Of a stretch of 64,000 nucleotides of DNA, positions 1 to 64,000 are shown one piece after another (within the stretch, counting starts at the first letter, position 1; each line of letters begins with the position of its first letter). The notes below the pieces were generated by a model. It made no database searches and had not been told where the DNA came from. It worked only from the letters and a program-made list of their open reading frames with translations. The position numbers were made by a program, and so were the translations under genes. This DNA comes from Brachymonas denitrificans. Its GTDB lineage: Bacteria; Pseudomonadota; Gammaproteobacteria; Burkholderiales; Burkholderiaceae_C. The DNA is taken from NCBI RefSeq assembly GCF_907163135.1, contig NZ_CAJQUA010000001.1, positions 2,123,001 to 2,187,000 on the forward strand. The letters run 5' to 3'.

Positions 1-2
1 AG

Positions 3-1844
3 TCCAACCCGGCCTGGTACGTGCGCGGCAAGCGCCTGATCATCGATGCCGAACAGGACGAAGGCTACGTGGAAAACGGCGCGCTGGTGTTCTACAACGT
101 CCCCATCCTGCCCTTGCCGGGCGGCGTCGGCTTTCCGCTATCGGACAAGCGACGCTCCGGCCTGCTGCCGCCCACGCTCTCCTTCAGCAGCACCAGCGGC
201 GTGGAGTACGCGCAACCGTATTACGTAGACATCGCGCCCAACCGCGACGCCACGCTGACGCCCACCATCATCAGCAAGCGCGGCATCGACCTGTACGGCC
301 AGTTCCGCTACCTCGAGAACAGCTACAGCGGCCAGATCGATGCCAGCTACATGCCGAAGGACCGCCTGCGCGAGGACAGCGCCCGCTGGCGCTACCAGCT
401 GGCGCACACCCAGGCGATTCCCACCACCAACTGGGGGAATTTCAACCTGAACCTGAACATGCGCCGCGTCAGCGACGACAACTACTGGCGCGATTTCCGC
501 GACATGACCAGCAGCTATACCGACCTGACGGAGCGGGTGCTGCCCAGTACCGCCACGCTCAGCTGGGGCCTGGGCAACTGGTCGGCCTACGTCACGCACC
601 AGCGCTGGCAGACGCTGCAGCAGCCCGATACCATCGTGCCGCCCTTCGACAAGCTGCCGCAGGCGCATGCGCGCTATGCCCGCAGCGACCTGAACGGCTT
701 CGATCTGGCGCTGGATCTGGATGTGACGCGCTTCAAGTCGCGCCCGGAGTTGACCGGCTTTCCCAACGGCACGCGCAGCTATGCCGTTGGCCAGCTGAGC
801 TACCCCTGGATCCGCCCCTGGGGCTACGTGACACCCACGCTGCAGCTGCACGCCACACAGTACAACACCGACGCCCCCATGGCCAACAGCGCCACCAGTG
901 CGAGCCGCGTGCTGCCGACCTTCACGGTGGACAGCGGCCTGACCTTCGAACGCAACACCACGCTGTTCGACCGCAAGGTGCAGCAGACGCTGGAACCGCG
1001 CCTGTTCTATGCCTATACGCCGTACAAGGACCAGGGTTTCCTGCCGGTGTACGACAGCTCGCTCAAGGATTTCAATCTCGCCAGCATCTTCAGCGCCAAC
1101 CCGTTCTCGGGCGACGACCGCATCGCCGATGCGCAGGCGGTCACGGCCGGCCTGACCAGCCGCCTGTACGACGCCGACAACGGCGCCGAACTGGCCCGCT
1201 TCACGGTGGCCGGACGCAAGCAGTTCAAGACACGCCAGGTCACGCTCAACGCGGCGGACCAGCCGAACGAATTCTCCTTCAGCAACCTGCTGTTCGACGG
1301 CAACATCCAGTGGAACCCCAGGTGGAATGCGCGCGCCAGCGTGCAGTGGGACCCGGAAAGCCGGCGCAGCATCCGCAGCGTGGTCGGTGCCAGCTATTCG
1401 CCCGGTCCGTACCGCACCATCTCGGCCAACTATCGCCTGCAGCGCGGCGTATCCGAGCAGGTGGATGTGGGCTGGCAATGGCCGCTGAACGACCTGTGGG
1501 GTGACAAGGGCGAAGACCGCGGCCCCGGCCTGGGCCAGGGTCCTGGCCGCTGGTACTCGGTCGGCCGCGTCTACTACTCGCTGCCCGACAGGCGCGTGGT
1601 GGACTCGATTCTCGGCCTCGAATACGATGCCTGCTGCTGGATCGGCCGCATCGCCCTGCGCCGCCAGCAGACACAGGCAACGCCGGTGGTCAAGATGGAC
1701 AACAAGATCATGTTCCAGCTCGAATTCGTCGGCCTGTCGCGCATCGGCTCCAGCCCGATCCGCACTTTCCGCGAGAATGTTCCCAATTACATGCTGCTGC
1801 GCGACCGCACGCTGGAGCGCAGCCGCTTTACCGAATACAACTGA
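3..1844 (+). CDS. lptD: LPS-assembly protein LptD, 5' end cut off by the window
   Basis: This is the outer-membrane beta-barrel that, with LptE, inserts lipopolysaccharide into the outer leaflet. The frame is open from base 3 with no start codon in view, so the signal peptide and the first part of the periplasmic OstA-like domain lie outside the window. The visible 614 codons begin in the conserved WYVRGKRLIIDAEQDEGYVE region. They continue with FYNVPILPLP and APNRDATLTP, which are typical of the OstA-to-barrel junction in LptD, and then the barrel. Two adjacent cysteines near the C-terminus (YDACCW) match the disulfide-forming cysteines of the family. surA follows after 14 bases, the usual lptD-surA order, so one transcript is likely. 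Identification is secure. Confidence 0.95.
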   Translation, partial: SNPAWYVRGKRLIIDAEQDEGYVENGALVFYNVPILPLPGGVGFPLSDKRRSGLLPPTLSFSSTSGVEYAQPYYVDIAPNRDATLTPTIISKRGIDLYGQFRYLENSYSGQIDASYMPKDRLREDSARWRYQLAHTQAIPTTNWGNFNLNLNMRRVSDDNYWRDFRDMTSSYTDLTERVLPSTATLSWGLGNWSAYVTHQRWQTLQQPDTIVPPFDKLPQAHARYARSDLNGFDLALDLDVTRFKSRPELTGFPNGTRSYAVGQLSYPWIRPWGYVTPTLQLHATQYNTDAPMANSATSASRVLPTFTVDSGLTFERNTTLFDRKVQQTLEPRLFYAYTPYKDQGFLPVYDSSLKDFNLASIFSANPFSGDDRIADAQAVTAGLTSRLYDADNGAELARFTVAGRKQFKTRQVTLNAADQPNEFSFSNLLFDGNIQWNPRWNARASVQWDPESRRSIRSVVGASYSPGPYRTISANYRLQRGVSEQVDVGWQWPLNDLWGDKGEDRGPGLGQGPGRWYSVGRVYYSLPDRRVVDSILGLEYDACCWIGRIALRRQQTQATPVVKMDNKIMFQLEFVGLSRIGSSPIRTFRENVPNYMLLRDRTLERSRFTEYN

Positions 1845-1858
1845 AAGGTGATGGCACG

Positions 1859-2923
1859 ATGAAATCCACCCTGAAGCAATCCCGCTCCGGCTCTCTGGCT
1901 CTCGCCCTGCTGCTCGGCCTGTCGGCCGCCGCGCTGCCTGCACAGGCCCAGACGGCCGGCAAGAAGGCCCGCGCCGCCAAGGCTGCAGCCACACAGAATG
2001 CGCCGGCCAGCTCCAGCCGCAGCGGCGACTACATTGTCGCCATCGTCAACAGCGAGCCGGTCACCAACCACGAAGTCAACCGCCGCGCCGGCATGCTGGC
2101 CCAGCAATTGCGCGCCAACAAGGTGGCGGTGCCCGACCGTGCCACCCTGCTGCGCCGCGCCCTGAATGACGAGATCCTGCAGAAGGCCGCCACCTTCTCC
2201 GCCCGCAACAGCGGCATGACCGTGGGCGACGAGGAACTGCGCCAGATCGAGGCCAACCTGGCCCGCGACCGCAAGATGAGCGTGGACGAGTTCCGCAAGC
2301 GCATCATCGCCGAGCGCGGCATCACCGCCAGCCAGTACCGCCAGAGCCTGCTCGACCAGATCCTGCTCGAGCGCGTGCGCGACGCCCGCATCAACGCCGA
2401 AGTGGCCCGCATCAGCGACGTCGAGGCCCTGCAGCTGCTGCGCGACGAGCAGCGCAAGACCGGTGCCACGCTCATGGCCGAGCAAAGCCATGCCCGCCAC
2501 ATCCTGCTGCGCCCGGCACCAAACCTGAGCGAACAGCAGGCGCTGGCCCGCCTGGCGGCGGTGCGCGCCAGCATCGCCTCCGGCAAGACCGACTTCGCCA
2601 GCGCCGCGCGCGAGCTCTCGCAGGACGGCAGCGCCAGCGCCGGCGGCGACCTGGGCTGGGCGCCGGCCGGCCAGTTCGTGCCCGAGTTCGAGCAGCAGCT
2701 CGACCGCCTCAAGCCCGGCCAGATGAGCCAGCCCTTCATGTCGCGCTTCGGTGCGCATCTGGTGCAGCTGATCGAACGCCGTACCGAACCCATGAACGAA
2801 GCCCAGCAGATCGCCGTGGCCCGCGCCGCGCTGCGTGAGCGCAAGGCCGCCCAGGCCCTGCAGCAGTGGGAAAACGAGATCCGCAACCGCGCCTATATCG
2901 AAATGCGCGCGGAGCCGCGTTGA
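1859..2923 (+). CDS. surA: Periplasmic chaperone / peptidyl-prolyl isomerase SurA, one parvulin domain only
   Basis: SurA escorts unfolded outer-membrane proteins, including LptD, through the periplasm. The 354-residue product starts with a signal peptide (cleavage expected near AQA, residue 30) and a low-complexity Ala/Lys stretch. The SurA N-domain follows (about 56-200), then one parvulin-type isomerase domain (about 209-309, with [10 protein letters not shown] and [17 protein letters not shown]) and a short C-terminal helix region. E. coli SurA is about 430 residues with two parvulin domains, so one appears to be missing here. The retained domain is continuous and shows no frameshift. The ATG is the first after lptD. 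The stop codon overlaps the proposed TTG start of rsmA, which implies translational coupling. Confidence 0.93.
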
Positions 2924-3762
2924 GCACGCCGCGCCGCACTCCGTCCCGCCCGCCGCAGGGCGTGCGCAAGCCGCGCGCGGTGGCCGGTGGTGGCGGCCAT
3001 GTGGCACGCAAGCGTTTCGGCCAGAACTTTCTGCAGGACCAGGGCATCATCGACGGCATCGTGCGGGCCATCGACCCGCAGCCGGACGAGCGCCTGGTCG
3101 AGATCGGCCCCGGCCTGGCAGCGCTGACGCAGCCACTGGTCGAGCGTACCGGCCGCATGACGGTGATCGAGCTGGACCGCGATCTGGCGGCGCGCCTGCG
3201 CCTGCATCCGCAACTCGACGTGATCGAATCCGACGTGCTCAAGGTGGATTTCACCCTGCTTGCGGCGGAGCGCGACTGGCCGAAACTGCGCATCGTCGGC
3301 AACCTGCCCTACAACATTTCCACCCCCATCCTGTTCCACCTGCTGGACCATGTGGACGTGGTGCAGGACCAGCACTTCATGCTGCAGAAGGAGGTGATCG
3401 ACCGCATGGTGGCCACGCCCGCCCACGGTGATTACAGCCGCCTGAGCGTGATGCTGCAATGGCGCTACGCCATGGAGCAGGTGCTGTTCGTGCCGCCCGA
3501 AAGTTTCGATCCGCCCCCCAAAGTGAACAGCGCCGTGGTGCGCATGGTGCCGCTGGCCGCGCCGCCGGAGCTGGATGTGCCCCGGTTTGGCTCGCTGGTG
3601 CAATCGGCCTTCAGCCAGCGCCGCAAGCTGCTGCGCCATACGCTGGGGCACTGGCTGGAAGACAAGAAATTTTCCGGTGAATTCGACCTGCAGCGCCGGG
3701 CCGAGGAAGTACCGGTGGAAGAGTATGTGCTGCTGGCGCAGCACGCCTCGCTGCGCGATTGA
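2920..3762 (+). CDS. rsmA: 16S rRNA (adenine1518/1519-N6)-dimethyltransferase RsmA (KsgA)
   Basis: The enzyme dimethylates two adjacent adenines in the 3' terminal helix of 16S rRNA using SAM, a late 30S maturation step. It is recognised by RKRFGQNFL at the N-terminus, the SAM-binding [11 protein letters not shown] (motif I) and the catalytic NLPYNIS (motif IV). The start is uncertain. A TTG at 2920 overlaps the surA stop (TTGA) and gives 280 residues with a basic N-terminal extension. A GTG at 3001 gives 253 residues and begins right before the conserved [10 protein letters not shown]. The first is chosen because of the coupling with surA; the second fits the usual family N-terminus better. 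lptD-surA-rsmA is a common order in proteobacteria. Confidence 0.9.
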
Positions 3763-3829
3763 CTGAACGTACACGCCAGCGTTCACGCCCCAGGGCTTTG
3801 GTTGCAGCTTTCGCTGCCGTCCTCACCGA

Positions 3830-4612
3830 TCAGAGCATATGCTGCAGGAATGCCTGCGCGCGCGGATGCTGCGGGCTGGCAAAGAAATCCTGCGCCGGCC
3901 GGTCTTCCACGATCACGCCCTGGTCCATGAACAGCACGCGGTGCGCCACTTCGCGCGCAAACGCCATCTCGTGCGTCACCACCAGCATGGTCATGTGCTC
4001 GGCCGCCAGTTGGCGCACGGTGCGCAGCACCTCGCCGGTCAGCTCCGGATCGAGCGCGCTGGTAGGTTCGTCGAACAGCATGATTTCCGGCTCCATGGCC
4101 AGCGCGCGGGCAATCGCCACGCGCTGCTTCTGGCCGCCGGAAAGGCGCCCGGGATAGGCATCGCGCTTGTCCTGCAGGCCGACCTTGCGCAGCAGTTCCT
4201 CGGCCTTGGGCACGATCTGCGCACTGCTTGTGCCCTTCACCGTCATCGGCGCCTCGATCAGGTTCTCCAGCACCGTCATGTGCGGGAACAGGTTGAAGTG
4301 CTGAAACACCATGCCGGTGCGCGCGCACAGGCGGCGCACCGAACGCTCGTCGGCATAGCGCGCATGGCCGGCGGCATCGTTCTGCACCAGGGTTTCGCCG
4401 GCGATCTCGATACCGCCGCGCTCGATGGTTTCCAGATGGTTGATGCAGCGCAGCAGCGTGGACTTGCCCGAACCGGAGGAGCCGAGGATGGCGATCACCT
4501 CGCCCGGCGCCACCTGCAGCGACACGCCGCGCAGCACGGCATTGCTGCCGAAGCGCTTGTGCACCTCGTGCAGGCGCAGGGCGGGTGCGGGATTACTGGT
4601 CCTGTCGGGCAT
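3830..4612 (-). CDS. Polar amino-acid ABC transporter, ATP-binding protein (GlnQ/HisP-like)
   Basis: This is the ATPase subunit of an importer for polar amino acids, acting on the cytoplasmic face. The 260 residues carry Walker A GSSGSGKS (44-51), a Q-loop in VFQHFNLFPHMTV, the signature LSGGQKQRVAIARAL (157-171) and Walker B IMLFDEPTSALD. The sequence is closest in style to GlnQ, ArtP and HisP, so glutamine, histidine or basic residues are possible substrates, but the exact one cannot be read from the ATPase. Its start overlaps the end of the permease gene by 20 bases, so both are read from one minus-strand transcript. The solute-binding protein gene is upstream at 6145-6969, separated by a tetR gene. 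Confidence 0.93.
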   Translation of the reverse strand: MPDRTSNPAPALRLHEVHKRFGSNAVLRGVSLQVAPGEVIAILGSSGSGKSTLLRCINHLETIERGGIEIAGETLVQNDAAGHARYADERSVRRLCARTGMVFQHFNLFPHMTVLENLIEAPMTVKGTSSAQIVPKAEELLRKVGLQDKRDAYPGRLSGGQKQRVAIARALAMEPEIMLFDEPTSALDPELTGEVLRTVRQLAAEHMTMLVVTHEMAFAREVAHRVLFMDQGVIVEDRPAQDFFASPQHPRAQAFLQHML

Positions 4613-5246
4613 AGTGTCGCTCCATGCGCTGGAACACCCAGGTGAGCACCAGTGTCATGATCAGGTAGAAGGCCGCCGCCACGAGGAAGGGGGTGACGGT
4701 GAATTCGCGCTGCACGATGTTGCGCGCGGCACGCAGCAAATCATTCAGGGCCAGCACGTAGATCAGCGCCGTGTCCTTGACCAGCGTGATGGTCTCGTTG
4801 CTCATGGGCGGCAGGATGTGGCGCACCATCTGCGGCAGCACGATGCGGCGCATGGTCTGACTGTAGCTCATGCCGAGCGACTTGGCCGCCTCGTACTGGC
4901 CCTTGTCCACGCTCTGGATGCCGGCGCGGAATATCTCTGCGAAATAGGCCGCGAAGTTGAGCGAAAACGCCACCACCGCCGACGGAAAATCGGGCAGCCT
5001 GATGCCGATCACCGGCACGAAGGGCAGCGCAAAGTAGATGAACAGCAGCTGCAGCATCAGCGGCGTGCCGCGCATCAGCCAGATGTAGCCGCTCACGGCC
5101 TGCCGTACCGCCGCCCAGCGCGACAGGCGCAGCAGCGCCAGCGCCAGCCCGAGCGGGATGGACAGCAGCAGCGTGATGAAGAACAGTTTGAGCGTGGTGC
5201 CGGCCCCTTCCATCAGGGGGGGCAGCATCGCGATGAGGGAATCCAT
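4593..5246 (-). CDS. Polar amino-acid ABC transporter permease (HisM/GlnP type)
   Basis: This inner-membrane permease of 217 residues has several hydrophobic helices, the first after about residue 15 (LKLFFITLLLSIPLGLALAL). The EAA loop that docks the ATPase is visible as EAAKSLGMSYSQTMRRIVLP, followed by the NETITLVKDTAL segment typical of the HEQRO permease family for histidine, glutamate, glutamine, arginine and octopine. Only one permease gene is present, so the pore is probably a homodimer. The gene is first in a two-gene minus-strand operon with the ATPase, and its upstream region is shared divergently with tetR. Confidence 0.92.
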   Translation of the reverse strand: MDSLIAMLPPLMEGAGTTLKLFFITLLLSIPLGLALALLRLSRWAAVRQAVSGYIWLMRGTPLMLQLLFIYFALPFVPVIGIRLPDFPSAVVAFSLNFAAYFAEIFRAGIQSVDKGQYEAAKSLGMSYSQTMRRIVLPQMVRHILPPMSNETITLVKDTALIYVLALNDLLRAARNIVQREFTVTPFLVAAAFYLIMTLVLTWVFQRMERHYARQDQ

Positions 5247-5403
5247 GGGGTGCTATTGGGCAGGGAAGCGGGCAATGAACCCGGCAACCTGAAATGATAG
5301 CCTGATTCGCGCCTGCGGAGTTTGATTTTCCGCCGGTTCCGGTCATCGCTGCGCGGCCTTCCCTATCGGGAACACATGCAGCACTCCCATTCTCCCAAGC
5401 GAG

Positions 5404-5446
5404 TATGCCGGCCGGCATAGCCACCGGAAAACCGGTCGATATACTC
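5404..5446. promoter_or_regulatory. Nested palindromes between the ABC permease and tetR: candidate operators
   Basis: Three symmetric elements lie within about 45 bases of the 276-base divergent intergenic region. There is a perfect 16-bp palindrome TATGCCGGCCGGCATA at 5404-5419. An inverted repeat ACCGG-AAAA-CCGGT spans 5423-5436. A GAGTAT / ATACTC pair at 5401-5406 and 5441-5446 encloses both. TetR regulators bind 15- to 20-bp palindromes beside their own genes, so these are inferred to be the operator region for the neighbouring TetR protein, possibly controlling the transporter as well. Confidence 0.5.
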
Positions 5447-5522
5447 AATCAGTGTGTGGAGAATTTCACGCGAGAGCACACGGTTCCAGCATTCAGACCA
5501 CCAGAGATTGGAGACACCATTC

Positions 5523-6101
5523 ATGTCGCAGCCCAGTATGCGCGATCGCATGATTGCATGCGCTGCCCAGGTTGTGGCGCGTAGGGGCGTGCCGGGCACT
5601 TCCTTCGCGGAGGTGCTGCTGCTGACCGGAGCCTCCCGCGGCTCCATTTACCACCATTTTCCCGGCGGCAAGCAGGAACTGATCGAGGCGGCGCTGGACT
5701 GGTTCGCCGACCAGCTCGAGAACGCCCTGAACGAGCTGCGCGCCAGTACGCCGGCGGCCATGCTGGAGCAACTGGTCCTGCTCTGGCGCAACAAGCTGCT
5801 GAGCAACGATTGCGAGGCCGGCTGCGCCATTGCCGCCGCGGTGCTTTCGAATGCCGGCATGCAGTTGGACGAAGTCAACCGCCTCGCCTTTGCCCGCCTG
5901 CACGCGGCCGTGGTACGAGCCATGAAACGCTCGGGCATGGCTGCGCCGGAGGAGTTCGTCATGCTGTTCCTGTCCACCGTGCAGGGTGCCATCGTGCTGT
6001 GCCGGGCGGAAATGCGGATCGATCCGTACGACATCGCCATGGCGCAACTGCAGCGCCTGTTTGCGCTCGATTCCGCCAGCGCCGCTACGGCCACGCGTTG
6101 A
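5523..6101 (+). CDS. TetR/AcrR-family transcriptional repressor (LmrA/YxaF-like)
   Basis: This 192-residue regulator has the N-terminal helix-turn-helix GTSFAEVLLLTGASRGSIYHHF (first half in words: GTSFAEVLLLTGA then SRGSIYHHF) at about 22-44 and a ligand-binding helical C-terminal domain containing CEAGCAIAAAVL. The fold pattern resembles LmrA/YxaF-type repressors. The ATG at 5523 is chosen because GGAGA lies at 5510-5514 with correct spacing, and the regulator domain starts right after it; an upstream in-frame extension looks non-coding. The gene sits between the permease (divergent) and the binding-protein gene (convergent) of an ABC importer. It may control that importer, but its ligand cannot be predicted. 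Palindromes at 5404-5446 are the likely binding sites. Confidence 0.88.
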   Translation: MSQPSMRDRMIACAAQVVARRGVPGTSFAEVLLLTGASRGSIYHHFPGGKQELIEAALDWFADQLENALNELRASTPAAMLEQLVLLWRNKLLSNDCEAGCAIAAAVLSNAGMQLDEVNRLAFARLHAAVVRAMKRSGMAAPEEFVMLFLSTVQGAIVLCRAEMRIDPYDIAMAQLQRLFALDSASAATATR

Positions 6102-6106
6102 TGGCA

Positions 6107-6133
6107 GGCGGCCTCCTTCCTGCAGAGGCCGCC
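6107..6133. terminator. Hairpin between convergent tetR and binding-protein genes
   Basis: A 9-bp perfect stem GGCGGCCTC / GAGGCCGCC with a 9-base loop lies just after the tetR stop and just before the end of the convergent binding-protein gene. There is no long T-run on either side, so it is a plausible but weak bidirectional terminator. Confidence 0.5.
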
Positions 6134-6144
6134 GTGCTTCCCCT

Positions 6145-6969
6145 TTATTTCTTGGCTTCCTCGAACCACTTGGCGTAGATCTTCTGCGCCGTGCCGTCGG
6201 TCTTCATCGCGTCGAGCGCATTGTCCAGCTTGGCCAGCAGCTCGGTGTCTTCCTTGCGCAGGCCCACGCCGTAGTCCTCGCTGCCGAAGTTCTCTTCCAG
6301 CACCCGGTATTCGCCCGGCTTCTTGCTGGTGTAGTAGCGGCCCACCACCTCGTCCGCCACCACGGCATCGAGGCGCCCGGTGTTCAGGTCCATCAGCGCG
6401 GCGACGTTGTCACCGAACTTCTTGATTTCCTTCATCGACTTGGCCAGATCGGCTTCCTTGGCCACGGCATCGACGGCGCTGCTGCCATCCTGCACACCCA
6501 CCACCTTGCCGGACAGGTCCGCCTTGGCCTGCACCGGCGACTTGGCGGTCACGATGATGATCTGGTGGTTCTGCATGTAGGGCTTGGTGAAGGCGACGTT
6601 CTTCTTGCGCTCTTCGGTGATGGTCATGCCGTTCCACAGCATGTCCACGCGCTTGCCGTTGAGTTCGGCCTCCTTGGCGCTCCAGTCAATCGGCTTGAAT
6701 TCCATCTCGATGCCCAGGCGCTTGCCGGCCTCGCGTGCCATGTCGATGTCGTAGCCGACCAGCTCGCCCTTCTCGTCACGGAAGCCCATGGGCGGGAAGT
6801 TGTCGTCCAGGCCCACCACCACCTTGGTGTAGCTGGCAGCGGCGGCGGCGCCGGCACTGGCAGCAGCGCTGGCGGCCTGCTCGGGCGCGGACTTGCTGCA
6901 GCCCCACAGCAGGGCGGAAGCGGCGATCAGGGAAAGGGCGGTGCGGGTTGCGAAAGTACGTCGTTGCAT
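6145..6969 (-). CDS. Polar amino-acid ABC transporter, periplasmic solute-binding lipoprotein
   Basis: The 274-residue protein starts with MQRRTFATRT, a hydrophobic stretch and the lipobox ALLWGC with Cys at residue 24, so it is predicted to be a lipid-anchored periplasmic binding protein. An Ala-rich linker follows, then the SBP family-3 fold: VGLDDNFPPMGFRDEKGELVGYD (in two parts: VGLDDNFPPMGFRDEKG, ELVGYDIDMA) and VDMLWNGMTIT near the hinge. The family binds polar amino acids such as glutamine, histidine or cystine and delivers them to a GlnP/GlnQ-type permease. The partner genes are at 3830-5246 on the same strand, with a tetR gene on the other strand between them. Reading further upstream gives a longer frame, but the lipobox fixes this start. 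Confidence 0.92.
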   Translation of the reverse strand: MQRRTFATRTALSLIAASALLWGCSKSAPEQAASAAASAGAAAAASYTKVVVGLDDNFPPMGFRDEKGELVGYDIDMAREAGKRLGIEMEFKPIDWSAKEAELNGKRVDMLWNGMTITEERKKNVAFTKPYMQNHQIIIVTAKSPVQAKADLSGKVVGVQDGSSAVDAVAKEADLAKSMKEIKKFGDNVAALMDLNTGRLDAVVADEVVGRYYTSKKPGEYRVLEENFGSEDYGVGLRKEDTELLAKLDNALDAMKTDGTAQKIYAKWFEEAKK

Positions 6970-7062
6970 GTTACGGCTCGTTGCAGGTAAAGATAGGTCG
7001 ATGATAACGCGCCCAGCACAGCAGTTCTGCCCCGGAGTGACCGGGGCCGGCGCAAGCGCAAG

Positions 7063-7102
7063 AAAAAAGGACAGGCGCAGACATTGTCCGCCCTGCCCTT
7101 TT
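7063..7102 (-). terminator. Intrinsic terminator after the CoA-transferase gene
   Basis: On the minus strand an AAAGGGCAG... arm pairs with CTGTCCTTT with one bulge and a G-U pair. An inner GACA/TGTC hairpin forms the tip, and TTTTTT follows. It lies about 80 bases past the stop of the CoA-transferase gene and fits a rho-independent terminator. Confidence 0.7.
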
Positions 7103-7183
7103 CTGGATCTGCCGCAGCGCCCCACGAGGCGCGGCAGGCAGCGGATGCCGGAAGCCTTGCTACACTCCCGGATTCCAGCCGGA

Positions 7184-8704
7184 TCAGCCGCGCTTCATCG
7201 TGCCGGTTTCCTCGAACTGCTGGTGCCAGGACAGCGCCTCGGTCAGGATGTGCGGCGTGTGCTTGCCGGGCGACTCGCGCAGGGCGCGCTCGTAGTAGTC
7301 GGTGAGCTGGTCCTTGAAGCTCGGATGCGCGCACTTCTCGATCACCAGTTTGGCGCGCGCCTTGGGCGCCAGGCCGCGCAGGTCGGCCAGGCCCTGCTCC
7401 GTCACCAGCACCTGCACGTCGTGCTCGGTGTGGTCCACGTGGCTTACCATGGGCACGATGCAGGAGATGTTGCCGCCCTTGGCAGTGGACGGCGTCATGA
7501 ACACCGAGATGTAGGCGTTGCGCGCAAAGTCGCCGGAACCGCCGATGCCGTTCATGATGCGCGTGCCCATGATGTGCGTGGAGTTCACGTTGCCGTAGAT
7601 GTCGGCCTCGATCATGCCGTTCATGGCCAGAATGCCCAGGCGGCGGATCAGCTCGGGGTGGTTGGAAATTTCCTGCGGGCGCAGCAGGATGCGGCTGCGC
7701 AGGGCCTCGATGTTTTCCTCGAAATACTTCAGGCCGTTCTCGCTCAGGCTGATGGCCGTGGCGGACGCGTGGCGCAGCTTGCCGGAGGCGATCATGTCCA
7801 GCATGCCGTCCTGCAGCACTTCGGTGTAGGCCGTCATGTTGTTGAACGGGCCCTTGTTCAGGCCTGCCAGCACGGCGTTGGCGATGTTGCCCACGCCGGA
7901 TTGCAGCGGCAGCAGGCTGGAGGGCAGGCGGCCCAGCTTCACCTCGTGCTGGAAGAACTCCAGCAGGTGGGCAGCGATCTGCTCGGATTCGGCATCGGGC
8001 GCGCTGAAGGCGGTGTTGCGGTCGCTGTGGTCGGTTTCCACCACCGCCACCACCTTGGCCGGATCCACGCGCAGATAGGGCGTGCCGATGCGGTTGTCGC
8101 TGTGCGTCATCGGGATCGGCAGGCGATGCGGCGGCACCTGGGTGCCGTAGTAGATGTCGTGCATGCCCTGCAGCGCCATGCTCTGGCGGCTGTTGACTTC
8201 CAGGATGATCTTGTCGGCCTGGTCCAGCCAGGTCTTGTTGTTGCCGATGGAGGTGGAGGGCACCAGCGAGCCGTCTTCGAGCACGGCCGTCACTTCGACC
8301 ACGGCCACGTTCAGCTTGCCATAGAAGCCGAACCACACGTACTGCGCCACGTGCGACAGGTGGATGTCGGCGTACTGCATGGTGCCTTCGTTGATCTTGG
8401 TACGGCAGATCGGGTCGGACTGGTAGGGCAGGCGCATCTCGATGCCGTTGACCTTGGCCAGCGCGCCGTCCAGTTCGGGCGCGGTGGAGGCACCGGTCCA
8501 GACGCCGACGCGGAAGTTTTCGCCGCGGGCATGGGCCGCCTCGATGCGCTTGGCCAGCTCGATCGGCACCAGCTTGGGTGCGCCGGAGCCGGTGAAGCCG
8601 CTCATGCCGATGTTGTCGCCGGGCATGATGTGGGCAGCGGCCTGCTCGGCGCTCATGATTTTCTGACGGAAGGCGGGATGGAGTACGCGGGATTCGGTAG
8701 ACAT
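7184..8704 (-). CDS. Acetyl-CoA hydrolase/transferase, succinyl-CoA:acetate CoA-transferase type
   Basis: This cytoplasmic class-I CoA-transferase has 506 residues. The active-site glutamate that forms the glutamyl-CoA thioester is seen in YTEVLQDGM at Glu295, aligned with Glu294 of Acetobacter AarC. GSGFTG-like GMSGFTGSGAPK (33-44) and GIGGSGDFARN match the two CoA-binding loops. The family moves CoA between succinate, acetate and sometimes propionate or butyrate, so it can make acetyl-CoA from acetate without ATP. Here it might activate acetate released by oxidative catabolism, which is inference. It is not a SCOT-type acetoacetate transferase, as it is a single chain of the Cat1/AarC type. 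It is a single gene with its own terminator and a 333-base upstream region. Confidence 0.93.
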   Translation of the reverse strand: MSTESRVLHPAFRQKIMSAEQAAAHIMPGDNIGMSGFTGSGAPKLVPIELAKRIEAAHARGENFRVGVWTGASTAPELDGALAKVNGIEMRLPYQSDPICRTKINEGTMQYADIHLSHVAQYVWFGFYGKLNVAVVEVTAVLEDGSLVPSTSIGNNKTWLDQADKIILEVNSRQSMALQGMHDIYYGTQVPPHRLPIPMTHSDNRIGTPYLRVDPAKVVAVVETDHSDRNTAFSAPDAESEQIAAHLLEFFQHEVKLGRLPSSLLPLQSGVGNIANAVLAGLNKGPFNNMTAYTEVLQDGMLDMIASGKLRHASATAISLSENGLKYFEENIEALRSRILLRPQEISNHPELIRRLGILAMNGMIEADIYGNVNSTHIMGTRIMNGIGGSGDFARNAYISVFMTPSTAKGGNISCIVPMVSHVDHTEHDVQVLVTEQGLADLRGLAPKARAKLVIEKCAHPSFKDQLTDYYERALRESPGKHTPHILTEALSWHQQFEETGTMKRG

Positions 8705-8872
8705 GGAAGACCTGAATGGGAGAGAAAACAGCCATGCATCCTCCCGTCCATGTGATACCGAAACTGGGAAGGATGCGCACGCAAGGCGGCAAGGTGATCA
8801 ACCGCCGTGCCCGGCCCCGCGCTGTGCACGCAGGAGCGACAGGACACGGATCAGTACCGCCATGACGCTAAC

Positions 8873-8895
8873 CCCTGAACCGGGTAAGTTCAGGG
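8873..8895. promoter_or_regulatory. Inverted repeat upstream of the CoA-transferase gene
   Basis: CCCTGAAC (8873-8880) and GTTCAGGG (8888-8895) form an 8-bp inverted repeat with a 7-base spacer, about 170 bases upstream of the minus-strand CoA-transferase start. The 333-base gap 8705-9037 otherwise holds only the dnaN terminator, and no gene was recognised in it. A regulator site is possible, but nothing in the sequence names the regulator. Confidence 0.35.
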
Positions 8896-8987
8896 TAAAC
8901 CCTAGATTTTGCGCTATTCTACAAACAGTTTCACGACAAAAGGAAGCCAAATCCCGTCGTTTTCAGGGATAAATGTCCCGGATGCGA

Positions 8988-9020
8988 CAATTAAACGTCA
9001 TGCTGCATTGCAGCATGACG
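8988..9020 (-). terminator. Intrinsic terminator after dnaN
   Basis: A perfect 11-bp stem, CGTCATGCTGC / GCAGCATGACG with loop ATT, occupies 8996-9020. On the minus strand it is followed by TTTAATT. It sits 18 bases beyond the dnaN stop codon. Confidence 0.8.
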
Positions 9021-9037
9021 CCTGCCACCCATGCGTA

Positions 9038-10144
9038 TCAGATGCGCATGGGCATCACGACGTACTTGAACTGCTCGTTCTCGGGGATGGTGACCAGCGC
9101 GGAGCTGTTGCTGTCCTGCAGGGCCACGCTGACCATGTCCTGGCCCATGTTGCCCAGGGCATCCATCAGGTAGGTGACGTTGAAGCCGATCTCGATCGGA
9201 TCGCCGCTGTAGTCGATGTCGAGCTCGTCCACGGCCTCTTCCTGCTCGGCGTTGTTGCAGGCCACACGCAGGGTGTTGGCATCGAAGTTGAGGCGCACGC
9301 CCTTGAACTTCTCGCTGGTCAGGATGGCGGTACGCTGCAGCGCCGCCAGCAGCGGCGCGCGGCCCAGCGTGACCTGGTTGCGGTGGTCCTTGGGGATGAC
9401 GCGGTTGTAGTCGGGGAATTTGCCCTCGACCAGCTTGGTGACGAATTCCATGCCGCCAAAGCCGAACTTGGCCTGGTTGTTGGCGAACTGCATCTCGATG
9501 GCGCCTTCGGCGTCGGACAGCAGGCGTTGCAGCTCGAGCACGGTCTTGCGCGGCAGGATCACTTCCTGCTTGGGCACCTCCACATCCAGCGTGGCGCTGG
9601 TGAAGGCCAGGCGGTGGCCGTCGGTGGCGACCAGGCTGAGCTTCTTGCCTTCGGCCACGAACAGGATGCCGTTGAGGTAGTAGCGGATGTCATGCACGGC
9701 CATGGCGAAAGACACCTGCGACAGCAGCTGCTTGAGCACCTTCTGCGGCACGCTGAAGGAGGGACCGAAGCTGGCCGCTTCCTGCACCAGCGGGAAGTCT
9801 TCGGCCGGCAGGGTCTGCAGCGTGAACTTGCTCTTGCCGCCTTTCAGGATCAGGCGGTTCTGGCTGGATTCGAGGCTGACGATCTGGTCGGCCGGCATGG
9901 TGCGCAGGATGTCGATCAGCTTGCGCGCGCCGACCGTGGTGCTGAAGTCGCCGTCATCGCCGCCAAGCTGGGCGGTGGTGCGGATCTGGATTTCCAGATC
10001 GCTGGTGATGAGCTGGATCATCTCGCCATGCTTGCGCAGCAGCACGTTGGCCAGGATCGGCAGCGTGTGGCGGCGTTCGACGATGCCGGCCACCGATTGC
10101 AGGGCAGTGAGGACCTGGGCCTGGGGTGCTTTCAAGACTTGCAT
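9038..10144 (-). CDS. dnaN: DNA polymerase III beta subunit (sliding clamp)
   Basis: DnaN forms the ring-shaped dimer that holds the replicative polymerase on DNA. The 368-residue protein begins MQVLKAPQAQVL and carries typical clamp segments: RRHTLPILANVLL, FPDYNRVIPK, and the C-terminal MPMRI that ends nearly all bacterial clamps. Three repeated clamp domains fit the length. The ATG at 10144 is chosen over an upstream extension because the family N-terminus begins there. In most Burkholderiales dnaN directly follows dnaA and precedes gyrB. Here dnaA is about 25 kb away on the opposite strand and gyrB is not in the window. The gene ends with a clear terminator at 8988-9020. Confidence 0.97.
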   Translation of the reverse strand: MQVLKAPQAQVLTALQSVAGIVERRHTLPILANVLLRKHGEMIQLITSDLEIQIRTTAQLGGDDGDFSTTVGARKLIDILRTMPADQIVSLESSQNRLILKGGKSKFTLQTLPAEDFPLVQEAASFGPSFSVPQKVLKQLLSQVSFAMAVHDIRYYLNGILFVAEGKKLSLVATDGHRLAFTSATLDVEVPKQEVILPRKTVLELQRLLSDAEGAIEMQFANNQAKFGFGGMEFVTKLVEGKFPDYNRVIPKDHRNQVTLGRAPLLAALQRTAILTSEKFKGVRLNFDANTLRVACNNAEQEEAVDELDIDYSGDPIEIGFNVTYLMDALGNMGQDMVSVALQDSNSSALVTIPENEQFKYVVMPMRI

Positions 10145-10316
10145 GGTGTTGGGATGTCTCTGTGTGTCAATGGACGGATGCGGCGCCGCATGCGAAAAAC
10201 CGGTGCACCTTCTGCGGGCACAGGCCGGCAAATGTGCCTGTTATTGTAGTGTAGGCTTGCGCGCTCCACGCCTGACCGGACGCAAGCCGGCGCAATGGCA
10301 GGGAAAACCAGCGCCG

Positions 10317-11804
10317 TCAGGCGCCGATGGTGGCAGTCTCCGCCGGCTGCGTGCGCAGGGGCGCCTGTTCCAGCGGCACCGGCGCCAGCAGCGGGCTGCC
10401 GCCCAGCGCCTGGTACAGCGTGACCAGGTTCACCAGCCGCGCCAGTTGCACGTCCTGCAGCGCCAGCGCGGCGCTGCGGCGCGTTTCCTGCGCATCCAGC
10501 CAGAACTTGAGCGGCACGGCGCCGGCGCGGTAGCGTACTTCCATCAGCTGCTCGGCCCGTTCGGCCTGGGCCAGCGCCTGCTGCAGCTGCGCGGCCTGCT
10601 GCTGCAGGTTGGTGCGGCCGGACAGGGCATTCTCCACGTCGGCAAAGGCCTGGTACAGCGTCTGGCGGAAGCCGAGCACGGCCTGCTCGTAGCTGTTCTG
10701 CGCAATGGACGTATTGCGCTGCATCTCGCCTGCCTTCAGGAACGGCAGGATCAGGCCGGCGCCCAGTGTGCCGACCGGATTGCTCAGCAGTTGCGACAGC
10801 GCATTGCTGCTGCCGCCCAGGCTGCCGGTGAGGCTGAGCGTGGGGTAGTAGCTCTTGCGCACGGCATCGACGTTGGCCAGCGAGGAACGCAGGCGCAGTT
10901 CGGCCGCCTGCAGGTCGGGGCGGCGGCCGAGCAGCTCGGCCGGCACACCGGCCGGAACCACGGGCAGGTGCGCCAGATTGGGCAGGCGCGGCTTGCCGGC
11001 CTCGGGCGGCAGCTGGCCCGGCGGCTGGTCGAACAGGATGGCCAGGGCATTGCGCAACTCGGTGCCCTGCTGCTCCAGCTGGTGGATGGCAGCCTGCTGG
11101 CTGGCCTGCGACTGGCGTGCCTGCGCCAGATCCAGCCCCGAGATGGCGCCCGCGCGGTATTGCACTTCGGCCAGCTGCAGCGTCTTGCCGGCACGCGCCA
11201 GGCTCTGGCGCTGGCTGGCCAGCTTGTTCTCGTTCACGGCGAGCTGCCACCAGGTCCTGGCAACTGTGGCGACCAGCGCATGGGCTGCCGCCTGGCGGTC
11301 CTGCTCGGTGGCAACGGCTTCCCAGTCGGCCATGCGCTGCTGCGTGGCGAGCTTGCCCCACAGATCGGCCTCCCAGCTTACGCCCAGGCTGGCGCTGTAG
11401 TTGCGGTTGGTGCCGCCATCGCCATCCAGCGGGCGGCTGGCATTGGTGTTGACACTGGCACTGGGCGTGGGCAGGCGGTTGTCGGCGGCATTGCCGGCCT
11501 GCAGCTGGGCATTGCGCACCTTGTACGCCGCCTGTGCCAGGTTGGCATTGCGCTGCAATGCCAGTTCGACCAGACGGTCCAGCTGCGGATCGCCGAAGGC
11601 CTGCCACCAGCGGTCCGGCAAGGCCTGGCCTGGGGTGGCGCCGCGGGCGTGCTGCCACTGCGCCGGCACCTGCACTGCCGGAGTGGGCGTTGCGGTGCTG
11701 GCACAGCCGGCCAGGACGCCGGCTGCAGCGAGGGCCGCCAGGCCACGCTGCAGTGCCGGACGGAAAACGGGAACAGGACGAAGGGAAGCCATGCGAGTGC
11801 TCAT
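10317..11804 (-). CDS. Outer-membrane efflux lipoprotein of the NodT/OprM family
   Basis: This is a TolC-like outer-membrane channel of 495 residues, the exit duct for the MacAB pump encoded just upstream. The N-terminus has a signal peptide and lipobox VLAGC, then two OEP repeats starting with [21 protein letters not shown]. The regularly spaced Ala/Gln-rich helices of the periplasmic tunnel follow. The start ATG overlaps the macB stop (ATGA at 11801-11804), so it is the last gene of a coupled three-gene operon, macA-macB-oprM-like. MacAB often borrows TolC from elsewhere; here it has a dedicated partner. Confidence 0.92.
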
Positions 11805-13891
11805 TGTCGGGTCAGGGCATCCACCGGATCGAGCTGGGCCGCGCGCTTGGCCGGCAGATAGCCGAACAGCACGCCGATCAGGGTGGAACAGGAGAAGGCA
11901 GCGATGATGGAAGCCACCGAGAACACCATGCTGAAGTTGCCGCCGCTGAGATAGTCGAACGCCCAGCCGATCAGCAGCGCCAGCGCAATGCCCAGCACGC
12001 CGCCGATCAGGCAGACCAGCACCGCCTCGATCAGGAACTGCTTGAGGATATCGCCCTGGCGCGCTCCCACGGCCATGCGCACGCCGATTTCCTGCGTGCG
12101 CTCGGTGACCGACACCAGCATGATGTTCATCACCCCGATGCCGCCCACCACCAGCGAGATCAGCGCAATGGCGGACACCAGCAGCGTCATGGTGGCCGTG
12201 GTCTTTTCCACGGTCTGCCGAATGCTGTCGGAGTTCATGGTGAAGAAGTCCTGCTTGCCGTGGCGCTGCGTCAGCATCTGCGTGATGCCGGATTCGGCCG
12301 CCGTGCTGTCGGCGTCGTCGCGTACGCGCACCGTGATGGAACGCAGGTGGCTGGTACCCATCAGCCGGCCCATCACCGTGGTGTAGGGCAGCCAGACGTT
12401 CAGCGCATCGGGGTTGCCGAAGGGGCTCTCCTTCTTCTCCGTCACGCCGATCACGCGCACTGGCACGGTGCCGATCAGCAGCACCTTGCCCACGGCATGC
12501 TCGCCCGGCTGGAAGAAGGCCTCGTAGGTATTGGAATCGATCACCGCATCCTGGGTCTGGCGCCGGACACTGTCCTCGTCAAACAGCGCGCCATCAGCCA
12601 CCGTGTAGCCGCGCACGCGGAAGAACTGCTCGCCCACGCCATTGATGGTGGCCGTCTTGTCGAGGTTGCCGCGCCGCAGCGTGCGCGTGGTGCTGACGTT
12701 GGGCGAGACGCTGTCGACATAGCGCAGCCGCAGCATGGCCTGCGCATCGGAAGGCACCAGGGTGCGAATGCGGCCGGAGGTGCGGTCCCCAAAGCCGGAG
12801 CCCGGCATGATGTCGATGGTGTTGGTGCCCATGCCGCTGATGTCGCTGAGGATCTTCTGGCGCGAGCCCTCGCCCAGCGCCACCACCGAGACCACCGAGG
12901 CAATGCCGATGATGATGCCGAGCATGGTGAGCAGCGTGCGCATCTTGTGGCCGATCATGGCGCGCACGGCCATCTGCGCCGCCTCGCCGAAGCGGCCCCA
13001 AGCGGCGGCCCAGCTGTTCTTCTGCTGCGGCACGTCGGAGTCGTCCTTGACGGCCAGCTCGGTATTGGCGCCGGGATTGAGCCGGTCGGAGACGATGCGC
13101 CCGTCGCTGAGCTCGACGATGCGCTGGGCGTGTGCCGCCACGCTCGCGTCGTGCGTGACCAGGATGACGGTATGGCCGTCGGCGTGCAGTTCCTTGAGGA
13201 TGTTCATCACCTCGTGGCCACTGGCCTGGTCGAGCGCGCCGGTGGGCTCGTCGGCCAGGATCACATCGCCGCCATTCATCAGCGCGCGCGCGATGGAGAC
13301 GCGCTGCTGCTGGCCGCCGGAGAGCTGGCCCGGCTTGTTGCCCAGGCGTTCGGCCAGGCCGAGCCGGGTCAGCAGGCGGCGCGCGCGTTCGTGGCGTTCC
13401 GCAGGAGGCACGCCGGCGTAGATGGCAGGAATCTCCACGTTGCCGACGGCGTGCAGGTCGCCCATCAGATGGTAGCGCTGGAAGATGAAGCCGAAGTGCT
13501 CGCGCCGCAGGCGCGCCAGCTCGTCCGGATCCATGCGGCCGGTTTCCCGGCCCTCGACCTGGTAACTGCCGCGCGTGGGCCGGTCCAGACAGCCGAGGAT
13601 GTTCATCAGCGTGGACTTGCCCGAACCGGAAGCGCCGATGATGGCCACCATCTCGCCGGCATGGATGTCGAGGTTCACGTCCTGCAGCACGGCGACCACA
13701 TCGTCGCCGGCCGGGTATTCGCGCACCACATTGCGCACGCGCATGAGCGGCTCTCCCGACCGGACGGGAGGCGGCACTGGCGCACCCTCGACGCCCTGGG
13801 CCACGGTCGGCTCCACGTCGCGCGTCAGCAGCGGATGGCCTTCCAGGGCCTCCGGGGAGGCGGTTTGCAATGCGTCGCCCGGCGCCATCAT
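11801..13891 (-). CDS. macB: Macrolide-type ABC exporter MacB (ATPase plus permease)
   Basis: MacB is an inner-membrane ABC protein that powers tripartite export of macrolides, lipopeptides or heme-like compounds across the envelope. The 696 residues have an N-terminal nucleotide-binding domain with Walker A GASGSGKS (86-93), signature [17 protein letters not shown] and Walker [14 protein letters not shown] membrane helix ([20 protein letters not shown]), a large periplasmic domain and three C-terminal helices ending in a FtsX-type core follow. The N-terminus is some 45 residues longer than usual MacB. Start usage is supported by TGATG overlap with the macA stop, although a later start cannot be excluded. 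Confidence 0.94.
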
Positions 13892-15096
13892 CAGAACATC
13901 CTCGGGCCGCGCAGCTGGCCGCTGGCCTTGCCGCCGCTGGCATCACCCACCACCACCTGCTCGCCCTCCTTCAGGCCCGAAACCACCTCGGCCTGCACGC
14001 GGTTGTTCAGGCCGATCTTCACCTGGCGCTCCTGCACGGTCTGCGCGCCCTTGGCGCCGGTGGCCACACGCACCGTATACGTGCGCTCCTGGCCCTTGAC
14101 GCGCTTGCCCAGCGCGCCGGCCGGGATCGCCAGCACGTTCTTCGCCTGCTGCAGCACGATGGTGACCTGTGCCGTCATCTGGATGCGCAGCTTGCCGTCG
14201 GCGTTGGGGGCATCGAGCAGGCCGTTGTAGTACACGGCATTGCTGCTGGTGCTCGCCGTGGCCTTGCCCTCGTAGCTGGTCATGTCGATCGGGCCGGGCT
14301 CGACGCTGCGCAGCGTGGCCGGGTAGTTGCGGTCCGGCTCGCCGAGAATGGTGAAGTAGGCGCTCATGCCGGGCTTGACGCGCGGCACGTCGGCCTCGGA
14401 AATCTGCGCCTGGATGGTCATGGTGTCGAGCTGGGCCACCTTGACGATGGTGGGCGCCGTCTGGTTGGCGTTCACCGTCTGGCCTTCTTCGGTGACGATG
14501 GCCACCACCGTGCCCGTGGTAGGCGAAGTGATGCGGGTGTAGCCGACGTTGGCCTGGGCCGTCTGTGCGCGCACCGCATACTGGGCGATCTGGGCATCGG
14601 CCGCCTTCAGGTCGGCCTGGGCCACGGCGAGGGTCTGCTGGGCCGCCTGGTAGTCGGCCTTGCTGGCAGCGTCGCGCTCGTACATGTACTTCTGGCGCGT
14701 GAACTCGGCACGCGCCTTCACCAGCGCCGCCTCGCGTGCACCGCGCTGGGCCCGCGCCGACGTGAGTGCCGCCTGGGCATCCTTCAGGTTGTTCTGCTGC
14801 GTGGTGGCGTCGATATCGGCAATATGCTGCCCCACCTGCACCACGTCACCGAGCTTGACGTGCAGTTTCTTGACCTGGCCGGACGCCTGCGAACCCACGT
14901 TCACCAGACGGGCCGCCTGGATGGTGCCGGAGGCGAGTACCGCATCCTCGATGTCGCCGCGCTCCACCGGCGCGGTGATGAGCGGGGGCGCCGGCGGCTT
15001 GGCAAACCATTGCGCATAAACAAGCCAGCCTGCCAGTGCCAGCAGCACCAGTGCCAGCACCGTCCACCAGGGATGAGCCTTGATTTTTTTCCACAT
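13891..15096 (-). CDS. macA: Periplasmic adaptor MacA of the MacAB efflux pump
   Basis: This membrane-fusion protein links MacB to the outer-membrane channel. The 401 residues begin with [11 protein letters not shown] and one N-terminal membrane anchor. They continue with a lipoyl-like domain ([22 protein letters not shown], read as [17 protein letters not shown] plus QVKKL), a helical hairpin rich in Ala and Gln, a second lipoyl half ([17 protein letters not shown]) and a beta-barrel. The start is placed at 15096 because the anchor begins there; the upstream frame is not MacA-like. It is first in the macA-macB-oprM-like operon, and its stop overlaps macB as TGATG. A perfect palindrome lies 59-74 bases upstream. 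Confidence 0.94.
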
Positions 15097-15416
15097 GTTG
15101 TCGTGCGTGTGTTGTTCGAATCGGATGAGGCAGCCACAGTTGCTGCGGGAGCGCGGCGCATGCATGCGCCTCCATGGCTGACCCGTACCATGCCAGGAAG
15201 TTCCCCGCCAGCCTGCGCCGGAGCACCTGCGGCCTGCCTGCTGCATTGTTGCACGCGGCACGGGCGCAGCGCCATTTTCCGGGGAATGTCGTCAGCGATT
15301 GTGCCGCCTGCACCGCTTCGATACGCGCTGATACAGGATGTTGCGTTACGCGCGGTACACTTTGGCATTTGCAGGCGACACTGCCTGCTACCGCCGATCT
15401 GTCTCAAACGCCACCC
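15097..15416. other. Divergent intergenic region macA / minC with a 16-bp palindrome
   Basis: The 320 bases hold no recognisable gene. A perfect palindrome GGCGCATGCATGCGCC lies at 15155-15170, 59-74 bases upstream of macA, and could be an operator for the efflux operon. No convincing -35/-10 pair could be assigned by eye for either gene. Confidence 0.4.
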
Positions 15417-16181
15417 ATGTCCGTCGAAACGCCGGCCCAGAGCCGCACCAGCTTTGAATTCAAGAGCGCCTTCCTGTCCGTGGTGGCCCTCGCCCTCAAG
15501 ACCGCCGATACCGGCGCGCTCGCTTCCGACCTGGCCGCCCAGCTGGCCAACGACCCCGACTTCTTCGACAACGATGCCCTGCTGATCGATCTGGCTACCG
15601 TGCGCGAGAGCGATGCGGAAATCGATTTCGCGGCCATCGTGGCGCTGCTGCGCCAGTACCGCACGCTGCCAGTGGCGGTGCGCGGCGGCAGCGAGCAGCA
15701 GATGGCGGCGGCGCTGGCGGCCGGCCTGGCGGCGGCGCCCGAGGAACTGCCAGTGCGCGCGGCGGCCCCGGTGGCGGCCGCGCCCGCCCCCGAGGTGCGC
15801 GAAGTGGTGCGCGAGGTGGAAGTGGTGCGTGAAATACCTGCCCCCGCTCCCGGCACCATCGTCATCGACAAGCCGCTGCGCTCGGGCCAGCAGGTGTACG
15901 CGCGTGGCGGCGACCTGGTGGTGATGGCCGTGGTCAGCTTTGGCGCGGAAGTGATCGCCGATGGCAACATCCACGTCTATGCCCCGCTGCGCGGCCGCGC
16001 CATTGCCGGCGCCCGCGGCAACACCGAGGCCCGCATTTTCAGCACCTGCCTGGAGCCGCAACTGGTCTCCATCGCGGGCATCTACCGCACCACCGAAACC
16101 GAACTGCCCGCCGATGTGGCCGGCAAACCGGCGCAGGTGCGGCTCGACGGCGAAAAACTGCTGATCGAGCCCCTGAACTGA
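15417..16181 (+). CDS. minC: Septum-site determining protein MinC
   Basis: MinC inhibits FtsZ ring assembly away from mid-cell and is recruited to the membrane by MinD. The 254-residue product has an N-terminal FtsZ-binding domain (FEFKSAFLSVVALALKT). An Ala/Pro/Glu-rich linker of about 50 residues follows (EVREVVREVEVVREI), then the C-terminal beta-helix that binds MinD (RSGQQVYARGGDLVVMAVVS, YAPLRGRAIAGARGN). The start ATG at 15417 begins MSVETPAQ. It is followed by minD after 47 bases and minE, the standard operon order. It acts at the inner membrane. Confidence 0.96.
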   Translation: MSVETPAQSRTSFEFKSAFLSVVALALKTADTGALASDLAAQLANDPDFFDNDALLIDLATVRESDAEIDFAAIVALLRQYRTLPVAVRGGSEQQMAAALAAGLAAAPEELPVRAAAPVAAAPAPEVREVVREVEVVREIPAPAPGTIVIDKPLRSGQQVYARGGDLVVMAVVSFGAEVIADGNIHVYAPLRGRAIAGARGNTEARIFSTCLEPQLVSIAGIYRTTETELPADVAGKPAQVRLDGEKLLIEPLN

Positions 16182-16228
16182 CACCCTGTACCAACCAAAT
16201 ACGTATTCAACCAGAGGAAACTGCAAAC

Positions 16229-17044
16229 ATGGCCAAAATCGTCGTCGTGACTTCCGGCAAGGGTGGCGTGGGCAAGACCACCACCAGTGCCAGCTTCGCT
16301 GCCGGCCTCGCCCTGCGCGGGCACAAGACTGCCGTGATCGACTTCGACGTCGGTCTGCGCAACCTGGACCTGATCATGGGCTGCGAACGCCGCGTGGTGT
16401 ACGACCTGATCAACGTGATCCAGGGCGAAGCCAACCTGACGCAGGCGCTGATCAAGGACAAGCAGTGCGACAACCTGTACGTGCTGGCCGCCAGCCAGAC
16501 GCGCGACAAGGATGCGCTCAAGCTCGAGGGCGTGGAGAAGGTGCTGAAGGACCTGGACGGCATGGGCTTCGAGTACATCGTGTGCGACTCTCCCGCCGGC
16601 ATTGAGGGTGGCGCCATGATGGCCATGCACTTTGCCGACGAGGCGCTGGTGGTGACCAACCCCGAAGTCTCCTCGGTGCGCGACTCCGACCGCATCCTGG
16701 GCATGCTGGGCAGCAAGACGCGCCGCGCCATCGACGGTGCCGAACCGATCAAGGAGCACCTGCTGATCACGCGCTACAACCCGAACCGCGTGGCGGATGG
16801 CCAGATGCTGAGCCTGGAAGACATCCAGGACATCCTGCGCATCAAGCTGATCGGCGTGATCCCGGAATCCGAAGCGGTGCTGCAGGCGTCCAACCAGGGC
16901 CTGCCTGCCATCCACTCCAAGGGCACGGACGTGGCCGAGGCCTACTCGGACGTGATCGACCGCTTCCTGGGCCAGGACAAGCCGATGCGCTTTACCGATG
17001 CGGAAAAACCGGGCTTCTTCAAACGCCTGTTCGGAGGTCGCTAA
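16229..17044 (+). CDS. minD: Septum-site determining ATPase MinD
   Basis: MinD is a membrane-cycling ATPase that carries MinC and oscillates with MinE. The 271 residues show the deviant Walker A GKGGVGKTTT at residues 10-19, DFDVGLRNLDLIMGCERR, and the C-terminal amphipathic membrane-targeting helix (EKPGFFKRLFGGR). AGAGGAAACTGC upstream gives a good ribosome-binding site. It is the middle gene of minCDE, with minE starting three bases after its stop. Confidence 0.98.
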   Translation: MAKIVVVTSGKGGVGKTTTSASFAAGLALRGHKTAVIDFDVGLRNLDLIMGCERRVVYDLINVIQGEANLTQALIKDKQCDNLYVLAASQTRDKDALKLEGVEKVLKDLDGMGFEYIVCDSPAGIEGGAMMAMHFADEALVVTNPEVSSVRDSDRILGMLGSKTRRAIDGAEPIKEHLLITRYNPNRVADGQMLSLEDIQDILRIKLIGVIPESEAVLQASNQGLPAIHSKGTDVAEAYSDVIDRFLGQDKPMRFTDAEKPGFFKRLFGGR

Positions 17045-17047
17045 GCC

Positions 17048-17311
17048 ATGGCATCTTTCCTGTCCTTCCTGCTCGGCGAAAAGAAGAAGACGGCCAGTGT
17101 GGCCAAGGAGCGTCTGCAGATCATCCTGGCGCACGAACGCAGCGGCCGCAGCGCCGCCGAGCCGGACTACCTGCCGGCCCTGCAGCGCGAACTGGTCGAA
17201 GTGATCTCCAAGTACGTGAAGATCAACCCCGACGACCTGAAGGTGCAGCTGGATCGCCAGGACAACCTGGAAGTGCTGGAAGTGAAGATCGAACTGCCGG
17301 ACGCGCGCTGA
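17048..17311 (+). CDS. minE: Cell-division topological specificity factor MinE
   Basis: MinE stimulates MinD ATPase and drives pole-to-pole oscillation. The 87-residue protein has the N-terminal membrane-contact segment [16 protein letters not shown], the MinD-binding helix ([16 protein letters not shown]) and the C-terminal dimerisation region ([20 protein letters not shown]). The length matches the family. Its stop overlaps the start of the YdhR-like gene as TGATG, so the operon extends at least one gene beyond min. Confidence 0.97.
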
Positions 17312-17622
17312 TGCCTACCCTGCTGCAAGTCGATTTTCCGTACCAGGGGCCCTGGGGCGAAGACATGCACACCGCCATGCGCGGGCTGGCCGAATCCATC
17401 GCGCAGGAAGCGGGACTGATCTGGAAGATCTGGACCGAAAACCAGCAGACGCAGGAAGCGGGCGGCATCTACCTGTTCTCCGACCGCCAGAGTGCCGAGG
17501 CCTATCTGGCCATGCACACGGCGCGGCTCAAGAGCTTTGGCATTCCGCATGTGAATGCCAAGCTGTTTTCGGTGAATGCCGGGCTGTCGGGGATTGACCG
17601 GGGGCCCTTGCGCGGGGCCTGA
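17311..17622 (+). CDS. YdhR-family putative monooxygenase
   Basis: This is a small 103-residue protein of the dimeric alpha/beta barrel type. FPYQGPWGEDMHTAMRGLAE, GLIWKIWTENQ and QEAGGIYLFSDRQSAEAYL match the YdhR family (PF08803), annotated as a putative mono-oxygenase but with no settled reaction. The start ATG overlaps the minE stop (TGATG), so it is translationally coupled to the min operon. The function is unknown, and the operon link does not by itself imply a role in division. Confidence 0.85.
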   Translation: MPTLLQVDFPYQGPWGEDMHTAMRGLAESIAQEAGLIWKIWTENQQTQEAGGIYLFSDRQSAEAYLAMHTARLKSFGIPHVNAKLFSVNAGLSGIDRGPLRGA

Positions 17623-17649
17623 GGCAGGGCTGCCCAACCGGCAGGCAGT

Positions 17650-17672
17650 ATCCTGCCCTTGCGGGACAGGAT
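17650..17672. terminator. Hairpin between the YdhR-like gene and the convergent acyl-CoA ligase gene
   Basis: ATCCTGCCC (17650-17658) pairs with GGG-A-CAGGAT (17663-17672) around the loop TTGC, with a single bulged A. It lies between convergent genes. T-runs are short, so it is a moderate candidate for a bidirectional terminator. Confidence 0.5.
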
Positions 17673-17713
17673 CCTGTTTGCGGCCGAGTTGCTCTTCGCT
17701 GCCTTGAGGGATT

Positions 17714-19270
17714 TCAGGCAGCGGCAAATTGCTTGCGAAGTTCCCGCTTGAGCAGCTTTCCTGCCGTACTCCGGGGCAGATCATCCACGAAGTGCACGCT
17801 CTTGGGCACCTTGAAGTGCGCCATGCGCTCCTTCGCGTAGGCAATCAATTCCTCCTCGGTGGTGCTGAAGCCGTCCTTCAGGCACACGACCGCCGTCACA
17901 GCCTCGATCCATCGCTCGTCAGGCAGGGCGATCACCGCCACTTCGGACACGGCAGGATGGGTGAACAGGCACTCTTCCACCTCGCGGCTGGAGACGACGA
18001 CACCGCCGGTATTGATGATGTCCTTGACGCGGTCGACCACGAACAGGAAGCCGTCCTGGTCGAAATAGCCCATGTCGCCGGAATGGAACCAGCCGCCCTC
18101 GAAGGCCTCCTCGGTCTGATCGGGCTTGTCCCAGTAACCGATCATGGCCTGCGGCGAGCGGTGCACGATTTCGCCCATTTTGCCCGGCGGCATGTCCTGC
18201 ATCTGGTCGTCCACCACGCGGGTTTCCACGTTGAGTACCGGACGGCCGGCGGAGGCGGGCTGAATGGCGTGCTCTTCGGGTGACAGCACGGTCGCCAGTG
18301 GGGCGATCTCGCTCTGGCCGTAGCAGTTGAACAGGCGCACGCGCGGCAGACGCTGGCGCAATTCCTCCAGTACCGGAACCGGCATGATGGATGCGCCGTA
18401 GTAGCCCTTGTGCAGGCTGGACAGGTCGTGCCTGGCGAAGCCCGGATGGCGCAGCAGCGCGATCCAGACCGTGGGCGGAGCGAAGAAGGAGGTGATGCCG
18501 TGCTGCGCGATGGCCTCGAAGCAGGCATCGGGCGTGGGTGCGGGAATCAGCACCGTGGTGGCTCCGACCAGCAGGTGCGGCATCAGGAACACGTGCATCT
18601 GCGCAGAGTGGTAGAGCGGCAGCGAGGCCAGCGAGCGGTCGGAGGCCTTCAGCTCGAGCGCGGCGATGCAGCTGGCGTATTCGGCCTGCAGCGAGCGGTG
18701 CGTCATCATCGCACCCTTGGGGGCGGCCGTGGTGCCGGAAGTGTAGAGGATCTGGCAGACGGCGTTCTCGTCGATGTCCACGTCCGGCGCCTCGGTCGGG
18801 CCGTTGCCCTGGGCCAGGGCCAGCACGTCCAGCTCGCTGCCGCCATGGAAGCTGCCGTAGACGGCGCATGGCAGGCTGGTGCGGACCTGTTCCACGTGGG
18901 CCTGCATGCTGACGTCATGGATCAGCGCACGCGCGCCGGACTGCTCGACGATGTAGCGCAGTTCACCTTCGGTGAGCGCGAAGTTGACCGGCACGTGCAC
19001 CAGGCCGGCGCGGTTGCAGGCGAGCCAGAGCAGCACGTAGGCGTCGGAGTTCTTGCCGTAGGCGGCCACACGGTCGCCGGGCTGCAAGCCCTGCGCCAGC
19101 AGCGCATGGGCGACGCGGTTGACGGCCTGATTCAGGTCCTGGTAGGTCCAGCGGCGCTCGCCGAACACCAGTGCCTCCTTGTTCGGGGAGCGGCGCACGG
19201 CGCGCTGCAGCGCATCACCCAGGGTATTGCGGATGGTGCGGCGGATGGCGGGGGAAAGGGATTGGGTCAT
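17714..19270 (-). CDS. Acyl-CoA synthetase (AMP-forming, fatty-acid type)
   Basis: The 518-residue enzyme activates a carboxylic acid to its acyl-CoA using ATP via an acyl-adenylate. It shows the P-loop-like A3 motif YTSGTTAAPKGAMMTHRS, the A5 motif NCYGQSEIAP, GWFHSGDMGYFD (A7) and the C-terminal catalytic Lys region RSTAGKLLKRELR. The overall style is that of medium- or long-chain fatty-acyl-CoA ligases (FadD/FadK-like), but the substrate is unknown. It is the last gene of a minus-strand set with acyl-CoA dehydrogenase and thiolase, which together make a partial beta-oxidation module. An AraC-type regulator gene diverges from the head of the set. Confidence 0.9.
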   Translation of the reverse strand: MTQSLSPAIRRTIRNTLGDALQRAVRRSPNKEALVFGERRWTYQDLNQAVNRVAHALLAQGLQPGDRVAAYGKNSDAYVLLWLACNRAGLVHVPVNFALTEGELRYIVEQSGARALIHDVSMQAHVEQVRTSLPCAVYGSFHGGSELDVLALAQGNGPTEAPDVDIDENAVCQILYTSGTTAAPKGAMMTHRSLQAEYASCIAALELKASDRSLASLPLYHSAQMHVFLMPHLLVGATTVLIPAPTPDACFEAIAQHGITSFFAPPTVWIALLRHPGFARHDLSSLHKGYYGASIMPVPVLEELRQRLPRVRLFNCYGQSEIAPLATVLSPEEHAIQPASAGRPVLNVETRVVDDQMQDMPPGKMGEIVHRSPQAMIGYWDKPDQTEEAFEGGWFHSGDMGYFDQDGFLFVVDRVKDIINTGGVVVSSREVEECLFTHPAVSEVAVIALPDERWIEAVTAVVCLKDGFSTTEEELIAYAKERMAHFKVPKSVHFVDDLPRSTAGKLLKRELRKQFAAA

Positions 19271-19376
19271 AGGTGTCTCTTTTTTTTATTGCGCTCCATG
19301 GCGCTGTGGTTTTGGGCTTGCACTTGGGGCTGTGTATCGGATGGCATCGCCCGGGCTATGTCGCAAGCACCTGCCA

Positions 19377-20570
19377 TCAATCGGGCAGGCGCTCGATGAT
19401 GGTGGCCGTGGCCATGCCGTGGCCGATGCACATGACCTGCAGGCCGAAGCGGCCATCCACATGGTCCAGCCCGGACAGCATCTTGGCCAGCAGGCCGGCG
19501 CCGGTGCCGCCCAGCGGGTGGCCATGGGCAATGGCGCCGCCCCAGGGGTTGAGCCTGTCCATATCGGCATTGAATTCACGCGCCCAGGCCAGCGCCACGC
19601 TGGCAAAAGCCTCGTTCACCTCGATCCAGTCCATGTCGGCCAGGCTGAGCCCGGCCTGCCTGAGCGCGGCATGGGTGGCCGGAATCACGCCGGTGAGCTG
19701 CAGCACCGGATCGGAGCCGACCACCACGCGGGCGCGAAAACGTGCACGCGGCTTCAGGCCGTGGGCATCGGCCGCGGTGCGGCTGGCCAGCAGCACGGCC
19801 GAGGCACCATCGGACATCTGGCTGGCGTTGGCTGCCGTCACCACACCCTCCTCCATGCTGCGGAACACCGGCTGCATGCCGGACATGCGCTCCCGGTCGA
19901 CCACGGCACGCACGCCTTCGTCATGGTCGAGCTGCATGGCATTGCCGTCCTTGTCCACGCCGGGCAGCGGGGTGATTTCGGCATGCAGGCCGGCCTGGCG
20001 CGCGGCATGGGCGCGGCGGTGGCTTTCGATGGCAAAGGCGTCGCAGTCAGCGCGGCTGAGCTGCCAGTGTTCGGCAATGCGTTCGGCGCTTTCGACCTGG
20101 TGCGGGATGGCAAAGCGTTCGAGGATGCGCGGATGCAGATTGTCAAATCCGGTGAAATCACGCTGGCCCAGCGTCAGATCCAGGAACATGGGCACGCGGC
20201 TCATGCTTTCCACGCCACAGCCGATGGCAAAGTCCAGATCGCCGGCGGCAATCGCCTGCGCCGCAGCATGCACGGCGTACTGGCTGGAGCCGCACATGCG
20301 GTTGAGGCTGACGCCGGGAATGGTTTCCGGCAAGCCGGCCAGCAGCACGGCCTGGCGCGCGATGTTGGCGCCCTGCTCGCCGGCCTGGCTGACACAGCCG
20401 GCAATCACGTCGCCGATTCTCGCGGCAGGCACGGCGGCGCGCGCCAGCGCCTGTTGCAGCACTCCGGCCAGCAGTTCGTCGGGGCGGGTGTCACGCAGGG
20501 CGCCCTTGCGCTTGCCGAAGGGCGTGCGCACGGCGGAGAGGATGACGGGGTCGTTGGGAGAGATGGTCAT
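19377..20570 (-). CDS. Thiolase, acetyl-CoA acetyltransferase type
   Basis: This thiolase cleaves 3-ketoacyl-CoA to acetyl-CoA and a shortened acyl-CoA, or condenses two acetyl-CoA. The 397 residues hold the nucleophile Cys93 in NRMCGSSQ, His351 in GHPLGGTGA and the second acid/base Cys381 in CIGHGMATA, all at expected places. The final motif reads CIGHG where many family members have CxGGGQG, a mild variation. It lies between the acyl-CoA dehydrogenase (38 bases upstream) and the acyl-CoA ligase, so it probably completes beta-oxidation of the same substrate. An enoyl-CoA hydratase and a 3-hydroxyacyl-CoA dehydrogenase are not adjacent and must come from elsewhere. Confidence 0.93.
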
Positions 20571-20608
20571 GGGAATTCCTTGCGGTTGACGTCAGTCGGC
20601 TTTCGGCT

Positions 20609-21760
20609 TCAAGCGCCGCTGGCGAGGGCGCGCTCCATCTCGCGCGCGATGATGCTGCGCTGGATCTCGCTGGTGCCTTCGTAAATCTGCAGCACCTTGG
20701 CATCACGGAACAGCTTCTCGACCGGGTATTCGGTGCTGTAGCCCATGCCGCCCAGCACCTGGATCGCCTGCGTGGCGGCCCACATGGCGGCGTCGGAGCT
20801 GTAGGCCTTGGCGACAGAGGCCTGCAGCGTGTTGCGCTGGCCCTGGTCGGCCAGCCAGGCCGACTGGTAGGTGAGCAGGCGCGAGGCTTCGAGCCGGATC
20901 TGCATCTCTGCCAGATGGTGGGCCACGGCCTGGTGGTCGATCAGGCGCTGGCCCATGGACTTGCGCTCGGTGGCGTAAGGCAGCGCCTCGTCGATGCAGC
21001 GCTGCACCAGCCCGAGCCCGAAGGCCGCCACCATGGGGCGGGACTGGTCGAAGGTGCGCATGGCGATGGCAAAGCCCTCGCCTTCGGCGCCCAGACGCTG
21101 CTGCGCCGGCACGCGCACGCCATCGAAAAACACTTCGCAGGTGGGTGCGGCGCGCTGGCCGAGCTTGCCCAGCGGCTCGCCCACGGTCAGGCCGGGGCTG
21201 TCGCGCTCGACGATGAAGGCGCTGATGCCCTTGTGGCCGGCGGCGGGATCGGTCTTGGCAAACACCACGAAGAAGCTGGCGAGCGAGGCGTTGGAGATCC
21301 ACATCTTGCTGCCGTTGAGGATGTAGTCGCTGCCGTCGCGGGTGGCGGTGCTGCGGATGCCGGCGGCGTCGGAGCCGGCGCCGGGCTCGGTCAGGGCGAA
21401 ACTGGCGAATTGGCCGGCTGCGAATCGGGGCAGCCAGGCCTGCTTCTGCTCCGGCGTACCGGCCAGCAGGATGGGCTCGGCCGCGAGCGCATTCACGCAC
21501 AACGCGGTGCCGATGCCGAGGCAGGCGCGACAGAGCTGCTCGGTGACAAGCGCCACCTCGAGCGCCCCGAGGCCGGCGCCGCCAAACTCGGCGGGCAGGG
21601 CGATGTTGAGCAAGCCGAGTTCCAGCGCCTTGGCATGCACCTGCAAGGGAAAGCTCAGCTCGCGATCGTGCTGTGCGGACAAGGGCGCAATCTCCTGGCT
21701 GGCGAACTCGCGGGCGAGTTGCTGGATCATGCGCTGTTCATCGGTAAGGGCGAAATGCAT
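20609..21760 (-). CDS. Acyl-CoA dehydrogenase
   Basis: This FAD enzyme introduces the alpha-beta double bond into acyl-CoA and passes electrons to ETF. The 383 residues start MHFALTDEQRMIQQLAREFA and show the FAD/substrate segment FALTEPGAGSDAAGIRSTA, KMWISNA, and LGGMGYSTEYPVEKLFRDAK. The catalytic base is Glu361 in QIYEGTSEIQR. The start at 21760 is chosen because the family N-terminus begins there. It is first in a minus-strand operon with thiolase and acyl-CoA ligase. The 209-base region to the divergent AraC-type regulator contains a palindrome at 21929-21941. Confidence 0.93.
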   Translation of the reverse strand: MHFALTDEQRMIQQLAREFASQEIAPLSAQHDRELSFPLQVHAKALELGLLNIALPAEFGGAGLGALEVALVTEQLCRACLGIGTALCVNALAAEPILLAGTPEQKQAWLPRFAAGQFASFALTEPGAGSDAAGIRSTATRDGSDYILNGSKMWISNASLASFFVVFAKTDPAAGHKGISAFIVERDSPGLTVGEPLGKLGQRAAPTCEVFFDGVRVPAQQRLGAEGEGFAIAMRTFDQSRPMVAAFGLGLVQRCIDEALPYATERKSMGQRLIDHQAVAHHLAEMQIRLEASRLLTYQSAWLADQGQRNTLQASVAKAYSSDAAMWAATQAIQVLGGMGYSTEYPVEKLFRDAKVLQIYEGTSEIQRSIIAREMERALASGA

Positions 21761-21928
21761 CTGGTCAGGGGCAGCCTGCGCTGCCTTGTTCAAGGTCGAT
21801 ATTGACAATGTGCGCCAATGAGAAGCACTGTGTTTCCGCTGGCTGCACACGCTAAGGGTTTTCACTTATACCTGATTTTCTTCAGGAAAACCGGATCAAT
21901 TCTAGGCACGCTGCCTTTGCATGACAGT

Positions 21929-21941
21929 GGCCAGTCTGGCC
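21929..21941. promoter_or_regulatory. Palindrome between acyl-CoA dehydrogenase and araC-type genes
   Basis: GGCCAG-T-CTGGCC is a perfect 6+1+6 palindrome located 28 bases before the proposed AraC-type start and about 170 bases before the operon start. It is a candidate regulator site; AraC proteins more often use direct repeats, so assignment to that protein is uncertain. Confidence 0.35.
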
Positions 21942-21969
21942 GAAAAGTTTGCATAATCAGCCAACCGTG

Positions 21970-22989
21970 ATGCAAAACTCCCTTCCCACCATCCCCATCG
22001 ATTTCGTGCGCGATCTGCTGCAAGGCGCGGCACTGGATTCGCACCAGCAGGCGGCCTGTGTGCTGCGTGCCGGCATTGCGCCGGCCTTGCTGCAACAGGC
22101 GGGCGCCCGCGTGACCAACCAACAGTTCGCCGGCCTGTATCGCCTGCTGGCCCAGCAGTGCGATGACGAAACCCCCGGCATGTTTGCGCGCCCGCTGCGC
22201 GGCGGTACGCTCAAGTTCCTGTGCCTGAGCCTGATCGGTTCACCCAGCCTGGTGACGGCGCTGTACCGGTTCACGCAATACTTCCGGCTGCTGCTGGATG
22301 ACCTGCTTTTCGTGCTGCGTACGCAGGGCTCGCGTGTTCAGGTGGCACTGGTGCCGCGCACGGAGGCGGTGCGGCAGAACACCTTTGCGCAGAAGATGAT
22401 GCTCAAGCTGGTGCACGGGGTGGCGTCCTGGCTGGCGGGGCACAAGATCCCGCTGGCGCAGGTCGATTTCACCCACGCGCGGCCGGAACAGGGATCGGAG
22501 TATGTCTTTCTCTATCCGGGGCCGCAGCGCTTCGAGCAGCCGGAGATGGCACTCTGGTTCGATCTGGAGCAGTTGCAGACGCCGATCCGGCAGGGGCAGC
22601 AATCGGTGTCCGCGTTTCTGGCGCGCGCTCCGGCGGACTGGATGTTCGTCTCCTTTGCCGAGCGCATCGTGAGCCACCGCGTGCGCGAGCATCTGCAGCA
22701 GCGGCTGGAGCAGCCCGTCACCATCGCTGCAGTGGCGGATGCGCTGCACTTTTCCGTACGCACGCTGGCGCGCAAGCTGCAGGCGGAAGGCACCAGCTTC
22801 CAGGCAGTCAAGGATGAGTTGCGGCGCGACGTGGCGATCCAGCTGCTGACGCAAAGCCGGCTGGCGGTGGCGCAGATCGGGCAGCGCGTGGGATTCGAGG
22901 ATGCGACCTGCTTTCAGCGGGCGTTCCGGCAGTGGACGGGGAGTGCGCCGGGGGCGTATCGGCGGCGGCCGGCTCAGGCATCCAGGTAA
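21970..22989 (+). CDS. AraC-family transcriptional regulator
   Basis: The 339-residue regulator has an N-terminal ligand-binding/dimerisation domain of the PF12625 type (about 10-200, with TLKFLCLSLIGSPSLVTAL) and a C-terminal AraC helix-turn-helix pair (about 235-335). The latter includes VADALHFSVRTLARKLQAEG and IGQRVGFEDATCFQRAFRQW. The ATG at 21970 is preferred to a TTG at 21949 because the family domain starts soon after and no clear ribosome site favours the TTG. The divergent acyl-CoA dehydrogenase-thiolase-ligase operon is its probable target, with a fatty or aliphatic acid derivative as possible inducer. Confidence 0.9.
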   Translation: MQNSLPTIPIDFVRDLLQGAALDSHQQAACVLRAGIAPALLQQAGARVTNQQFAGLYRLLAQQCDDETPGMFARPLRGGTLKFLCLSLIGSPSLVTALYRFTQYFRLLLDDLLFVLRTQGSRVQVALVPRTEAVRQNTFAQKMMLKLVHGVASWLAGHKIPLAQVDFTHARPEQGSEYVFLYPGPQRFEQPEMALWFDLEQLQTPIRQGQQSVSAFLARAPADWMFVSFAERIVSHRVREHLQQRLEQPVTIAAVADALHFSVRTLARKLQAEGTSFQAVKDELRRDVAIQLLTQSRLAVAQIGQRVGFEDATCFQRAFRQWTGSAPGAYRRRPAQASR

Positions 22990-23072
22990 ACTCCCATCGC
23001 GAGCAGTCGGGGCTCGACATGGCGTCGCGGACGGCTGCGACCCATACGTATTACGATCAACGGAGGCCAACA

Positions 23073-23906
23073 ATGGAATGGACGCGCGAAGAGATAGAGG
23101 CCATTGTTGCTGATTACCTTCACATGCTGACGCTCGAATTGAGCGGCCAGGCATACAGCAAGGCGGATCACAGAAGACGGCTCTTGCCTTTGCTCAATAA
23201 CCGTTCAGAAGCGTCCATCGAGTTCAAGCATGGAAATATCAGTGCGGTTCTGGCAAAACTGGGCATTCCCGGCATCCGGGGATATCTGGCTCGGGCGAAC
23301 TATCAGAAACTCCTGGCCGAAGTCGTCGAAGAGCGGTTCAGGAAATTGAGCCCGGTGGATGCCGCGGCCTCGGCCGCAGTGCAGTTGCCCGCCACCGCGC
23401 CTTCGCATGTGGATTTTTCCAAGGTGCTGGCTGTAGCCCCGAAGGTGTCGCGTCGTGCACAGGAAACGGAGGAGTATTTCGCCTCCGAAGGCGTCAAGAG
23501 AGACTATCTTGCACAGGAGAGCCGCAATGCCTCGCTTGGCCTGGCCGGAGAACAGTTCGTTCTCGAATTTGAACACTGGAGATTGATTCGTTCTGGAGCC
23601 CCTCGACTTGCGGACAAAGTCGAACATGTTTCCGTGAACAAGGGCGACGGCCTGGGCTACGACATACTATCCTTCGACGAGAGCGGACGCGAGCGATTCA
23701 TTGAAGTCAAGACCACGACCTTCAACAAGGAAACGCCTTTTTTTGTGTCACGCGGCGAGCTTGGTTTCTCGAAAGCGTTCAGCGACCAGTTTCATCTGTA
23801 CCGGCTCTTCGAATTTCGCGCATCCCCGAAACTATTCGAGCTGCCCGGTGCACTGAATGACCACTGCATACTCGACCCAGTGACCTACCAGGCGAGTTTT
23901 TCCTGA
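23073..23906 (+). CDS. DUF3883 protein with a PD-(D/E)XK nuclease-like core
   Basis: The 277-residue protein is not part of any recognisable operon. The N-terminal 95 residues (MEWTREEIEAIVADYLHML, GIRGYLARANYQKLLAEVVE) look like a small helical domain. The C-terminal part matches DUF3883: GLAGEQFVLEFE (Glu161), GLGYDILSFD (Asp197) and ERFIEVKTTT (Glu211, Lys213). That E...D...ExK set is the arrangement of PD-(D/E)XK restriction-type nucleases, so DNA or RNA cleavage is possible but unproven. A strong CGGAGG ribosome site precedes the ATG. Base composition is clearly less GC-rich than the neighbours, suggesting recent acquisition. DUF3883 domains often occur in restriction or other defence proteins. 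Confidence 0.75.
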   Translation: MEWTREEIEAIVADYLHMLTLELSGQAYSKADHRRRLLPLLNNRSEASIEFKHGNISAVLAKLGIPGIRGYLARANYQKLLAEVVEERFRKLSPVDAAASAAVQLPATAPSHVDFSKVLAVAPKVSRRAQETEEYFASEGVKRDYLAQESRNASLGLAGEQFVLEFEHWRLIRSGAPRLADKVEHVSVNKGDGLGYDILSFDESGRERFIEVKTTTFNKETPFFVSRGELGFSKAFSDQFHLYRLFEFRASPKLFELPGALNDHCILDPVTYQASFS

Positions 23907-23995
23907 TTGGGACACGCGGCCAAAGATCGCTCCAAGCTTGCGGGGCACGCTCTTTGAAGCGTTTTCCTCCTGGATGACGGGCTACTCCCTGTCAC

Positions 23996-25390
23996 TCACT
24001 TCCCAATACAAAACTTCCCGAAAATCTCCCCCAGCAAATCATCCGGCGTGAATTCGCCGGTGATCTCGTTGAGCGCGTTCTGCGCCAGGCGCAGCTCTTC
24101 GGCCAGGATGTCGAGCGCCGGCATCGGGGTGTTGAGGTGCGCGCTGGCCAGTTCCACATGCCCGGCCACGCGGCGCAGCGCGTGCACATGGCGTTCGCGC
24201 GCGATAAACACCCCTTCGGGCGCAGACTGCCAGCCGACGATCTGCAGCAGGCGCTGGCGCAGCGCATCCAGCCCCGCGCCGGTCTTGGCCGACAGCGCCA
24301 GATGGGTGTCATCGCCCTCCAGCAGCGGCCCCACGGCATCGGCCTTGTTGGCGATGTGCAGCACCGGCACGGCGGGCGGCAATTGCGCCTTCAGGCGCTC
24401 GGCAATCAGGGCATCGGCTGCGTCGTAGTCCGCATCGCCCACGCGCGTCAGGTCGTGCAGAAACAGCACGGCATCGGCCTGGCCGATTTCGTCCCAGGCG
24501 CGGTGGATGCCGATTTTCTCCACCTCATCCACCTCGGCCAGGGTGGTGTCGCGCAGGCCGGCCGTGTCGATCACATGCAGCGGCACGCCTTCGATCTGGA
24601 TGGTCTGCGTCACCTTGTCGCGCGTGGTGCCGGCAATCGGCGTGACGATGGCCAGTTCGGCCCCGGCCAGCGCATTGAGCAGCGAGCTCTTGCCTGCGTT
24701 GGGCTGGCCGGCAATCACCACCTTGATGCCCTCGCGCAGCAGCGCGCCCTGTTGCGCCTGCTTCTGGATGCCATGCAGTTGCGCCTCGATGCGCGCCAGC
24801 TGGCCCGCCGCATCGGCCTGCTGCAGGAAGTCGATGTCTTCTTCGGGAAAGTCCAGCGTGGCCTCGACCAGCATGCGCAGGTGTACCAGCGCATCGCGCA
24901 GGGTGTGCACCTGCTCGCTGAAGGCGCCACTGAGCGAGCGGCTGGCGCTGCGGGCGGCGGTTTCGGTGCTGGCGTCGATCAGGTCGGCCACGGCTTCGGC
25001 TTGGGCGAGGTCCAGCTTGCCGTTGAGGAAGGCGCGCTCGGTGAATTCACCCGGGCGCGCCACGCGCAGGCCCAGCGATTCGCCTTGCTGCAGGCAGTGC
25101 GCGAGCAGCATCTGCAGCACCACGCTGCCACCGTGGGCCTGCAGTTCCAGCACGTCCTCGCCGGTGTAGCTGTGTGGCGCCGGAAACCACAGCGCCAGGC
25201 CGTGGTCGATGGGCTGGCCGTCGGCATCCGGAAACGGCATGTAACTTGCCATGCGCGCGGCCGGCAACTTGCCCAGCAGCTGTTCCACCAGCGGCGCCAG
25301 GCCCTTGCCGCTCAGGCGCACGATGCCGACGGCGCCGCGTCCGGGAGCGGTGGCGATGGCGGCAATGGGCTGGGCGTGCTGGGTCAACAT
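23996..25390 (-). CDS. mnmE: tRNA uridine-5-carboxymethylaminomethyl GTPase MnmE (TrmE)
   Basis: With MnmG, this GTPase modifies the wobble uridine of several tRNAs. The 464-residue product shows the folate-binding N-domain ([20 protein letters not shown]), helical domain, a G domain with [24 protein letters not shown] and NKAD, and the invariant C-terminal CIGK that takes part in catalysis. The start is placed at 25390 because the family N-terminus [17 protein letters not shown] begins there. In most Burkholderiales mnmE directly follows yidC on the same strand. Here about 6 kb of plus-strand metabolic genes lie between the two. Confidence 0.97.
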
Positions 25391-25659
25391 GGCGGCAAAC
25401 GAATCGATGGAGGAACTGAGGGCATTGTAAGTTGGCCCCGCCAGCCACGCCGCTGACGCCGGACGCCGGCAAGTATCCCCCAGCACTACGCCATCGCAAC
25501 CCTGGTGCGCAAGCCGCCTTGGCGTGAGGGCTTTCCCGCAAATGCCGTGCCGCACTCCCACAGCGCATGGCAGGCAAGGTAGCATGCGCAAAACAAGCGA
25601 ACGGGCGTGCGATTCTTATCGGGTCGGAGCGCCCGCCCAACGGGAGACAGGCACGCGCC

Positions 25660-27309
25660 ATGGAAACGGATTTTGACTACATCGTGGTCGGCGGCGGCTC
25701 GGCCGGTTCGGTGCTGGCCGGGCGCCTGAGCGAGCACGCCGGCACCCGCGTCTGCCTGCTTGAAGCCGGTGGCGGCGGCAGCGGTCCGGCGGTGAACATC
25801 CCTTGCGGCGCCGTCACCATGCTGCCCACGCGCTATAACAACTGGGCCTTCGAGAGTGTGCCCCAACCCGGCCTGAACGGCCGCCGTGCCTACCAGCCGC
25901 GCGGCAAGTGCCTGGGCGGCTCCTCGGCGATCAACGCGATGATCTACATCCGCGGCCACCGCCACGATTACGACCACTGGGCTGCACTCGGCAACGCCGG
26001 CTGGTCGTATGACGATGTGCTGCCCTATTTCATCCTCAGCGAAAACAACGAGCGCTACCGTGACCGCTGGCACGGCAACAGCGGGCCGCTGCACGTGAGC
26101 GATCTGCGCAGCGACAGCCCGTTCCATGCACGCTACCTCGAAGCGGCGCGGCAGGCCGGACTGCCGCTGGCGGGCGACTTCAACGGCGCCGAGCAGGAAG
26201 GTGTGGGCCTGTACCAGGTCACGCAGAAGGACGGCGAACGCTGGAGCGCGGCGCGTGCCTACCTGCTGCCGCATATCGGACAGCGCGCCAACCTCGCCGT
26301 GCACACGCGGGCAGCGGTGCAGCGCATCGTGTTCGAGGGCCGGCGCGCCGTGGGAGTGGACGTGCTGCTGCAGGGCCAGCGCCACCGGCTGCACGCCCGA
26401 CGCGAGGTGCTGCTGAGCGCAGGCGCCCTGCAATCCCCCCAACTGCTGATGCTGTCCGGCGTAGGCGATGGCGCGCTGCTGCAGCAGCATGGCATCGCCA
26501 GCGTGCACCACCTGCCCGGCGTCGGCCGCAATCTGCAGGACCACCTGGACTTCACCTTCGGCTACAACGTGCGCGGCGTGGACAGCTTCGGGTTTTCTTC
26601 GCGTGGCAGCTGGCGCATGCTGCGCGAGTTGCTGCAATTCCGCCGGGCGCGGCGCGGCATGCTCACCACCAACTTTGCCGAAGGCGGCGGTTTTCTCAAG
26701 TCGCGGCCGGAACTGCCCATCCCCGACCTGCAACTGCATTTCGTCGTTGCGCTGGTCGACAGCCATGCGCGCAAGCTGCACTGGGGGCACGGCCTGTCCT
26801 GCCACGTCTGCCTGCTGCGGCCGCAGAGCCGCGGCACCGTCGGCCTGCAGGGTGCCGATCCTGCCTTGCCGCCACGCATCGACCCGGCCTATCTCTCGCA
26901 TCCGCAAGACCTCGAAGACATGGTGGCCGGCTACCGCATCACCCAGCGGCTGATGCAGGCCCCGGCGCTGGCCGAGCTCTACACGCGCGACATGTTCACC
27001 GCCGACGTGCGCGACGACGAAGGCATCCGCGCCATCATCCGCCAGCGCGCGGAAACCATCTACCATCCGGTCGGCACCTGCCGCATGGGCACCGACGCCG
27101 ACGCCGTGGTCGACGCCGAATTGCGCGTGCACGGCCTGCAGGGTCTGCGCGTGGTCGATGCCTCCATCATGCCTACCCTGATCGGCGGCAATACCAACGC
27201 CCCGACCATCATGATTGCCGAAAAGGCTGTGGACCTGATCCGGGGACAGTCGCGGATCCGGCCGGGCGTCCCACACCACGGAGAGAGCGTCCATGCCGGC
27301 ACCCACTGA
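25660..27309 (+). CDS. GMC-family FAD-dependent alcohol oxidoreductase (choline dehydrogenase / AlkJ-like)
   Basis: The 549-residue flavoenzyme has the FAD-binding motif VVGGGSAGSVLAGRLSE (GGGSAG at 11-16), GGSSAINAMIYIRGH (GMC signature 1), a signature-2 region around SAGALQSPQLLMLSG, and the catalytic pair His469 in YHPVGTCRMG and Asn513 in GGNTNAPTIM. The family oxidises primary or secondary alcohols and passes electrons to quinones or oxygen. Choline dehydrogenase and AlkJ are the nearest well-known types, but the substrate here is unknown. The start at 25660 has CGGGAG upstream. The gene end overlaps the next gene by 17 bases, so it forms an operon with the monooxygenase-hydrolase fusion and the dehydrogenase. 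Oxidation of an alcohol to the ketone used by the next enzyme is inferred. Confidence 0.9.
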   Translation: METDFDYIVVGGGSAGSVLAGRLSEHAGTRVCLLEAGGGGSGPAVNIPCGAVTMLPTRYNNWAFESVPQPGLNGRRAYQPRGKCLGGSSAINAMIYIRGHRHDYDHWAALGNAGWSYDDVLPYFILSENNERYRDRWHGNSGPLHVSDLRSDSPFHARYLEAARQAGLPLAGDFNGAEQEGVGLYQVTQKDGERWSAARAYLLPHIGQRANLAVHTRAAVQRIVFEGRRAVGVDVLLQGQRHRLHARREVLLSAGALQSPQLLMLSGVGDGALLQQHGIASVHHLPGVGRNLQDHLDFTFGYNVRGVDSFGFSSRGSWRMLRELLQFRRARRGMLTTNFAEGGGFLKSRPELPIPDLQLHFVVALVDSHARKLHWGHGLSCHVCLLRPQSRGTVGLQGADPALPPRIDPAYLSHPQDLEDMVAGYRITQRLMQAPALAELYTRDMFTADVRDDEGIRAIIRQRAETIYHPVGTCRMGTDADAVVDAELRVHGLQGLRVVDASIMPTLIGGNTNAPTIMIAEKAVDLIRGQSRIRPGVPHHGESVHAGTH

Positions 27310-29968
27310 TCCGTCCGGCGCAGCGTCGTCCCGAACGCATGCGGGCCCGACCGCAGAAACCCTCTCCGCGCTCATCATCGGCAGCGGCTTCGGCGGCCTG
27401 GGCATGGCGATCGCGCTGCGCAAGCAGGGCATCAGCGATTTCCTGCTGCTGGAAAAGGCGCACGACGTTGGCGGCGTCTGGCGCGACAACACCTATCCCG
27501 GCGCCGCCTGCGACGTGCCCTCGCACCTGTACTCCTTCTCGTTCGAGCCCAATCCAAACTGGTCGCGCCACTTTGCGCAGCAACCGGAAATCCTCGCCTA
27601 TCTGCAGCACTGCGCCCGCAAGTACCAGGTGCTGCCGCATCTGCGCTTCGGCGCCGAAGTGCGCGAGGCCCGTTTCGACGAGGCTGCACAGCGCTGGCGG
27701 GTCACGCTGCAGAATGGCGAAACCCTGCACAGCAGCCTGCTGATCAGCGCCACCGGCCAGCTCAGCCGGCCGCTCCTGCCCCGGATCGAGGGCATCGACA
27801 CCTTTGGCGGACCGGCCTTCCACTCCGCCCGCTGGAATCACGGTTGCGCGCTGCAGGCCAAGCGCGTGGCCGTGATCGGCACCGGCGCCTCGGCGCTCCA
27901 GTTCGTGCCTGCCATTGCCGGCCAGGTGGCGCAGCTATCGGTATTCCAGCGCTCCCCGGCCTACATCCTGCCGCGCCCGGACCACGCCTACAGCGCCGAC
28001 GCACAGGCCCGCTTCGCTGCCCAGCCCTGGCGCATGCGGCTGCACCGCGCCGGCATCTACCTGCACCATGAAGTCCGCGCCCTGGGCTTCACCCGCTTCC
28101 GCAGCCTGCTGCAGCCCGCCGTGGGCCGCCCTTTCCGGCAACTGCTGCGCGAGCAGGTGCCGGATCCCGCGCTGCGCCGGCAACTCACGCCCGACTACCC
28201 GATCGGCTGCAAGCGCATCCTGCTTTCCAGCGACTACCTCGCCACACTGGCACGCCCCAACGTGGCCCTGGTGTGTACCCCCATCCGCCGCATCGTGCCC
28301 GAAGGCGTGGAAACGGAGGATGGCACGCTCCACCGCGCCGACGTGCTGATCTACGGCACCGGCTTTGCCGCCACCGAATTCCTGGCTCCGATGCGCATCA
28401 CCGGCCGCGGCGGCATCGACCTGAACACGGTCTGGCAGGACGGCGCCAGCGCCTATCTCGGCATGACGGTGCCGGGCTTCCCCAATTTCTTCATGCTCTA
28501 CGGGCCCAACACCAACCTGGGCCACAGCTCCATCGTCTACATGCTGGAAAGCCAGATCGCCCACGTGATGCGCTGCCTGAAGGCGCTGCGCGGCAGTGGC
28601 GCCAGCGCGATCGAGGTCGATGCCGAGCGCTACCACCAGCATGAGCGGCGCGTGCAGCAGGCCCTGCAGCATACGGCCTGGCAGGGCTGCCAGAGCTGGT
28701 ACCTGGATGCACGCGGCCGCAACAGCACCAACTGGCCGGGATTCACCCTGGGCTACCGCTGGCGCACGCGCTGGTCCAGTCTGCAGGCCTACCGCTTCAC
28801 GCAGCCCATTCCCGGCCTGCCGAGCGCCGAGCGCGTGCTGCAGCCGGGCTCACCGCTGGAAGACCTGCATGCCGCCTTCCTGCGCGGCTTTCTGCGCCTG
28901 TGCTTTCGCGGGCTGATCGGCCCGCCGCGCGGGATTGACTTCCAGCGCCGCATCATCGCCCTGCTGGGCCCGCTCACGCCCGGCGTGCGCGGCATCCGGC
29001 GCGAGCGGGCCAGTCTCGGAGGCATCCCCGCCGAGCGTCTGGCACGACGCGATGGCTTCAGCGGTGACCATCCGGTCCCAGTGCATGATGCAACGCAGAA
29101 ACCCGCACCCAGGCACGGGCCGTTCGCCGCAGAGGCAACCCCACACGGCGACAGTCCACCCGGCGCATTGCTCTATCTGCACGGCGGCGCCTTCTGCATC
29201 GGCGGCCCCGACTCGCACCGCAGCATCGGCAGCCGGCTGGCCGTCTATTCCGGCCTGACCACGTGGATGCTGGACTACCGTCTGGCACCCGAGCACCCCT
29301 ACCCCGCAGCACTCGAAGATGCACTTGCCGCCTGGCAGGCCCTGCTGGATCAGGGTCTGCAGGCTCAGCAGATCGTGGTGGCGGGCGACTCCGCCGGCGG
29401 CATGCTGGCGCTGGCCCTGCTGCTGCGTCTGCGCGCGCAAGGCCAGCCCCTGCCCGCCGGCCTGATGCTGCTCTCCCCCGTCACCGATCCGTCGTTTTCC
29501 GGCCCCAGCATGCAGACCCATGCCGCACGTGACCCCATGCTGCATCCCGACTGGCTGCAGCAGGCCGTGCGCTGGTACGCCTGCCCGCCCGAAGCACTCG
29601 ACCACCGCCCGCTCGAAGCCGGCCTGCAGGACTTTCCGCCCCTGCTGCTGCAGGTCGGCGAGGACGAGGTGCTGCTGTCCGATGCGCAGCGGCTGGCCGA
29701 ACTGGCCCGGCGCGACGGCGTGCCCTGCCAGTACGAGCAATACGCCGGACGCTGGCACGTGTTCCAGTTGCAGGCCTTTCAGCTCGCCTCGGCGCGGCAC
29801 GCGCTGCGGCGGCTGGGCGCTTTCGCCCGGGCCGTGGTCCAGCCGTCCGCCAACCAGCCGTCTGCGCCACCTCCCGCTGCCGCAGATTCCCATGACCGCC
29901 CTGATGGAGCTCCCCATGCCAGCGTCCCGCCACCCTGCACAGCACCCGGTCCCGCTCCGTCACCATGA
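27293..29968 (+). CDS. Fusion of a Baeyer-Villiger-type flavin monooxygenase and an alpha/beta hydrolase
   Basis: One 891-residue chain carries two enzymes. Residues about 24-520 form a class-B flavin monooxygenase: FAD motif GSGFGG (30-35), the Baeyer-Villiger fingerprint FGGPAFHSARWN (171-182, FxGxxxHxxxW), and the NADPH motif GTGASA. Residues about 615-850 form an HSL-type hydrolase: oxyanion motif HGGAF (630-634), nucleophile Ser700 in GDSAGG, probable Asp791 in GEDEVLL and His822 in RWHVF. A linker of about 90 residues joins them. The expected chemistry is ketone to ester, then ester to acid plus alcohol, without release of the ester. In actinobacteria similar genes stand side by side (mymA-lipR and a short-chain dehydrogenase), and Gordonia acmA-acmB pairs a monooxygenase with an esterase. 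The frame is continuous, and no shift explains the join. Substrate unknown. Confidence 0.88.
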   Translation: MPAPTDPSGAASSRTHAGPTAETLSALIIGSGFGGLGMAIALRKQGISDFLLLEKAHDVGGVWRDNTYPGAACDVPSHLYSFSFEPNPNWSRHFAQQPEILAYLQHCARKYQVLPHLRFGAEVREARFDEAAQRWRVTLQNGETLHSSLLISATGQLSRPLLPRIEGIDTFGGPAFHSARWNHGCALQAKRVAVIGTGASALQFVPAIAGQVAQLSVFQRSPAYILPRPDHAYSADAQARFAAQPWRMRLHRAGIYLHHEVRALGFTRFRSLLQPAVGRPFRQLLREQVPDPALRRQLTPDYPIGCKRILLSSDYLATLARPNVALVCTPIRRIVPEGVETEDGTLHRADVLIYGTGFAATEFLAPMRITGRGGIDLNTVWQDGASAYLGMTVPGFPNFFMLYGPNTNLGHSSIVYMLESQIAHVMRCLKALRGSGASAIEVDAERYHQHERRVQQALQHTAWQGCQSWYLDARGRNSTNWPGFTLGYRWRTRWSSLQAYRFTQPIPGLPSAERVLQPGSPLEDLHAAFLRGFLRLCFRGLIGPPRGIDFQRRIIALLGPLTPGVRGIRRERASLGGIPAERLARRDGFSGDHPVPVHDATQKPAPRHGPFAAEATPHGDSPPGALLYLHGGAFCIGGPDSHRSIGSRLAVYSGLTTWMLDYRLAPEHPYPAALEDALAAWQALLDQGLQAQQIVVAGDSAGGMLALALLLRLRAQGQPLPAGLMLLSPVTDPSFSGPSMQTHAARDPMLHPDWLQQAVRWYACPPEALDHRPLEAGLQDFPPLLLQVGEDEVLLSDAQRLAELARRDGVPCQYEQYAGRWHVFQLQAFQLASARHALRRLGAFARAVVQPSANQPSAPPPAAADSHDRPDGAPHASVPPPCTAPGPAPSP

Positions 29969-30014
29969 CGCCCAGTCCGGTGCCTCCACACCCAAGCCCC
30001 ATCCGGAGCCGTCC

Positions 30015-30800
30015 ATGCCGCCATCGCCAGCCACCCGCCCCTGCCTGTTCATCTCGGGCGCCGCCGCCGGCATCGGTCGCGCCACCACGCGCCTGTTCGC
30101 TGCCCGCGGCTGGTTCGTCGGCATGGGCGATATCGACGAAGCCGGCATGGCCGAACTGGTAACCGAACTCGGCGCCGACAAGGCCATGGCGCTGCCGCTG
30201 GACGTGCGCAGCCCCGACGACTGGCATGCCGCGCTAGCCGCCTTCCACGCCCGCACCGGCCGGCTCGACCTGCTGGTCAACAACGCCGGCATCCTGATCT
30301 CCGGCCCGCTGCAGGACAACACCCTGAGCCGGCACAACGCGCAGATCGACATCAACGTCAAGGGCGTGCTGTATGGCTGCCATGCCGGCTTTGCCTATCT
30401 GGCCTCCACGCCGCGCGCGCAAGTCATCAACCTGGCTTCCAGCGCCGCCTTCTACGGCCAGGCCTCGCTCGCCAACTATTCCGCCACCAAGTTCTACGTG
30501 CGTGGCCTGACCGAGGCGCTCAACATCGAATGGCAGGACCACGACATCCGCGTGCGCGACATCATGCCGCTGTTCGTGCGCACCGCCATGGTCGACGACA
30601 TGAACGCGCAAAGCATCCGCCGCCTCGGCGTGCACCTGACGCCTGAGGACGTCGCCGCCGTGATCTGGAAAGCCGCGCAGCACCCCGGCTGGGGCAAGGT
30701 GCACTGGCCGGTCGGCGCCCAGGCCTCGCTGCTGTACAAGCTGACCGCAATCACGCCGGACTGGCTGAACCGGCTGGTGGCGCGGCGTATTGCGGTATGA
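30015..30800 (+). CDS. Short-chain dehydrogenase/reductase
   Basis: The 261-residue NAD(P)-dependent oxidoreductase has the cofactor motif SGAAAGIG (14-21), the structural NNAG, and the catalytic Ser-Tyr-Lys set in LASSAAFYGQASLANYSATK. The TGxxxGIG motif is written GAAAGIG, a common variant. The start at 30015 is preferred because GGAG sits seven bases upstream and the Rossmann fold starts right after; the frame is open further upstream but reads as the end of the fusion gene in another phase. Its place behind the GMC oxidoreductase and monooxygenase-hydrolase suggests it oxidises an alcohol to the ketone substrate, or reduces a product. This is inference from neighbours. Confidence 0.88.
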   Translation: MPPSPATRPCLFISGAAAGIGRATTRLFAARGWFVGMGDIDEAGMAELVTELGADKAMALPLDVRSPDDWHAALAAFHARTGRLDLLVNNAGILISGPLQDNTLSRHNAQIDINVKGVLYGCHAGFAYLASTPRAQVINLASSAAFYGQASLANYSATKFYVRGLTEALNIEWQDHDIRVRDIMPLFVRTAMVDDMNAQSIRRLGVHLTPEDVAAVIWKAAQHPGWGKVHWPVGAQASLLYKLTAITPDWLNRLVARRIAV

Positions 30801-30907
30801 AGCATCCGGGTCGGTAGCTCTGCCATCAAGCCCTCGGTGCCGCCCCCGGTACAGGATGTACGCTTGCACTGCTGGACCCCTCCTGCCCCAACAGGCAGAA
30901 TGGGCGC

Positions 30908-31582
30908 ATGATGCAGTCCCAGCTCCCCTCCAGCCCCGCCAGCGAGCGCAACAAGCAGCCCATTCTCGAAGTGCTGCACAGCTGGCTCGGCCCCACCGGC
31001 CAGGCGCTCGAAATTGCCAGCGGCACCGGCCAGCACATCGTGCACTTCGCGCAGTCCCTGCCCGGCTGGCACTGGCAGCCCAGCGATCTCGACAACTCGC
31101 TGTTCGAAGCCATCCGCCAGCGCAGCGCGCAGGCCGGCCTGGACCGCATCTTTCCGCCCGTGCTGCTCGACGTCCGCGCCCCGCACTGGGAGCTGCCCGG
31201 CCCGGTTGCCCCCGTGGAGGCCGATCCGCAGGCGGATCCGGATACCCCTGCAGTGCCGCAGTTCGACCTGATCTACTGCGCCAACATGCTGCACATCGCC
31301 CCCTGGGAGTGCTGTGCCGGCCTGATGCAGGGCGCAGCCCGCCACCTCGCACAGGACGGCCTGCTCGTCACCTACGGCCCCTATCTGGAAGATGCCATCC
31401 CCACCGCCCCGAGCAATCTGGCCTTCGATGCCGACCTGCGCCGGCGCGATCCCGACTGGGGCATCCGCCAGCTGGCCGATGTGGCGCGGGAATCCGAAGC
31501 CGCCGGCCTGCAGCTGCAGCAGCGCGTGACCATGCCGGCCAACAATCTGCTGCTGGCGTTTGCCAGACAGGCACCGGGCTGA
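30908..31582 (+). CDS. DUF938-family SAM-dependent methyltransferase-like protein
   Basis: The 224-residue protein matches the DUF938 (PF06080) family: SERNKQPILEVL at the N-terminus, the SAM motif I LEIASGTGQHIVHFA, QPSDLD (acidic loop) and NMLHIAPWE. Targets of this family are not established. A short insert rich in Pro, Glu and Asp (around residues 100-118) is unusual but in frame. It lies 107 bases after the dehydrogenase and before a strong terminator, so it could be read with that cluster or alone. Confidence 0.82.
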   Translation: MMQSQLPSSPASERNKQPILEVLHSWLGPTGQALEIASGTGQHIVHFAQSLPGWHWQPSDLDNSLFEAIRQRSAQAGLDRIFPPVLLDVRAPHWELPGPVAPVEADPQADPDTPAVPQFDLIYCANMLHIAPWECCAGLMQGAARHLAQDGLLVTYGPYLEDAIPTAPSNLAFDADLRRRDPDWGIRQLADVARESEAAGLQLQQRVTMPANNLLLAFARQAPG

Positions 31583-31622
31583 CTCACCGTCGCGCCGGCA
31601 ACTTGGCGCATGCTCCCAAAGC

Positions 31623-31650
31623 AAATGGGGCGCCCGCAGGCGCCCCATTT
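31623..31650. terminator. Strong bidirectional terminator between the DUF938 gene and yidC
   Basis: A perfect 12-bp stem AAATGGGGCGCC / GGCGCCCCATTT with the 4-base loop CGCA lies 40 bases after the DUF938 stop and 22 bases after the convergent yidC stop. The A- and T-rich ends fit an intrinsic terminator usable from both sides. Confidence 0.85.
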
Positions 31651-31672
31651 CGCATTCAGACCACAAGCCCGA

Positions 31673-33313
31673 TCAGCTCACGCCGAGTCGCTTGTTGATG
31701 AACCACTGCTGGGCAATCGACAGAATGTTGTTCGTCAGCCAGTACAGCACCAGGCCGGCCGGGAAGAAGAAGAACATCACGCTGAACATCAGCGGCATGA
31801 TCCACATCATCTTGGCCTGCATCGGGTCCGGCGGCGTGGGGTTGAGCCACACCTGCAGCAGGCTGGTGGCCGTCATCAGGATCGGCAGGATGAAGTAGGG
31901 ATCGGGCGTGGACAGGTCCTTCACCCACAGAATCCAGGGCGCACCGCGCATCTCGACGCTGGACAGCAGCACCCAGTACAGTGCAATGAACACCGGAATC
32001 TGCACCATGATCGGCAGGCAGCCACCCAGCGGGTTGACCTTTTCCTCGCGGTAGATGCGCATCATCTCCTGCTGCATCTTCTGCGGCTCTTCCTTGTAGC
32101 GCTCGCGCAGAGCCTGCACCTTGGGGTTGACGGCCTTCATCTTGGCCATGCTGGCGTAGGCCTTGTGGTTAAGCCAGTAGAAGGCGGCCTTGAGCAGCAC
32201 CACCAGCGCCACGATCGCCCAGCCCCAGTTGTGCAGGAAGCCGTGCAGGAAAGTGAGCAGCCAGTACAGCGGGCGTGCCAGGATGGTGAGCCAGCCGTAG
32301 TCCTTGACCAGGTCCAGGTTGGGTGCCACAGCGTTCATCAGCTTTTCGTCCTGCGGGCCGACGAACAGGGTGCTGGTGAATGTCTTGGTGGCACCCGGAG
32401 CGATGCTGCCCAGGTTGAACACCTGTCCGGCCGCATACAGGTTGCCCACCTTGCGCACGAAATTCTCGCGCTGCTGGCCGACCGGCGGCAGCCAGGCGCT
32501 GGTGAAGTAGTGCTGGGCCATGGCCACGTAACCGTCCGGTGCATTGCGCTGGAACTTCAGCTCCTTGCCCTTGTCCACGTCGGCAAACTCGACCTTCTGG
32601 TACTTGCCTTCGTCACTGTAGAACGCAGGGCCGGTGAAGGTGGAATAGAACATGCTGCCGGCCTGCTTGCTGCCGTCGCGCACGAACTGCTGGTACAGCT
32701 GCGGCGTTACGGCCGTGCTGCCGGTGTTGACCACGTCATGCTGCACACCGATGGCATAGCTGCCGCGCGTCAGCGTGTAGGTCTTGACCAGCTTCACGCC
32801 ACCCACGGGCTCGGATTCGAAGCGCACCTGCATGCTCTTCTGGCCGTCGGCCAGGGCACGTTCAGGAGTGGCGAGCTGCATGGGCGTCAGGTGGCTGGGC
32901 AGGTTGCCGCCGGCCAGGCCGGTCTGGGCCAGATACTGGTGGCTGGGCGTGTCCTGCAGCAGCACAATGGGCTGGCTCTTGGCGTTCTTGGAGTCTTCCG
33001 GGTACTTGAGCAGCTGCGCGCCCACCAGGGTGCCGCCATTGCTGTCGAAGGTCAGCTTGTAAACGTCGGTGCTGATCTCGGTGCGCTGGCCGGCCGTGAC
33101 GGTGCCGGCGGGACTGGCTGCGGCAGAAGCTGCCGTGGCGGCGGCCGTGGCAGCCGGAACCGTGCCGCTGGCTGCGCCGGAAGCAGCCACCGCAGGGGCC
33201 TGGCTCGGGAAGAAGGTGGCGGGTCGGCCGTTGTGGACCTGCCACTGGTCCCACAGCAGGATCAGCGCAAAGCCAAAGATGACCCACAGAATGGAGCGGC
33301 GGATATCGTTCAT
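31673..33313 (-). CDS. yidC: Membrane protein insertase YidC
   Basis: YidC inserts and folds inner-membrane proteins, alone or with SecYEG. The 546-residue product starts MNDIRRSILWVIFGFALILL (first membrane helix). It has a large periplasmic beta domain preceded by an Ala/Thr-rich stretch (about 43-70), and the five-helix insertase core with VNPLGGCLPIMVQIPVFIAL and the C-terminal NNILSIAQQWFINKRLG. Its start overlaps the yidD stop (ATGA), and yidD in turn overlaps rnpA, so rpmH-rnpA-yidD-yidC is one compact cluster. mnmE, the usual next gene, is displaced by about 6 kb. Confidence 0.97.
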   Translation of the reverse strand: MNDIRRSILWVIFGFALILLWDQWQVHNGRPATFFPSQAPAVAASGAASGTVPAATAAATAASAAASPAGTVTAGQRTEISTDVYKLTFDSNGGTLVGAQLLKYPEDSKNAKSQPIVLLQDTPSHQYLAQTGLAGGNLPSHLTPMQLATPERALADGQKSMQVRFESEPVGGVKLVKTYTLTRGSYAIGVQHDVVNTGSTAVTPQLYQQFVRDGSKQAGSMFYSTFTGPAFYSDEGKYQKVEFADVDKGKELKFQRNAPDGYVAMAQHYFTSAWLPPVGQQRENFVRKVGNLYAAGQVFNLGSIAPGATKTFTSTLFVGPQDEKLMNAVAPNLDLVKDYGWLTILARPLYWLLTFLHGFLHNWGWAIVALVVLLKAAFYWLNHKAYASMAKMKAVNPKVQALRERYKEEPQKMQQEMMRIYREEKVNPLGGCLPIMVQIPVFIALYWVLLSSVEMRGAPWILWVKDLSTPDPYFILPILMTATSLLQVWLNPTPPDPMQAKMMWIMPLMFSVMFFFFPAGLVLYWLTNNILSIAQQWFINKRLGVS

Positions 33314-33618
33314 GAAGAATGCTTGGTTGAAGACAGGGAGTCGTCGGAAGGGACGGCGTCCCCCGTCGCGGGCTTGCCCAGCAGGCTGCTGAACAGGCGC
33401 GGTTTGTCGGCGGGCACCGGGTCGCAGCCGCCGGCGCACCAGGGTTGGCAGCGGCCCAGCCGCTTGACGGTGAGGTAGCTGCCCGCCAGTGCGCCATGCT
33501 GCTCCAGCGCCTGCAGGGCGTAGGCCGAACAGGTCGGCTCGAAGCGGCACGACGAGCCCAGCCAGGGGCTGAGCAGCAGTCGGTAGGCCTTGACGCCGGA
33601 GATCAGGAGCTGTTTCAT
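33310..33618 (-). CDS. yidD: Membrane protein insertion efficiency factor YidD
   Basis: This small 102-residue protein has the conserved core GVKAYRLLLSPWLGSSCRFEPTCSAYA (in two parts: GVKAYRLLLSPWLGSSCRFE, PTCSAYALQALEQHG) and the CQPWCAGGCDPVP segment, the cysteine-bearing signature of YidD (DUF37). It is a membrane-associated helper of YidC-dependent insertion in E. coli. Both ends overlap neighbours by ATGA (rnpA upstream, yidC downstream), which shows tight translational coupling. Confidence 0.95.
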   Translation of the reverse strand: MKQLLISGVKAYRLLLSPWLGSSCRFEPTCSAYALQALEQHGALAGSYLTVKRLGRCQPWCAGGCDPVPADKPRLFSSLLGKPATGDAVPSDDSLSSTKHSS

Positions 33619-34196
33619 GGTGCAGCGCGCATTGTGCCAGAAGGCGTTGTCGCCGGTGGATTCGGCGCGCTGGCGGCAGCCGGAGCAGATGCGGCGTGGC
33701 CCGGAGCACCGGCCGCATCGGAGGCGGCAGTCCTGGCGCGCGCGCCGGCCGTGTGCAATGGCACCCGGGGCAATGGCCGCAGCTCCTGCCAGGCAACCCG
33801 CGCAAACAGCTGTTGCAGCTCGGTGCGCACGGCCACGCGCAGGGCGTCGGACGTGGCGCTGATGAAACGCTTGCGGTCGAACTCGCTGCGCAGGCGGATC
33901 ACCAGGGCGGTCTGCTCGGGAATCTGCGCCACATGGGCAGCGGCCACGGCGCGCATCTGGCGCTTGATGGTGCTGCGCGTGACGGCGCGGCGCGCCCAGC
34001 GCTTGGGCACCAGCACGCCGCAATGGCGGCCCGGCGCAAACAGCGGGCGCTGTACCGGCGCAACAAGGCCGACCCCTTCCTCTGTGGCGGGGGCCGGCTG
34101 CCAGTGCAAGGCATGCAAAACAAAATGGGGCGTTCGCCCCACGATGTTGCCCTGCATCACGGCCTGGAACTGGGCGCTGGTCTGCAAGGATTGCAT
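33615..34196 (-). CDS. rnpA: Ribonuclease P protein component, with an Ala/Pro-rich C-terminal extension
   Basis: RnpA binds the RNase P RNA and helps mature tRNA 5' ends. The core (about 1-135) shows HFVLHAL, GVLVPKRWARRAVTRSTIKR and RLRSEFDRKRF, the basic RNA-binding region. The usual RNR motif reads RSTIKR, so Asn is replaced by Ser. About 58 extra residues rich in Ala and Pro (136-193) follow the core; most family members are 110-140 residues. The start at 34196 begins MQSLQTSAQFQAVM. A terminator-like hairpin followed by TTTTGTTTTG lies inside the gene over codons 19-27. The stop overlaps yidD. It is preceded by rpmH after 73 bases. Confidence 0.93.
   Translation of the reverse strand: MQSLQTSAQFQAVMQGNIVGRTPHFVLHALHWQPAPATEEGVGLVAPVQRPLFAPGRHCGVLVPKRWARRAVTRSTIKRQMRAVAAAHVAQIPEQTALVIRLRSEFDRKRFISATSDALRVAVRTELQQLFARVAWQELRPLPRVPLHTAGARARTAASDAAGAPGHAASAPAAASAPNPPATTPSGTMRAAP
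34117..34141 (-). terminator. Intrinsic-terminator-like hairpin inside the 5' end of rnpA
   Basis: On the minus strand the coding sequence contains TGGGGCG-AA-CGCCCCA, a perfect 7-bp GC-rich stem, directly followed by TTTTGTTTTG. It lies 55 to 80 bases into rnpA. If it works as a terminator it would let most transcripts from the rpmH promoter stop after rpmH, so ribosomal protein L34 is made in excess of RNase P protein. This is inferred from structure only. Confidence 0.55.
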
Positions 34197-34269
34197 CAAC
34201 GGCGGCGCAGTGGCGTGGCGGGCGTGGGGATTGCGCAACCGGCGAAGGCGGCAATCCGGCCGGCTGGGA

Positions 34270-34404
34270 TCAGACAGCCAGGCGCTTGCGGCCCTTGGCG
34301 CGGCGTGCGTTGATGACGGCGCGGCCGCCCTTGGTCTTCATGCGGACCAGGAAACCGTGGGTACGGGCGCGGCGGGTTTTGGAAGGCTGGTAGGTGCGTT
34401 TCAT
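34270..34404 (-). CDS. rpmH: 50S ribosomal protein L34
   Basis: This 44-residue, highly basic ribosomal protein begins [20 protein letters not shown] and ends [11 protein letters not shown], the canonical sequence and length of L34. It is the first gene of the minus-strand rpmH-rnpA-yidD-yidC cluster. A strong sigma-70 promoter lies at 34553-34581, leaving a leader of about 140 bases. Confidence 0.98.
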
Positions 34405-34760
34405 GGGAAAAATCCTCGGGAAGTCGTGTTGTTATGTCGGGGCTGCGAGGCAGCTTGCCAAGTGCGCACAGCGCACCGGCCTGACTGCAGCAGCGCGGCT
34501 CACACCGCCTGCCCAGCCCCTGTTCTCCCGTAAAATTTCGGGAAAGCTCGTGATTATCACAAAAATTTCGCGCTTGATCAATCACTTACTGCCCCAGTCA
34601 CGTATGTGGCGGCAAAAATACCACCCACGGGGCCGCCTGGCCTAGAATGGAAGGTCCCGCTGCCAGTTCCGAACAAGCGTGCAGTCCGGCCTTGCGCCCG
34701 GATGCCGATAGCAGCCTGCTTCCCCCCGTTTTTTGCCTTTCCGCGCCCCCATTGCCTCTG
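34405..34760. other. rpmH-dnaA divergent region; no clear DnaA-box cluster
   Basis: The 356 bases contain the rpmH promoter and an AT-rich patch (about 34530-34600) but no convincing DnaA box (TTATNCACA) was seen by eye, and no coding gene. In many bacteria this region carries the origin; here the evidence for oriC is weak. A dnaA promoter is expected on the plus strand but could not be fixed. Confidence 0.5.
34553..34581 (-). promoter_or_regulatory. Sigma-70 promoter for rpmH
   Basis: On the minus strand TTGATC (-35, 34576-34581) and GATAAT (-10, 34553-34558) are separated by exactly 17 bases, and TG one base before the -10 gives an extended -10 element. It points to rpmH, 149 bases downstream. 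The -35 overlaps the palindrome TTGATCAA. Confidence 0.75.
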
Positions 34761-36245
34761 ATGTCTGCCGAAGCCCTTGAACCCGCCAGTGTGCCTGATA
34801 CGGCCTTGTGGCAGGCCTGCATGGATGTGCTGGCCCAGGATGTGCCTGCCCAGCAGTTCAACACCTGGATCCGCCCGCTGCAGGCGCGCGCGCAGGGCGA
34901 GGCGCTGGTGGTGGAGGTGGCCAACCGCTTCAAGCTGGACTGGATCCGTGCGCAGTACCTGCCGCGCATCCAGCAGATCCTGGACCAGCTGGCCGACCAG
35001 CCGGTGGCGCTGGAGCTGACGATTGCCGCGCGCCAGGCGCGCCCTGCCGTGGCCCGCACCGCGCTGCGTGCTGCCGCCATGGCTGCCGCGCCCGCCCCCA
35101 CGGCCGAGTACCGCAATGGCGGCGCCCCGGCCGCAGCGCCGCAGGGCGCTTATGGCGGCAACGCCTACCAGCACGACATCTGGCAAAGCGTCGATCCCGT
35201 CGCCGCCTTGCAGCCGCCCCCCCAGGCCACCCGCCTCGATCCGGCCCGCACCTTCGAGAATCTGGTCGAGGGTAGCGCCAACCGCATGGCACGTGCCGCC
35301 GCCATGCACGTGGCCAGCACGCCGGGCCAGCTGTACAACCCGCTGTTCATCTACGGCGGCGTCGGTCTGGGCAAGACGCACCTGCTGCAGGCCGTGGGCA
35401 ACAAGCTGCTGGAGCTCAAGCCCAACGCCCGCGTGCTCTACACCCACGCCGAACAGTTCGTGTCGGACGTGGTCAAGTCCTACCAGCGCAAGACCTTCGA
35501 CGAATTCAAGTCGCGCTACCACTCGCTCGACCTGCTGATGATCGACGACGTGCAGTTCTTTGCCGGCAAGGACAAGACGCAGGAAGAATTCTTCAACGCC
35601 TTCGAGGCGCTGCTGTCCAAGCGCAGCCATATCGTGATGACCAGCGACACCTATCCCAAGGGCCTGGCCAACATCACCGAGCGTCTGGTGTCGCGTTTCG
35701 ACTCCGGCCTGACGGTGGCGATCGAACCGCCCGAGCTGGAAATGCGCGTGGCGATCCTGATGAACAAGGCGCAGGCCGAGGGACGCGAGCTGCCCGAGGA
35801 CGTGGCCTTCTTCGTCGCCAAGAACGTGCGCGCCAACGTGCGCGAGCTGGAAGGCGCGCTGCAGAACATCCTGGCCTATTCGCGCTTCAGCGGCCGCCCC
35901 ATTGATATTCAATTGGTGCGCGAGGCGCTGCGCGACCTGCTGTCGATCAAGAACCGCCAGATCAGCGTGGAGAACATCCAGAAGACGGTGGCGGATTTCT
36001 ACAAGATCAAGGTCGCCGACATGCACAGCAAGAAGCGCCCGGCCAACATCGCCCGCCCGCGCCAGATTGCCATGTATCTGGCCAAGGAAATGACTCAGAA
36101 GAGCCTGCCCGAAATCGGCGAGATGTTCGGCGGGCGCGACCATACCACGGTGCTGCATGCGGTGCGCAAGATCGGCGGCGAGCGCGCCAACGATCCGGAT
36201 CTGAACCAGCAGCTGCACGTGCTGGAGCAGACCATCAAGGGCTGA
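34761..36245 (+). CDS. dnaA: Chromosomal replication initiator DnaA
   Basis: DnaA binds the origin and opens DNA for replication. The 494-residue protein has domain I ([22 protein letters not shown]), a Pro/Ala-rich domain II, and the AAA+ domain with Walker A GGVGLGKT (199-206) and Walker [11 protein letters not shown]. The C-terminal DNA-binding domain carries the signature [15 protein letters not shown]. The ATG at 34761 is chosen since it starts shortly before domain I; an ATG at 34647 would add 38 residues unlike the family. dnaN does not follow; instead a convergent siderophore synthetase gene does, so the normal dnaA-dnaN operon is broken in this genome. Confidence 0.97.
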
Positions 36246-36323
36246 TCAGACCTTCGCGCGCCGCTGGCGCCTTCGCAAAGCGCCCATGCATGCGGCAGCC
36301 AGACGTGCCAACGCCACAGGTGC

Positions 36324-36337
36324 GCCCCGGCCGGGGC
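36324..36337. repeat. GC-rich palindrome between dnaA and the siderophore synthetase gene
   Basis: GCCCCGGCCGGGGC is a perfect 14-bp palindrome between the ends of two convergent genes. It lacks a loop and T-run, so it is at most a weak terminator. Confidence 0.3.
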
Positions 36338-36348
36338 ACATTCGGCTG

Positions 36349-38160
36349 TCAGGAGCCCCGCAGGGGATTGGGCATGCGCAGCACCACGTCGTCCGAACTG
36401 TTGTTCAGGCGCATGCGCAGGAAGGATTTGGCCGGCCAGGGATGGCGCAGGATGGCATCGCGCTCGTCCTGCCAGCGTCGGGGATCCACCCGTGGCTGCA
36501 GCCGCATGAACAGGCGCTCCAGGCCCTGCTGCAGCAGGGCCAGATAGGATTGCGCGGACTGCCCGTAGACAGCAGCCAGCGCGCGCGCCAGCTCGATGAG
36601 ATGGCACAGCAGGAAGGCGTGCATGACCTTGTCGCGTACCGGATGCACCTCCTCGTACAAGGTCAAACCCGCCCGGTAAGGCTGCAGGCGCAAACCTTGA
36701 ACCTGCAGCGTCGGCGCATGCACGCGTACATCACCGAAATCACGCACCAGCAGCCGACTCGGCTGGCCGCGCGCATCCAGCACGACAAAGCTGTTCTGCT
36801 GGTGCGCTTCTAGAGCAATGCCATAGATCAGATACAGCTGCAGTACTGCCTGCAGCGCCATCTCCACATAGGCCAGGTAAAAGGCCCGCGCGCCTTCTGC
36901 ATGGTCGCCATAGCCCTGCGCCACGGCATCGGTCACCAGCAAGCGCCCGTCGAACGGCGACGGGGCAAACAATGCCCCCACTGGCACGGTCTGCTCGCCA
37001 GCGGCGGTCAACGTGACCGGATGACGACGATACAGCACGCTCAGGTGACGGGATACGTCGTCATTGCCCTCGGGGTGTCGGTAATGCAACCCCGCCAACT
37101 CATCGACACAGGCCAGGTGCCGGCGAATCTCCGGCTCACGCGCCAGCACATCGCGCAGCAACACGGTCAGGCGTGGCCCCATCACCGTCGACTTGGGTGA
37201 AACGGTGCGCTCAGCCGATGTCAGCCATAACGAGACCGGGAGCTTAATGTGCGGTACGGCTGCACCCTGCTCGCAGCTCACGGTACGAAAGGACATGGTC
37301 GGCGCCGCTGGCCAGTGCACTTCCTCCAGCAGTATCAAATCCCCTTCTTCCAGCAGGCGGGCAAAGCGCTGGGACACGCTGTACCTGGCTTGCCAGGGAT
37401 GCAACGGCAAGGGCAGCCAGTCACCGGCACGCATCCCGCGCCGCGCCAGCGCATGCTGCCAGGCTAGGGCGACCTGCGGCCACTGCTGGCCAAACCAGTC
37501 CCGGTAATCGGCAATCTCCGGCACCTGTGTCACGTTGGCACGCTCAATGCGCAAGGCGGCCAGCACCAGCGCCAGCCGCGCTCCGAATTCGGGGGACCAA
37601 GCCAGCACCTGCTGGGCGGTCAGGCCCCCTTTGGCCTTGTAGGTGGGATGGGTCGGGTGGCCCTGCGTGCCCCACTGTTCCAGCAGCAGCAAGGCGCGGG
37701 CAGCATCGATCTCACGCAAGGCACCGAGAAAACGGCTTGACGTCGCCCCGGCATAGTCAGCCCTCAGCTTCCTGCCCCAGCACTTGCGGTGCGCCATCGC
37801 CAGCGCATCATTGGCAACACTGTTGTCCAGCTCCAGCTCCAGCCGATCGACGGCAGCTGGATCGATCTTGTCGTGCAAGGGCGCCACCAGCCGCAGCAGC
37901 GCGGCTGCGGTTTCCATCGTTACGGCATGTTCATGCCGACTGTGGCAGACCACGGCTTCAGGCGCTTGCCAGAGGTCGTCGCAGGCTGCATTCGGGCGCA
38001 TGCGGGTCAACTGCAGCGTGCGTGCATCATCGAGCGGCAGCCAGGCTGAACCTTCCCGGTAGGTCAACCGGTCTTGCGGCAACATCCCTTCGCGCAGCAT
38101 GGCCGCCAGCGTGCGTTGCAGGCAACGCCGGTGTGCCTGCGCCATCCATGCATCGTCCAC
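36349..38160 (-). CDS. IucA/IucC-family NIS siderophore synthetase
   Basis: NIS synthetases couple a carboxylate such as citrate to an amine or alcohol by adenylation, building hydroxamate or carboxylate siderophores. The 603-residue product has the ATP/substrate motif GHPTHPTYKAKGG, LHPWQ, KLPVSLW, the HQQN motif (EAHQQNSFVV) and RDFGDVR, then a FhuF-like C-terminal region. The first codon is GTG at 38160 with AAGGGGGCGACG before it; an ATG five codons on is possible. No other siderophore gene is adjacent, so it would need partners elsewhere. A Fur box lies about 100 bases upstream. Base composition is lower in GC than flanking dnaA, which hints at transfer. Confidence 0.88.
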   Translation of the reverse strand: MDDAWMAQAHRRCLQRTLAAMLREGMLPQDRLTYREGSAWLPLDDARTLQLTRMRPNAACDDLWQAPEAVVCHSRHEHAVTMETAAALLRLVAPLHDKIDPAAVDRLELELDNSVANDALAMAHRKCWGRKLRADYAGATSSRFLGALREIDAARALLLLEQWGTQGHPTHPTYKAKGGLTAQQVLAWSPEFGARLALVLAALRIERANVTQVPEIADYRDWFGQQWPQVALAWQHALARRGMRAGDWLPLPLHPWQARYSVSQRFARLLEEGDLILLEEVHWPAAPTMSFRTVSCEQGAAVPHIKLPVSLWLTSAERTVSPKSTVMGPRLTVLLRDVLAREPEIRRHLACVDELAGLHYRHPEGNDDVSRHLSVLYRRHPVTLTAAGEQTVPVGALFAPSPFDGRLLVTDAVAQGYGDHAEGARAFYLAYVEMALQAVLQLYLIYGIALEAHQQNSFVVLDARGQPSRLLVRDFGDVRVHAPTLQVQGLRLQPYRAGLTLYEEVHPVRDKVMHAFLLCHLIELARALAAVYGQSAQSYLALLQQGLERLFMRLQPRVDPRRWQDERDAILRHPWPAKSFLRMRLNNSSDDVVLRMPNPLRGS

Positions 38161-38260
38161 CGTCGCCCCCTTGCCTGTTCGGCGCCCCCACGCGCCTGAT
38201 CCACCTTTGTTGCAGAATCGTCGACCATCCTGCTTTGATCCAGGAGATCAACTATACATT

Positions 38261-38281
38261 CGTAATAATAATCATTATTAC
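38261..38281 (-). promoter_or_regulatory. Fur box upstream of the siderophore synthetase gene
   Basis: CGTAATAATAATCATTATT matches 15 of 19 positions of the E. coli Fur consensus, and GTAATAATAATCATTATTAC is an inverted repeat with 8-bp arms. On the minus strand a TATAGT -10-like element follows closely. Iron-dependent repression of the synthetase gene is inferred. Confidence 0.75.
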
Positions 38282-38394
38282 ATCTTGTTTTATGCGCATT
38301 GCCTGTTAAGTAGGAACCTGTTTTGTAGCACGGCAATTCGACGAGCCTGTGTCGGACGCCACCGCGACCTGTGAGGATCTGGAAGGGGCGCCCC

Positions 38395-40428
38395 TCAGCG
38401 GCCGCCGAGAATATCGCCACGGGACAGCCCGTAACGTTCCATCTTCGCGTAGAGCGTGCTCTTGGCAATGCCCAAGCGCCGAGCCGCTTCGGTGAAGTTG
38501 CCGTGGCTCGCACGCACCGCGCGCGCGATAAGCACCTCCTCGCTCTCTGCCATGCTGGGTACGATGCGCTCATCTGCCGGCTCAGCGCCGCGGGAAGACG
38601 TATCCGTCACAATATCCAGGGAATGGTGGTCGATATCGACGTCGTAGTCGCCCACCGCATCCCGAAGATTCATCAGCACGCTGCCTTCGATCACATTGCG
38701 CAACTCACGGACATTGCCTGGCCAAGTGTAAGCCTGCAGTGTCTGCCTTGCACGTACCGACAACTGCCCCGGCACACGCCCATGTTGCTCCAGGCTGCGT
38801 TGCAGGAAGCGCTCTGCCAGCAGCACAATGTCGCGAGTCCGCGCCCGCAGTGGCGGGATGCGCAATGTGGTCACGGCAATGCGGTAGTACAGATCCATGC
38901 GGAAGCGCCCCGCTGCCACTTCCTGCCGCAAGTCGCGATGCGTAGCCGCAATCAGGCGGAAGCTCGCCTTGCGCGGCGTGGTTTCGCCGAGAGGATAGTA
39001 TTCACCCTGCTCAAGCACGCGCAGCAGCTGGGGCTGCAGGTCGAGCGGCATTTCGCCAATCTCGTCCAGAAACAGCGTGCCTCCTGCTGCAGCCTCCACC
39101 TTGCCCGTCATGCCTCCCTTGCGCGCCCCGGTAAACGCGCCTTCGCCGTAGCCGAACAGCTCACTGACTAACAGCTCACGTGACAGGCCGCCGCAATTGA
39201 GCGCCACATAGGGACCATGGCTGGCATGAATGCCCTTGGCAAACTCCTCCTTGCCAACCCCGGTTTCGCCCAGGAGCAGCACTGCCGACCGGGAGCGCGC
39301 AAGCAGTTCGGCACGCTCGAGCACCTCCCGCATGCCTGCATCCTCGGTGAGAACATGGGCGAAGTTGTCCGAAGGTGGCGTTCGCCAGGAGTGCGCAGCG
39401 TCGGACTGCTGGCCGGTGACAACAGAGCCCCCCGCGGGCGGCAACCAGGACGATCTGGCCGCCGCTGCCTGCGGAATGATCACCAGAGTGCCGATCTTTT
39501 TGCCCCCGACCTGCAACGGCTCCAGCCATTCGGCTTTCAGCCAGTCCGGCAACGACGATCGGGCCTGAACCAGCCCCTGTCCAAGCGCCAATGCCGGCAA
39601 GCGACGCACGGCCGTCAGGTCCATGGTCCGCCCGCCTTCCAGCACCACGGACTGAGCAAGCTCGTTCGCCTTCACCAGTCCGCCGCGTCGGTCGAACAAG
39701 GCGATCGCCGTGCGTCCGTCGGAACGCCAGTGCCCCATCACCTGCTCCAGCAGGCGATAGCGGCGCTCCAGCTCGTTCAGGCGCATGCGGCTTTCGATGC
39801 GACTGGCAGTCGTCACCGCCAACGCCAGGCTTTGCGGGCTGTAGCTGCTGCTCAGACCGGAAACGTCCACCACCCCCACGATGTCTCCATCCAGCGGATG
39901 CCGCACCACGGTCGCCGAGCAGGTCCAGTTCTTGATGCCGGCGCAGAAGTGCTCCGACGAATGGATTTGCACAGGCTGTTCCACCGCTAGTGCCGTGCCG
40001 ATGGCATTGGTGCCGCACAGCGCCTCGCTCCAGTTCGCACCGGGCATCAGGTGGATCGAAGCGGCTGCGTCCTGGGTGCGCAGATCCCCTTCGGCATTCA
40101 GAATGGTGCCGGAGGTATCCGCCAGCAGCATCATGGACCCGGTTTCCGCCAGAAGGTCGCGTGCCTGCGCCATGATGGGCGCGCTCGCTTCGAGCATGTC
40201 GCCCAGATTGGTGCGCAGCAACACCAGGTCGTCATCCGAGACTGGCGTCGGGCCAGATATGCGGTGCGGGTCCACATTGGCCTTGCGGCAGCCCTGCCAG
40301 GACATGTCCACCAGGCTGCGCAATTGCTTGCGCCCCTCGGGATCGCCACGTACAAAGGATTCCCAGGCGTTGCGCACCGCGCTTTCCAGTCGCGGGTCGG
40401 CAAACAACTGCTCGAACTGGATCACCAT
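38395..40428 (-). CDS. acxR: Sigma-54-dependent activator of acetone carboxylase genes (AcxR/AcoR type)
   Basis: The 677-residue enhancer-binding protein has an N-terminal GAF-like sensor part (about 60-220, with [17 protein letters not shown]). A central AAA+ domain carries Walker [11 protein letters not shown], the sigma-54 contact loop [12 protein letters not shown] and Walker [16 protein letters not shown]-terminal Fis-type helix-turn-helix follows ([18 protein letters not shown]). The start at 40428 has GGAGAGAGG in front. It lies behind acxC in the same orientation but after a strong terminator, so it has its own promoter. The match to AcoR/AcxR regulators plus its place next to acxABC support the name; ketones or alcohols would be expected inducers. 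Confidence 0.88.
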
Positions 40429-40640
40429 ATCCTCTCTCCACTCGGCATGCGGGCTGGCCGCAAACCGCCTGCTTTCAAGTGCGTCTCCATACTTGCATGA
40501 CAACCATAATGAATTGGTAGGGAGTCGATTCTTCAATGAACGTCCCTGCGGGACAATGCCAACTTTCCCTAGCGAAATCGGGCCCATCCGCCGTCAATTC
40601 TCGCAATCACTTACACCTCGTTCGATTTTCGGACGCTTCC

Positions 40641-40669
40641 AAAAAAAAACCGCCCGGGTCCGGGCGGTT
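40641..40669 (-). terminator. Intrinsic terminator after acxC
   Basis: A perfect 10-bp stem AACCGCCCGG / CCGGGCGGTT (loop GT) is followed on the minus strand by nine T. It ends the acxABC transcript 44 bases after acxC and separates it from acxR. Confidence 0.9.
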
Positions 40670-40712
40670 GGCCAAGGCAATGCTGGCCCAGTGCGAAGGA
40701 CGAAAAACTCCC

Positions 40713-41216
40713 TCAGGCGCGTGCCGGCAACGGCAAATTCACCCACTCCTTGTAGAAGGTTTCGATATCCGGCTCGAAGTCGTGGATCACTGGGTACCAG
40801 GGCGTGGGTGCCTCCACGTCGTGCATCGTACCGCACTCGGGACAGTAGTACTCGCGGTAGACCTGCCACTGGGTGTCAGGCGACATCAGTTCGGGGTAGA
40901 TCTCGCCCATGGCATCCTTGGTCTCGCGCACGTAGACATTGGCCTGCAGCTTCCAGTTCTCGCGGTAGTCACCAAAGCTATGGCCGCAGTCACACTTGGT
41001 TTCCCACTTCCTGGTCTTGGCATCGCTGACGATATAAAGGTGCGGACCCAGCGGCAGCACGATCTGATCCTTCATGCCGGTTTTTTCCTGCAAGGCCTTC
41101 ACATACATCTGAAAGCGCTCGCCATCCTTGGGCATGGAGAGCATGCGCATCGTGGTGTCCCAGTCCAGGCGACCGTCGACCATATTGCTAATTTGTTCCT
41201 GTGTGTACTGACTCAT
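40713..41216 (-). CDS. acxC: Acetone carboxylase gamma subunit
   Basis: This is the smallest subunit of the acetone carboxylase heterohexamer, which makes acetoacetate from acetone, bicarbonate and ATP. The 167 residues show QISNMVDGRLDWDTTMRMLS at the N-terminus and two cysteine pairs, KCDCGHSF and YYCPECGT, that fit a zinc site in this family. The length agrees with the 19-20 kDa gamma subunit of Xanthobacter. It lies 125 bases after acxB and before a strong terminator, so it closes the operon. Confidence 0.93.
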   Translation of the reverse strand: MSQYTQEQISNMVDGRLDWDTTMRMLSMPKDGERFQMYVKALQEKTGMKDQIVLPLGPHLYIVSDAKTRKWETKCDCGHSFGDYRENWKLQANVYVRETKDAMGEIYPELMSPDTQWQVYREYYCPECGTMHDVEAPTPWYPVIHDFEPDIETFYKEWVNLPLPARA

Positions 41217-41341
41217 GGTTGTCTCCAGAAAATAAGGTGTACTCGAATCTCAGAGGGTGTCCCGGCAGCCGGCGCTGACCTGGAAGCAGGCCGTGCAGGG
41301 GATGCGCGACAGCCGGGGCGAGCTACGTGTCCAGCAGGGGC

Positions 41342-43660
41342 TTATTCCTCTACCAGCGTCACGACCGTCACGTCGGGCATCTTGCTCAGGTCCATGCGGA
41401 ACTTGGAGCCATAGCTGGGAACATCCAGTTCGCTCTCGTCCAGCACCCACTCGGGCGGCAGCGTCCAGAAGCTGCGGAACTCATCCAGGAACTTGCTGGA
41501 CAGGCCGAAGCTGGTGGCATACATGTGCTGCACCGGCGTGGCGGCATCTTTGCGCAGAATGCGTTCGCGCTCTGTCTTCATCCACTCCTTCACGGGCTTC
41601 GAGCGGGCCACACGCTCCTTGCGCATTTCGGTACGGCGGGCTTTTGTCGCTTCCGCGTCGACATGCCAGATGCCTTTCTCGTCCTGACTGCAGACAGCGC
41701 CGTAGACCTTTTCGGCATACTCGGGCAGCAGGCAATCACCATTCAGATCCTTCGCAATTGCATCCACTTCACGATCAATCGGATCGCCAAAACCCGGGCC
41801 ACCGCGCAAATAGTTCAGGTACAGGTCGTAGTTGTCGTAGCAGTCCTCAGTCGTCATGCACTGGTTGTCGCGCTTGACCACGGCACCGCGGGACAGGTGC
41901 TTTTCGTACTCGCCATCGTCCGGATTGCTGTCGCCACCCAGGGGCAGGCTCAGGCCCTTGGCAATGCGGTCCTTCAGGCCGGTCTTGTGCGCTTCGAAGC
42001 GGTAGCCAGTGGCAGACGGGTAGCCGCCCATCATGCCCCAGTCGCTATTCATGTAGCCATTGCCCATGAAGAACATGGTCCAGTCCTGGGCGTTCCAAAC
42101 CATGCGCAGCGTCTCGAAACCGTTGCCGCCACGGTATTTGCCGTAGCCCCCGGAGTTCTTCTTGATGTTGCGCCCCATGTACAGCAACGGTTCCGCCATT
42201 TCCCAAATCTCGATATCGCCCATATCGCCTTCGGGATTCCAGATGGCGGCAGCGTGGTTCAGGCCGTCCTTGATGGCACAGGCCCCGGTACCGCAGCTCG
42301 AGGCCTCGAAACTGTTTACGGCATGGATTTCGCCATCCTGGTTGATACCGCCGCCCTGCAGCCAGTTCGACGTATTGGCGTTGCCGGCGTTGACCTCTTC
42401 CAGATAGCCGCGGCTGAAGTAGGCTTGTCCCAGTCCGCGCCACAGCGCCGACCAGCCGGAAACCAAGAAGTGCCAGGCATAGGCGTGGCCGGTGCGGCGG
42501 TCATCCGGATTGCACCAAGCACCCTTGGGCAGGTGGAACTCGGTGCCATAGTAAGCGCCATCGTTGATGCGCTGCGTCGGCACCAGCGTCTGGCACATCA
42601 TCACCCAGATGCCGGACGTGAAGGCCACCTGGTGCGCGTTGAAGGTATGCCAGCCCCAGCGGTTGGCGCCTTCAAAATCGAGCCGCCACTTGCCATCGCT
42701 TCTGATCGTCATCTCGCAGGGCGAGTGCATAATCGAATCCAGCTTGGCAAACGCGTTGGAAGTCTGCACGTCTTCATGCTTGTAGGGCACGTCCACGAAC
42801 GACACCTTGCGGTACTTGCCCGGCAGCGTCATCGCCTTGATGCGTGTGCCCAGGCCCCGACGACCTTCCTCGCTTACCTCGTGGCTGAACTTCAGGTAGT
42901 CCTCCAGCCCTTCTTCCGCCACCACTTCCTCGATCAGGTCACGGATCATGTGGCAGCCGGCGATACGGGTTTTCTCGTCCAGGATCCAGTACTTGGGCGT
43001 ACGCACCGAACGCTGGGATTCGTGTAGCCAGTCACGGAACGGCTGGTCGTTGGCACCGGTCTTGCGGCAAGTGATCATGTAGCCGTCACCAAAGCGCTGT
43101 GCCTGGCCGGTGGACATGGAACCCGGCGTTACAGCACCGGTATCGATCACGTGCGTCACGCCACCGACCCAACCAATCAGCTTGCCCTTGACGAAAATCG
43201 GCACGATGGTGGCGATATCGCAGGGGTGCACGTTGCCGATGGCGCAGTCGTTGTTGGTGAACATGTCGCCCGGGTTGATGCCGGGGTTGTTCTCCCAGTC
43301 ATTCTCGATCATGTACTTGATCGCCGCGCCCATGGTGCCCACGTGGATGATGATGCCAGTGGACGTCAGCACGCAGTCGCCGGCGGCGTTGTAAAGCGTG
43401 AAGCACAGTTCGCCTTCCTGCTCCACGATCGGGCTCGCGGCAATCTTCTTGGCCGTTTCACGTGCATGCACCAAGCCACCACGCAGCTTGGAAAACAGTT
43501 TTTCGTACTTGATCGGATCGCTCTCGCGCAGTTCCAGCCTGCTCAGGCCATCGTAGTGCCCTGTGTTGGCAGTGCGCTCCAGGATGCCGTCGCGGAATTG
43601 CTTGAGGGTCTGGCCGTTGCCCAGCAGGTCGGCAAATTGGGGTTTGAGTACAGCATTCAT
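41342..43660 (-). CDS. acxB: Acetone carboxylase alpha subunit (hydantoinase B/oxoprolinase family)
   Basis: This 772-residue subunit belongs to the HyuB family and in acetone carboxylase holds the Mn site where carboxyphosphate-derived CO2 meets the acetone enolate. Seen in the sequence: GDCVLTSTGIIIHVGTMGAA, GDMFTNNDCAIGNVHPCD (probable metal-binding region), and GGYGKYRGGNGFETLRMVW. The size fits the 85 kDa alpha subunit. AAGGAG precedes the ATG. acxA is 33 bases upstream, acxC 125 bases downstream. The gene name follows the Xanthobacter acxABC scheme, where acxB encodes alpha. Confidence 0.95.
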   Translation of the reverse strand: MNAVLKPQFADLLGNGQTLKQFRDGILERTANTGHYDGLSRLELRESDPIKYEKLFSKLRGGLVHARETAKKIAASPIVEQEGELCFTLYNAAGDCVLTSTGIIIHVGTMGAAIKYMIENDWENNPGINPGDMFTNNDCAIGNVHPCDIATIVPIFVKGKLIGWVGGVTHVIDTGAVTPGSMSTGQAQRFGDGYMITCRKTGANDQPFRDWLHESQRSVRTPKYWILDEKTRIAGCHMIRDLIEEVVAEEGLEDYLKFSHEVSEEGRRGLGTRIKAMTLPGKYRKVSFVDVPYKHEDVQTSNAFAKLDSIMHSPCEMTIRSDGKWRLDFEGANRWGWHTFNAHQVAFTSGIWVMMCQTLVPTQRINDGAYYGTEFHLPKGAWCNPDDRRTGHAYAWHFLVSGWSALWRGLGQAYFSRGYLEEVNAGNANTSNWLQGGGINQDGEIHAVNSFEASSCGTGACAIKDGLNHAAAIWNPEGDMGDIEIWEMAEPLLYMGRNIKKNSGGYGKYRGGNGFETLRMVWNAQDWTMFFMGNGYMNSDWGMMGGYPSATGYRFEAHKTGLKDRIAKGLSLPLGGDSNPDDGEYEKHLSRGAVVKRDNQCMTTEDCYDNYDLYLNYLRGGPGFGDPIDREVDAIAKDLNGDCLLPEYAEKVYGAVCSQDEKGIWHVDAEATKARRTEMRKERVARSKPVKEWMKTERERILRKDAATPVQHMYATSFGLSSKFLDEFRSFWTLPPEWVLDESELDVPSYGSKFRMDLSKMPDVTVVTLVEE

Positions 43661-43693
43661 GATGTGTTGTCTCCTTGTGTTCGATGGTGGGAC

Positions 43694-45847
43694 TTAGTGG
43701 CGGGCCTTGCTGCCGGTTTCGCGCAGGTGGAACAGGCGGTGCTTGTCGAGCGTGGTGGCAAAGCCGTCCGGCACGACGAAAGTGGTGGCATCGGATTCGA
43801 TGATGGCGGGGCCAGTGATTTCGTTGCCAGGCTTGAGGTCCTCCATCTTCCACAGCACGGCATCGACCCACTTCTTGTGGCGATAGAACTTGCGCGTGCC
43901 GAGCCTGGCGGCTGCCGGGGGCTCCTTGCCCTCTTCCGGATCTTCCGGCAGCACGGGTTTCTGCGTCACGACGGTGCCGCGCATGATCACGCCGGTCACC
44001 GAGAAACCCAGTTCCGGCGAACGCGCCGCACTGGCATACACGCGGGAGTAGGTGTCCTCGAAGGTCTCGACCATTTTGTCCCAGTCGCCTTCGCTGGCTG
44101 CCGTGTGGATCGGGGACACGATCTCCAGATCGTTCAACTGCCCCATGTACTGCATGCGGAAGCCCGGGCGCAGAATCACATCTTTGGCCTCGAAGCCATT
44201 GATCCTGAATTCCTCCACCACCTTGGCCGCCAGTTCCTCCCAGCCTTGCTGGATGGCACGGGCTGCTTCGCGCTTGTCTTCGGGCGAACCATCCTGTGGC
44301 ACGGCCAGATCGACGGACTTGTCGTAGCGATACTCGAAATCGGCACAGGCACAGCCAAAGGCGGAGAAGCCCGCCGCCCAGGCCGGCACGATCACGTCCT
44401 TGAAGCCGAGCCCTTCGGTATAGCCATAGGTGTGCACAGGGCCGGCACCGCCATAGCTGAAGCAGACGAAGTCGGTCGGGCTATAGCCCTTGGCAGCCAC
44501 GTTGGAGCGCAGGTACTCACGCAGTTGCAAATCCAGCAGTTCGATCACGCCCGCCGCTGCATCTTCCACGCTCAATCCCAGCGGATCGGCAATCTGCGCC
44601 TTGACGTGCTGACGCGCCCGCTCCACATCGAGCTTGATGGCGCCCCCGAGGAAGTTGTCCGGATTGAGGTAGCCCAGCACCACGTGGCAGTCGGACACGG
44701 ACACGGTATCCAAACCACTATCCGCCCAGCAGGTACCGACACGATAGCCGGCAGAATCCGGGCCTAGCTTGATGGAGTTGCTGTACGGATCAATGCGCAC
44801 AAACGATCCCGCACCCGCACCCACGGAGTCCATCGTCACCAGCGGCAGCGACAGCACCAGGCGTGCCATGTCCGGATCGGAGGCAATGGCGAAGTTTCCC
44901 TTGGTAATCAGCGCCATGTCGAACGACGTGCCGCCAATGTCGGAACAGGCAATGTTGTCGTAGCCCAGCGTCTCCCCGAGCAGCTTGGAGCCGATCACCC
45001 CGCCAATAGGGCCCGAAACGATGGTACGCGCCAGTTCGGATGCCTTCCAGGAAATGGTACCGCCATGCGTCGCCATCACGCGCAAGTCGAACTTGGCGCC
45101 ATGCTTCTTGAAGCGGTCGCTCACCTTCTTCAGCGTCTGGCGCGAAGGCTCGGCCGCATATGCCTCCAGAATGGTGGTGTTCATGCGGTGGCTTTCCTTG
45201 CGCGCGGGGTAGTAATCCACGCTGGCAAACACTGGCACCTCAACGTCGAGCTTTTCCAGTTCGCTCTTGACGATGTCGCGCACCATTCGCTCGTTATCGC
45301 CATTCTTGTGCGATTGCAGCAGGCAGATCACGATCGCCTTGGCGCCTTCGTCAATCAACTCACGCGTCGCCTTGCGTACTTCGGCCTCGCGCACCGGAAT
45401 AACCACGGTGCCTTGCACATCGGTGCGCTCGGTCACCCCACGCGTGCGTTTCAGCGGAACCAGTGGCTCGTCGTAGCGGTGCGTATTCAGGTGGATGCGC
45501 TCCTCCAGCGCATAGCCCAAATAGCTCTGGATGGCACGACCCATGGAGTGCACATGCTCGAAGCCCTTGTTGCAGATCAGGCCCACATCCAGGCCCTTGC
45601 GCTGCACCACCCGGTTGAGCATGGCGGTACCACTGAAAACGCAAGTCACCAGTTCGGGATACACATCATCCACGGTGCGCTTCCAGTGCGCCAGCGCGTC
45701 TTCGGACGAATTGAAAATGGCGAGCGATTCATCCTGCGGATTACTCTGCGCCTTGCCCACCACAAAGCGCCCGTCCCCGCGAACGAAGAACGTATCGGTC
45801 ATCGTGCCCCCGGCATCGATGCCCATCACCTGAACCTTGGTCTCCAT
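43694..45847 (-). CDS. acxA: Acetone carboxylase beta subunit (hydantoinase A/oxoprolinase family)
   Basis: This ATP-using HyuA-like subunit is thought to phosphorylate bicarbonate and acetone. The 717 residues, the same length as the Xanthobacter protein as far as I recall, begin METKVQVMGIDAGGTMTDTF with the actin-like phosphate loop. They contain THGGTISWKASELARTIVSG, CSDIGGTSFDMALI (second phosphate loop) and SYGGAGPVHTYGY. The start at 45847 is set by AGGAGA upstream and the family N-terminus; the frame runs on upstream across the sigma-54 promoter and is not coding there. It is first in acxABC, 52 bases below a -24/-12 promoter. Confidence 0.95.
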   Translation of the reverse strand: METKVQVMGIDAGGTMTDTFFVRGDGRFVVGKAQSNPQDESLAIFNSSEDALAHWKRTVDDVYPELVTCVFSGTAMLNRVVQRKGLDVGLICNKGFEHVHSMGRAIQSYLGYALEERIHLNTHRYDEPLVPLKRTRGVTERTDVQGTVVIPVREAEVRKATRELIDEGAKAIVICLLQSHKNGDNERMVRDIVKSELEKLDVEVPVFASVDYYPARKESHRMNTTILEAYAAEPSRQTLKKVSDRFKKHGAKFDLRVMATHGGTISWKASELARTIVSGPIGGVIGSKLLGETLGYDNIACSDIGGTSFDMALITKGNFAIASDPDMARLVLSLPLVTMDSVGAGAGSFVRIDPYSNSIKLGPDSAGYRVGTCWADSGLDTVSVSDCHVVLGYLNPDNFLGGAIKLDVERARQHVKAQIADPLGLSVEDAAAGVIELLDLQLREYLRSNVAAKGYSPTDFVCFSYGGAGPVHTYGYTEGLGFKDVIVPAWAAGFSAFGCACADFEYRYDKSVDLAVPQDGSPEDKREAARAIQQGWEELAAKVVEEFRINGFEAKDVILRPGFRMQYMGQLNDLEIVSPIHTAASEGDWDKMVETFEDTYSRVYASAARSPELGFSVTGVIMRGTVVTQKPVLPEDPEEGKEPPAAARLGTRKFYRHKKWVDAVLWKMEDLKPGNEITGPAIIESDATTFVVPDGFATTLDKHRLFHLRETGSKARH

Positions 45848-45899
45848 AGATGTCTCCTGACTGTTATGTGCGAACACCCCATGTGCTCGCCATTTATCC

Positions 45900-45915
45900 A
45901 GCAGGATGCGTGCCA
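45900..45915 (-). promoter_or_regulatory. Sigma-54 (-24/-12) promoter of acxABC
   Basis: On the minus strand TGGCAC-GCATC-CTGCT matches the consensus TGGCAC-N5-TTGCW at all but one base of the core, with the invariant GG and GC at correct spacing. It lies 52 bases upstream of the acxA start. AcxR is the expected activator and rpoN is encoded at 51131. Confidence 0.85.
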
Positions 45916-45946
45916 GTTTTCGAGAACACGCCAAAACCTGTCGCAA

Positions 45947-45964
45947 GCCATTGATTTGATTGGC
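45947..45964 (-). promoter_or_regulatory. Candidate activator site upstream of the acx promoter
   Basis: GCCATTGATTTGATTGGC is an imperfect inverted repeat (GCCA / TGGC ends plus one more pair) about 30-50 bases upstream of the -24 element. A short CACTAGTG palindrome follows at about 45967. These may be AcxR sites, though enhancer sites often lie farther away. The rest of the 321-base acxA-argS gap (45848-46168) shows no gene. Confidence 0.3.
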
Positions 45965-46168
45965 ACACTAGTGGAAAACCAGAATAAGTCAAACCCCCGG
46001 CAGGTGCATGGACATGCGTAGCAAGATCGAACGTTTCGTCCGGGTTGTGCGTCGCAGTAACGACGGATTTATGGACGGACGGCCTGCGCACATCACGGCC
46101 GGCCTTCGCAACCGGACCGTCATCTGCAGCAATCTCCCGGACACACGCCCGCCTTTACAATAGCCCCC

Positions 46169-47878
46169 ATGCTCCAAGTCAAACAGGAATTGCTCGCCGC
46201 CCTCGCCGCCGAGCTGGAACAACTCAGCCCTGGCGCCGGTGCCAAGGCTGCTTTCGAACAACCCAAGCAGGCCGCGCACGGCGACTGGGCCACCAACGCC
46301 GCCATGCAGCTGGCCAAGCCGCTCAAGCAGAACCCGCGCGCGCTGGGCGAACAGCTCAAGGCCGCGCTCGAGGCGCAACCCGCCTACCAGCAGTGGGTGT
46401 CTGCCATCGACATTGCCGGCCCCGGCTTCCTCAACATCCGCCTCAAGCCCGAGGCCAAGCAGCAGGTGGTGCGCGAAGTACTGGCCGCCGGCGAGTCCTT
46501 CGGCAGCAAGCCGCAGGGTGCCGAAAAGGTGCTGGTCGAATTCGTCAGCGCCAACCCCACCGGCCCGCTGCACGTGGGCCACGGCCGCCAGGCCGCGCTG
46601 GGTGACGCCATCTGCAAGCTGCTGGCCACCCAGGGCATACAGGTCTACCGCGAGTTCTACTACAACGATGCCGGCGTGCAGATCGACACGCTGACCAAGA
46701 GCACGCAGCTGCGCGCCAAGGGATTCAAGCCGGGCGACGCCTGCTGGCCGACCGACCCCGAGAACCCGGACAGCAAGGCCTTCTACAACGGCGACTACAT
46801 CCAGGACATCGCCAACGACTTCCTGGCGAAGAAGACCGTACACGCCGATGACCGCGCATTCACCGCCAACGGCGACGCGGACGACTATGACAACATCCGC
46901 CAGTTCGCCGTGGCCTACCTGCGCAACGAGCAGGACAAGGACCTGCAAGCCTTCCGCCTGAAGTTCGACAACTACTACCTCGAAAGCAGCCTGTACACCA
47001 GCGGCCGCGTCGAATCTGCCGTACAGAAGCTGGTGGCCAACGGCCACACCTACGAGCAGGACGGCGCCTTGTGGCTGCGCACCACCGATTTCGGCGACGA
47101 CAAGGACCGCGTCATGCGCAAGAGCGACGGCGGCTATACCTACTTCGTGCCGGACGTGGCCTACCACATCGCCAAGTTCGAGCGTGGCTACACCAGGGCC
47201 ATCAACATCCAGGGCACCGACCACCACGGCACCATCGCCCGCGTGCGCGCCGGCCTGCAGGCCGCCAATGTCGGCATCCCGCAGGGCTATCCCGACTACG
47301 TGCTGCACACCATGGTGCGCGTGGTGCGCGGCGGCGAAGAGGTCAAGATCAGCAAGCGCGCCGGCAGCTACGTCACGCTGCGCGATCTGATCGAATGGAC
47401 CAGCGCCGATGCCGTGCGCTTCTTCCTGCTCAGCCGCAAGCCCGACACCGAGTACACCTTCGATGTCGACCTGGCCGTGCAGAAGAACAACGAGAACCCG
47501 GTCTACTACGTGCAGTACGCCCATGCGCGCATCTGCTCGGTGCTGGCGCAGTGGCAGGAGAAGGACGGCGGCAAGCTCGCCGATCTGGCCGGCGCCAACC
47601 TGGCCGCCCTCGACACGCCCGCCGCCCAGGCCCTGCTGTTGAAGTTGTCACAGTATCCCGACATGCTTGCCGGCGCGGCTGCCGACTTTGCCCCGCATGA
47701 TGTAACCTTTTACCTGCGCGAACTGGCGGCCAGCTATCACAGCTACTATGATGCCGAACGCATCCTGGTGGATGATGCCGCTGTGCGCCTGGCGCGTCTG
47801 GCGCTGGTGGCGGCCACCCGCCAGGTGCTGGCCAACGGCCTGTCCATGCTCGGCGTCTCCGCGCCCGAGAAAATGTAA
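46169..47878 (+). CDS. argS: Arginyl-tRNA synthetase
   Basis: This class-I synthetase charges tRNA-Arg. The 569 residues have an N-terminal tRNA D-loop-recognition domain, the HIGH-like motif HVGHG (135-139) within [19 protein letters not shown], and the KMSK-like region [13 protein letters not shown]. The anticodon-binding DALR domain ends in [12 protein letters not shown]. It is followed after 17 bases by the SPOR gene and probably co-transcribed with it and dsbA. The acetone carboxylase operon diverges from its upstream region, though a functional link is not evident. Confidence 0.97.
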
Positions 47879-47895
47879 CGATTTCAAAGAGACCT

Positions 47896-48768
47896 ATGGC
47901 TGCAGTCCGTCCCTCTGCCCGTCCCGTCCGCTCCACGCTGCCCGCACGCCAGCGCGGCATCGGTGTGCTTGGCTTCATCGTCGGCATCGTCGTCGGCCTG
48001 GCCGTGGCGCTCGCCGTGGCGGTATACGTCACCAAGGTGCCCACGCCCTTCACCGACAAGGCCGTCGGCCGCTCGGCCCAGCAGCAGGCGGAAGAGGATG
48101 CCCGCCTGAAGAACTGGGATCCCAACGCCGGCCTGCAGGGCAAGAAGGGCGCTGCGCCCCCGCCCGTGCAGGAATCGCCCAAGGAAGAGCCGGCACCCGA
48201 GCCGGACAAGGCACCCGTCGAAGAGCCCAAGGCCCAGCCTACCCCTGAAAAGACCGACAACCACCCTGAAGTACTGGGCGACCGCGAACAGGAGCTGGCC
48301 AAGGCGCGTGAAGACGCTGCTGCCAAGGCCCAGGCCGACCTGAAGGCCCAGGAAGAAGCCCGCGCCAAGGCCCGTGCCGAAGCCAGGGCCAAGGCCGATG
48401 CCGAGGCAAAAGCCAAGGCCGAGCGCGCCAACGCCTCCACCGACCCGATCGGCGCCCTGGTGGAATCGCGCACGGCCAAGCCGGCCGCGCCCGCCCCGGC
48501 ACCCAAGCCTGCGGCCACCAGCGGCAGCGAGCCCTTCGTCTACTTCGTGCAGGCCGGCGCCTTCCGCAACCAGAACGAGGCCGACGCCCAGCGCGCCCGC
48601 CTGTCCCTGCTGGGCATGAACGCACGCATCACCGAGCGCGACCAGGCCGGCCGCACCATCTACCGCGTGCGCCTGGGCCCCTTCTCCAGCAAGGCCGACG
48701 CCGATTCTGCACGCAGCCGCGTGGAAGGCAACGGCATGGAAGCCGCACTGGTGCGCGTGCAGCGCTGA
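47896..48768 (+). CDS. SPOR-domain membrane protein, FtsN-like
   Basis: The 290-residue protein has a short cytoplasmic N-terminus and one membrane helix (GVLGFIVGIVVGLAVALAVA, about 23-42). A long periplasmic region rich in Ala, Lys, Glu and Pro with a charged helix (about 130-185) follows, then a C-terminal SPOR domain (about 214-290, FVYFVQAGAFRNQNEADAQR). SPOR domains bind denuded septal peptidoglycan, and FtsN-like proteins trigger constriction. The gene lies between argS and dsbA, a common Burkholderiales order. The name ftsN is possible but not certain. Confidence 0.88.
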   Translation: MAAVRPSARPVRSTLPARQRGIGVLGFIVGIVVGLAVALAVAVYVTKVPTPFTDKAVGRSAQQQAEEDARLKNWDPNAGLQGKKGAAPPPVQESPKEEPAPEPDKAPVEEPKAQPTPEKTDNHPEVLGDREQELAKAREDAAAKAQADLKAQEEARAKARAEARAKADAEAKAKAERANASTDPIGALVESRTAKPAAPAPAPKPAATSGSEPFVYFVQAGAFRNQNEADAQRARLSLLGMNARITERDQAGRTIYRVRLGPFSSKADADSARSRVEGNGMEAALVRVQR

Positions 48769-48894
48769 ATTCCCTGCAAAGGCGCGCTGTTTGTTACAAC
48801 CGGGCAGCGCAGCCCTGCAACTTTGCCCTAGCATCGTGGTCTGACTGACATCTGCGCCCCGGGCGCAGTCCGTATTCGACCCTGGAGCATCCGA

Positions 48895-49557
48895 ATGAAA
48901 CGACGCGAATTCGCTATCGCCGGCGCAGCCGGCACCGCCGCAGTGGCAGGCCTGGCCGGCATGGGCCTGCAGGCCAACGCCCAGCAAGCTCCGGCGCAGG
49001 CCGTGGCCGGCAAGGACTACATGGTCCTGAAAAAGCCCGCCAGCACGGATGCCCCCAAGGGCAAGGCCGAAGTCGCCGAATTCTTCGGCTACTGGTGCCC
49101 GCACTGCCACAGCTTCGAGCCCGAGTTCAACGCCTGGCTCAAGCAGGTGCCGCCGCAGGTGGTGGTGCGCCGCGTGCCCGTGGCCTTCCGTCCCGAAATG
49201 GCACCGCTGCAGCGCATGTTCTATGCGCTGGAAACGCTGGGCTATGTCGGCCTGATGCACGGCCGCGTGTTCGATGCCATCCACAAGCAGCGCATCAACC
49301 TGATGACGGACGCCAACATACTGGCCTGGGCGGCCCAGCAGCCCGAACTCAAGGGCCGCTTCGAACAGGCTTACAAATCCTTCGGCATGGACGCCAAGCT
49401 GCGCCGTGCCAACCAGCTGGCCATGGACTATGGCATCGAGGGCGTGCCCTCGCTGGGCGTGGCCGGCAAGTTCTACATCGATGGCGAAACCGCCAAGGGC
49501 CTGACCCGCGGCCTGCAGATCGCCACGACCCTGGCCCTCCAGGCGGCCAAGGGCTGA
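48895..49557 (+). CDS. dsbA: Thiol:disulfide interchange protein DsbA
   Basis: DsbA introduces disulfides into exported proteins in the periplasm. The 220-residue precursor has an Ala/Gly-rich signal peptide with RR near its start (MKRREFAIAGAAGTA, cleavage near residue 29), the active-site C68-P-H-C71 in FFGYWCPHCHSF, the thioredoxin fold with an inserted helical domain, and the cis-Pro segment EGVPSLGV. The twin Arg and hydrophobic stretch could suit Tat or Sec export. A possible client here is LptD, whose paired cysteines are visible at the start of the window. Confidence 0.95.
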   Translation: MKRREFAIAGAAGTAAVAGLAGMGLQANAQQAPAQAVAGKDYMVLKKPASTDAPKGKAEVAEFFGYWCPHCHSFEPEFNAWLKQVPPQVVVRRVPVAFRPEMAPLQRMFYALETLGYVGLMHGRVFDAIHKQRINLMTDANILAWAAQQPELKGRFEQAYKSFGMDAKLRRANQLAMDYGIEGVPSLGVAGKFYIDGETAKGLTRGLQIATTLALQAAKG

Positions 49558-49643
49558 CCGGCGCTGGCGGCCGCCCCGGCCGCCTCGCTACAATGGCTGC
49601 ATCCCCTCTTGCCGGTGCCTGTGCACCGGCCCAACGACACTCC

Positions 49644-50302
49644 ATGAAACAAGTCCTGCTTTCCAGCGTCGTCGCCCTGCTGTGCAGCACCATGCTGCTG
49701 CCCGCGCACGCCGAACTGGCCGACCGCAACAAGCCCATGAACGTGGAAGCGGACGCCATGCAGTACGACGACCTGAACAAGATCAGCACCTTCACCGGCC
49801 GCGTGGTGGCGACCAAGGGCACCATCATCCTGCGCGCCGGCAAAGTCGAGGTAAGACAGGATGCCCAGGGGAACCAGCATACGCTCGCCATCAGTGACGG
49901 GAAGCGACCCGTCTTCATGCGCCAGAAACGCGAAGGCCTGAACGAGTTCTTCGAGGGCGAAGGCGCACGTATCGAGCGTGATGAGCTGAGCCAGATCACC
50001 CGTCTTATCGGCAACGCCAAGCTGCGTCGCCTGGTCGGCAACACGCTGGCGGATGAAGTGGTGGGCGACACCATCGTCTACAACGAAGTGACCGAGACCT
50101 ACAACGTGGTGGGCGGCCCGTCCACCGCGGCGGGCGGCGCGGCTGCCGGTGCCGTGCCGGCAGGCCGCGTGCGGGCCACCATCGTGCCAGTCGGCCCGGG
50201 TGGCAGCCGCGTCGTGCCCGGCGCCAAGCCGGCGGCCACCGCACCTGCCGCCCCTCGCACCGGCACCACGCTGCGCCCGAGCAGCGCCATCGGGAACCGC
50301 CA

Positions 50303-50306
<4 letters not shown>
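49644..50306 (+). CDS. lptA: Lipopolysaccharide transport periplasmic protein LptA
   Basis: LptA forms the periplasmic bridge that carries LPS from the inner membrane to LptD/LptE. The 220 residues have a signal peptide (cleavage after AHA, residue 23) and the OstA beta-jellyroll (about 30-155, with [20 protein letters not shown] and [13 protein letters not shown]). A Pro/Ala/Gly-rich C-terminal tail of about 60 residues follows. The stop overlaps lptB as ATGA. lptC and kdsC, often found just upstream, are absent; dsbA takes that place. Confidence 0.95.
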
Positions 50307-51124
<818 letters not shown>

Positions 51125-51130
51125 GACGGC

Positions 51131-52804
51131 ATGAAGCCCGGCCTGCAGCTGCGCACCGCCCAGGGGCTGGCGCTCACGCCGCAACTGCAGCAGTCGATCC
51201 GGCTGCTGCAACTGTCCACGCAGGAGCTGCAGCAGGAATTGCAGCAGGCGCTGGCCGAGAACCCGTTTCTGGAGTTGCTGGAAGATGGGGAAGGCTCCCT
51301 TCCCGAGTCCGCTTCGGGCGACGATGACACCCAGGCTGAACCGGCCGACGCATTCGCGAGCGGGGATTTCCGCGCGGAAGCAGCGGCTGCTTCCGGGGCC
51401 GATGCCTACGACAATGAAACTACCGCCAGTTCCTCCGCGCTCAACGACGCCGCCAGCGTGCTGGCCGATGATGCCGCCCCAGGCAGCGCCGGCCCGGCCG
51501 AGGAGGGCGACGAGGCTCTGTGGCAACACGGACAGGATTCCGGCAGCGACGCCCCCGAAACCGGGGATGCAGCCGCCTCCGAATCGCGCGACAGCTGGGA
51601 AACCGACACTCCTTACCCCTCCGCCCCCGCCAGCGGCGACGACGACTGGCAGGACCGCCTGCAGGCCGCCACCAGCCTGACCGAGCACCTGGAACAGCAG
51701 GCCCACGCCCTACGTCTGGATCCGCAGGAGCAGGCCGCCCTGCAATGCCTGATCGATTCGCTCGACGAGCGCGGCTGGCTGGCCGATTCGCTGGACGAGC
51801 TGGCCGACTCCCTGCTGCCGCAGCTGGCGGACGACAGCAGCACCATCGAGGAACAGCGCGAGGAATTGCTGCACCTGCTCACCATGGCACTGCGCCTGCT
51901 GCAGGCCATGGAACCGGCCGGCGTGGGCGCACGCGACCTGGCCGAGTGCCTGCGCCTGCAGCTGGCGACGGACCGTCTGGCCGCCCACCCTGCCGCCAGC
52001 ACCGCGCGCGCCGTGCTGGCGCAGCCGCTGGACCTGCTGGCACGCCGCGACATCCGCAGCCTGGCGCGCCAGACCGGCAGCCCGGCCGATTCCGTCAAGG
52101 CCGCCCTGCAGCTGATCGCCACGCTGGAGCCGCAACCGGCGCGCCGCTTCGCCCCGGCCGAGCGCGAATTCATCGTGCCCGATGCCGTGGTGCATCGCCT
52201 GCCCGCGCGCGCGGGCATGACAGGCTGGCAGGTGCAGCTCCACGCCGAAGCCCTGCCGCGCTTGCAGGTCCAGGAACGCTATGCCGCCCTGCTGCGCCAG
52301 CATCGCGACGGCAGCGCCGAGGCCCTGCAGCAGCAGCTCAACGAGGCGCGCTGGCTGGTGCGCAGCCTGCAACAGCGCCAGGACACGCTGCTACGCGTGA
52401 GCGAGGCCATCGTGCAGCGGCAGGCCCGCTTCCTGGCCGAAGGCCCGCTGGCCATGCAACCGCTGGTGATGCGCGAGATTGCCGACACGCTGGGCCTGCA
52501 CGAATCCACCATCAGCCGCGTCTGCAGCGGCAAGTACCTGTCCACGCCGTGGGGCACCTTCGAGCTGAAGCACTTCTTCGGCTCCGGCCTGGCCAGCGAG
52601 GACGGCAGCAGCACCAGCAGCACCGCGGTGCGCACGCTGATCGCGCAATGGATCGCCGAGGAGCCAGCGCGCAAGCCGCTCAGCGACAGCCGCCTGTGCG
52701 AGCTGCTGCAGGAGCGCGGCATCCAGTGCGCGCGCCGCACCGTCGCCAAGTACCGCGAGCAGCTGCGCATCCCCCCGGCGCACCTGCGCAAGAGCCTCGA
52801 TTAA
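51131..52804 (+). CDS. rpoN: RNA polymerase sigma-54 factor
   Basis: Sigma-54 directs RNA polymerase to -24/-12 promoters and needs AAA+ activators. The 557 residues have the Gln-rich activator-contact region I (LTPQLQQSIRLLQLSTQELQ) and an unusually long acidic region II (about 52-175, rich in Asp, Glu, Ser, Ala). The core-binding domain, the helix-turn-helix (HESTISRVCSGKYLSTPWG) and the RpoN box ARRTVAKYRE near the C-terminus follow. It is coupled to lptAB. The usual next genes hpf and ptsN are not present. In this window its likely client is the acxABC promoter at 45900. Confidence 0.97.
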   Translation: MKPGLQLRTAQGLALTPQLQQSIRLLQLSTQELQQELQQALAENPFLELLEDGEGSLPESASGDDDTQAEPADAFASGDFRAEAAAASGADAYDNETTASSSALNDAASVLADDAAPGSAGPAEEGDEALWQHGQDSGSDAPETGDAAASESRDSWETDTPYPSAPASGDDDWQDRLQAATSLTEHLEQQAHALRLDPQEQAALQCLIDSLDERGWLADSLDELADSLLPQLADDSSTIEEQREELLHLLTMALRLLQAMEPAGVGARDLAECLRLQLATDRLAAHPAASTARAVLAQPLDLLARRDIRSLARQTGSPADSVKAALQLIATLEPQPARRFAPAEREFIVPDAVVHRLPARAGMTGWQVQLHAEALPRLQVQERYAALLRQHRDGSAEALQQQLNEARWLVRSLQQRQDTLLRVSEAIVQRQARFLAEGPLAMQPLVMREIADTLGLHESTISRVCSGKYLSTPWGTFELKHFFGSGLASEDGSSTSSTAVRTLIAQWIAEEPARKPLSDSRLCELLQERGIQCARRTVAKYREQLRIPPAHLRKSLD

Positions 52805-52950
52805 GGTCGCCTGCGGCCTACTCCTGCGTCGTCCGCGGGCTGACAGCGCCTCGCCCTGCTCTCCCACGAAGCGCCCCCGGCTGTGTTTCCACAATGGAGC
52901 CCATGCAGCCGGAAAGAGCTGCATGCCCCCCAACCCGACAGGAGATACGC

Positions 52951-53454
52951 ATGAACACCCCCAACAACCCCCATAACGTTCCCGAAACCCCGCAGGACGC
53001 CCGGGAAGAAGCCAGCACCGTCGGCATGGCCGGTGGCGCCTTGGCTGGTGCCGCTGCAGGTGCAGCCATCGGCGCTGCGGCTGCCGGCCCCGTCGGCGTG
53101 ATCGCCGGTGGCGTGATTGGCGCGCTGACCGGTGGCGTGGTCGGCTACACCGCCGTGGATTCGGCCGACCCCAACTATGCCTACTGGGAAGACAGCTACC
53201 AGAGCCAGCCCGGCTACCGTGCCGACTACGACTACACGCGCGACTACAGCCCCGCCTACCGTCTGGGCTACCAGGGCCGCGGCGTCTACGCCGGCCGCAG
53301 CTGGGACGAATCGGAAGCCGACCTGGCGCGCGACTGGGACACCATCAAGGGCGACTCCCGCCTGACCTGGGAAGAGGCCAAGGCCTCCGCCCGCTCCGCC
53401 TGGCACCGTGTCGAGGAAGCCCTGCCGGGCGATGCGGACGGCGACGGCCGCTAA
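52951..53454 (+). CDS. Small glycine-zipper protein, unknown function
   Basis: The 167-residue product has a short polar N-terminus and an Ala/Gly-rich hydrophobic stretch (about 24-66, AGGALAGAAAGAAIGAAAAG onward). That pattern is a glycine zipper that can insert into membranes. A Tyr/Asp-rich region (YAYWEDSYQSQPGYRADYDY) and an acidic amphipathic C-terminus follow. No signal peptide is clear. CAGGAGA before the ATG is a good ribosome site, and a terminator follows. It is probably a stress or envelope protein by likeness to other glycine-zipper proteins, but no function can be assigned. Confidence 0.75.
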   Translation: MNTPNNPHNVPETPQDAREEASTVGMAGGALAGAAAGAAIGAAAAGPVGVIAGGVIGALTGGVVGYTAVDSADPNYAYWEDSYQSQPGYRADYDYTRDYSPAYRLGYQGRGVYAGRSWDESEADLARDWDTIKGDSRLTWEEAKASARSAWHRVEEALPGDADGDGR

Positions 53455-53477
53455 GCCGCACGGCAGCGCCCAATGAA

Positions 53478-53511
53478 AAACCCCGGCAGGTCATACACCG
53501 CGCCGGGGTTT
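53478..53511 (+). terminator. Intrinsic terminator after the glycine-zipper gene
   Basis: AAACCCCGGC pairs with GCCGGGGTTT over 10 bp with a 14-base loop, ending in TTTAAT. It is 24 bases past the stop codon. Confidence 0.8.
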
Positions 53512-53799
53512 AATGCGGCACCTGGCTATGGTGCGGCTGAAAAAGCTGGCATGAATTCCGCAGCATGCCCTGCGCGCGGGGGCCTGATGGCCCTGCCGCC
53601 GCCTCCCTTGGCTGGAAGCGCCTCCTGTGTGACGGAGTGATGTCATCTTAGCGTCGGACATCGCTGCTTCGCCCCGGGAAAGCCCGTAAAACCGGTGCCA
53701 GTGTGTGAACACATGTAAAAGCACAGGCCCTGCGGCTTCAGCCAAAAAACTCCCCGCAGCAGGCGCCCCAGCTGCTGCGGTGCACGGCATCGCTGCATG
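53512..53799. other. Non-coding stretch between terminators, with a second minus-strand hairpin
   Basis: No gene was recognised in this stretch. CCGCAGCAG (53754-53762) pairs with CTGCTGCGG (53772-53780), and on the minus strand the hairpin is followed by GGAGTTTTTT. It looks like a back-up terminator behind ssb. A short open frame on the minus strand here (to about 53820) has no family features. Confidence 0.45.
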
Positions 53800-53837
53800 A
53801 AAAAACCCTCGCCTGTGCATGACAAGAGCGAGGGTTT
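53800..53837 (-). terminator. Intrinsic terminator after ssb
   Basis: On the minus strand AAACCCTCGC and GCGAGGGTTT form a 10-bp stem with a 15-base loop, ending in six T. It lies 22 bases past the ssb stop. Confidence 0.85.
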
Positions 53838-53859
53838 GCTTACGCTTTCGGCGCGCCGG

Positions 53860-54384
53860 TCAGAACGGAATATCGTCATCCATGTCGCCAAAGCCGCCGG
53901 CATCCGGGGCCGGAGCAGGGGCCGGGGCACGCTGCGGAGCGGGTGCACGCGGGGCCGGAGCGGCACTGCGCGGGGCACCGTAGCCGCCACCGCCGCCGCC
54001 GAAGCTGTCGTCATCGCCATAAGCGCCGCCGGAGCCGCCCATGCCTTCGCGCTTGCCCAGCATCTGCATCTGGTCCACGCGGATTTCGGTGGCGTAGCGG
54101 TCCTGGCCAGTGGCCTGGTCCTGCCACTTGCGCGTGCGGATGCTGCCTTCCACATAGATTTGCGAACCCTTGCGCAGGTACTGGCCGGCGATTTCGGCCA
54201 GACGGCCGTTGAATACCAAGCGGTGCCATTCGGTGTGCTCGCGCATTTCGCCGCTCTGCTTGTCCTTCCAGCGGTCGGACGTGGCGAGGGTGACGTTGGC
54301 GACCTGGTCGCCACTGGGGAAGGTGCGGATTTCGGGATCGCGGCCGAGGTTGCCGACGAGAATGACCTTGTTGACGGAAGCCAT
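53860..54384 (-). CDS. ssb: Single-stranded DNA-binding protein
   Basis: SSB coats single-stranded DNA in replication and repair and recruits partners through its tail. The 174 residues have the OB fold ([47 protein letters not shown]), a Gly- and Pro/Ala-rich linker, and the C-terminal acidic tip MDDDIPF. The start at 54384 is fixed by the family N-terminus. It shares orientation with the MFS gene upstream, separated by 170 bases. ssb beside an MFS gene is common in Burkholderiales, where uvrA often follows; uvrA is not seen here. Confidence 0.97.
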
Positions 54385-54554
54385 GGAATATGTCCTTGGT
54401 TGACCCTTGCCAGTTGCGTCTGACGGTGGCACAGGGGGTTGATGAAAGCGGTGCAGACACGCATGCGCTGCAGCGGATACGAATGATACCGCGTGCACGG
54501 CACCCTGCATCAGGGTCAGACCCGATGTTGCGTATTTAATACTATTTATTTATA

Positions 54555-55739
54555 TCAGGCGGATGCCTGCCGGCCCGGCGCCGTCATGCCCAGTGCCACC
54601 AGCAGCCACAGCAGCGTCAGCACGCCGCTGGCCAGGAACAGCGCCTGCGGACCGGAATGCTTGAGCAGGATGCCACCTACCGCGCCGCCGGCAAACAGGC
54701 CGAGTGACTGCAGCGTGTTGTACACGCCCAGCGCCATGCCGCGCGCCTGCGGCGGCGCCTGGCGCGATACCAGGCTGGGCTGCGAAGCTTCCAGCATGTT
54801 GAAGCCGCTGAAGAACACCAGCAGCAGCAGGCCCAGCACCCACAGCGAGGGCGCCGCAACCCCGCTGCCGCTCATCCACCACAGGGCCAGTTGCGTCAGG
54901 CCCACCAGCACGATGGAGGTGAGGAACACCTGCTTGAGCTTGCCCTTGCGCTCCATGCGGAACAGCACACCGCCCATCACCAGGAAGGAACCGAACACGG
55001 CCGGCAGATAGACATACCAATGGTGTTCCTTCAGCAGGCCGGCCTCGACCAGCATGCGCGGCAGCACCATCCACATGGCCAGCTGCACCGCATGCAGCAC
55101 GAACACGCCCACGTGCAGGCGCAGCAGCGCCGGATGCGCCAGCACCTCGGCCAGCGAGCCGCCCACGGCGTCACGGTGCAGCGCCGGTTCTGGCGGCACC
55201 ATCACGAAAATCGCCACCACGGCCAGCACCGCCAGCACCGCCACCAGCCAGAACATGCCCGAAAGCCCCACCCAGCCAGCCAGCAGGGGCGAGACGATGA
55301 GTGCCAGCGAAAACACCAGCCCGATGCTGGCGCCGATCATGGCCATGGCCTTGGTGCGCACCACGTCGCGCGTCTGGTCGGCCAGCAGCGCCGTCACCGC
55401 GGCCGACACGGCACCGGCACCCTGGATGGCACGGCCCCACAGCAGGCCGTCGATGCTGGTGGCCATGGCGGCGATCACGCTGCCCACGGCAAACACCAGC
55501 AGCCCGAGCGCAATCAGGCGCTTGCGGCCCCAGCGGTCGCTCGCCATGCCCAGCGGCAGTTGCAGCACGGCCTGCGTCAGGCCGTACACGCCCATGGCCA
55601 TGCCGATGCTGGCCGGGTTGGCGCCAGCGTAATGGCTGGCCTCCAGCTCGAAAACCGGAACCACCAGGAACAGGCCCAGCATGCGCAGGGCAAAGATCAG
55701 CGCCAGCCCCAGGCTGGAGCGGCGCTCGGAAGGCGTCAT
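54555..55739 (-). CDS. MFS transporter, drug:H+ antiporter type (YajR-like)
   Basis: The 394-residue membrane protein has about twelve hydrophobic helices, the first at LGLALIFALRMLGLFLVVPV. It carries motif A between helices 2 and 3 (LGMASDRWGRKRLIALG) and motif C-like Gly-rich helix 5, typical of exporters. The ATG at 55739 fits the family start MTPSERRSSLGLALIFALRM; a GTG at 55781 with an AGGA upstream would add 14 residues. The substrate is unknown. The genomic pairing with ssb is conserved in the order rather than functional. Confidence 0.87.
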   Translation of the reverse strand: MTPSERRSSLGLALIFALRMLGLFLVVPVFELEASHYAGANPASIGMAMGVYGLTQAVLQLPLGMASDRWGRKRLIALGLLVFAVGSVIAAMATSIDGLLWGRAIQGAGAVSAAVTALLADQTRDVVRTKAMAMIGASIGLVFSLALIVSPLLAGWVGLSGMFWLVAVLAVLAVVAIFVMVPPEPALHRDAVGGSLAEVLAHPALLRLHVGVFVLHAVQLAMWMVLPRMLVEAGLLKEHHWYVYLPAVFGSFLVMGGVLFRMERKGKLKQVFLTSIVLVGLTQLALWWMSGSGVAAPSLWVLGLLLLVFFSGFNMLEASQPSLVSRQAPPQARGMALGVYNTLQSLGLFAGGAVGGILLKHSGPQALFLASGVLTLLWLLVALGMTAPGRQASA

Positions 55740-55966
55740 GCGGGTGCCGGCGGCATCCCCTTGGGTCGAAACTTGCGTCACGGTGCAATTCCTGGCTGGC
55801 AACTCGCAGCGCGCTACCAATGCCGCGCTGCACAAGCCGACATTGTGCGGCAATTCGATGCCCTTGCGGCTGCACGCCCTTGTGGCAGCTGACACAGCCC
55901 TGTCAACATCGCGCCGGATAATGCGCCATTTTGGCATCGCCCCCCACGCCCACGAGGAGAGCACGC

Positions 55967-56401
55967 ATGGCCACCCTGTACCACCAGCTCCAGATTAAGG
56001 CGGCTCCGGCCGTGATCTACCAGTCCCTGACGACGGAAGACGGCATCGGCAGCTGGTGGGACCGGCCGCAGCTGCTGCTGCAGGAAGGCCGCACGCCGGA
56101 ATGGGCCTTCCGCCCCGGCCCGGGGCATGGCGTGCTCACCATGCAGGTGCTGCAGACGCAGCCCGAACAGATGGTGCTGTGGCGCTGCACCAGCCACCAC
56201 GCTGCCAGCTCGCCCGCCTCGGCCTGGACCGACACGCTGCTGCGCTTCGAGCTGCACGCATCCAACGGCGCCCCGGACACCACGCTGGACTTCCGCCACA
56301 GCGGCTGGGACGAGACCAGCCCCTATCTCGGTTTCTGCAACCACCAGTGGGGCATTGCGCTGCAGGCCTTGCGGCGGCATTGCGAGCAGCAAGGGCTGTA
56401 A
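55967..56401 (+). CDS. SRPBCC/AHSA1-like START-domain protein
   Basis: This 144-residue protein of the Bet v1-like helix-grip fold shows AAPAVIYQSLTTEDGIGSWW at the N-terminus, the hallmark of polyketide-cyclase/SRPBCC proteins, and GWDETSPYLGFCNHQWG near the end. Members bind hydrophobic ligands in a central cavity or act as Hsp90 activators; no ligand is evident here. GAGGAGA precedes the ATG. It is a single gene convergent with kup, with only 19 bases between their ends. Confidence 0.82.
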   Translation: MATLYHQLQIKAAPAVIYQSLTTEDGIGSWWDRPQLLLQEGRTPEWAFRPGPGHGVLTMQVLQTQPEQMVLWRCTSHHAASSPASAWTDTLLRFELHASNGAPDTTLDFRHSGWDETSPYLGFCNHQWGIALQALRRHCEQQGL

Positions 56402-56420
56402 GCAGGCAGCCCCCCCGCGA

Positions 56421-58322
56421 TCAGATCTCGACCTTCGACCCCAGCTCCACCACCGCATTGCTCGGCAGCCCCAGGAAGTCGGCCGCGCCGCTGGCGTTGT
56501 GGTGCATCTGGGCAAACAGCTTCTCGCGCCAGGGCGCCATGCCTTCACCCAGCGTCGGCACCACGCTGTCGCGCGACAGGAAATAGCTGGTCTGCATCGG
56601 ATCGAGCTTGCAGCCGTGCTGCTGCAGCGGCTCGAGCGCGCGCGGCAGGTTGGGGTCGTCCATGAAACCGTAGTTCACCACCGCGGTCCAGCAGTCATTG
56701 CCCATGGGCGCGACCGACAGCCGCTCTTCGGGCTCGACCCAGGGCACCTCGTGGCTGCGCACGGTGACGAACACGTTCTGCCTGTGCAGCACCTTGTTGT
56801 GCTTGAGGTTGTGCATCAGCGCATTGGGCACGTTGTCGATGTTGGCCGTCAGGAACACGGCCGTGCCCTCCACGCGGGCCGGCGGGCTGAAGAACACCGC
56901 CTCCAGAAAGCTTTTCAGGTCCAGCCCTTCCGACACCAGCTTGCGGTTGAGCAGCGCCCGGCCATCGCGCCAGGTCACCATCAGCAGGAAGATCGAGGAG
57001 GCGATCACCAGCGGGAACCAGCCGCCGTGCACCAGCTTGAGCAGGTTGGAGCCCCAGAAGGCGATGTCGACCACGAAGAAGAAGCCGGTGGCGGCCAGCG
57101 CCAGCACCAGCGGCATGCGCCAGGCGTAGTGGATGACGAAGAAGGTCAGCACCGTGGTGATCAGCATGTCGGTCGTCACCGCGATGCCGTAGGCCGCCGC
57201 CAGGTTGCTGGAGGAGCGGAACAGCACCACCGCCAGCACGATCAGCACGAACAGGCCCCAGTTGACGAAGGGGATGTAGATCTGGCCGGTTTCATGCACG
57301 TTGGTGTGCTGCACCTGCAGGCGCGGCAGGTAGCCGAGCTGGATCACCTGCTTGGTGACGCTGAAGGCACCGGAGATCAGCGCCTGCGAGGCGATCACCG
57401 TAGCCGCGGTTGCAAGACCGACCATGGGCAGCAGCGCCCATTTGGGAGCCAGCATGAAGAAGGGGTTCTTCACGGCTTCGGGGTTCTCCAGCAGCAGCGC
57501 GCCCTGGCCGAAATAGTTGAGCACCAGCGCCGGCATCACGATGAAGAACCAGGAGACGCGGATCGGCTTCTTGCCGAAGTGGCCCATGTCGGCGTACAGC
57601 GCCTCGCCACCGGTCACGCACAGCACTACGGCACCGAGGATGATGAAGGTGGTGCCCGGGTAGTTCCACATGAAGCTCAGCGCATAGTGCGGGCTGACGG
57701 CCCAGAGAATCTCCGGATGGCCGGCGATGTGCAGCACGCCCAGCGAGGCAATGGCGATCAGCCACAGCACCATGATGGGGCCGAAGAACCTGCCGATGCC
57801 ATGCGTGCCGTGCTTCTGCACCCAGAACAGCAGGAACAACACCAGCAGGGTGAGCGGGATCACGTATTCCTTGAAGGTGGGTGAGACCACTTCCAGGCCT
57901 TCCACCGCCGAGAGCACCGAAATGGCCGGGGTGATCACGCCATCGCCATAGAACAGGCAGGTGCCGAACACGCCCACCAGCAGCATCACCTTGCGCAGCC
58001 GGGGCCGGTCCTGCACCGCCTGCGAAGCCAGCGTGAGCATGGCCACCAGGCCGCCCTCGCCGTTGTTGTCGGCGCGCAGCACCAGCGTCACGTACTTGAG
58101 CGAGACGATGATGGTCAGCGTCCAGAAGAAGATGGACAGGATGCCGTAGACGTTGTCGATGGTGAACTGCACATGGCCGGATCCGAACACTTCCTTGACC
58201 GAGTACAGCACGCTGGTGCCGATGTCGCCGAACACGACGCCGATGGCGCCAAGGACCAGTGCGCCCAGCGTGGACCTGCCGACTTGAGGGTGGTGTTTGT
58301 CCAAAGTACTTCGCCCACACAT
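56421..58322 (-). CDS. kup: Potassium uptake protein Kup
   Basis: Kup is a proton-coupled K+ uptake system of the HAK/KUP/KT family. The 633 residues have about twelve membrane helices with [40 protein letters not shown] and [17 protein letters not shown], all highly conserved in Kup, and a soluble C-terminal domain. The start at 58322 ([11 protein letters not shown]) fits the family length of about 620-630. It lies 178 bases downstream of the sensor kinase gene on the same strand, so it may be read with the two-component system, though no regulatory link is proven. Confidence 0.95.
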
Positions 58323-58500
58323 CCCCACCCGCCCGTGTTGCCACGGGAACGGCGCAGAGCGGTCGATGCGTCCTTCTTGTTGTGGATGGTTAACTATGCG
58401 CCGGCGCGGGGGCGCTGTCCAGATGCAGATGCGCCCGCCTGTGCATCCTTGCCACATTGCTGCGGCGCCGGTGCCAGTGTAGCCGGCCGCGGAGACGCCC

Positions 58501-60012
58501 TCACGCGCCGGGAGCGTTTTCTTCGGGTGGCGGCACCGAGTGGAAGCGCACCGAGAACAGCGCCCCCTTGCGGCGCGCACGTGGCTGCGCGTCTTCCAGC
58601 GTGATGACGGCATCGTGCCGGCGCGCGATCTCCTGCACGATGGGCAGGCCCAGGCCGGAGCCGTCGGCATCGGTGCCCAGCGTGCGGTAGAAGGGCTTGA
58701 AAATCTGGTCGCGCTCGCCCGGCGCGATGCCGGGGCCGTTGTCTTCCACCTGCACGATCAGCACCTCGCCATAGGCATCGGCGAGCACGCGCACCGTCAC
58801 CATGGCCGGCATGCCGTCGGCACTCGAAGGGGTGTAGTTGATGGCGTTGTCGACCAGATTGCGCAGCATCTCCTGCAGCAGGATCGGGTTGCCCAGCACC
58901 CAGACGCCGGCGTCGTGCGCATAGGCGCCCTCGTAACCCAGGTCCACGCGCTTGGCCAGTGCGCGCGGGAAGCAGTCCTGCACCACCTCCTGCACCAGCC
59001 GCGGCATGTTGCAGTATTCGCGCACCATGGTGCCGCCCTCGGCGCGCGCCATGGCCAGCAGCTGGTTCACCGAGTGCGTGGCGCGCACGCTGGACAGGCC
59101 GATCTGCTGCAGCGAGCGCTTGAGGTCATCGGCGCTGGCATCGGTGCGCTGGGCCAGGTCTGCCTGCATGCGCAGCCCGGCCAGCGGCGTCTTGAGCTGG
59201 TGCGCGGCATCGGCCAGAAAGCGCTTCTGGTTTTCGGCGACCTGTTTCTGGCGTTCCATCATCTCGTTGACCGAACCCACCAGGGGCGACACTTCCATCG
59301 GCACGGCCATCTGGTCGAGCGGGCTCAGGTCGTCGGGGTTGCGCGCGCGGATGCGCTCTTCCAGTTCGCTCAGCGGGCGGATGCCGCGCGCCAGCGCCAG
59401 CCAGATCAGCAGCACGGTGATGGGCAGGATGATGAACTGGGGCAGCATCACGCCCTTGATGATCTCGGTGGCCAGCACGGAACGCTTCTCGCGCGTTTCG
59501 GCCACCTGGATGGTGACGGTCCGGTCGGCGCGCTCGCCGGGCGTGGCGTAGGGGCCGAGCGTGTATTCGCCGGCCAGCACGCGCAGCATCACCACGCGCA
59601 CATCCAGCGTCTGGCCCTGGGCCGTGCGCAGGGTGTCGTCGCGCAGCACGTAGTCCTGCTCCGTCGGTACCTCGTAATCGATGCGGTTGGCCGGGAACAG
59701 GCGCTCGCCGCCCAGCAGTTCGCCGCGCGGCCCCATGACCTGGAAGAACACCTGGTCGGTATCGTCGGCGCGCAGCATCTCGCTGGCCTGTTGCGGCAGC
59801 GAGAGCTGGATCTTGCCGTCGCGCATCTGCACCAGTTGCGCCAGCGCCTGCGCGTTGTAGACCAGCGCTCGGTCGAACGGCTTGTTGGCAATGCCCTGCG
59901 CCACCAGCCAGGTCAGGGCCAGGCTGATCGGCCACAGCAGCAGCAATGGCGTGAGCATCCAGTCGAGGATCTCCCCGAACAGCGACCGTTGCTCGCGCCG
60001 GAAAATGCCCAT
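58501..60012 (-). CDS. Two-component sensor histidine kinase, TctE/QseC type
   Basis: The 503-residue inner-membrane kinase has two helices (about 21-41 and 188-208) framing a periplasmic domain of the 2CSK_N kind. A dimerisation region with phospho-acceptor His271 in [16 protein letters not shown] follows, then an ATPase domain with [21 protein letters not shown] and [11 protein letters not shown]. The family includes TctE, which senses tricarboxylates, but the ligand cannot be stated here. It follows the response regulator after 18 bases on the same strand, and kup follows downstream. Confidence 0.93.
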
Positions 60013-60030
60013 GGCGTGCGTGCGGCCTCC

Positions 60031-60705
60031 TCAGCCGGGGATTTTCTCGAGGCAGTAGCCCAGGCCGCGCACGGTGGCGATGCGGATCGGACCCTTTTCG
60101 ATCTTCTTGCGCAGGCGGTGGATATAGACCTCGATGGCGTTGTTGCTCACCTCTTCGCCCCACTCGCACAGGCGCTCGACCAGCTGGTCCTTGCTGACCA
60201 GGCGGCCGCTGCGCTGCAGCAGCACCTCGAGCAGGCCGAGTTCGCGCGCCGACAGGTCGATCATCTTGCCGTCGATGGTGGCGACGCGGCCGGTCTGGTC
60301 GTAGCTGAGCGGGCCGTGGCGGATCACGGTGCTGGCGGCGCCCATGCCGCGGCGCACCAGGGCGCGCACGCGCGCTTCGAGTTCCTGCAGACTGAAAGGC
60401 TTGGCCATGTAGTCGTCGGCGCCGTAGTCCAGCCCCTTGACGCGCTCTTCCACGCTGTCGGCGGCGGTGAGGATCAGCACCGGCAGGTTGGAGCCGCGCG
60501 CGCGCAGGTTCTTGAGCACATCCAGACCATGTAGGCGCGGCAAGCCCAGATCGAGGATGAGCAGGTCGAACTCCTGGCTGGTGAGCAGGGCGGCCTCGGC
60601 TTCGCTGCCGGTACTGACATGATCGACTGCTGCACCGGCAGCACGCAGGCTGCGCATCAGCCCGTCGGCCAGTACATGGTCATCTTCCGCAATCAGGATC
60701 CGCAT
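60031..60705 (-). CDS. OmpR-family response regulator, TctD/QseB type
   Basis: The 224-residue regulator has a receiver domain (phospho-acceptor Asp52 in LLILDLGLPRLHG, acidic pair in AEDD, switch Lys in AKPFSLQELEAR). The C-terminal winged helix includes DLSARELGLLEVLLQRSGRL and NAIEVYIHRLRKKI. The start at 60705 begins MRILIAEDD, where the receiver starts. It is paired with the kinase at 58501-60012, 18 bases apart. Targets are unknown. Confidence 0.94.
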   Translation of the reverse strand: MRILIAEDDHVLADGLMRSLRAAGAAVDHVSTGSEAEAALLTSQEFDLLILDLGLPRLHGLDVLKNLRARGSNLPVLILTAADSVEERVKGLDYGADDYMAKPFSLQELEARVRALVRRGMGAASTVIRHGPLSYDQTGRVATIDGKMIDLSARELGLLEVLLQRSGRLVSKDQLVERLCEWGEEVSNNAIEVYIHRLRKKIEKGPIRIATVRGLGYCLEKIPG

Positions 60706-60829
60706 GCCTTCCACTCCCGTGTGGCCCATCTCCGGGGCCAGTGCTTGATTCAGGCATTGTAAGCTGCCCGCAAGGACGTCGCAGGCCGGGAAAGCGCGCA
60801 GGCAGGCGGCTTGCAGGGGTGTCGGTCGC

Positions 60830-60853
60830 AAAAAAGGCTCCGCAAGCGGAGCC
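60830..60853 (-). terminator. Intrinsic terminator after the GlsB-like gene
   Basis: A perfect 8-bp stem GGCTCCGC / GCGGAGCC with a 2-base loop is followed on the minus strand by six T. It lies about 90 bases beyond the stop of the GlsB-like gene and upstream of the response regulator gene. Confidence 0.85.
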
Positions 60854-60940
60854 AATTCGGAGGTTGGACCATGTTCGCAACCACCTTGGAGACCTGGGGG
60901 CCGCCAAGCCGCCACCGTGCAGCGGCTGCGCGGCGCAGAT

Positions 60941-61186
60941 TCAGGCGCGCCGTATCAGGCGCAGCAGCAGGATCAGCACGATGGCACCGATGGTGGCCAC
61001 GATGATGGAGCCGAGCATGCCGCCGCCGGCAGACAGGCCGAGCGAGTTGAACAGGAAGCCGCCGAGGAAGGCGCCGAGCACGCCCATCACCATATCCCCC
61101 ACGATGCCGAAGCCGCCGCCCTTGACGAGCAGCCCGGCCAGCCAGCCGGCGATCAGGCCGATAAGCAGGAAGTAGAGCAGTTCCAT
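60941..61186 (-). CDS. GlsB/YeaQ/YmgE-family small membrane protein
   Basis: This 81-residue protein has three hydrophobic, Gly-rich helices (LLYFLLIGLIAGWLAGLLVK, GIVGDMVMGVLGAFLGGFL, GSIIVATIGAIVLILLLRLI), the layout of the transglycosylase-associated GlsB/YeaQ stress family. The biochemical role is not known; members are often induced by stress. GGGAGAA lies before the ATG at 61186. It is a single gene with its own terminator. Confidence 0.88.
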   Translation of the reverse strand: MELLYFLLIGLIAGWLAGLLVKGGGFGIVGDMVMGVLGAFLGGFLFNSLGLSAGGGMLGSIIVATIGAIVLILLLRLIRRA

Positions 61187-61770
61187 GATGTTCTCCCGTT
61201 GTTGGTCTGTCTTCATGCCCGGGCGCCTGGCACGCGGGCCGCACATTGGCATGCAGACAGTATCGGGCAGTAGCAGGGGCTCGCCTGTAGGACAGCAGCG
61301 ATTTCTTCGGCCGCCTTGCCGGAACCGGGAAGCAGAAACGGGAATGCCCTGAATGCGGCGGAGAAAACTGGTACCGACTTGCATGATTCGGAAACCTGTG
61401 TCTTGCTTCTGCAGCTATCAGCCGTTATCGATCAGCATCTTGGCCGGACTTCCGATCTTGTGAAGCAGCGTCCCTATCCTCAGAAGATGGTGTGCTTCGA
61501 TCCTCCGTCCCCGTTGGCCTTGCTGGTCGTGGCTGCAATTGCAGGGCATGACTGGCTTTCCAAGCATGCGTTGGTCCGTCTTGACGGCCTTGCATTCAGG
61601 GCACGACTTCACTGTATGCCTGCTGCAGGACTGTGTGCATAGGACTTTCCCGCATTGGCGTGTCGGCGTCGTCCTACGCGCCTCGCGGGAGCCGGCGGCG
61701 GGTTGCCGTGCTGCCAGCAAAACGGTTTTTCCCGGTGGCCGCAACAGGGCTTGCCGCCCTTGTGTCCGCC
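61187..61770. other. 584-base stretch without a confident gene; Cys-rich decayed frame on the minus strand
   Basis: No intact known gene was found between the GlsB-like gene and pyrF. On the minus strand an open frame (61418 to about 61690) reads with clustered cysteines (KVLCTQSCSRHTVKSCPECK, MPCNCSHDQQG), resembling a zinc-ribbon. A second minus frame has CCGHREKPFCWQHG. These may be fragments of a decayed transposase or small zinc protein. A plus-strand frame of 108 codons (61316-61642) has no family features. Low certainty throughout. Confidence 0.35.
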
Positions 61771-62628
61771 TTATGCCTGCTGCGCAGCCGCCAGCGTGGT
61801 GCGGGTGTGCTCGGCTTCCTGGCGCGCGGCTGCAGCGAAATCGTCGCCCGAAGATGCGTAGAGGATGGCGCGCGAGGAGTTGACGATGGCAAAGCCGCTG
61901 CTCTGCACCTTGCCGTCCGCCGTGCGCGTGCCGCGCCAGCCGGAGCTCACGGTGGCAGCCGCGTCGCCGCCCTGGGCTCCCACGCCGGGGATCAGCAGCG
62001 GCACGGTCGGCGCCAGTTCGCGCACGCGGGCCAGTTCCTGCGGGTAGGTGGCGCCCACCACCAGGCCGAGCTGGCCGTTCAGGTTCCATGGGCCTTGCGC
62101 CAGGCGGGCGATATGCTCGTACACCAGCGGCTGGCCTTCCACGTCGCGCAGCGGCTGCGCCTGCAAGTCGTTGCCGCCGGGGTTGGAGGTGCGGCACAAG
62201 AGGAAGGCCCCCTTGCCGTGGCGGCGCAGATAGGGCTCGACCGAATCGAAGCCCATGAAGGGCGACAGCGTGACCGCATCGCAGCCGTAGCGCTCGAAGG
62301 CCTCGATGGCGTACTGCTCGGCCGTGCTGCCGATGTCGCCGCGCTTGCTGTCCAGGATCACCGGCACGTGCGGCGCGACCTGGCGCATGTGCTGCACCAG
62401 GCGTTCGAGCTGGTCCTCGGCACGGTGGGCGGCGAAGTAGGCGATCTGCGGCTTGAAGGCCAGTGCCAGATCCGCCGTGGCCTCGACGATGGCCGCGCAG
62501 AAATCGAAAATGCGGCCGGCATCGCCCTGCATGGCGCCGGGAAAACGTTTCGGATCGGGGTCCAGCCCCACGCACAGCAGGGACTGGTTGCGCTGTTCCG
62601 CCGCGCCAAGCATGTCGAGGAAAGTCAT
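61771..62628 (-). CDS. pyrF: Orotidine 5'-phosphate decarboxylase
   Basis: PyrF makes UMP from OMP, the last step of de novo pyrimidine synthesis. The 285 residues are of the longer type-2 family found in many betaproteobacteria and actinobacteria: [15 protein letters not shown], the catalytic [16 protein letters not shown] (Lys and Asp of the charge network), [11 protein letters not shown] and [12 protein letters not shown]. It is on the minus strand 39 bases after the glycosylase-like gene and may be co-transcribed with it. Confidence 0.96.
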
Positions 62629-62667
62629 GCCCGAATTGTAGGCGCTGGCGCCCGTTGCGAGGGGTTT

Positions 62668-63654
62668 TCAGGCCGCCACATGCGAGGCAGCCAGACACAG
62701 GTCTTCCCAGGCGCGCGCCTTGGCGGGCGGGTTGCGCAGCAGGTAGTCCAGCGGGTAGCTGACGATGACCGGGACCGGTGCCAGCAGCGGCTGCAGGTCG
62801 GCTTCTGCCTCCGGCACGGCGATGTGGTGCAACTGCCCGCGCAGCTGGCCGAGCGGTTCGGTGCGCTGCAGCAGGCTCCAGGCGGCGTTGCGGCCCAGGG
62901 CCACCACCACCTGCGGGCGCAGCAGCGCGATTTCGCGGCGCAGGAAGGCGGCACATTGCGCCACTTCGGGCAATGTGGCCGGCCGGCCGGAAGGCGCGCA
63001 GCGCGTGGCGTGGCTGCGCAGCACCTGCGCCGGCTGCAGCCGGATGGCGGCGGCCATGTTGACCAGCAGCGTGCCGGCCTCACCCTGCAGCGGCTGGCCC
63101 GTGGCGTTTTCGGCGGTGCCGGGAGGGTCGAGCACGAACAGCCAGCGCGGCAGGCCGTCGGGCTCGCTGGCGGCACTGGCATCCCACACGCTGTGCTGGC
63201 GGCCACTGTGCAGGGTGCACGCAGTGCAGCTGGCCGCAGCCTGTTGCAGGGCGGGCCAGTTCAGGCGGGTGAGGGACAGGGCTGGTGCGCCTGCGGTGTC
63301 CTGGTGCGGCGCTCGGGGCAGCGCTTCCGGCTCCGTCGAGGCAGTCATCGGCTGGGGCGGTGTACCACGCGGCTGCGGGGCTGCTGCCATCGGCTGGACC
63401 ACCGGCGGCGCCTCGCGCTCTGCCTGCTGCTCGGCAATTTCTGCGGCAGTGCTGGCAGCGGCATCCGGCACCCGGGCGCCCGCAAAACGCGCTGGCGCAG
63501 TGCGGATCGGCGCCAGCGGCTCTGCCTGTGCTGCCTGCACAGCCTGCGCCCCCGCATCCACCACAACAGGCACCTCCTTCGGCGCTGGCAACCAGACGCG
63601 CACGCCCATCTCCGCCAGCATGGCGCGGCGGCGCGCATCGAGGTGCAGCGTCAT
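62668..63654 (-). CDS. Family-4-like uracil-DNA glycosylase with altered catalytic motifs
   Basis: The 328-residue protein has a disordered Pro/Ala-rich N-terminal half (about 25-125) and a UDG-superfamily C-terminal domain. Four cysteines (143, 146, 219, 234) fit the [4Fe-4S] cluster of family-4 glycosylases. The motif usually GEAPG reads LDPPG (175-179), and the C-terminal HP motif reads SYPLDYLL (Tyr300 for His), so both catalytic regions are changed. GQPLQGEAGTLL matches the family's GRPFVGxAG. Glycosylase activity is therefore uncertain; it may have another substrate or a binding role. It sits between rimI and pyrF; UDG beside rimI is a usual Burkholderiales order. Confidence 0.8.
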   Translation of the reverse strand: MTLHLDARRRAMLAEMGVRVWLPAPKEVPVVVDAGAQAVQAAQAEPLAPIRTAPARFAGARVPDAAASTAAEIAEQQAEREAPPVVQPMAAAPQPRGTPPQPMTASTEPEALPRAPHQDTAGAPALSLTRLNWPALQQAAASCTACTLHSGRQHSVWDASAASEPDGLPRWLFVLDPPGTAENATGQPLQGEAGTLLVNMAAAIRLQPAQVLRSHATRCAPSGRPATLPEVAQCAAFLRREIALLRPQVVVALGRNAAWSLLQRTEPLGQLRGQLHHIAVPEAEADLQPLLAPVPVIVSYPLDYLLRNPPAKARAWEDLCLAASHVAA

Positions 63655-63711
63655 GGCAGCAGGCCGCAGGCAAGGCGGCAGGAAGAATCGGTCCGGATCG
63701 GCATGGAAGGG

Positions 63712-64000
63712 CTATTGTCGCAAAGAACCGGCCCAGTTGCCGGCCGCATCCTTGAGCCGCAGGCACATCACCTCGGCATGCTCGCGCCCGCCGCCCACAG
63801 CCGGGTAGTAGTTCTTGCGCAGACCCATCAGGACGAAGCCGAAGCGCTCGTACACCTGGCGCGCATGCGGATTGCTCAGGCGCACTTCGAGCCAGATCTG
63901 CTCGGCGCCCTGGCTCATGGCCCACAGCCGCAGCTGTTCCAGCAGCAGACGCGCCCAGCCCTGCCCCTGGTATTGCGGATGCACTGCCACGTTCAGCAGA
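63712..64000 (-). CDS. rimI: Ribosomal-protein-alanine N-acetyltransferase RimI, 5' end beyond the window
   Basis: GNAT acetyltransferase that modifies the N-terminus of ribosomal protein S18. Only the C-terminal 95 codons are present: the acetyl-CoA loop VAVHPQYQGQGWARLLLEQL, then EVRLSNPHARQVYERFGF and the C-terminal RKNYYPAVGGGREHAEVMCL, all typical of RimI. The gene starts past base 64000 on the minus strand. It precedes the glycosylase-like gene by 57 bases. Confidence 0.9.
   Translation of the reverse strand, partial: LLNVAVHPQYQGQGWARLLLEQLRLWAMSQGAEQIWLEVRLSNPHARQVYERFGFVLMGLRKNYYPAVGGGREHAEVMCLRLKDAAGNWAGSLRQ

Follow-up and report, generated by a model that had tools for sequence, protein, structure and literature searches.

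In mycobacteria (mymA-lipR) and in Gordonia (acmA-acmB), a Baeyer-Villiger monooxygenase (BVMO) gene lies beside an esterase gene, and the two enzymes are separate proteins. The window analysed here, a stretch of 64,000 nucleotides from Brachymonas denitrificans (contig NZ_CAJQUA010000001.1, positions 2,123,001 to 2,187,000), carries a gene in which the two are joined. This raises the questions of whether the join is real, how often it has arisen and what the joined protein does. The features of the locus, in positions of the window, are as follows.

21949 to 22989, + strand: AraC-type regulator (Arabinose_bd and HTH_18)
25660 to 27309, + strand: GMC oxidoreductase, 549 aa, a putative alcohol dehydrogenase or oxidase (GMC_oxred_N/C)
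27293 to 29968, + strand: BVMO-esterase fusion, 891 aa, a single open reading frame with ATG start and Pfam matches on both halves
27350 to 28807, + strand: Baeyer-Villiger monooxygenase domain, residues ~20-505, to which the solved BVMOs 9orn, 4c77 and 5m0z align (Z ~36)
28808 to 28858, + strand: linker, residues ~506-522, predicted to be ordered (block pLDDT 88-92)
28859 to 29842, + strand: HSL-family esterase domain with cap, residues ~523-850, with Ser700, Glu792 and His822, placed by alignment to EstD11 (7at0) and by invariant residues
29051 to 29146, + strand: insertion of ~32 residues (~587-618) in the esterase half, before the LYLHGG strand, present in the window sequence only among 61 rows
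30015 to 30800, + strand: short-chain dehydrogenase/reductase (SDR) of the PRK08267 family, placed by Pfam, NCBIfam and start-site reading

The 891-residue frame is uninterrupted from the ATG to the stop. Pfam assigns Pyr_redox_3 (27-222) and FMO-like (28-235) to the N-terminal half and Abhydrolase_3 (626-825) to the C-terminal half. An earlier note on this DNA had claimed a full flavin monooxygenase and a full HSL-type hydrolase in one frame; the open frame, the Pfam matches, the motifs and the residues invariant in 58/58 aligned fusions agree with this. All the motifs it had named (FAD, fingerprint, NADPH, HGG, Ser700, His822) are present in the protein. A FAD-type Rossmann motif of the GxGxxG form was read at residue 30 (GSGFGG) and a second nucleotide motif at 196 (GTGASA). 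The fingerprint FxGxxxHxxxW occurs as FGGPAFHSARW at 171-181. The second BVMO motif has the consensus [AG]GxWxxxx[FY]P[GM]xxxD and is found at 60-74 as GGVWRDNTYPGAACD. The residues G30, G32, W63, D74, H177, W181, G196 and R308 of the BVMO half are invariant in all 58 aligned fusions, an alignment of full rows that leaves out three fusions cut by contig ends (L055, L065, L037). In the form of the fingerprint quoted in PMC12388405, Pro or Asp follows directly after Trp; residue 182 of the window protein is Asn and thus departs from that form. Across 64 rows, in which the window is counted twice and a CHMO-like fusion is present in two copies, this position is D in 56, N in 5 and P in 3. Structure comparison gave a Z of ~36 to CHMO and PAMO over ~470 residues, and the top Foldseek match of the BVMO half was 7v8o (TM by target 0.78).

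As for the esterase half, the HSL oxyanion motif HGG lies at 630-632 and the nucleophile motif GDSAG at 698-702, with Ser700 at its centre. H630-G632, S700, E792 and H822 are likewise invariant in 58/58 aligned fusions. The catalytic acid is most likely Glu792, since it is invariant in these fusions and aligns with a Glu in 9izt and EstD11. Asp791 was rejected as a candidate, since position 791 carries Asp in just 9 of 64 rows (two of them gaps), whereas 61 have Glu at 792. The whole HSL fold, cap included, matches EstD11 (7at0) with Z 42.8 and rmsd 1.6 over 291 of 294 residues. The best NCBIfam match was GESAG_HSLs, with 217.6 bits against a cut-off of 430. Judged by sequence, the C-terminal half is an HSL-family (family IV) esterase, yet it belongs to none of the named NCBIfam subfamilies. 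The AlphaFold2 model built on the 58 fusions (mean pLDDT 81.7, pTM 0.83) predicts that one protein combines a complete type I BVMO fold with a complete hormone-sensitive-lipase-type esterase fold. By structure alignments to the model the linker between the folds is ~17 residues long, and its pLDDT of 88-92 suggests that the two domains may be held in a fixed mutual arrangement. Within the insertion of the esterase half, residues 593-619 have pLDDT <50 and are predicted to be disordered.

The whole-length fusion occupies a single place in its own 2.75-Mb genome; the only other match to the fusion query there was a hydrolase-only place, 31% identical. The search for further monooxygenase-hydrolase fusions that the earlier note had proposed yielded at least 61 distinct fusions of the window type, counting the window's own; a genome reached by two routes was counted once. 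In a scan of genome contigs, 57 of the best 80 of 594 stretches were fused, so the fusion is not confined to this genome. This ratio is not a natural frequency, the stretches having been ranked by likeness to a fused query, and the genome draws are fitter for that purpose. Fused loci among these best 80 came from Burkholderia, Ralstonia, Cupriavidus, Massilia, Pseudomonas, Solimonas, Rhizobium and other genera. With the own genome included in each case, the fusion was found in 6/299 genomes drawn from the same family, 2/274 from the class and 1/299 from the phylum. Within the genus it occurs in 2 of 9 genomes, several of the others being incomplete, and the second carrier has a protein 81% identical to that of the window. 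In 61 plasmid records a single place spans 80% or more of the query, and the matches listed, 30 in number, are all from Burkholderia. A unique fusion is therefore ruled out by fused relatives in the genus, genome, plasmid and draw searches. The distribution across Pseudomonadota is patchy.

Joins of the same two activities were also found outside the window type. A reverse-order fusion, esterase then BVMO, exists in 8/299 same-family genomes: G015 and seven others in which it is at least 64% identical over nearly the whole length. Six of the eight read as single open reading frames, and a ninth genome's copy is broken by a contig end. The BVMO half of the reverse fusion branches apart from the window clade; the esterase half clusters, on long branches, with an unfused esterase (L096). 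In the same-family draw, 2/299 genomes (G019, G317) carry a CHMO-like BVMO with an esterase behind it, and G249 has the reverse of this CHMO-like fusion. Like the window protein, the reverse-order and CHMO-like fusions (L098, L099) hold the domains of both activities in one chain; they differ from it by the opposite order or by a BVMO half that is only 35% identical. Three further proteins (L118, L119, L120) begin with a hydrolase half, after which comes a shorter flavoprotein half, 30% identical; they were rejected as BVMO fusions and left uncounted. Because opposite orders cannot stem from one simple join, at least two independent BVMO-esterase joins are near certain from the sequences, and three or more are likely.

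The two halves have diverged together. Pairwise distances among BVMO halves and among esterase halves correlate at 0.86 over 59 fusions (L055 and L065 left out), and 1000 label shuffles gave 0.24 at most. The window and same-genus proteins pair in both the BVMO and the esterase tree, as do L005 with L080 and the Sphingomonas with the Rhizobiales rows. In the BVMO tree, the clade with the window-type fusions has 19 unfused rows beside 62 fused ones (the window being counted twice), and stand-alone BVMOs are nested inside it. Unfused rows thus make up 19 of the 80 non-duplicate rows, and this, with the many stand-alone BVMO relatives, indicates that linkage is dispensable. The label "fused", which in the BVMO tree includes the CHMO-like fusion, requires 15 changes on that tree, 6 of them forced by strongly supported branches, and 3 changes on the esterase tree; both trees carry long-branch warnings on outlying rows, among them the reverse fusion. 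These trees suggest that the esterase half was repeatedly lost, or repeatedly gained, in the window clade, and they do not decide between a single origin with loss and repeated gain. Unfused pairs were seen as well. In Sapientia aquatica (L080) the BVMO, esterase, SDR and GMC are four adjoining genes, and in L096 (G489) the gene for the BVMO shares a 17-base overlap with the esterase gene. The two halves are in different frames in Sphingomonas aquatilis (L074), and in a Burkholderia glumae plasmid record (H3) the pair is annotated as two proteins. As a separate observation, many stand-alone BVMOs without an esterase share 45-64% identity with the BVMO half, which counts against a need for linkage; in the phylum draw such a half without esterase, at that identity, was found in 17/299 genomes.

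At the window locus the GMC, fusion and SDR genes stand in a row on the + strand. The GMC gene overlaps the start of the fusion gene by 17 bases, as the earlier note had described in placing the fusion between two alcohol dehydrogenase types, and the best SDR start, the ATG at 30015, lies 46 bases past the fusion stop. Among window-type fused loci with at least 2.5 kb of flank on both sides, a same-strand GMC gene adjoins the fusion in 30/51, whereas an adjacent SDR occurs in 4/51, and also in the same-genus genome and in one same-family genome. The GMC side of that description therefore recurs and the SDR side is not conserved. The recurrent partner of the fusion is a GMC oxidoreductase, and the SDR is rare. 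A same-strand aldehyde dehydrogenase was found within 4.5 kb in 10/51 fused loci with 4-kb flanks on both sides, and was confirmed by Pfam in two. The GMC protein scores 607.9 bits against NCBIfam PRK02106 (choline-dehydrogenase-like), above the cut-off of 605, and 511.5 bits against the betA equivalog, below the cut-off of 732.1; among solved structures it is closest to choline dehydrogenase-like and alcohol oxidase chains. It is probable from these likenesses that it oxidizes a secondary alcohol to the ketone, a released primary alcohol to the aldehyde, or both. A divergent AraC gene on the opposite strand lies within 3.5 kb of the fusion in 34 of the 51 loci counted for GMC and SDR. The AraC gene of the window is a low-scoring, distant relative of these, and stands 3.7 kb upstream of the operon with an opposite-strand gene in between. 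For these reasons its regulation of the fusion operon is only possible.

Taken together, it is probable that the protein is a bifunctional ketone-cleaving enzyme, in which the BVMO half makes an ester and the esterase half splits it, with the GMC enzyme coupled to the route and a 2-alkanone as the best guess of substrate. The N-terminal half would use FAD, NADPH and O2 to insert oxygen beside the carbonyl, giving the ester, and the C-terminal half, through Ser700-Glu792-His822, would hydrolyse this to acid and alcohol. The enzyme of the overlapping GMC gene could supply the ketone from a secondary alcohol, oxidize the released primary alcohol, or do both, and the SDR might catalyse the alcohol-ketone step or recycle cofactor. 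On a methyl ketone a BVMO inserts oxygen on the larger side. An aliphatic methyl ketone would thus be converted to an alkyl acetate and then to acetate and a primary alcohol, since oxygen enters that side and alkyl acetates are reported for AlmA. The primary alcohol could pass on to the acid by the GMC enzyme and, where present, an aldehyde dehydrogenase. The earlier note had proposed a route from alcohol through ketone and ester to acid in three genes; its ketone, ester and hydrolysis steps are retained, and it had passed over the released alcohol, which needs further oxidation.

AlkB belongs to PF00487. The own genome has no likely AlkB, the single FA_desaturase (PF00487) match bearing a weak likeness to DesA; it has one P450, and neither this nor the desaturase matched an NCBIfam family above cut-off. 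A crude search of the fetched loci for motif letters of the AlkB kind was negative. Given the lack of a likely AlkB in the own genome, alkanes need not supply the ketone, and the ketone or alcohol may have an external source.

The chemistry itself is familiar, the nearest precedents found being AlmA and the sad cluster. AlmA, from long-chain alkane users of the genus Acinetobacter and re-described as a BVMO for 2-ketones, shares BVMO motifs with the window protein, a likeness by description (PMC12388405, PMC12449030). AlmA is a stand-alone monooxygenase, whereas the window BVMO is joined to an esterase. According to PMC12388405, AlmA converts 2-decanone and 2-dodecanone to octyl and decyl acetate. 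The sad cluster of NyZ410 encodes together an alcohol dehydrogenase (SadC), a BVMO (SadD) and the esterases SadA and SadB. Its route, as set out in PMC12753306 and PMC10045523, leads from a secondary alcohol through ketone and ester to a primary alcohol and acetate, with the BVMO and esterases carrying 2-ketones to these products (PMC12753306). The window resembles it in arrangement only, the genes for BVMO, esterase and alcohol dehydrogenase lying together in both. The sad BVMO and its two esterases are separate, while the window has one protein, one esterase and a GMC partner. The BVMO-esterase reaction pair is known from the AlmA and sad work (PMC12449030, PMC12388405, PMC12753306, PMC10045523 and PMC13055320), and PMC6304351 records a BVMO and an esterase induced on C28. 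Man-made BVMO fusions also link cascade steps, but in these an alcohol or phosphite dehydrogenase that supplies NADPH takes the place of the esterase. In the open-licence literature searched, part of it represented by titles or the starts of abstracts, no paper was found that describes naturally fused BVMO-esterase proteins, how widely they occur or their repeated appearance with either domain first; the protein sequences are already deposited in public databases.

Several other explanations were weighed against this reading. That the single-frame join is an artefact of assembly or sequencing has a negligible chance. Split frames do appear in related records (L074, H3) and nothing points that way for the window itself, but the join is kept in 60 other distinct window-type sequences, including the same-genus protein at 81% identity. 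Since independent genomes keep the join, the artefact is refuted in practice, and the stop or frameshift in the linker that the earlier note had considered is contradicted by the same sequences. The substrate might instead be cyclic, terpenoid or aromatic, the BVMO giving a lactone or aryl ester that the esterase opens. The top NCBIfam match of the N-terminal half is neopentalenolactone/pentalenolactone D synthase, at 221.5 bits far under the cut-off of 1100, the solved structures nearest the BVMO half by sequence are cyclohexanone and steroid monooxygenases, and a plasmid neighbour is annotated as coniferyl aldehyde dehydrogenase. All those matches are distant, however, and many BVMOs take both kinds of ketone. 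Moreover, the relatives of the BVMO half among the best 80 of 594 stretches include stand-alone ones in Acinetobacter and Marinobacter (51-54% identity), which the literature describes as alkane-user genera. Such a substrate is therefore considered unlikely. Less likely still, and rather improbable, is that the esterase half is a transacylase, with some other alcohol or acceptor receiving the acyl group, or that it acts on an unrelated ester. Est8 (6y9k, Z 42.6), described with transacylase activity, is among its nearest folds, yet equally near folds among the matches listed are mostly plain esterases, and its consistent association with a BVMO, whichever domain comes first, suggests that it acts on what the BVMO makes.

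Whether the joined sites exchange their intermediate directly is a finer question. It could go either way that the fusion merely fixes a 1:1 ratio of the two enzymes, with the ester free in solution. The adjacent unfused pairs (L080, L096) and the stand-alone BVMOs nested in the fused clade favour this, and the joining of overlapping neighbour genes can be neutral. Nevertheless, recurrent joining with either domain first, together with a short linker of predicted order (pLDDT 88-92), suggests more than chance, though neither is proof of transfer. The most far-reaching proposal is that these fusions form a convergent ketone-cleaving class in Pseudomonadota, joined at least twice and probably at least three times, in both orders, with an ordered interface across which ester made at the flavin site would be passed to the esterase, preventing any build-up of a reversible or inhibitory ester; it is offered as a tentative possibility. 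Direct hand-over of the ester, which the earlier note had proposed, and any gain from linkage would be features of this proposal.

The fusion is real, conserved and repeatedly evolved, and its general function is well supported. Given the recurrence in dozens of related bacteria and more than one origin, the two steps probably belong together. If so, nature has several times built the kind of two-step ketone-cleaving biocatalyst that is otherwise put together by engineers, and its repeated appearance would mark BVMO and esterase as one catabolic step. The fused, reverse-fused, adjacent-unfused and esterase-free relatives are ready subjects for tests of linkage and channelling. There would also be a gain for annotation. 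On the Burkholderia glumae plasmid bglu_2p, the genes for AraC, the coniferyl aldehyde dehydrogenase (as annotated), GMC and the fusion stand in a row, with IS66 genes on one flank and genes for an exonuclease, an integrase and mercury resistance on the opposite one. The fusion there is annotated solely as an alpha/beta hydrolase protein, a name taken from the hydrolase half that hides the putative ketone-oxidation route.

The joining of a Baeyer-Villiger monooxygenase (BVMO) to an esterase is also seen in the reverse order, with the esterase placed before the BVMO. As found in the evenly drawn sample of 299 same-family genomes, 8 carry this reverse-order fusion, and in 6 of them it was read as a single ORF. 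The features are as follows.

L098 5031-7616, with further loci L122-L126 in other genomes: fusion in the reverse order, the esterase half preceding the BVMO half
Window 29051-29146: esterase-half insertion, about 32 residues long
Window 22932-23906: NOV_C-domain protein (PF13020, Pfam match)
Window 30908-31582: DUF938 methyltransferase-like gene (Pfam match)

The insertion in the esterase half is limited to the window's species among the sequences compared. Its third-position GC is 0.65, compared to 0.83-0.90 across the other stretches measured.

Three loci (L118, L119, and L120) hold ORFs of 810-1104 codons, in which a hormone-sensitive-lipase-like half is followed by a shorter flavoprotein half, 30% identical; these are perhaps an additional fusion type. 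In Sphingomonas aquatilis (L074 5905-8468), the BVMO and esterase halves lie in overlapping, differing frames, which may reflect either a real split or a sequencing error. Additionally, L015, L024, and L068 contain a more distant second BVMO, approximately 50% identical and with its own adjoining esterase, alongside the fusion or the fusion's esterase-free relative.

Around the window operon, the NOV_C gene is flanked by the AraC-type gene and an opposite-strand trmE/mnmE-like gene, and the methyltransferase-like gene immediately follows the short-chain dehydrogenase. A different gene occupies the corresponding position in Brachymonas denitrificans (L014 1536-2591). On the Burkholderia glumae plasmid bglu_2p (L110 1-14391), the ketone-cleavage genes are located near IS66, integrase, and mercury-resistance genes, and this proximity suggests that they moved recently.
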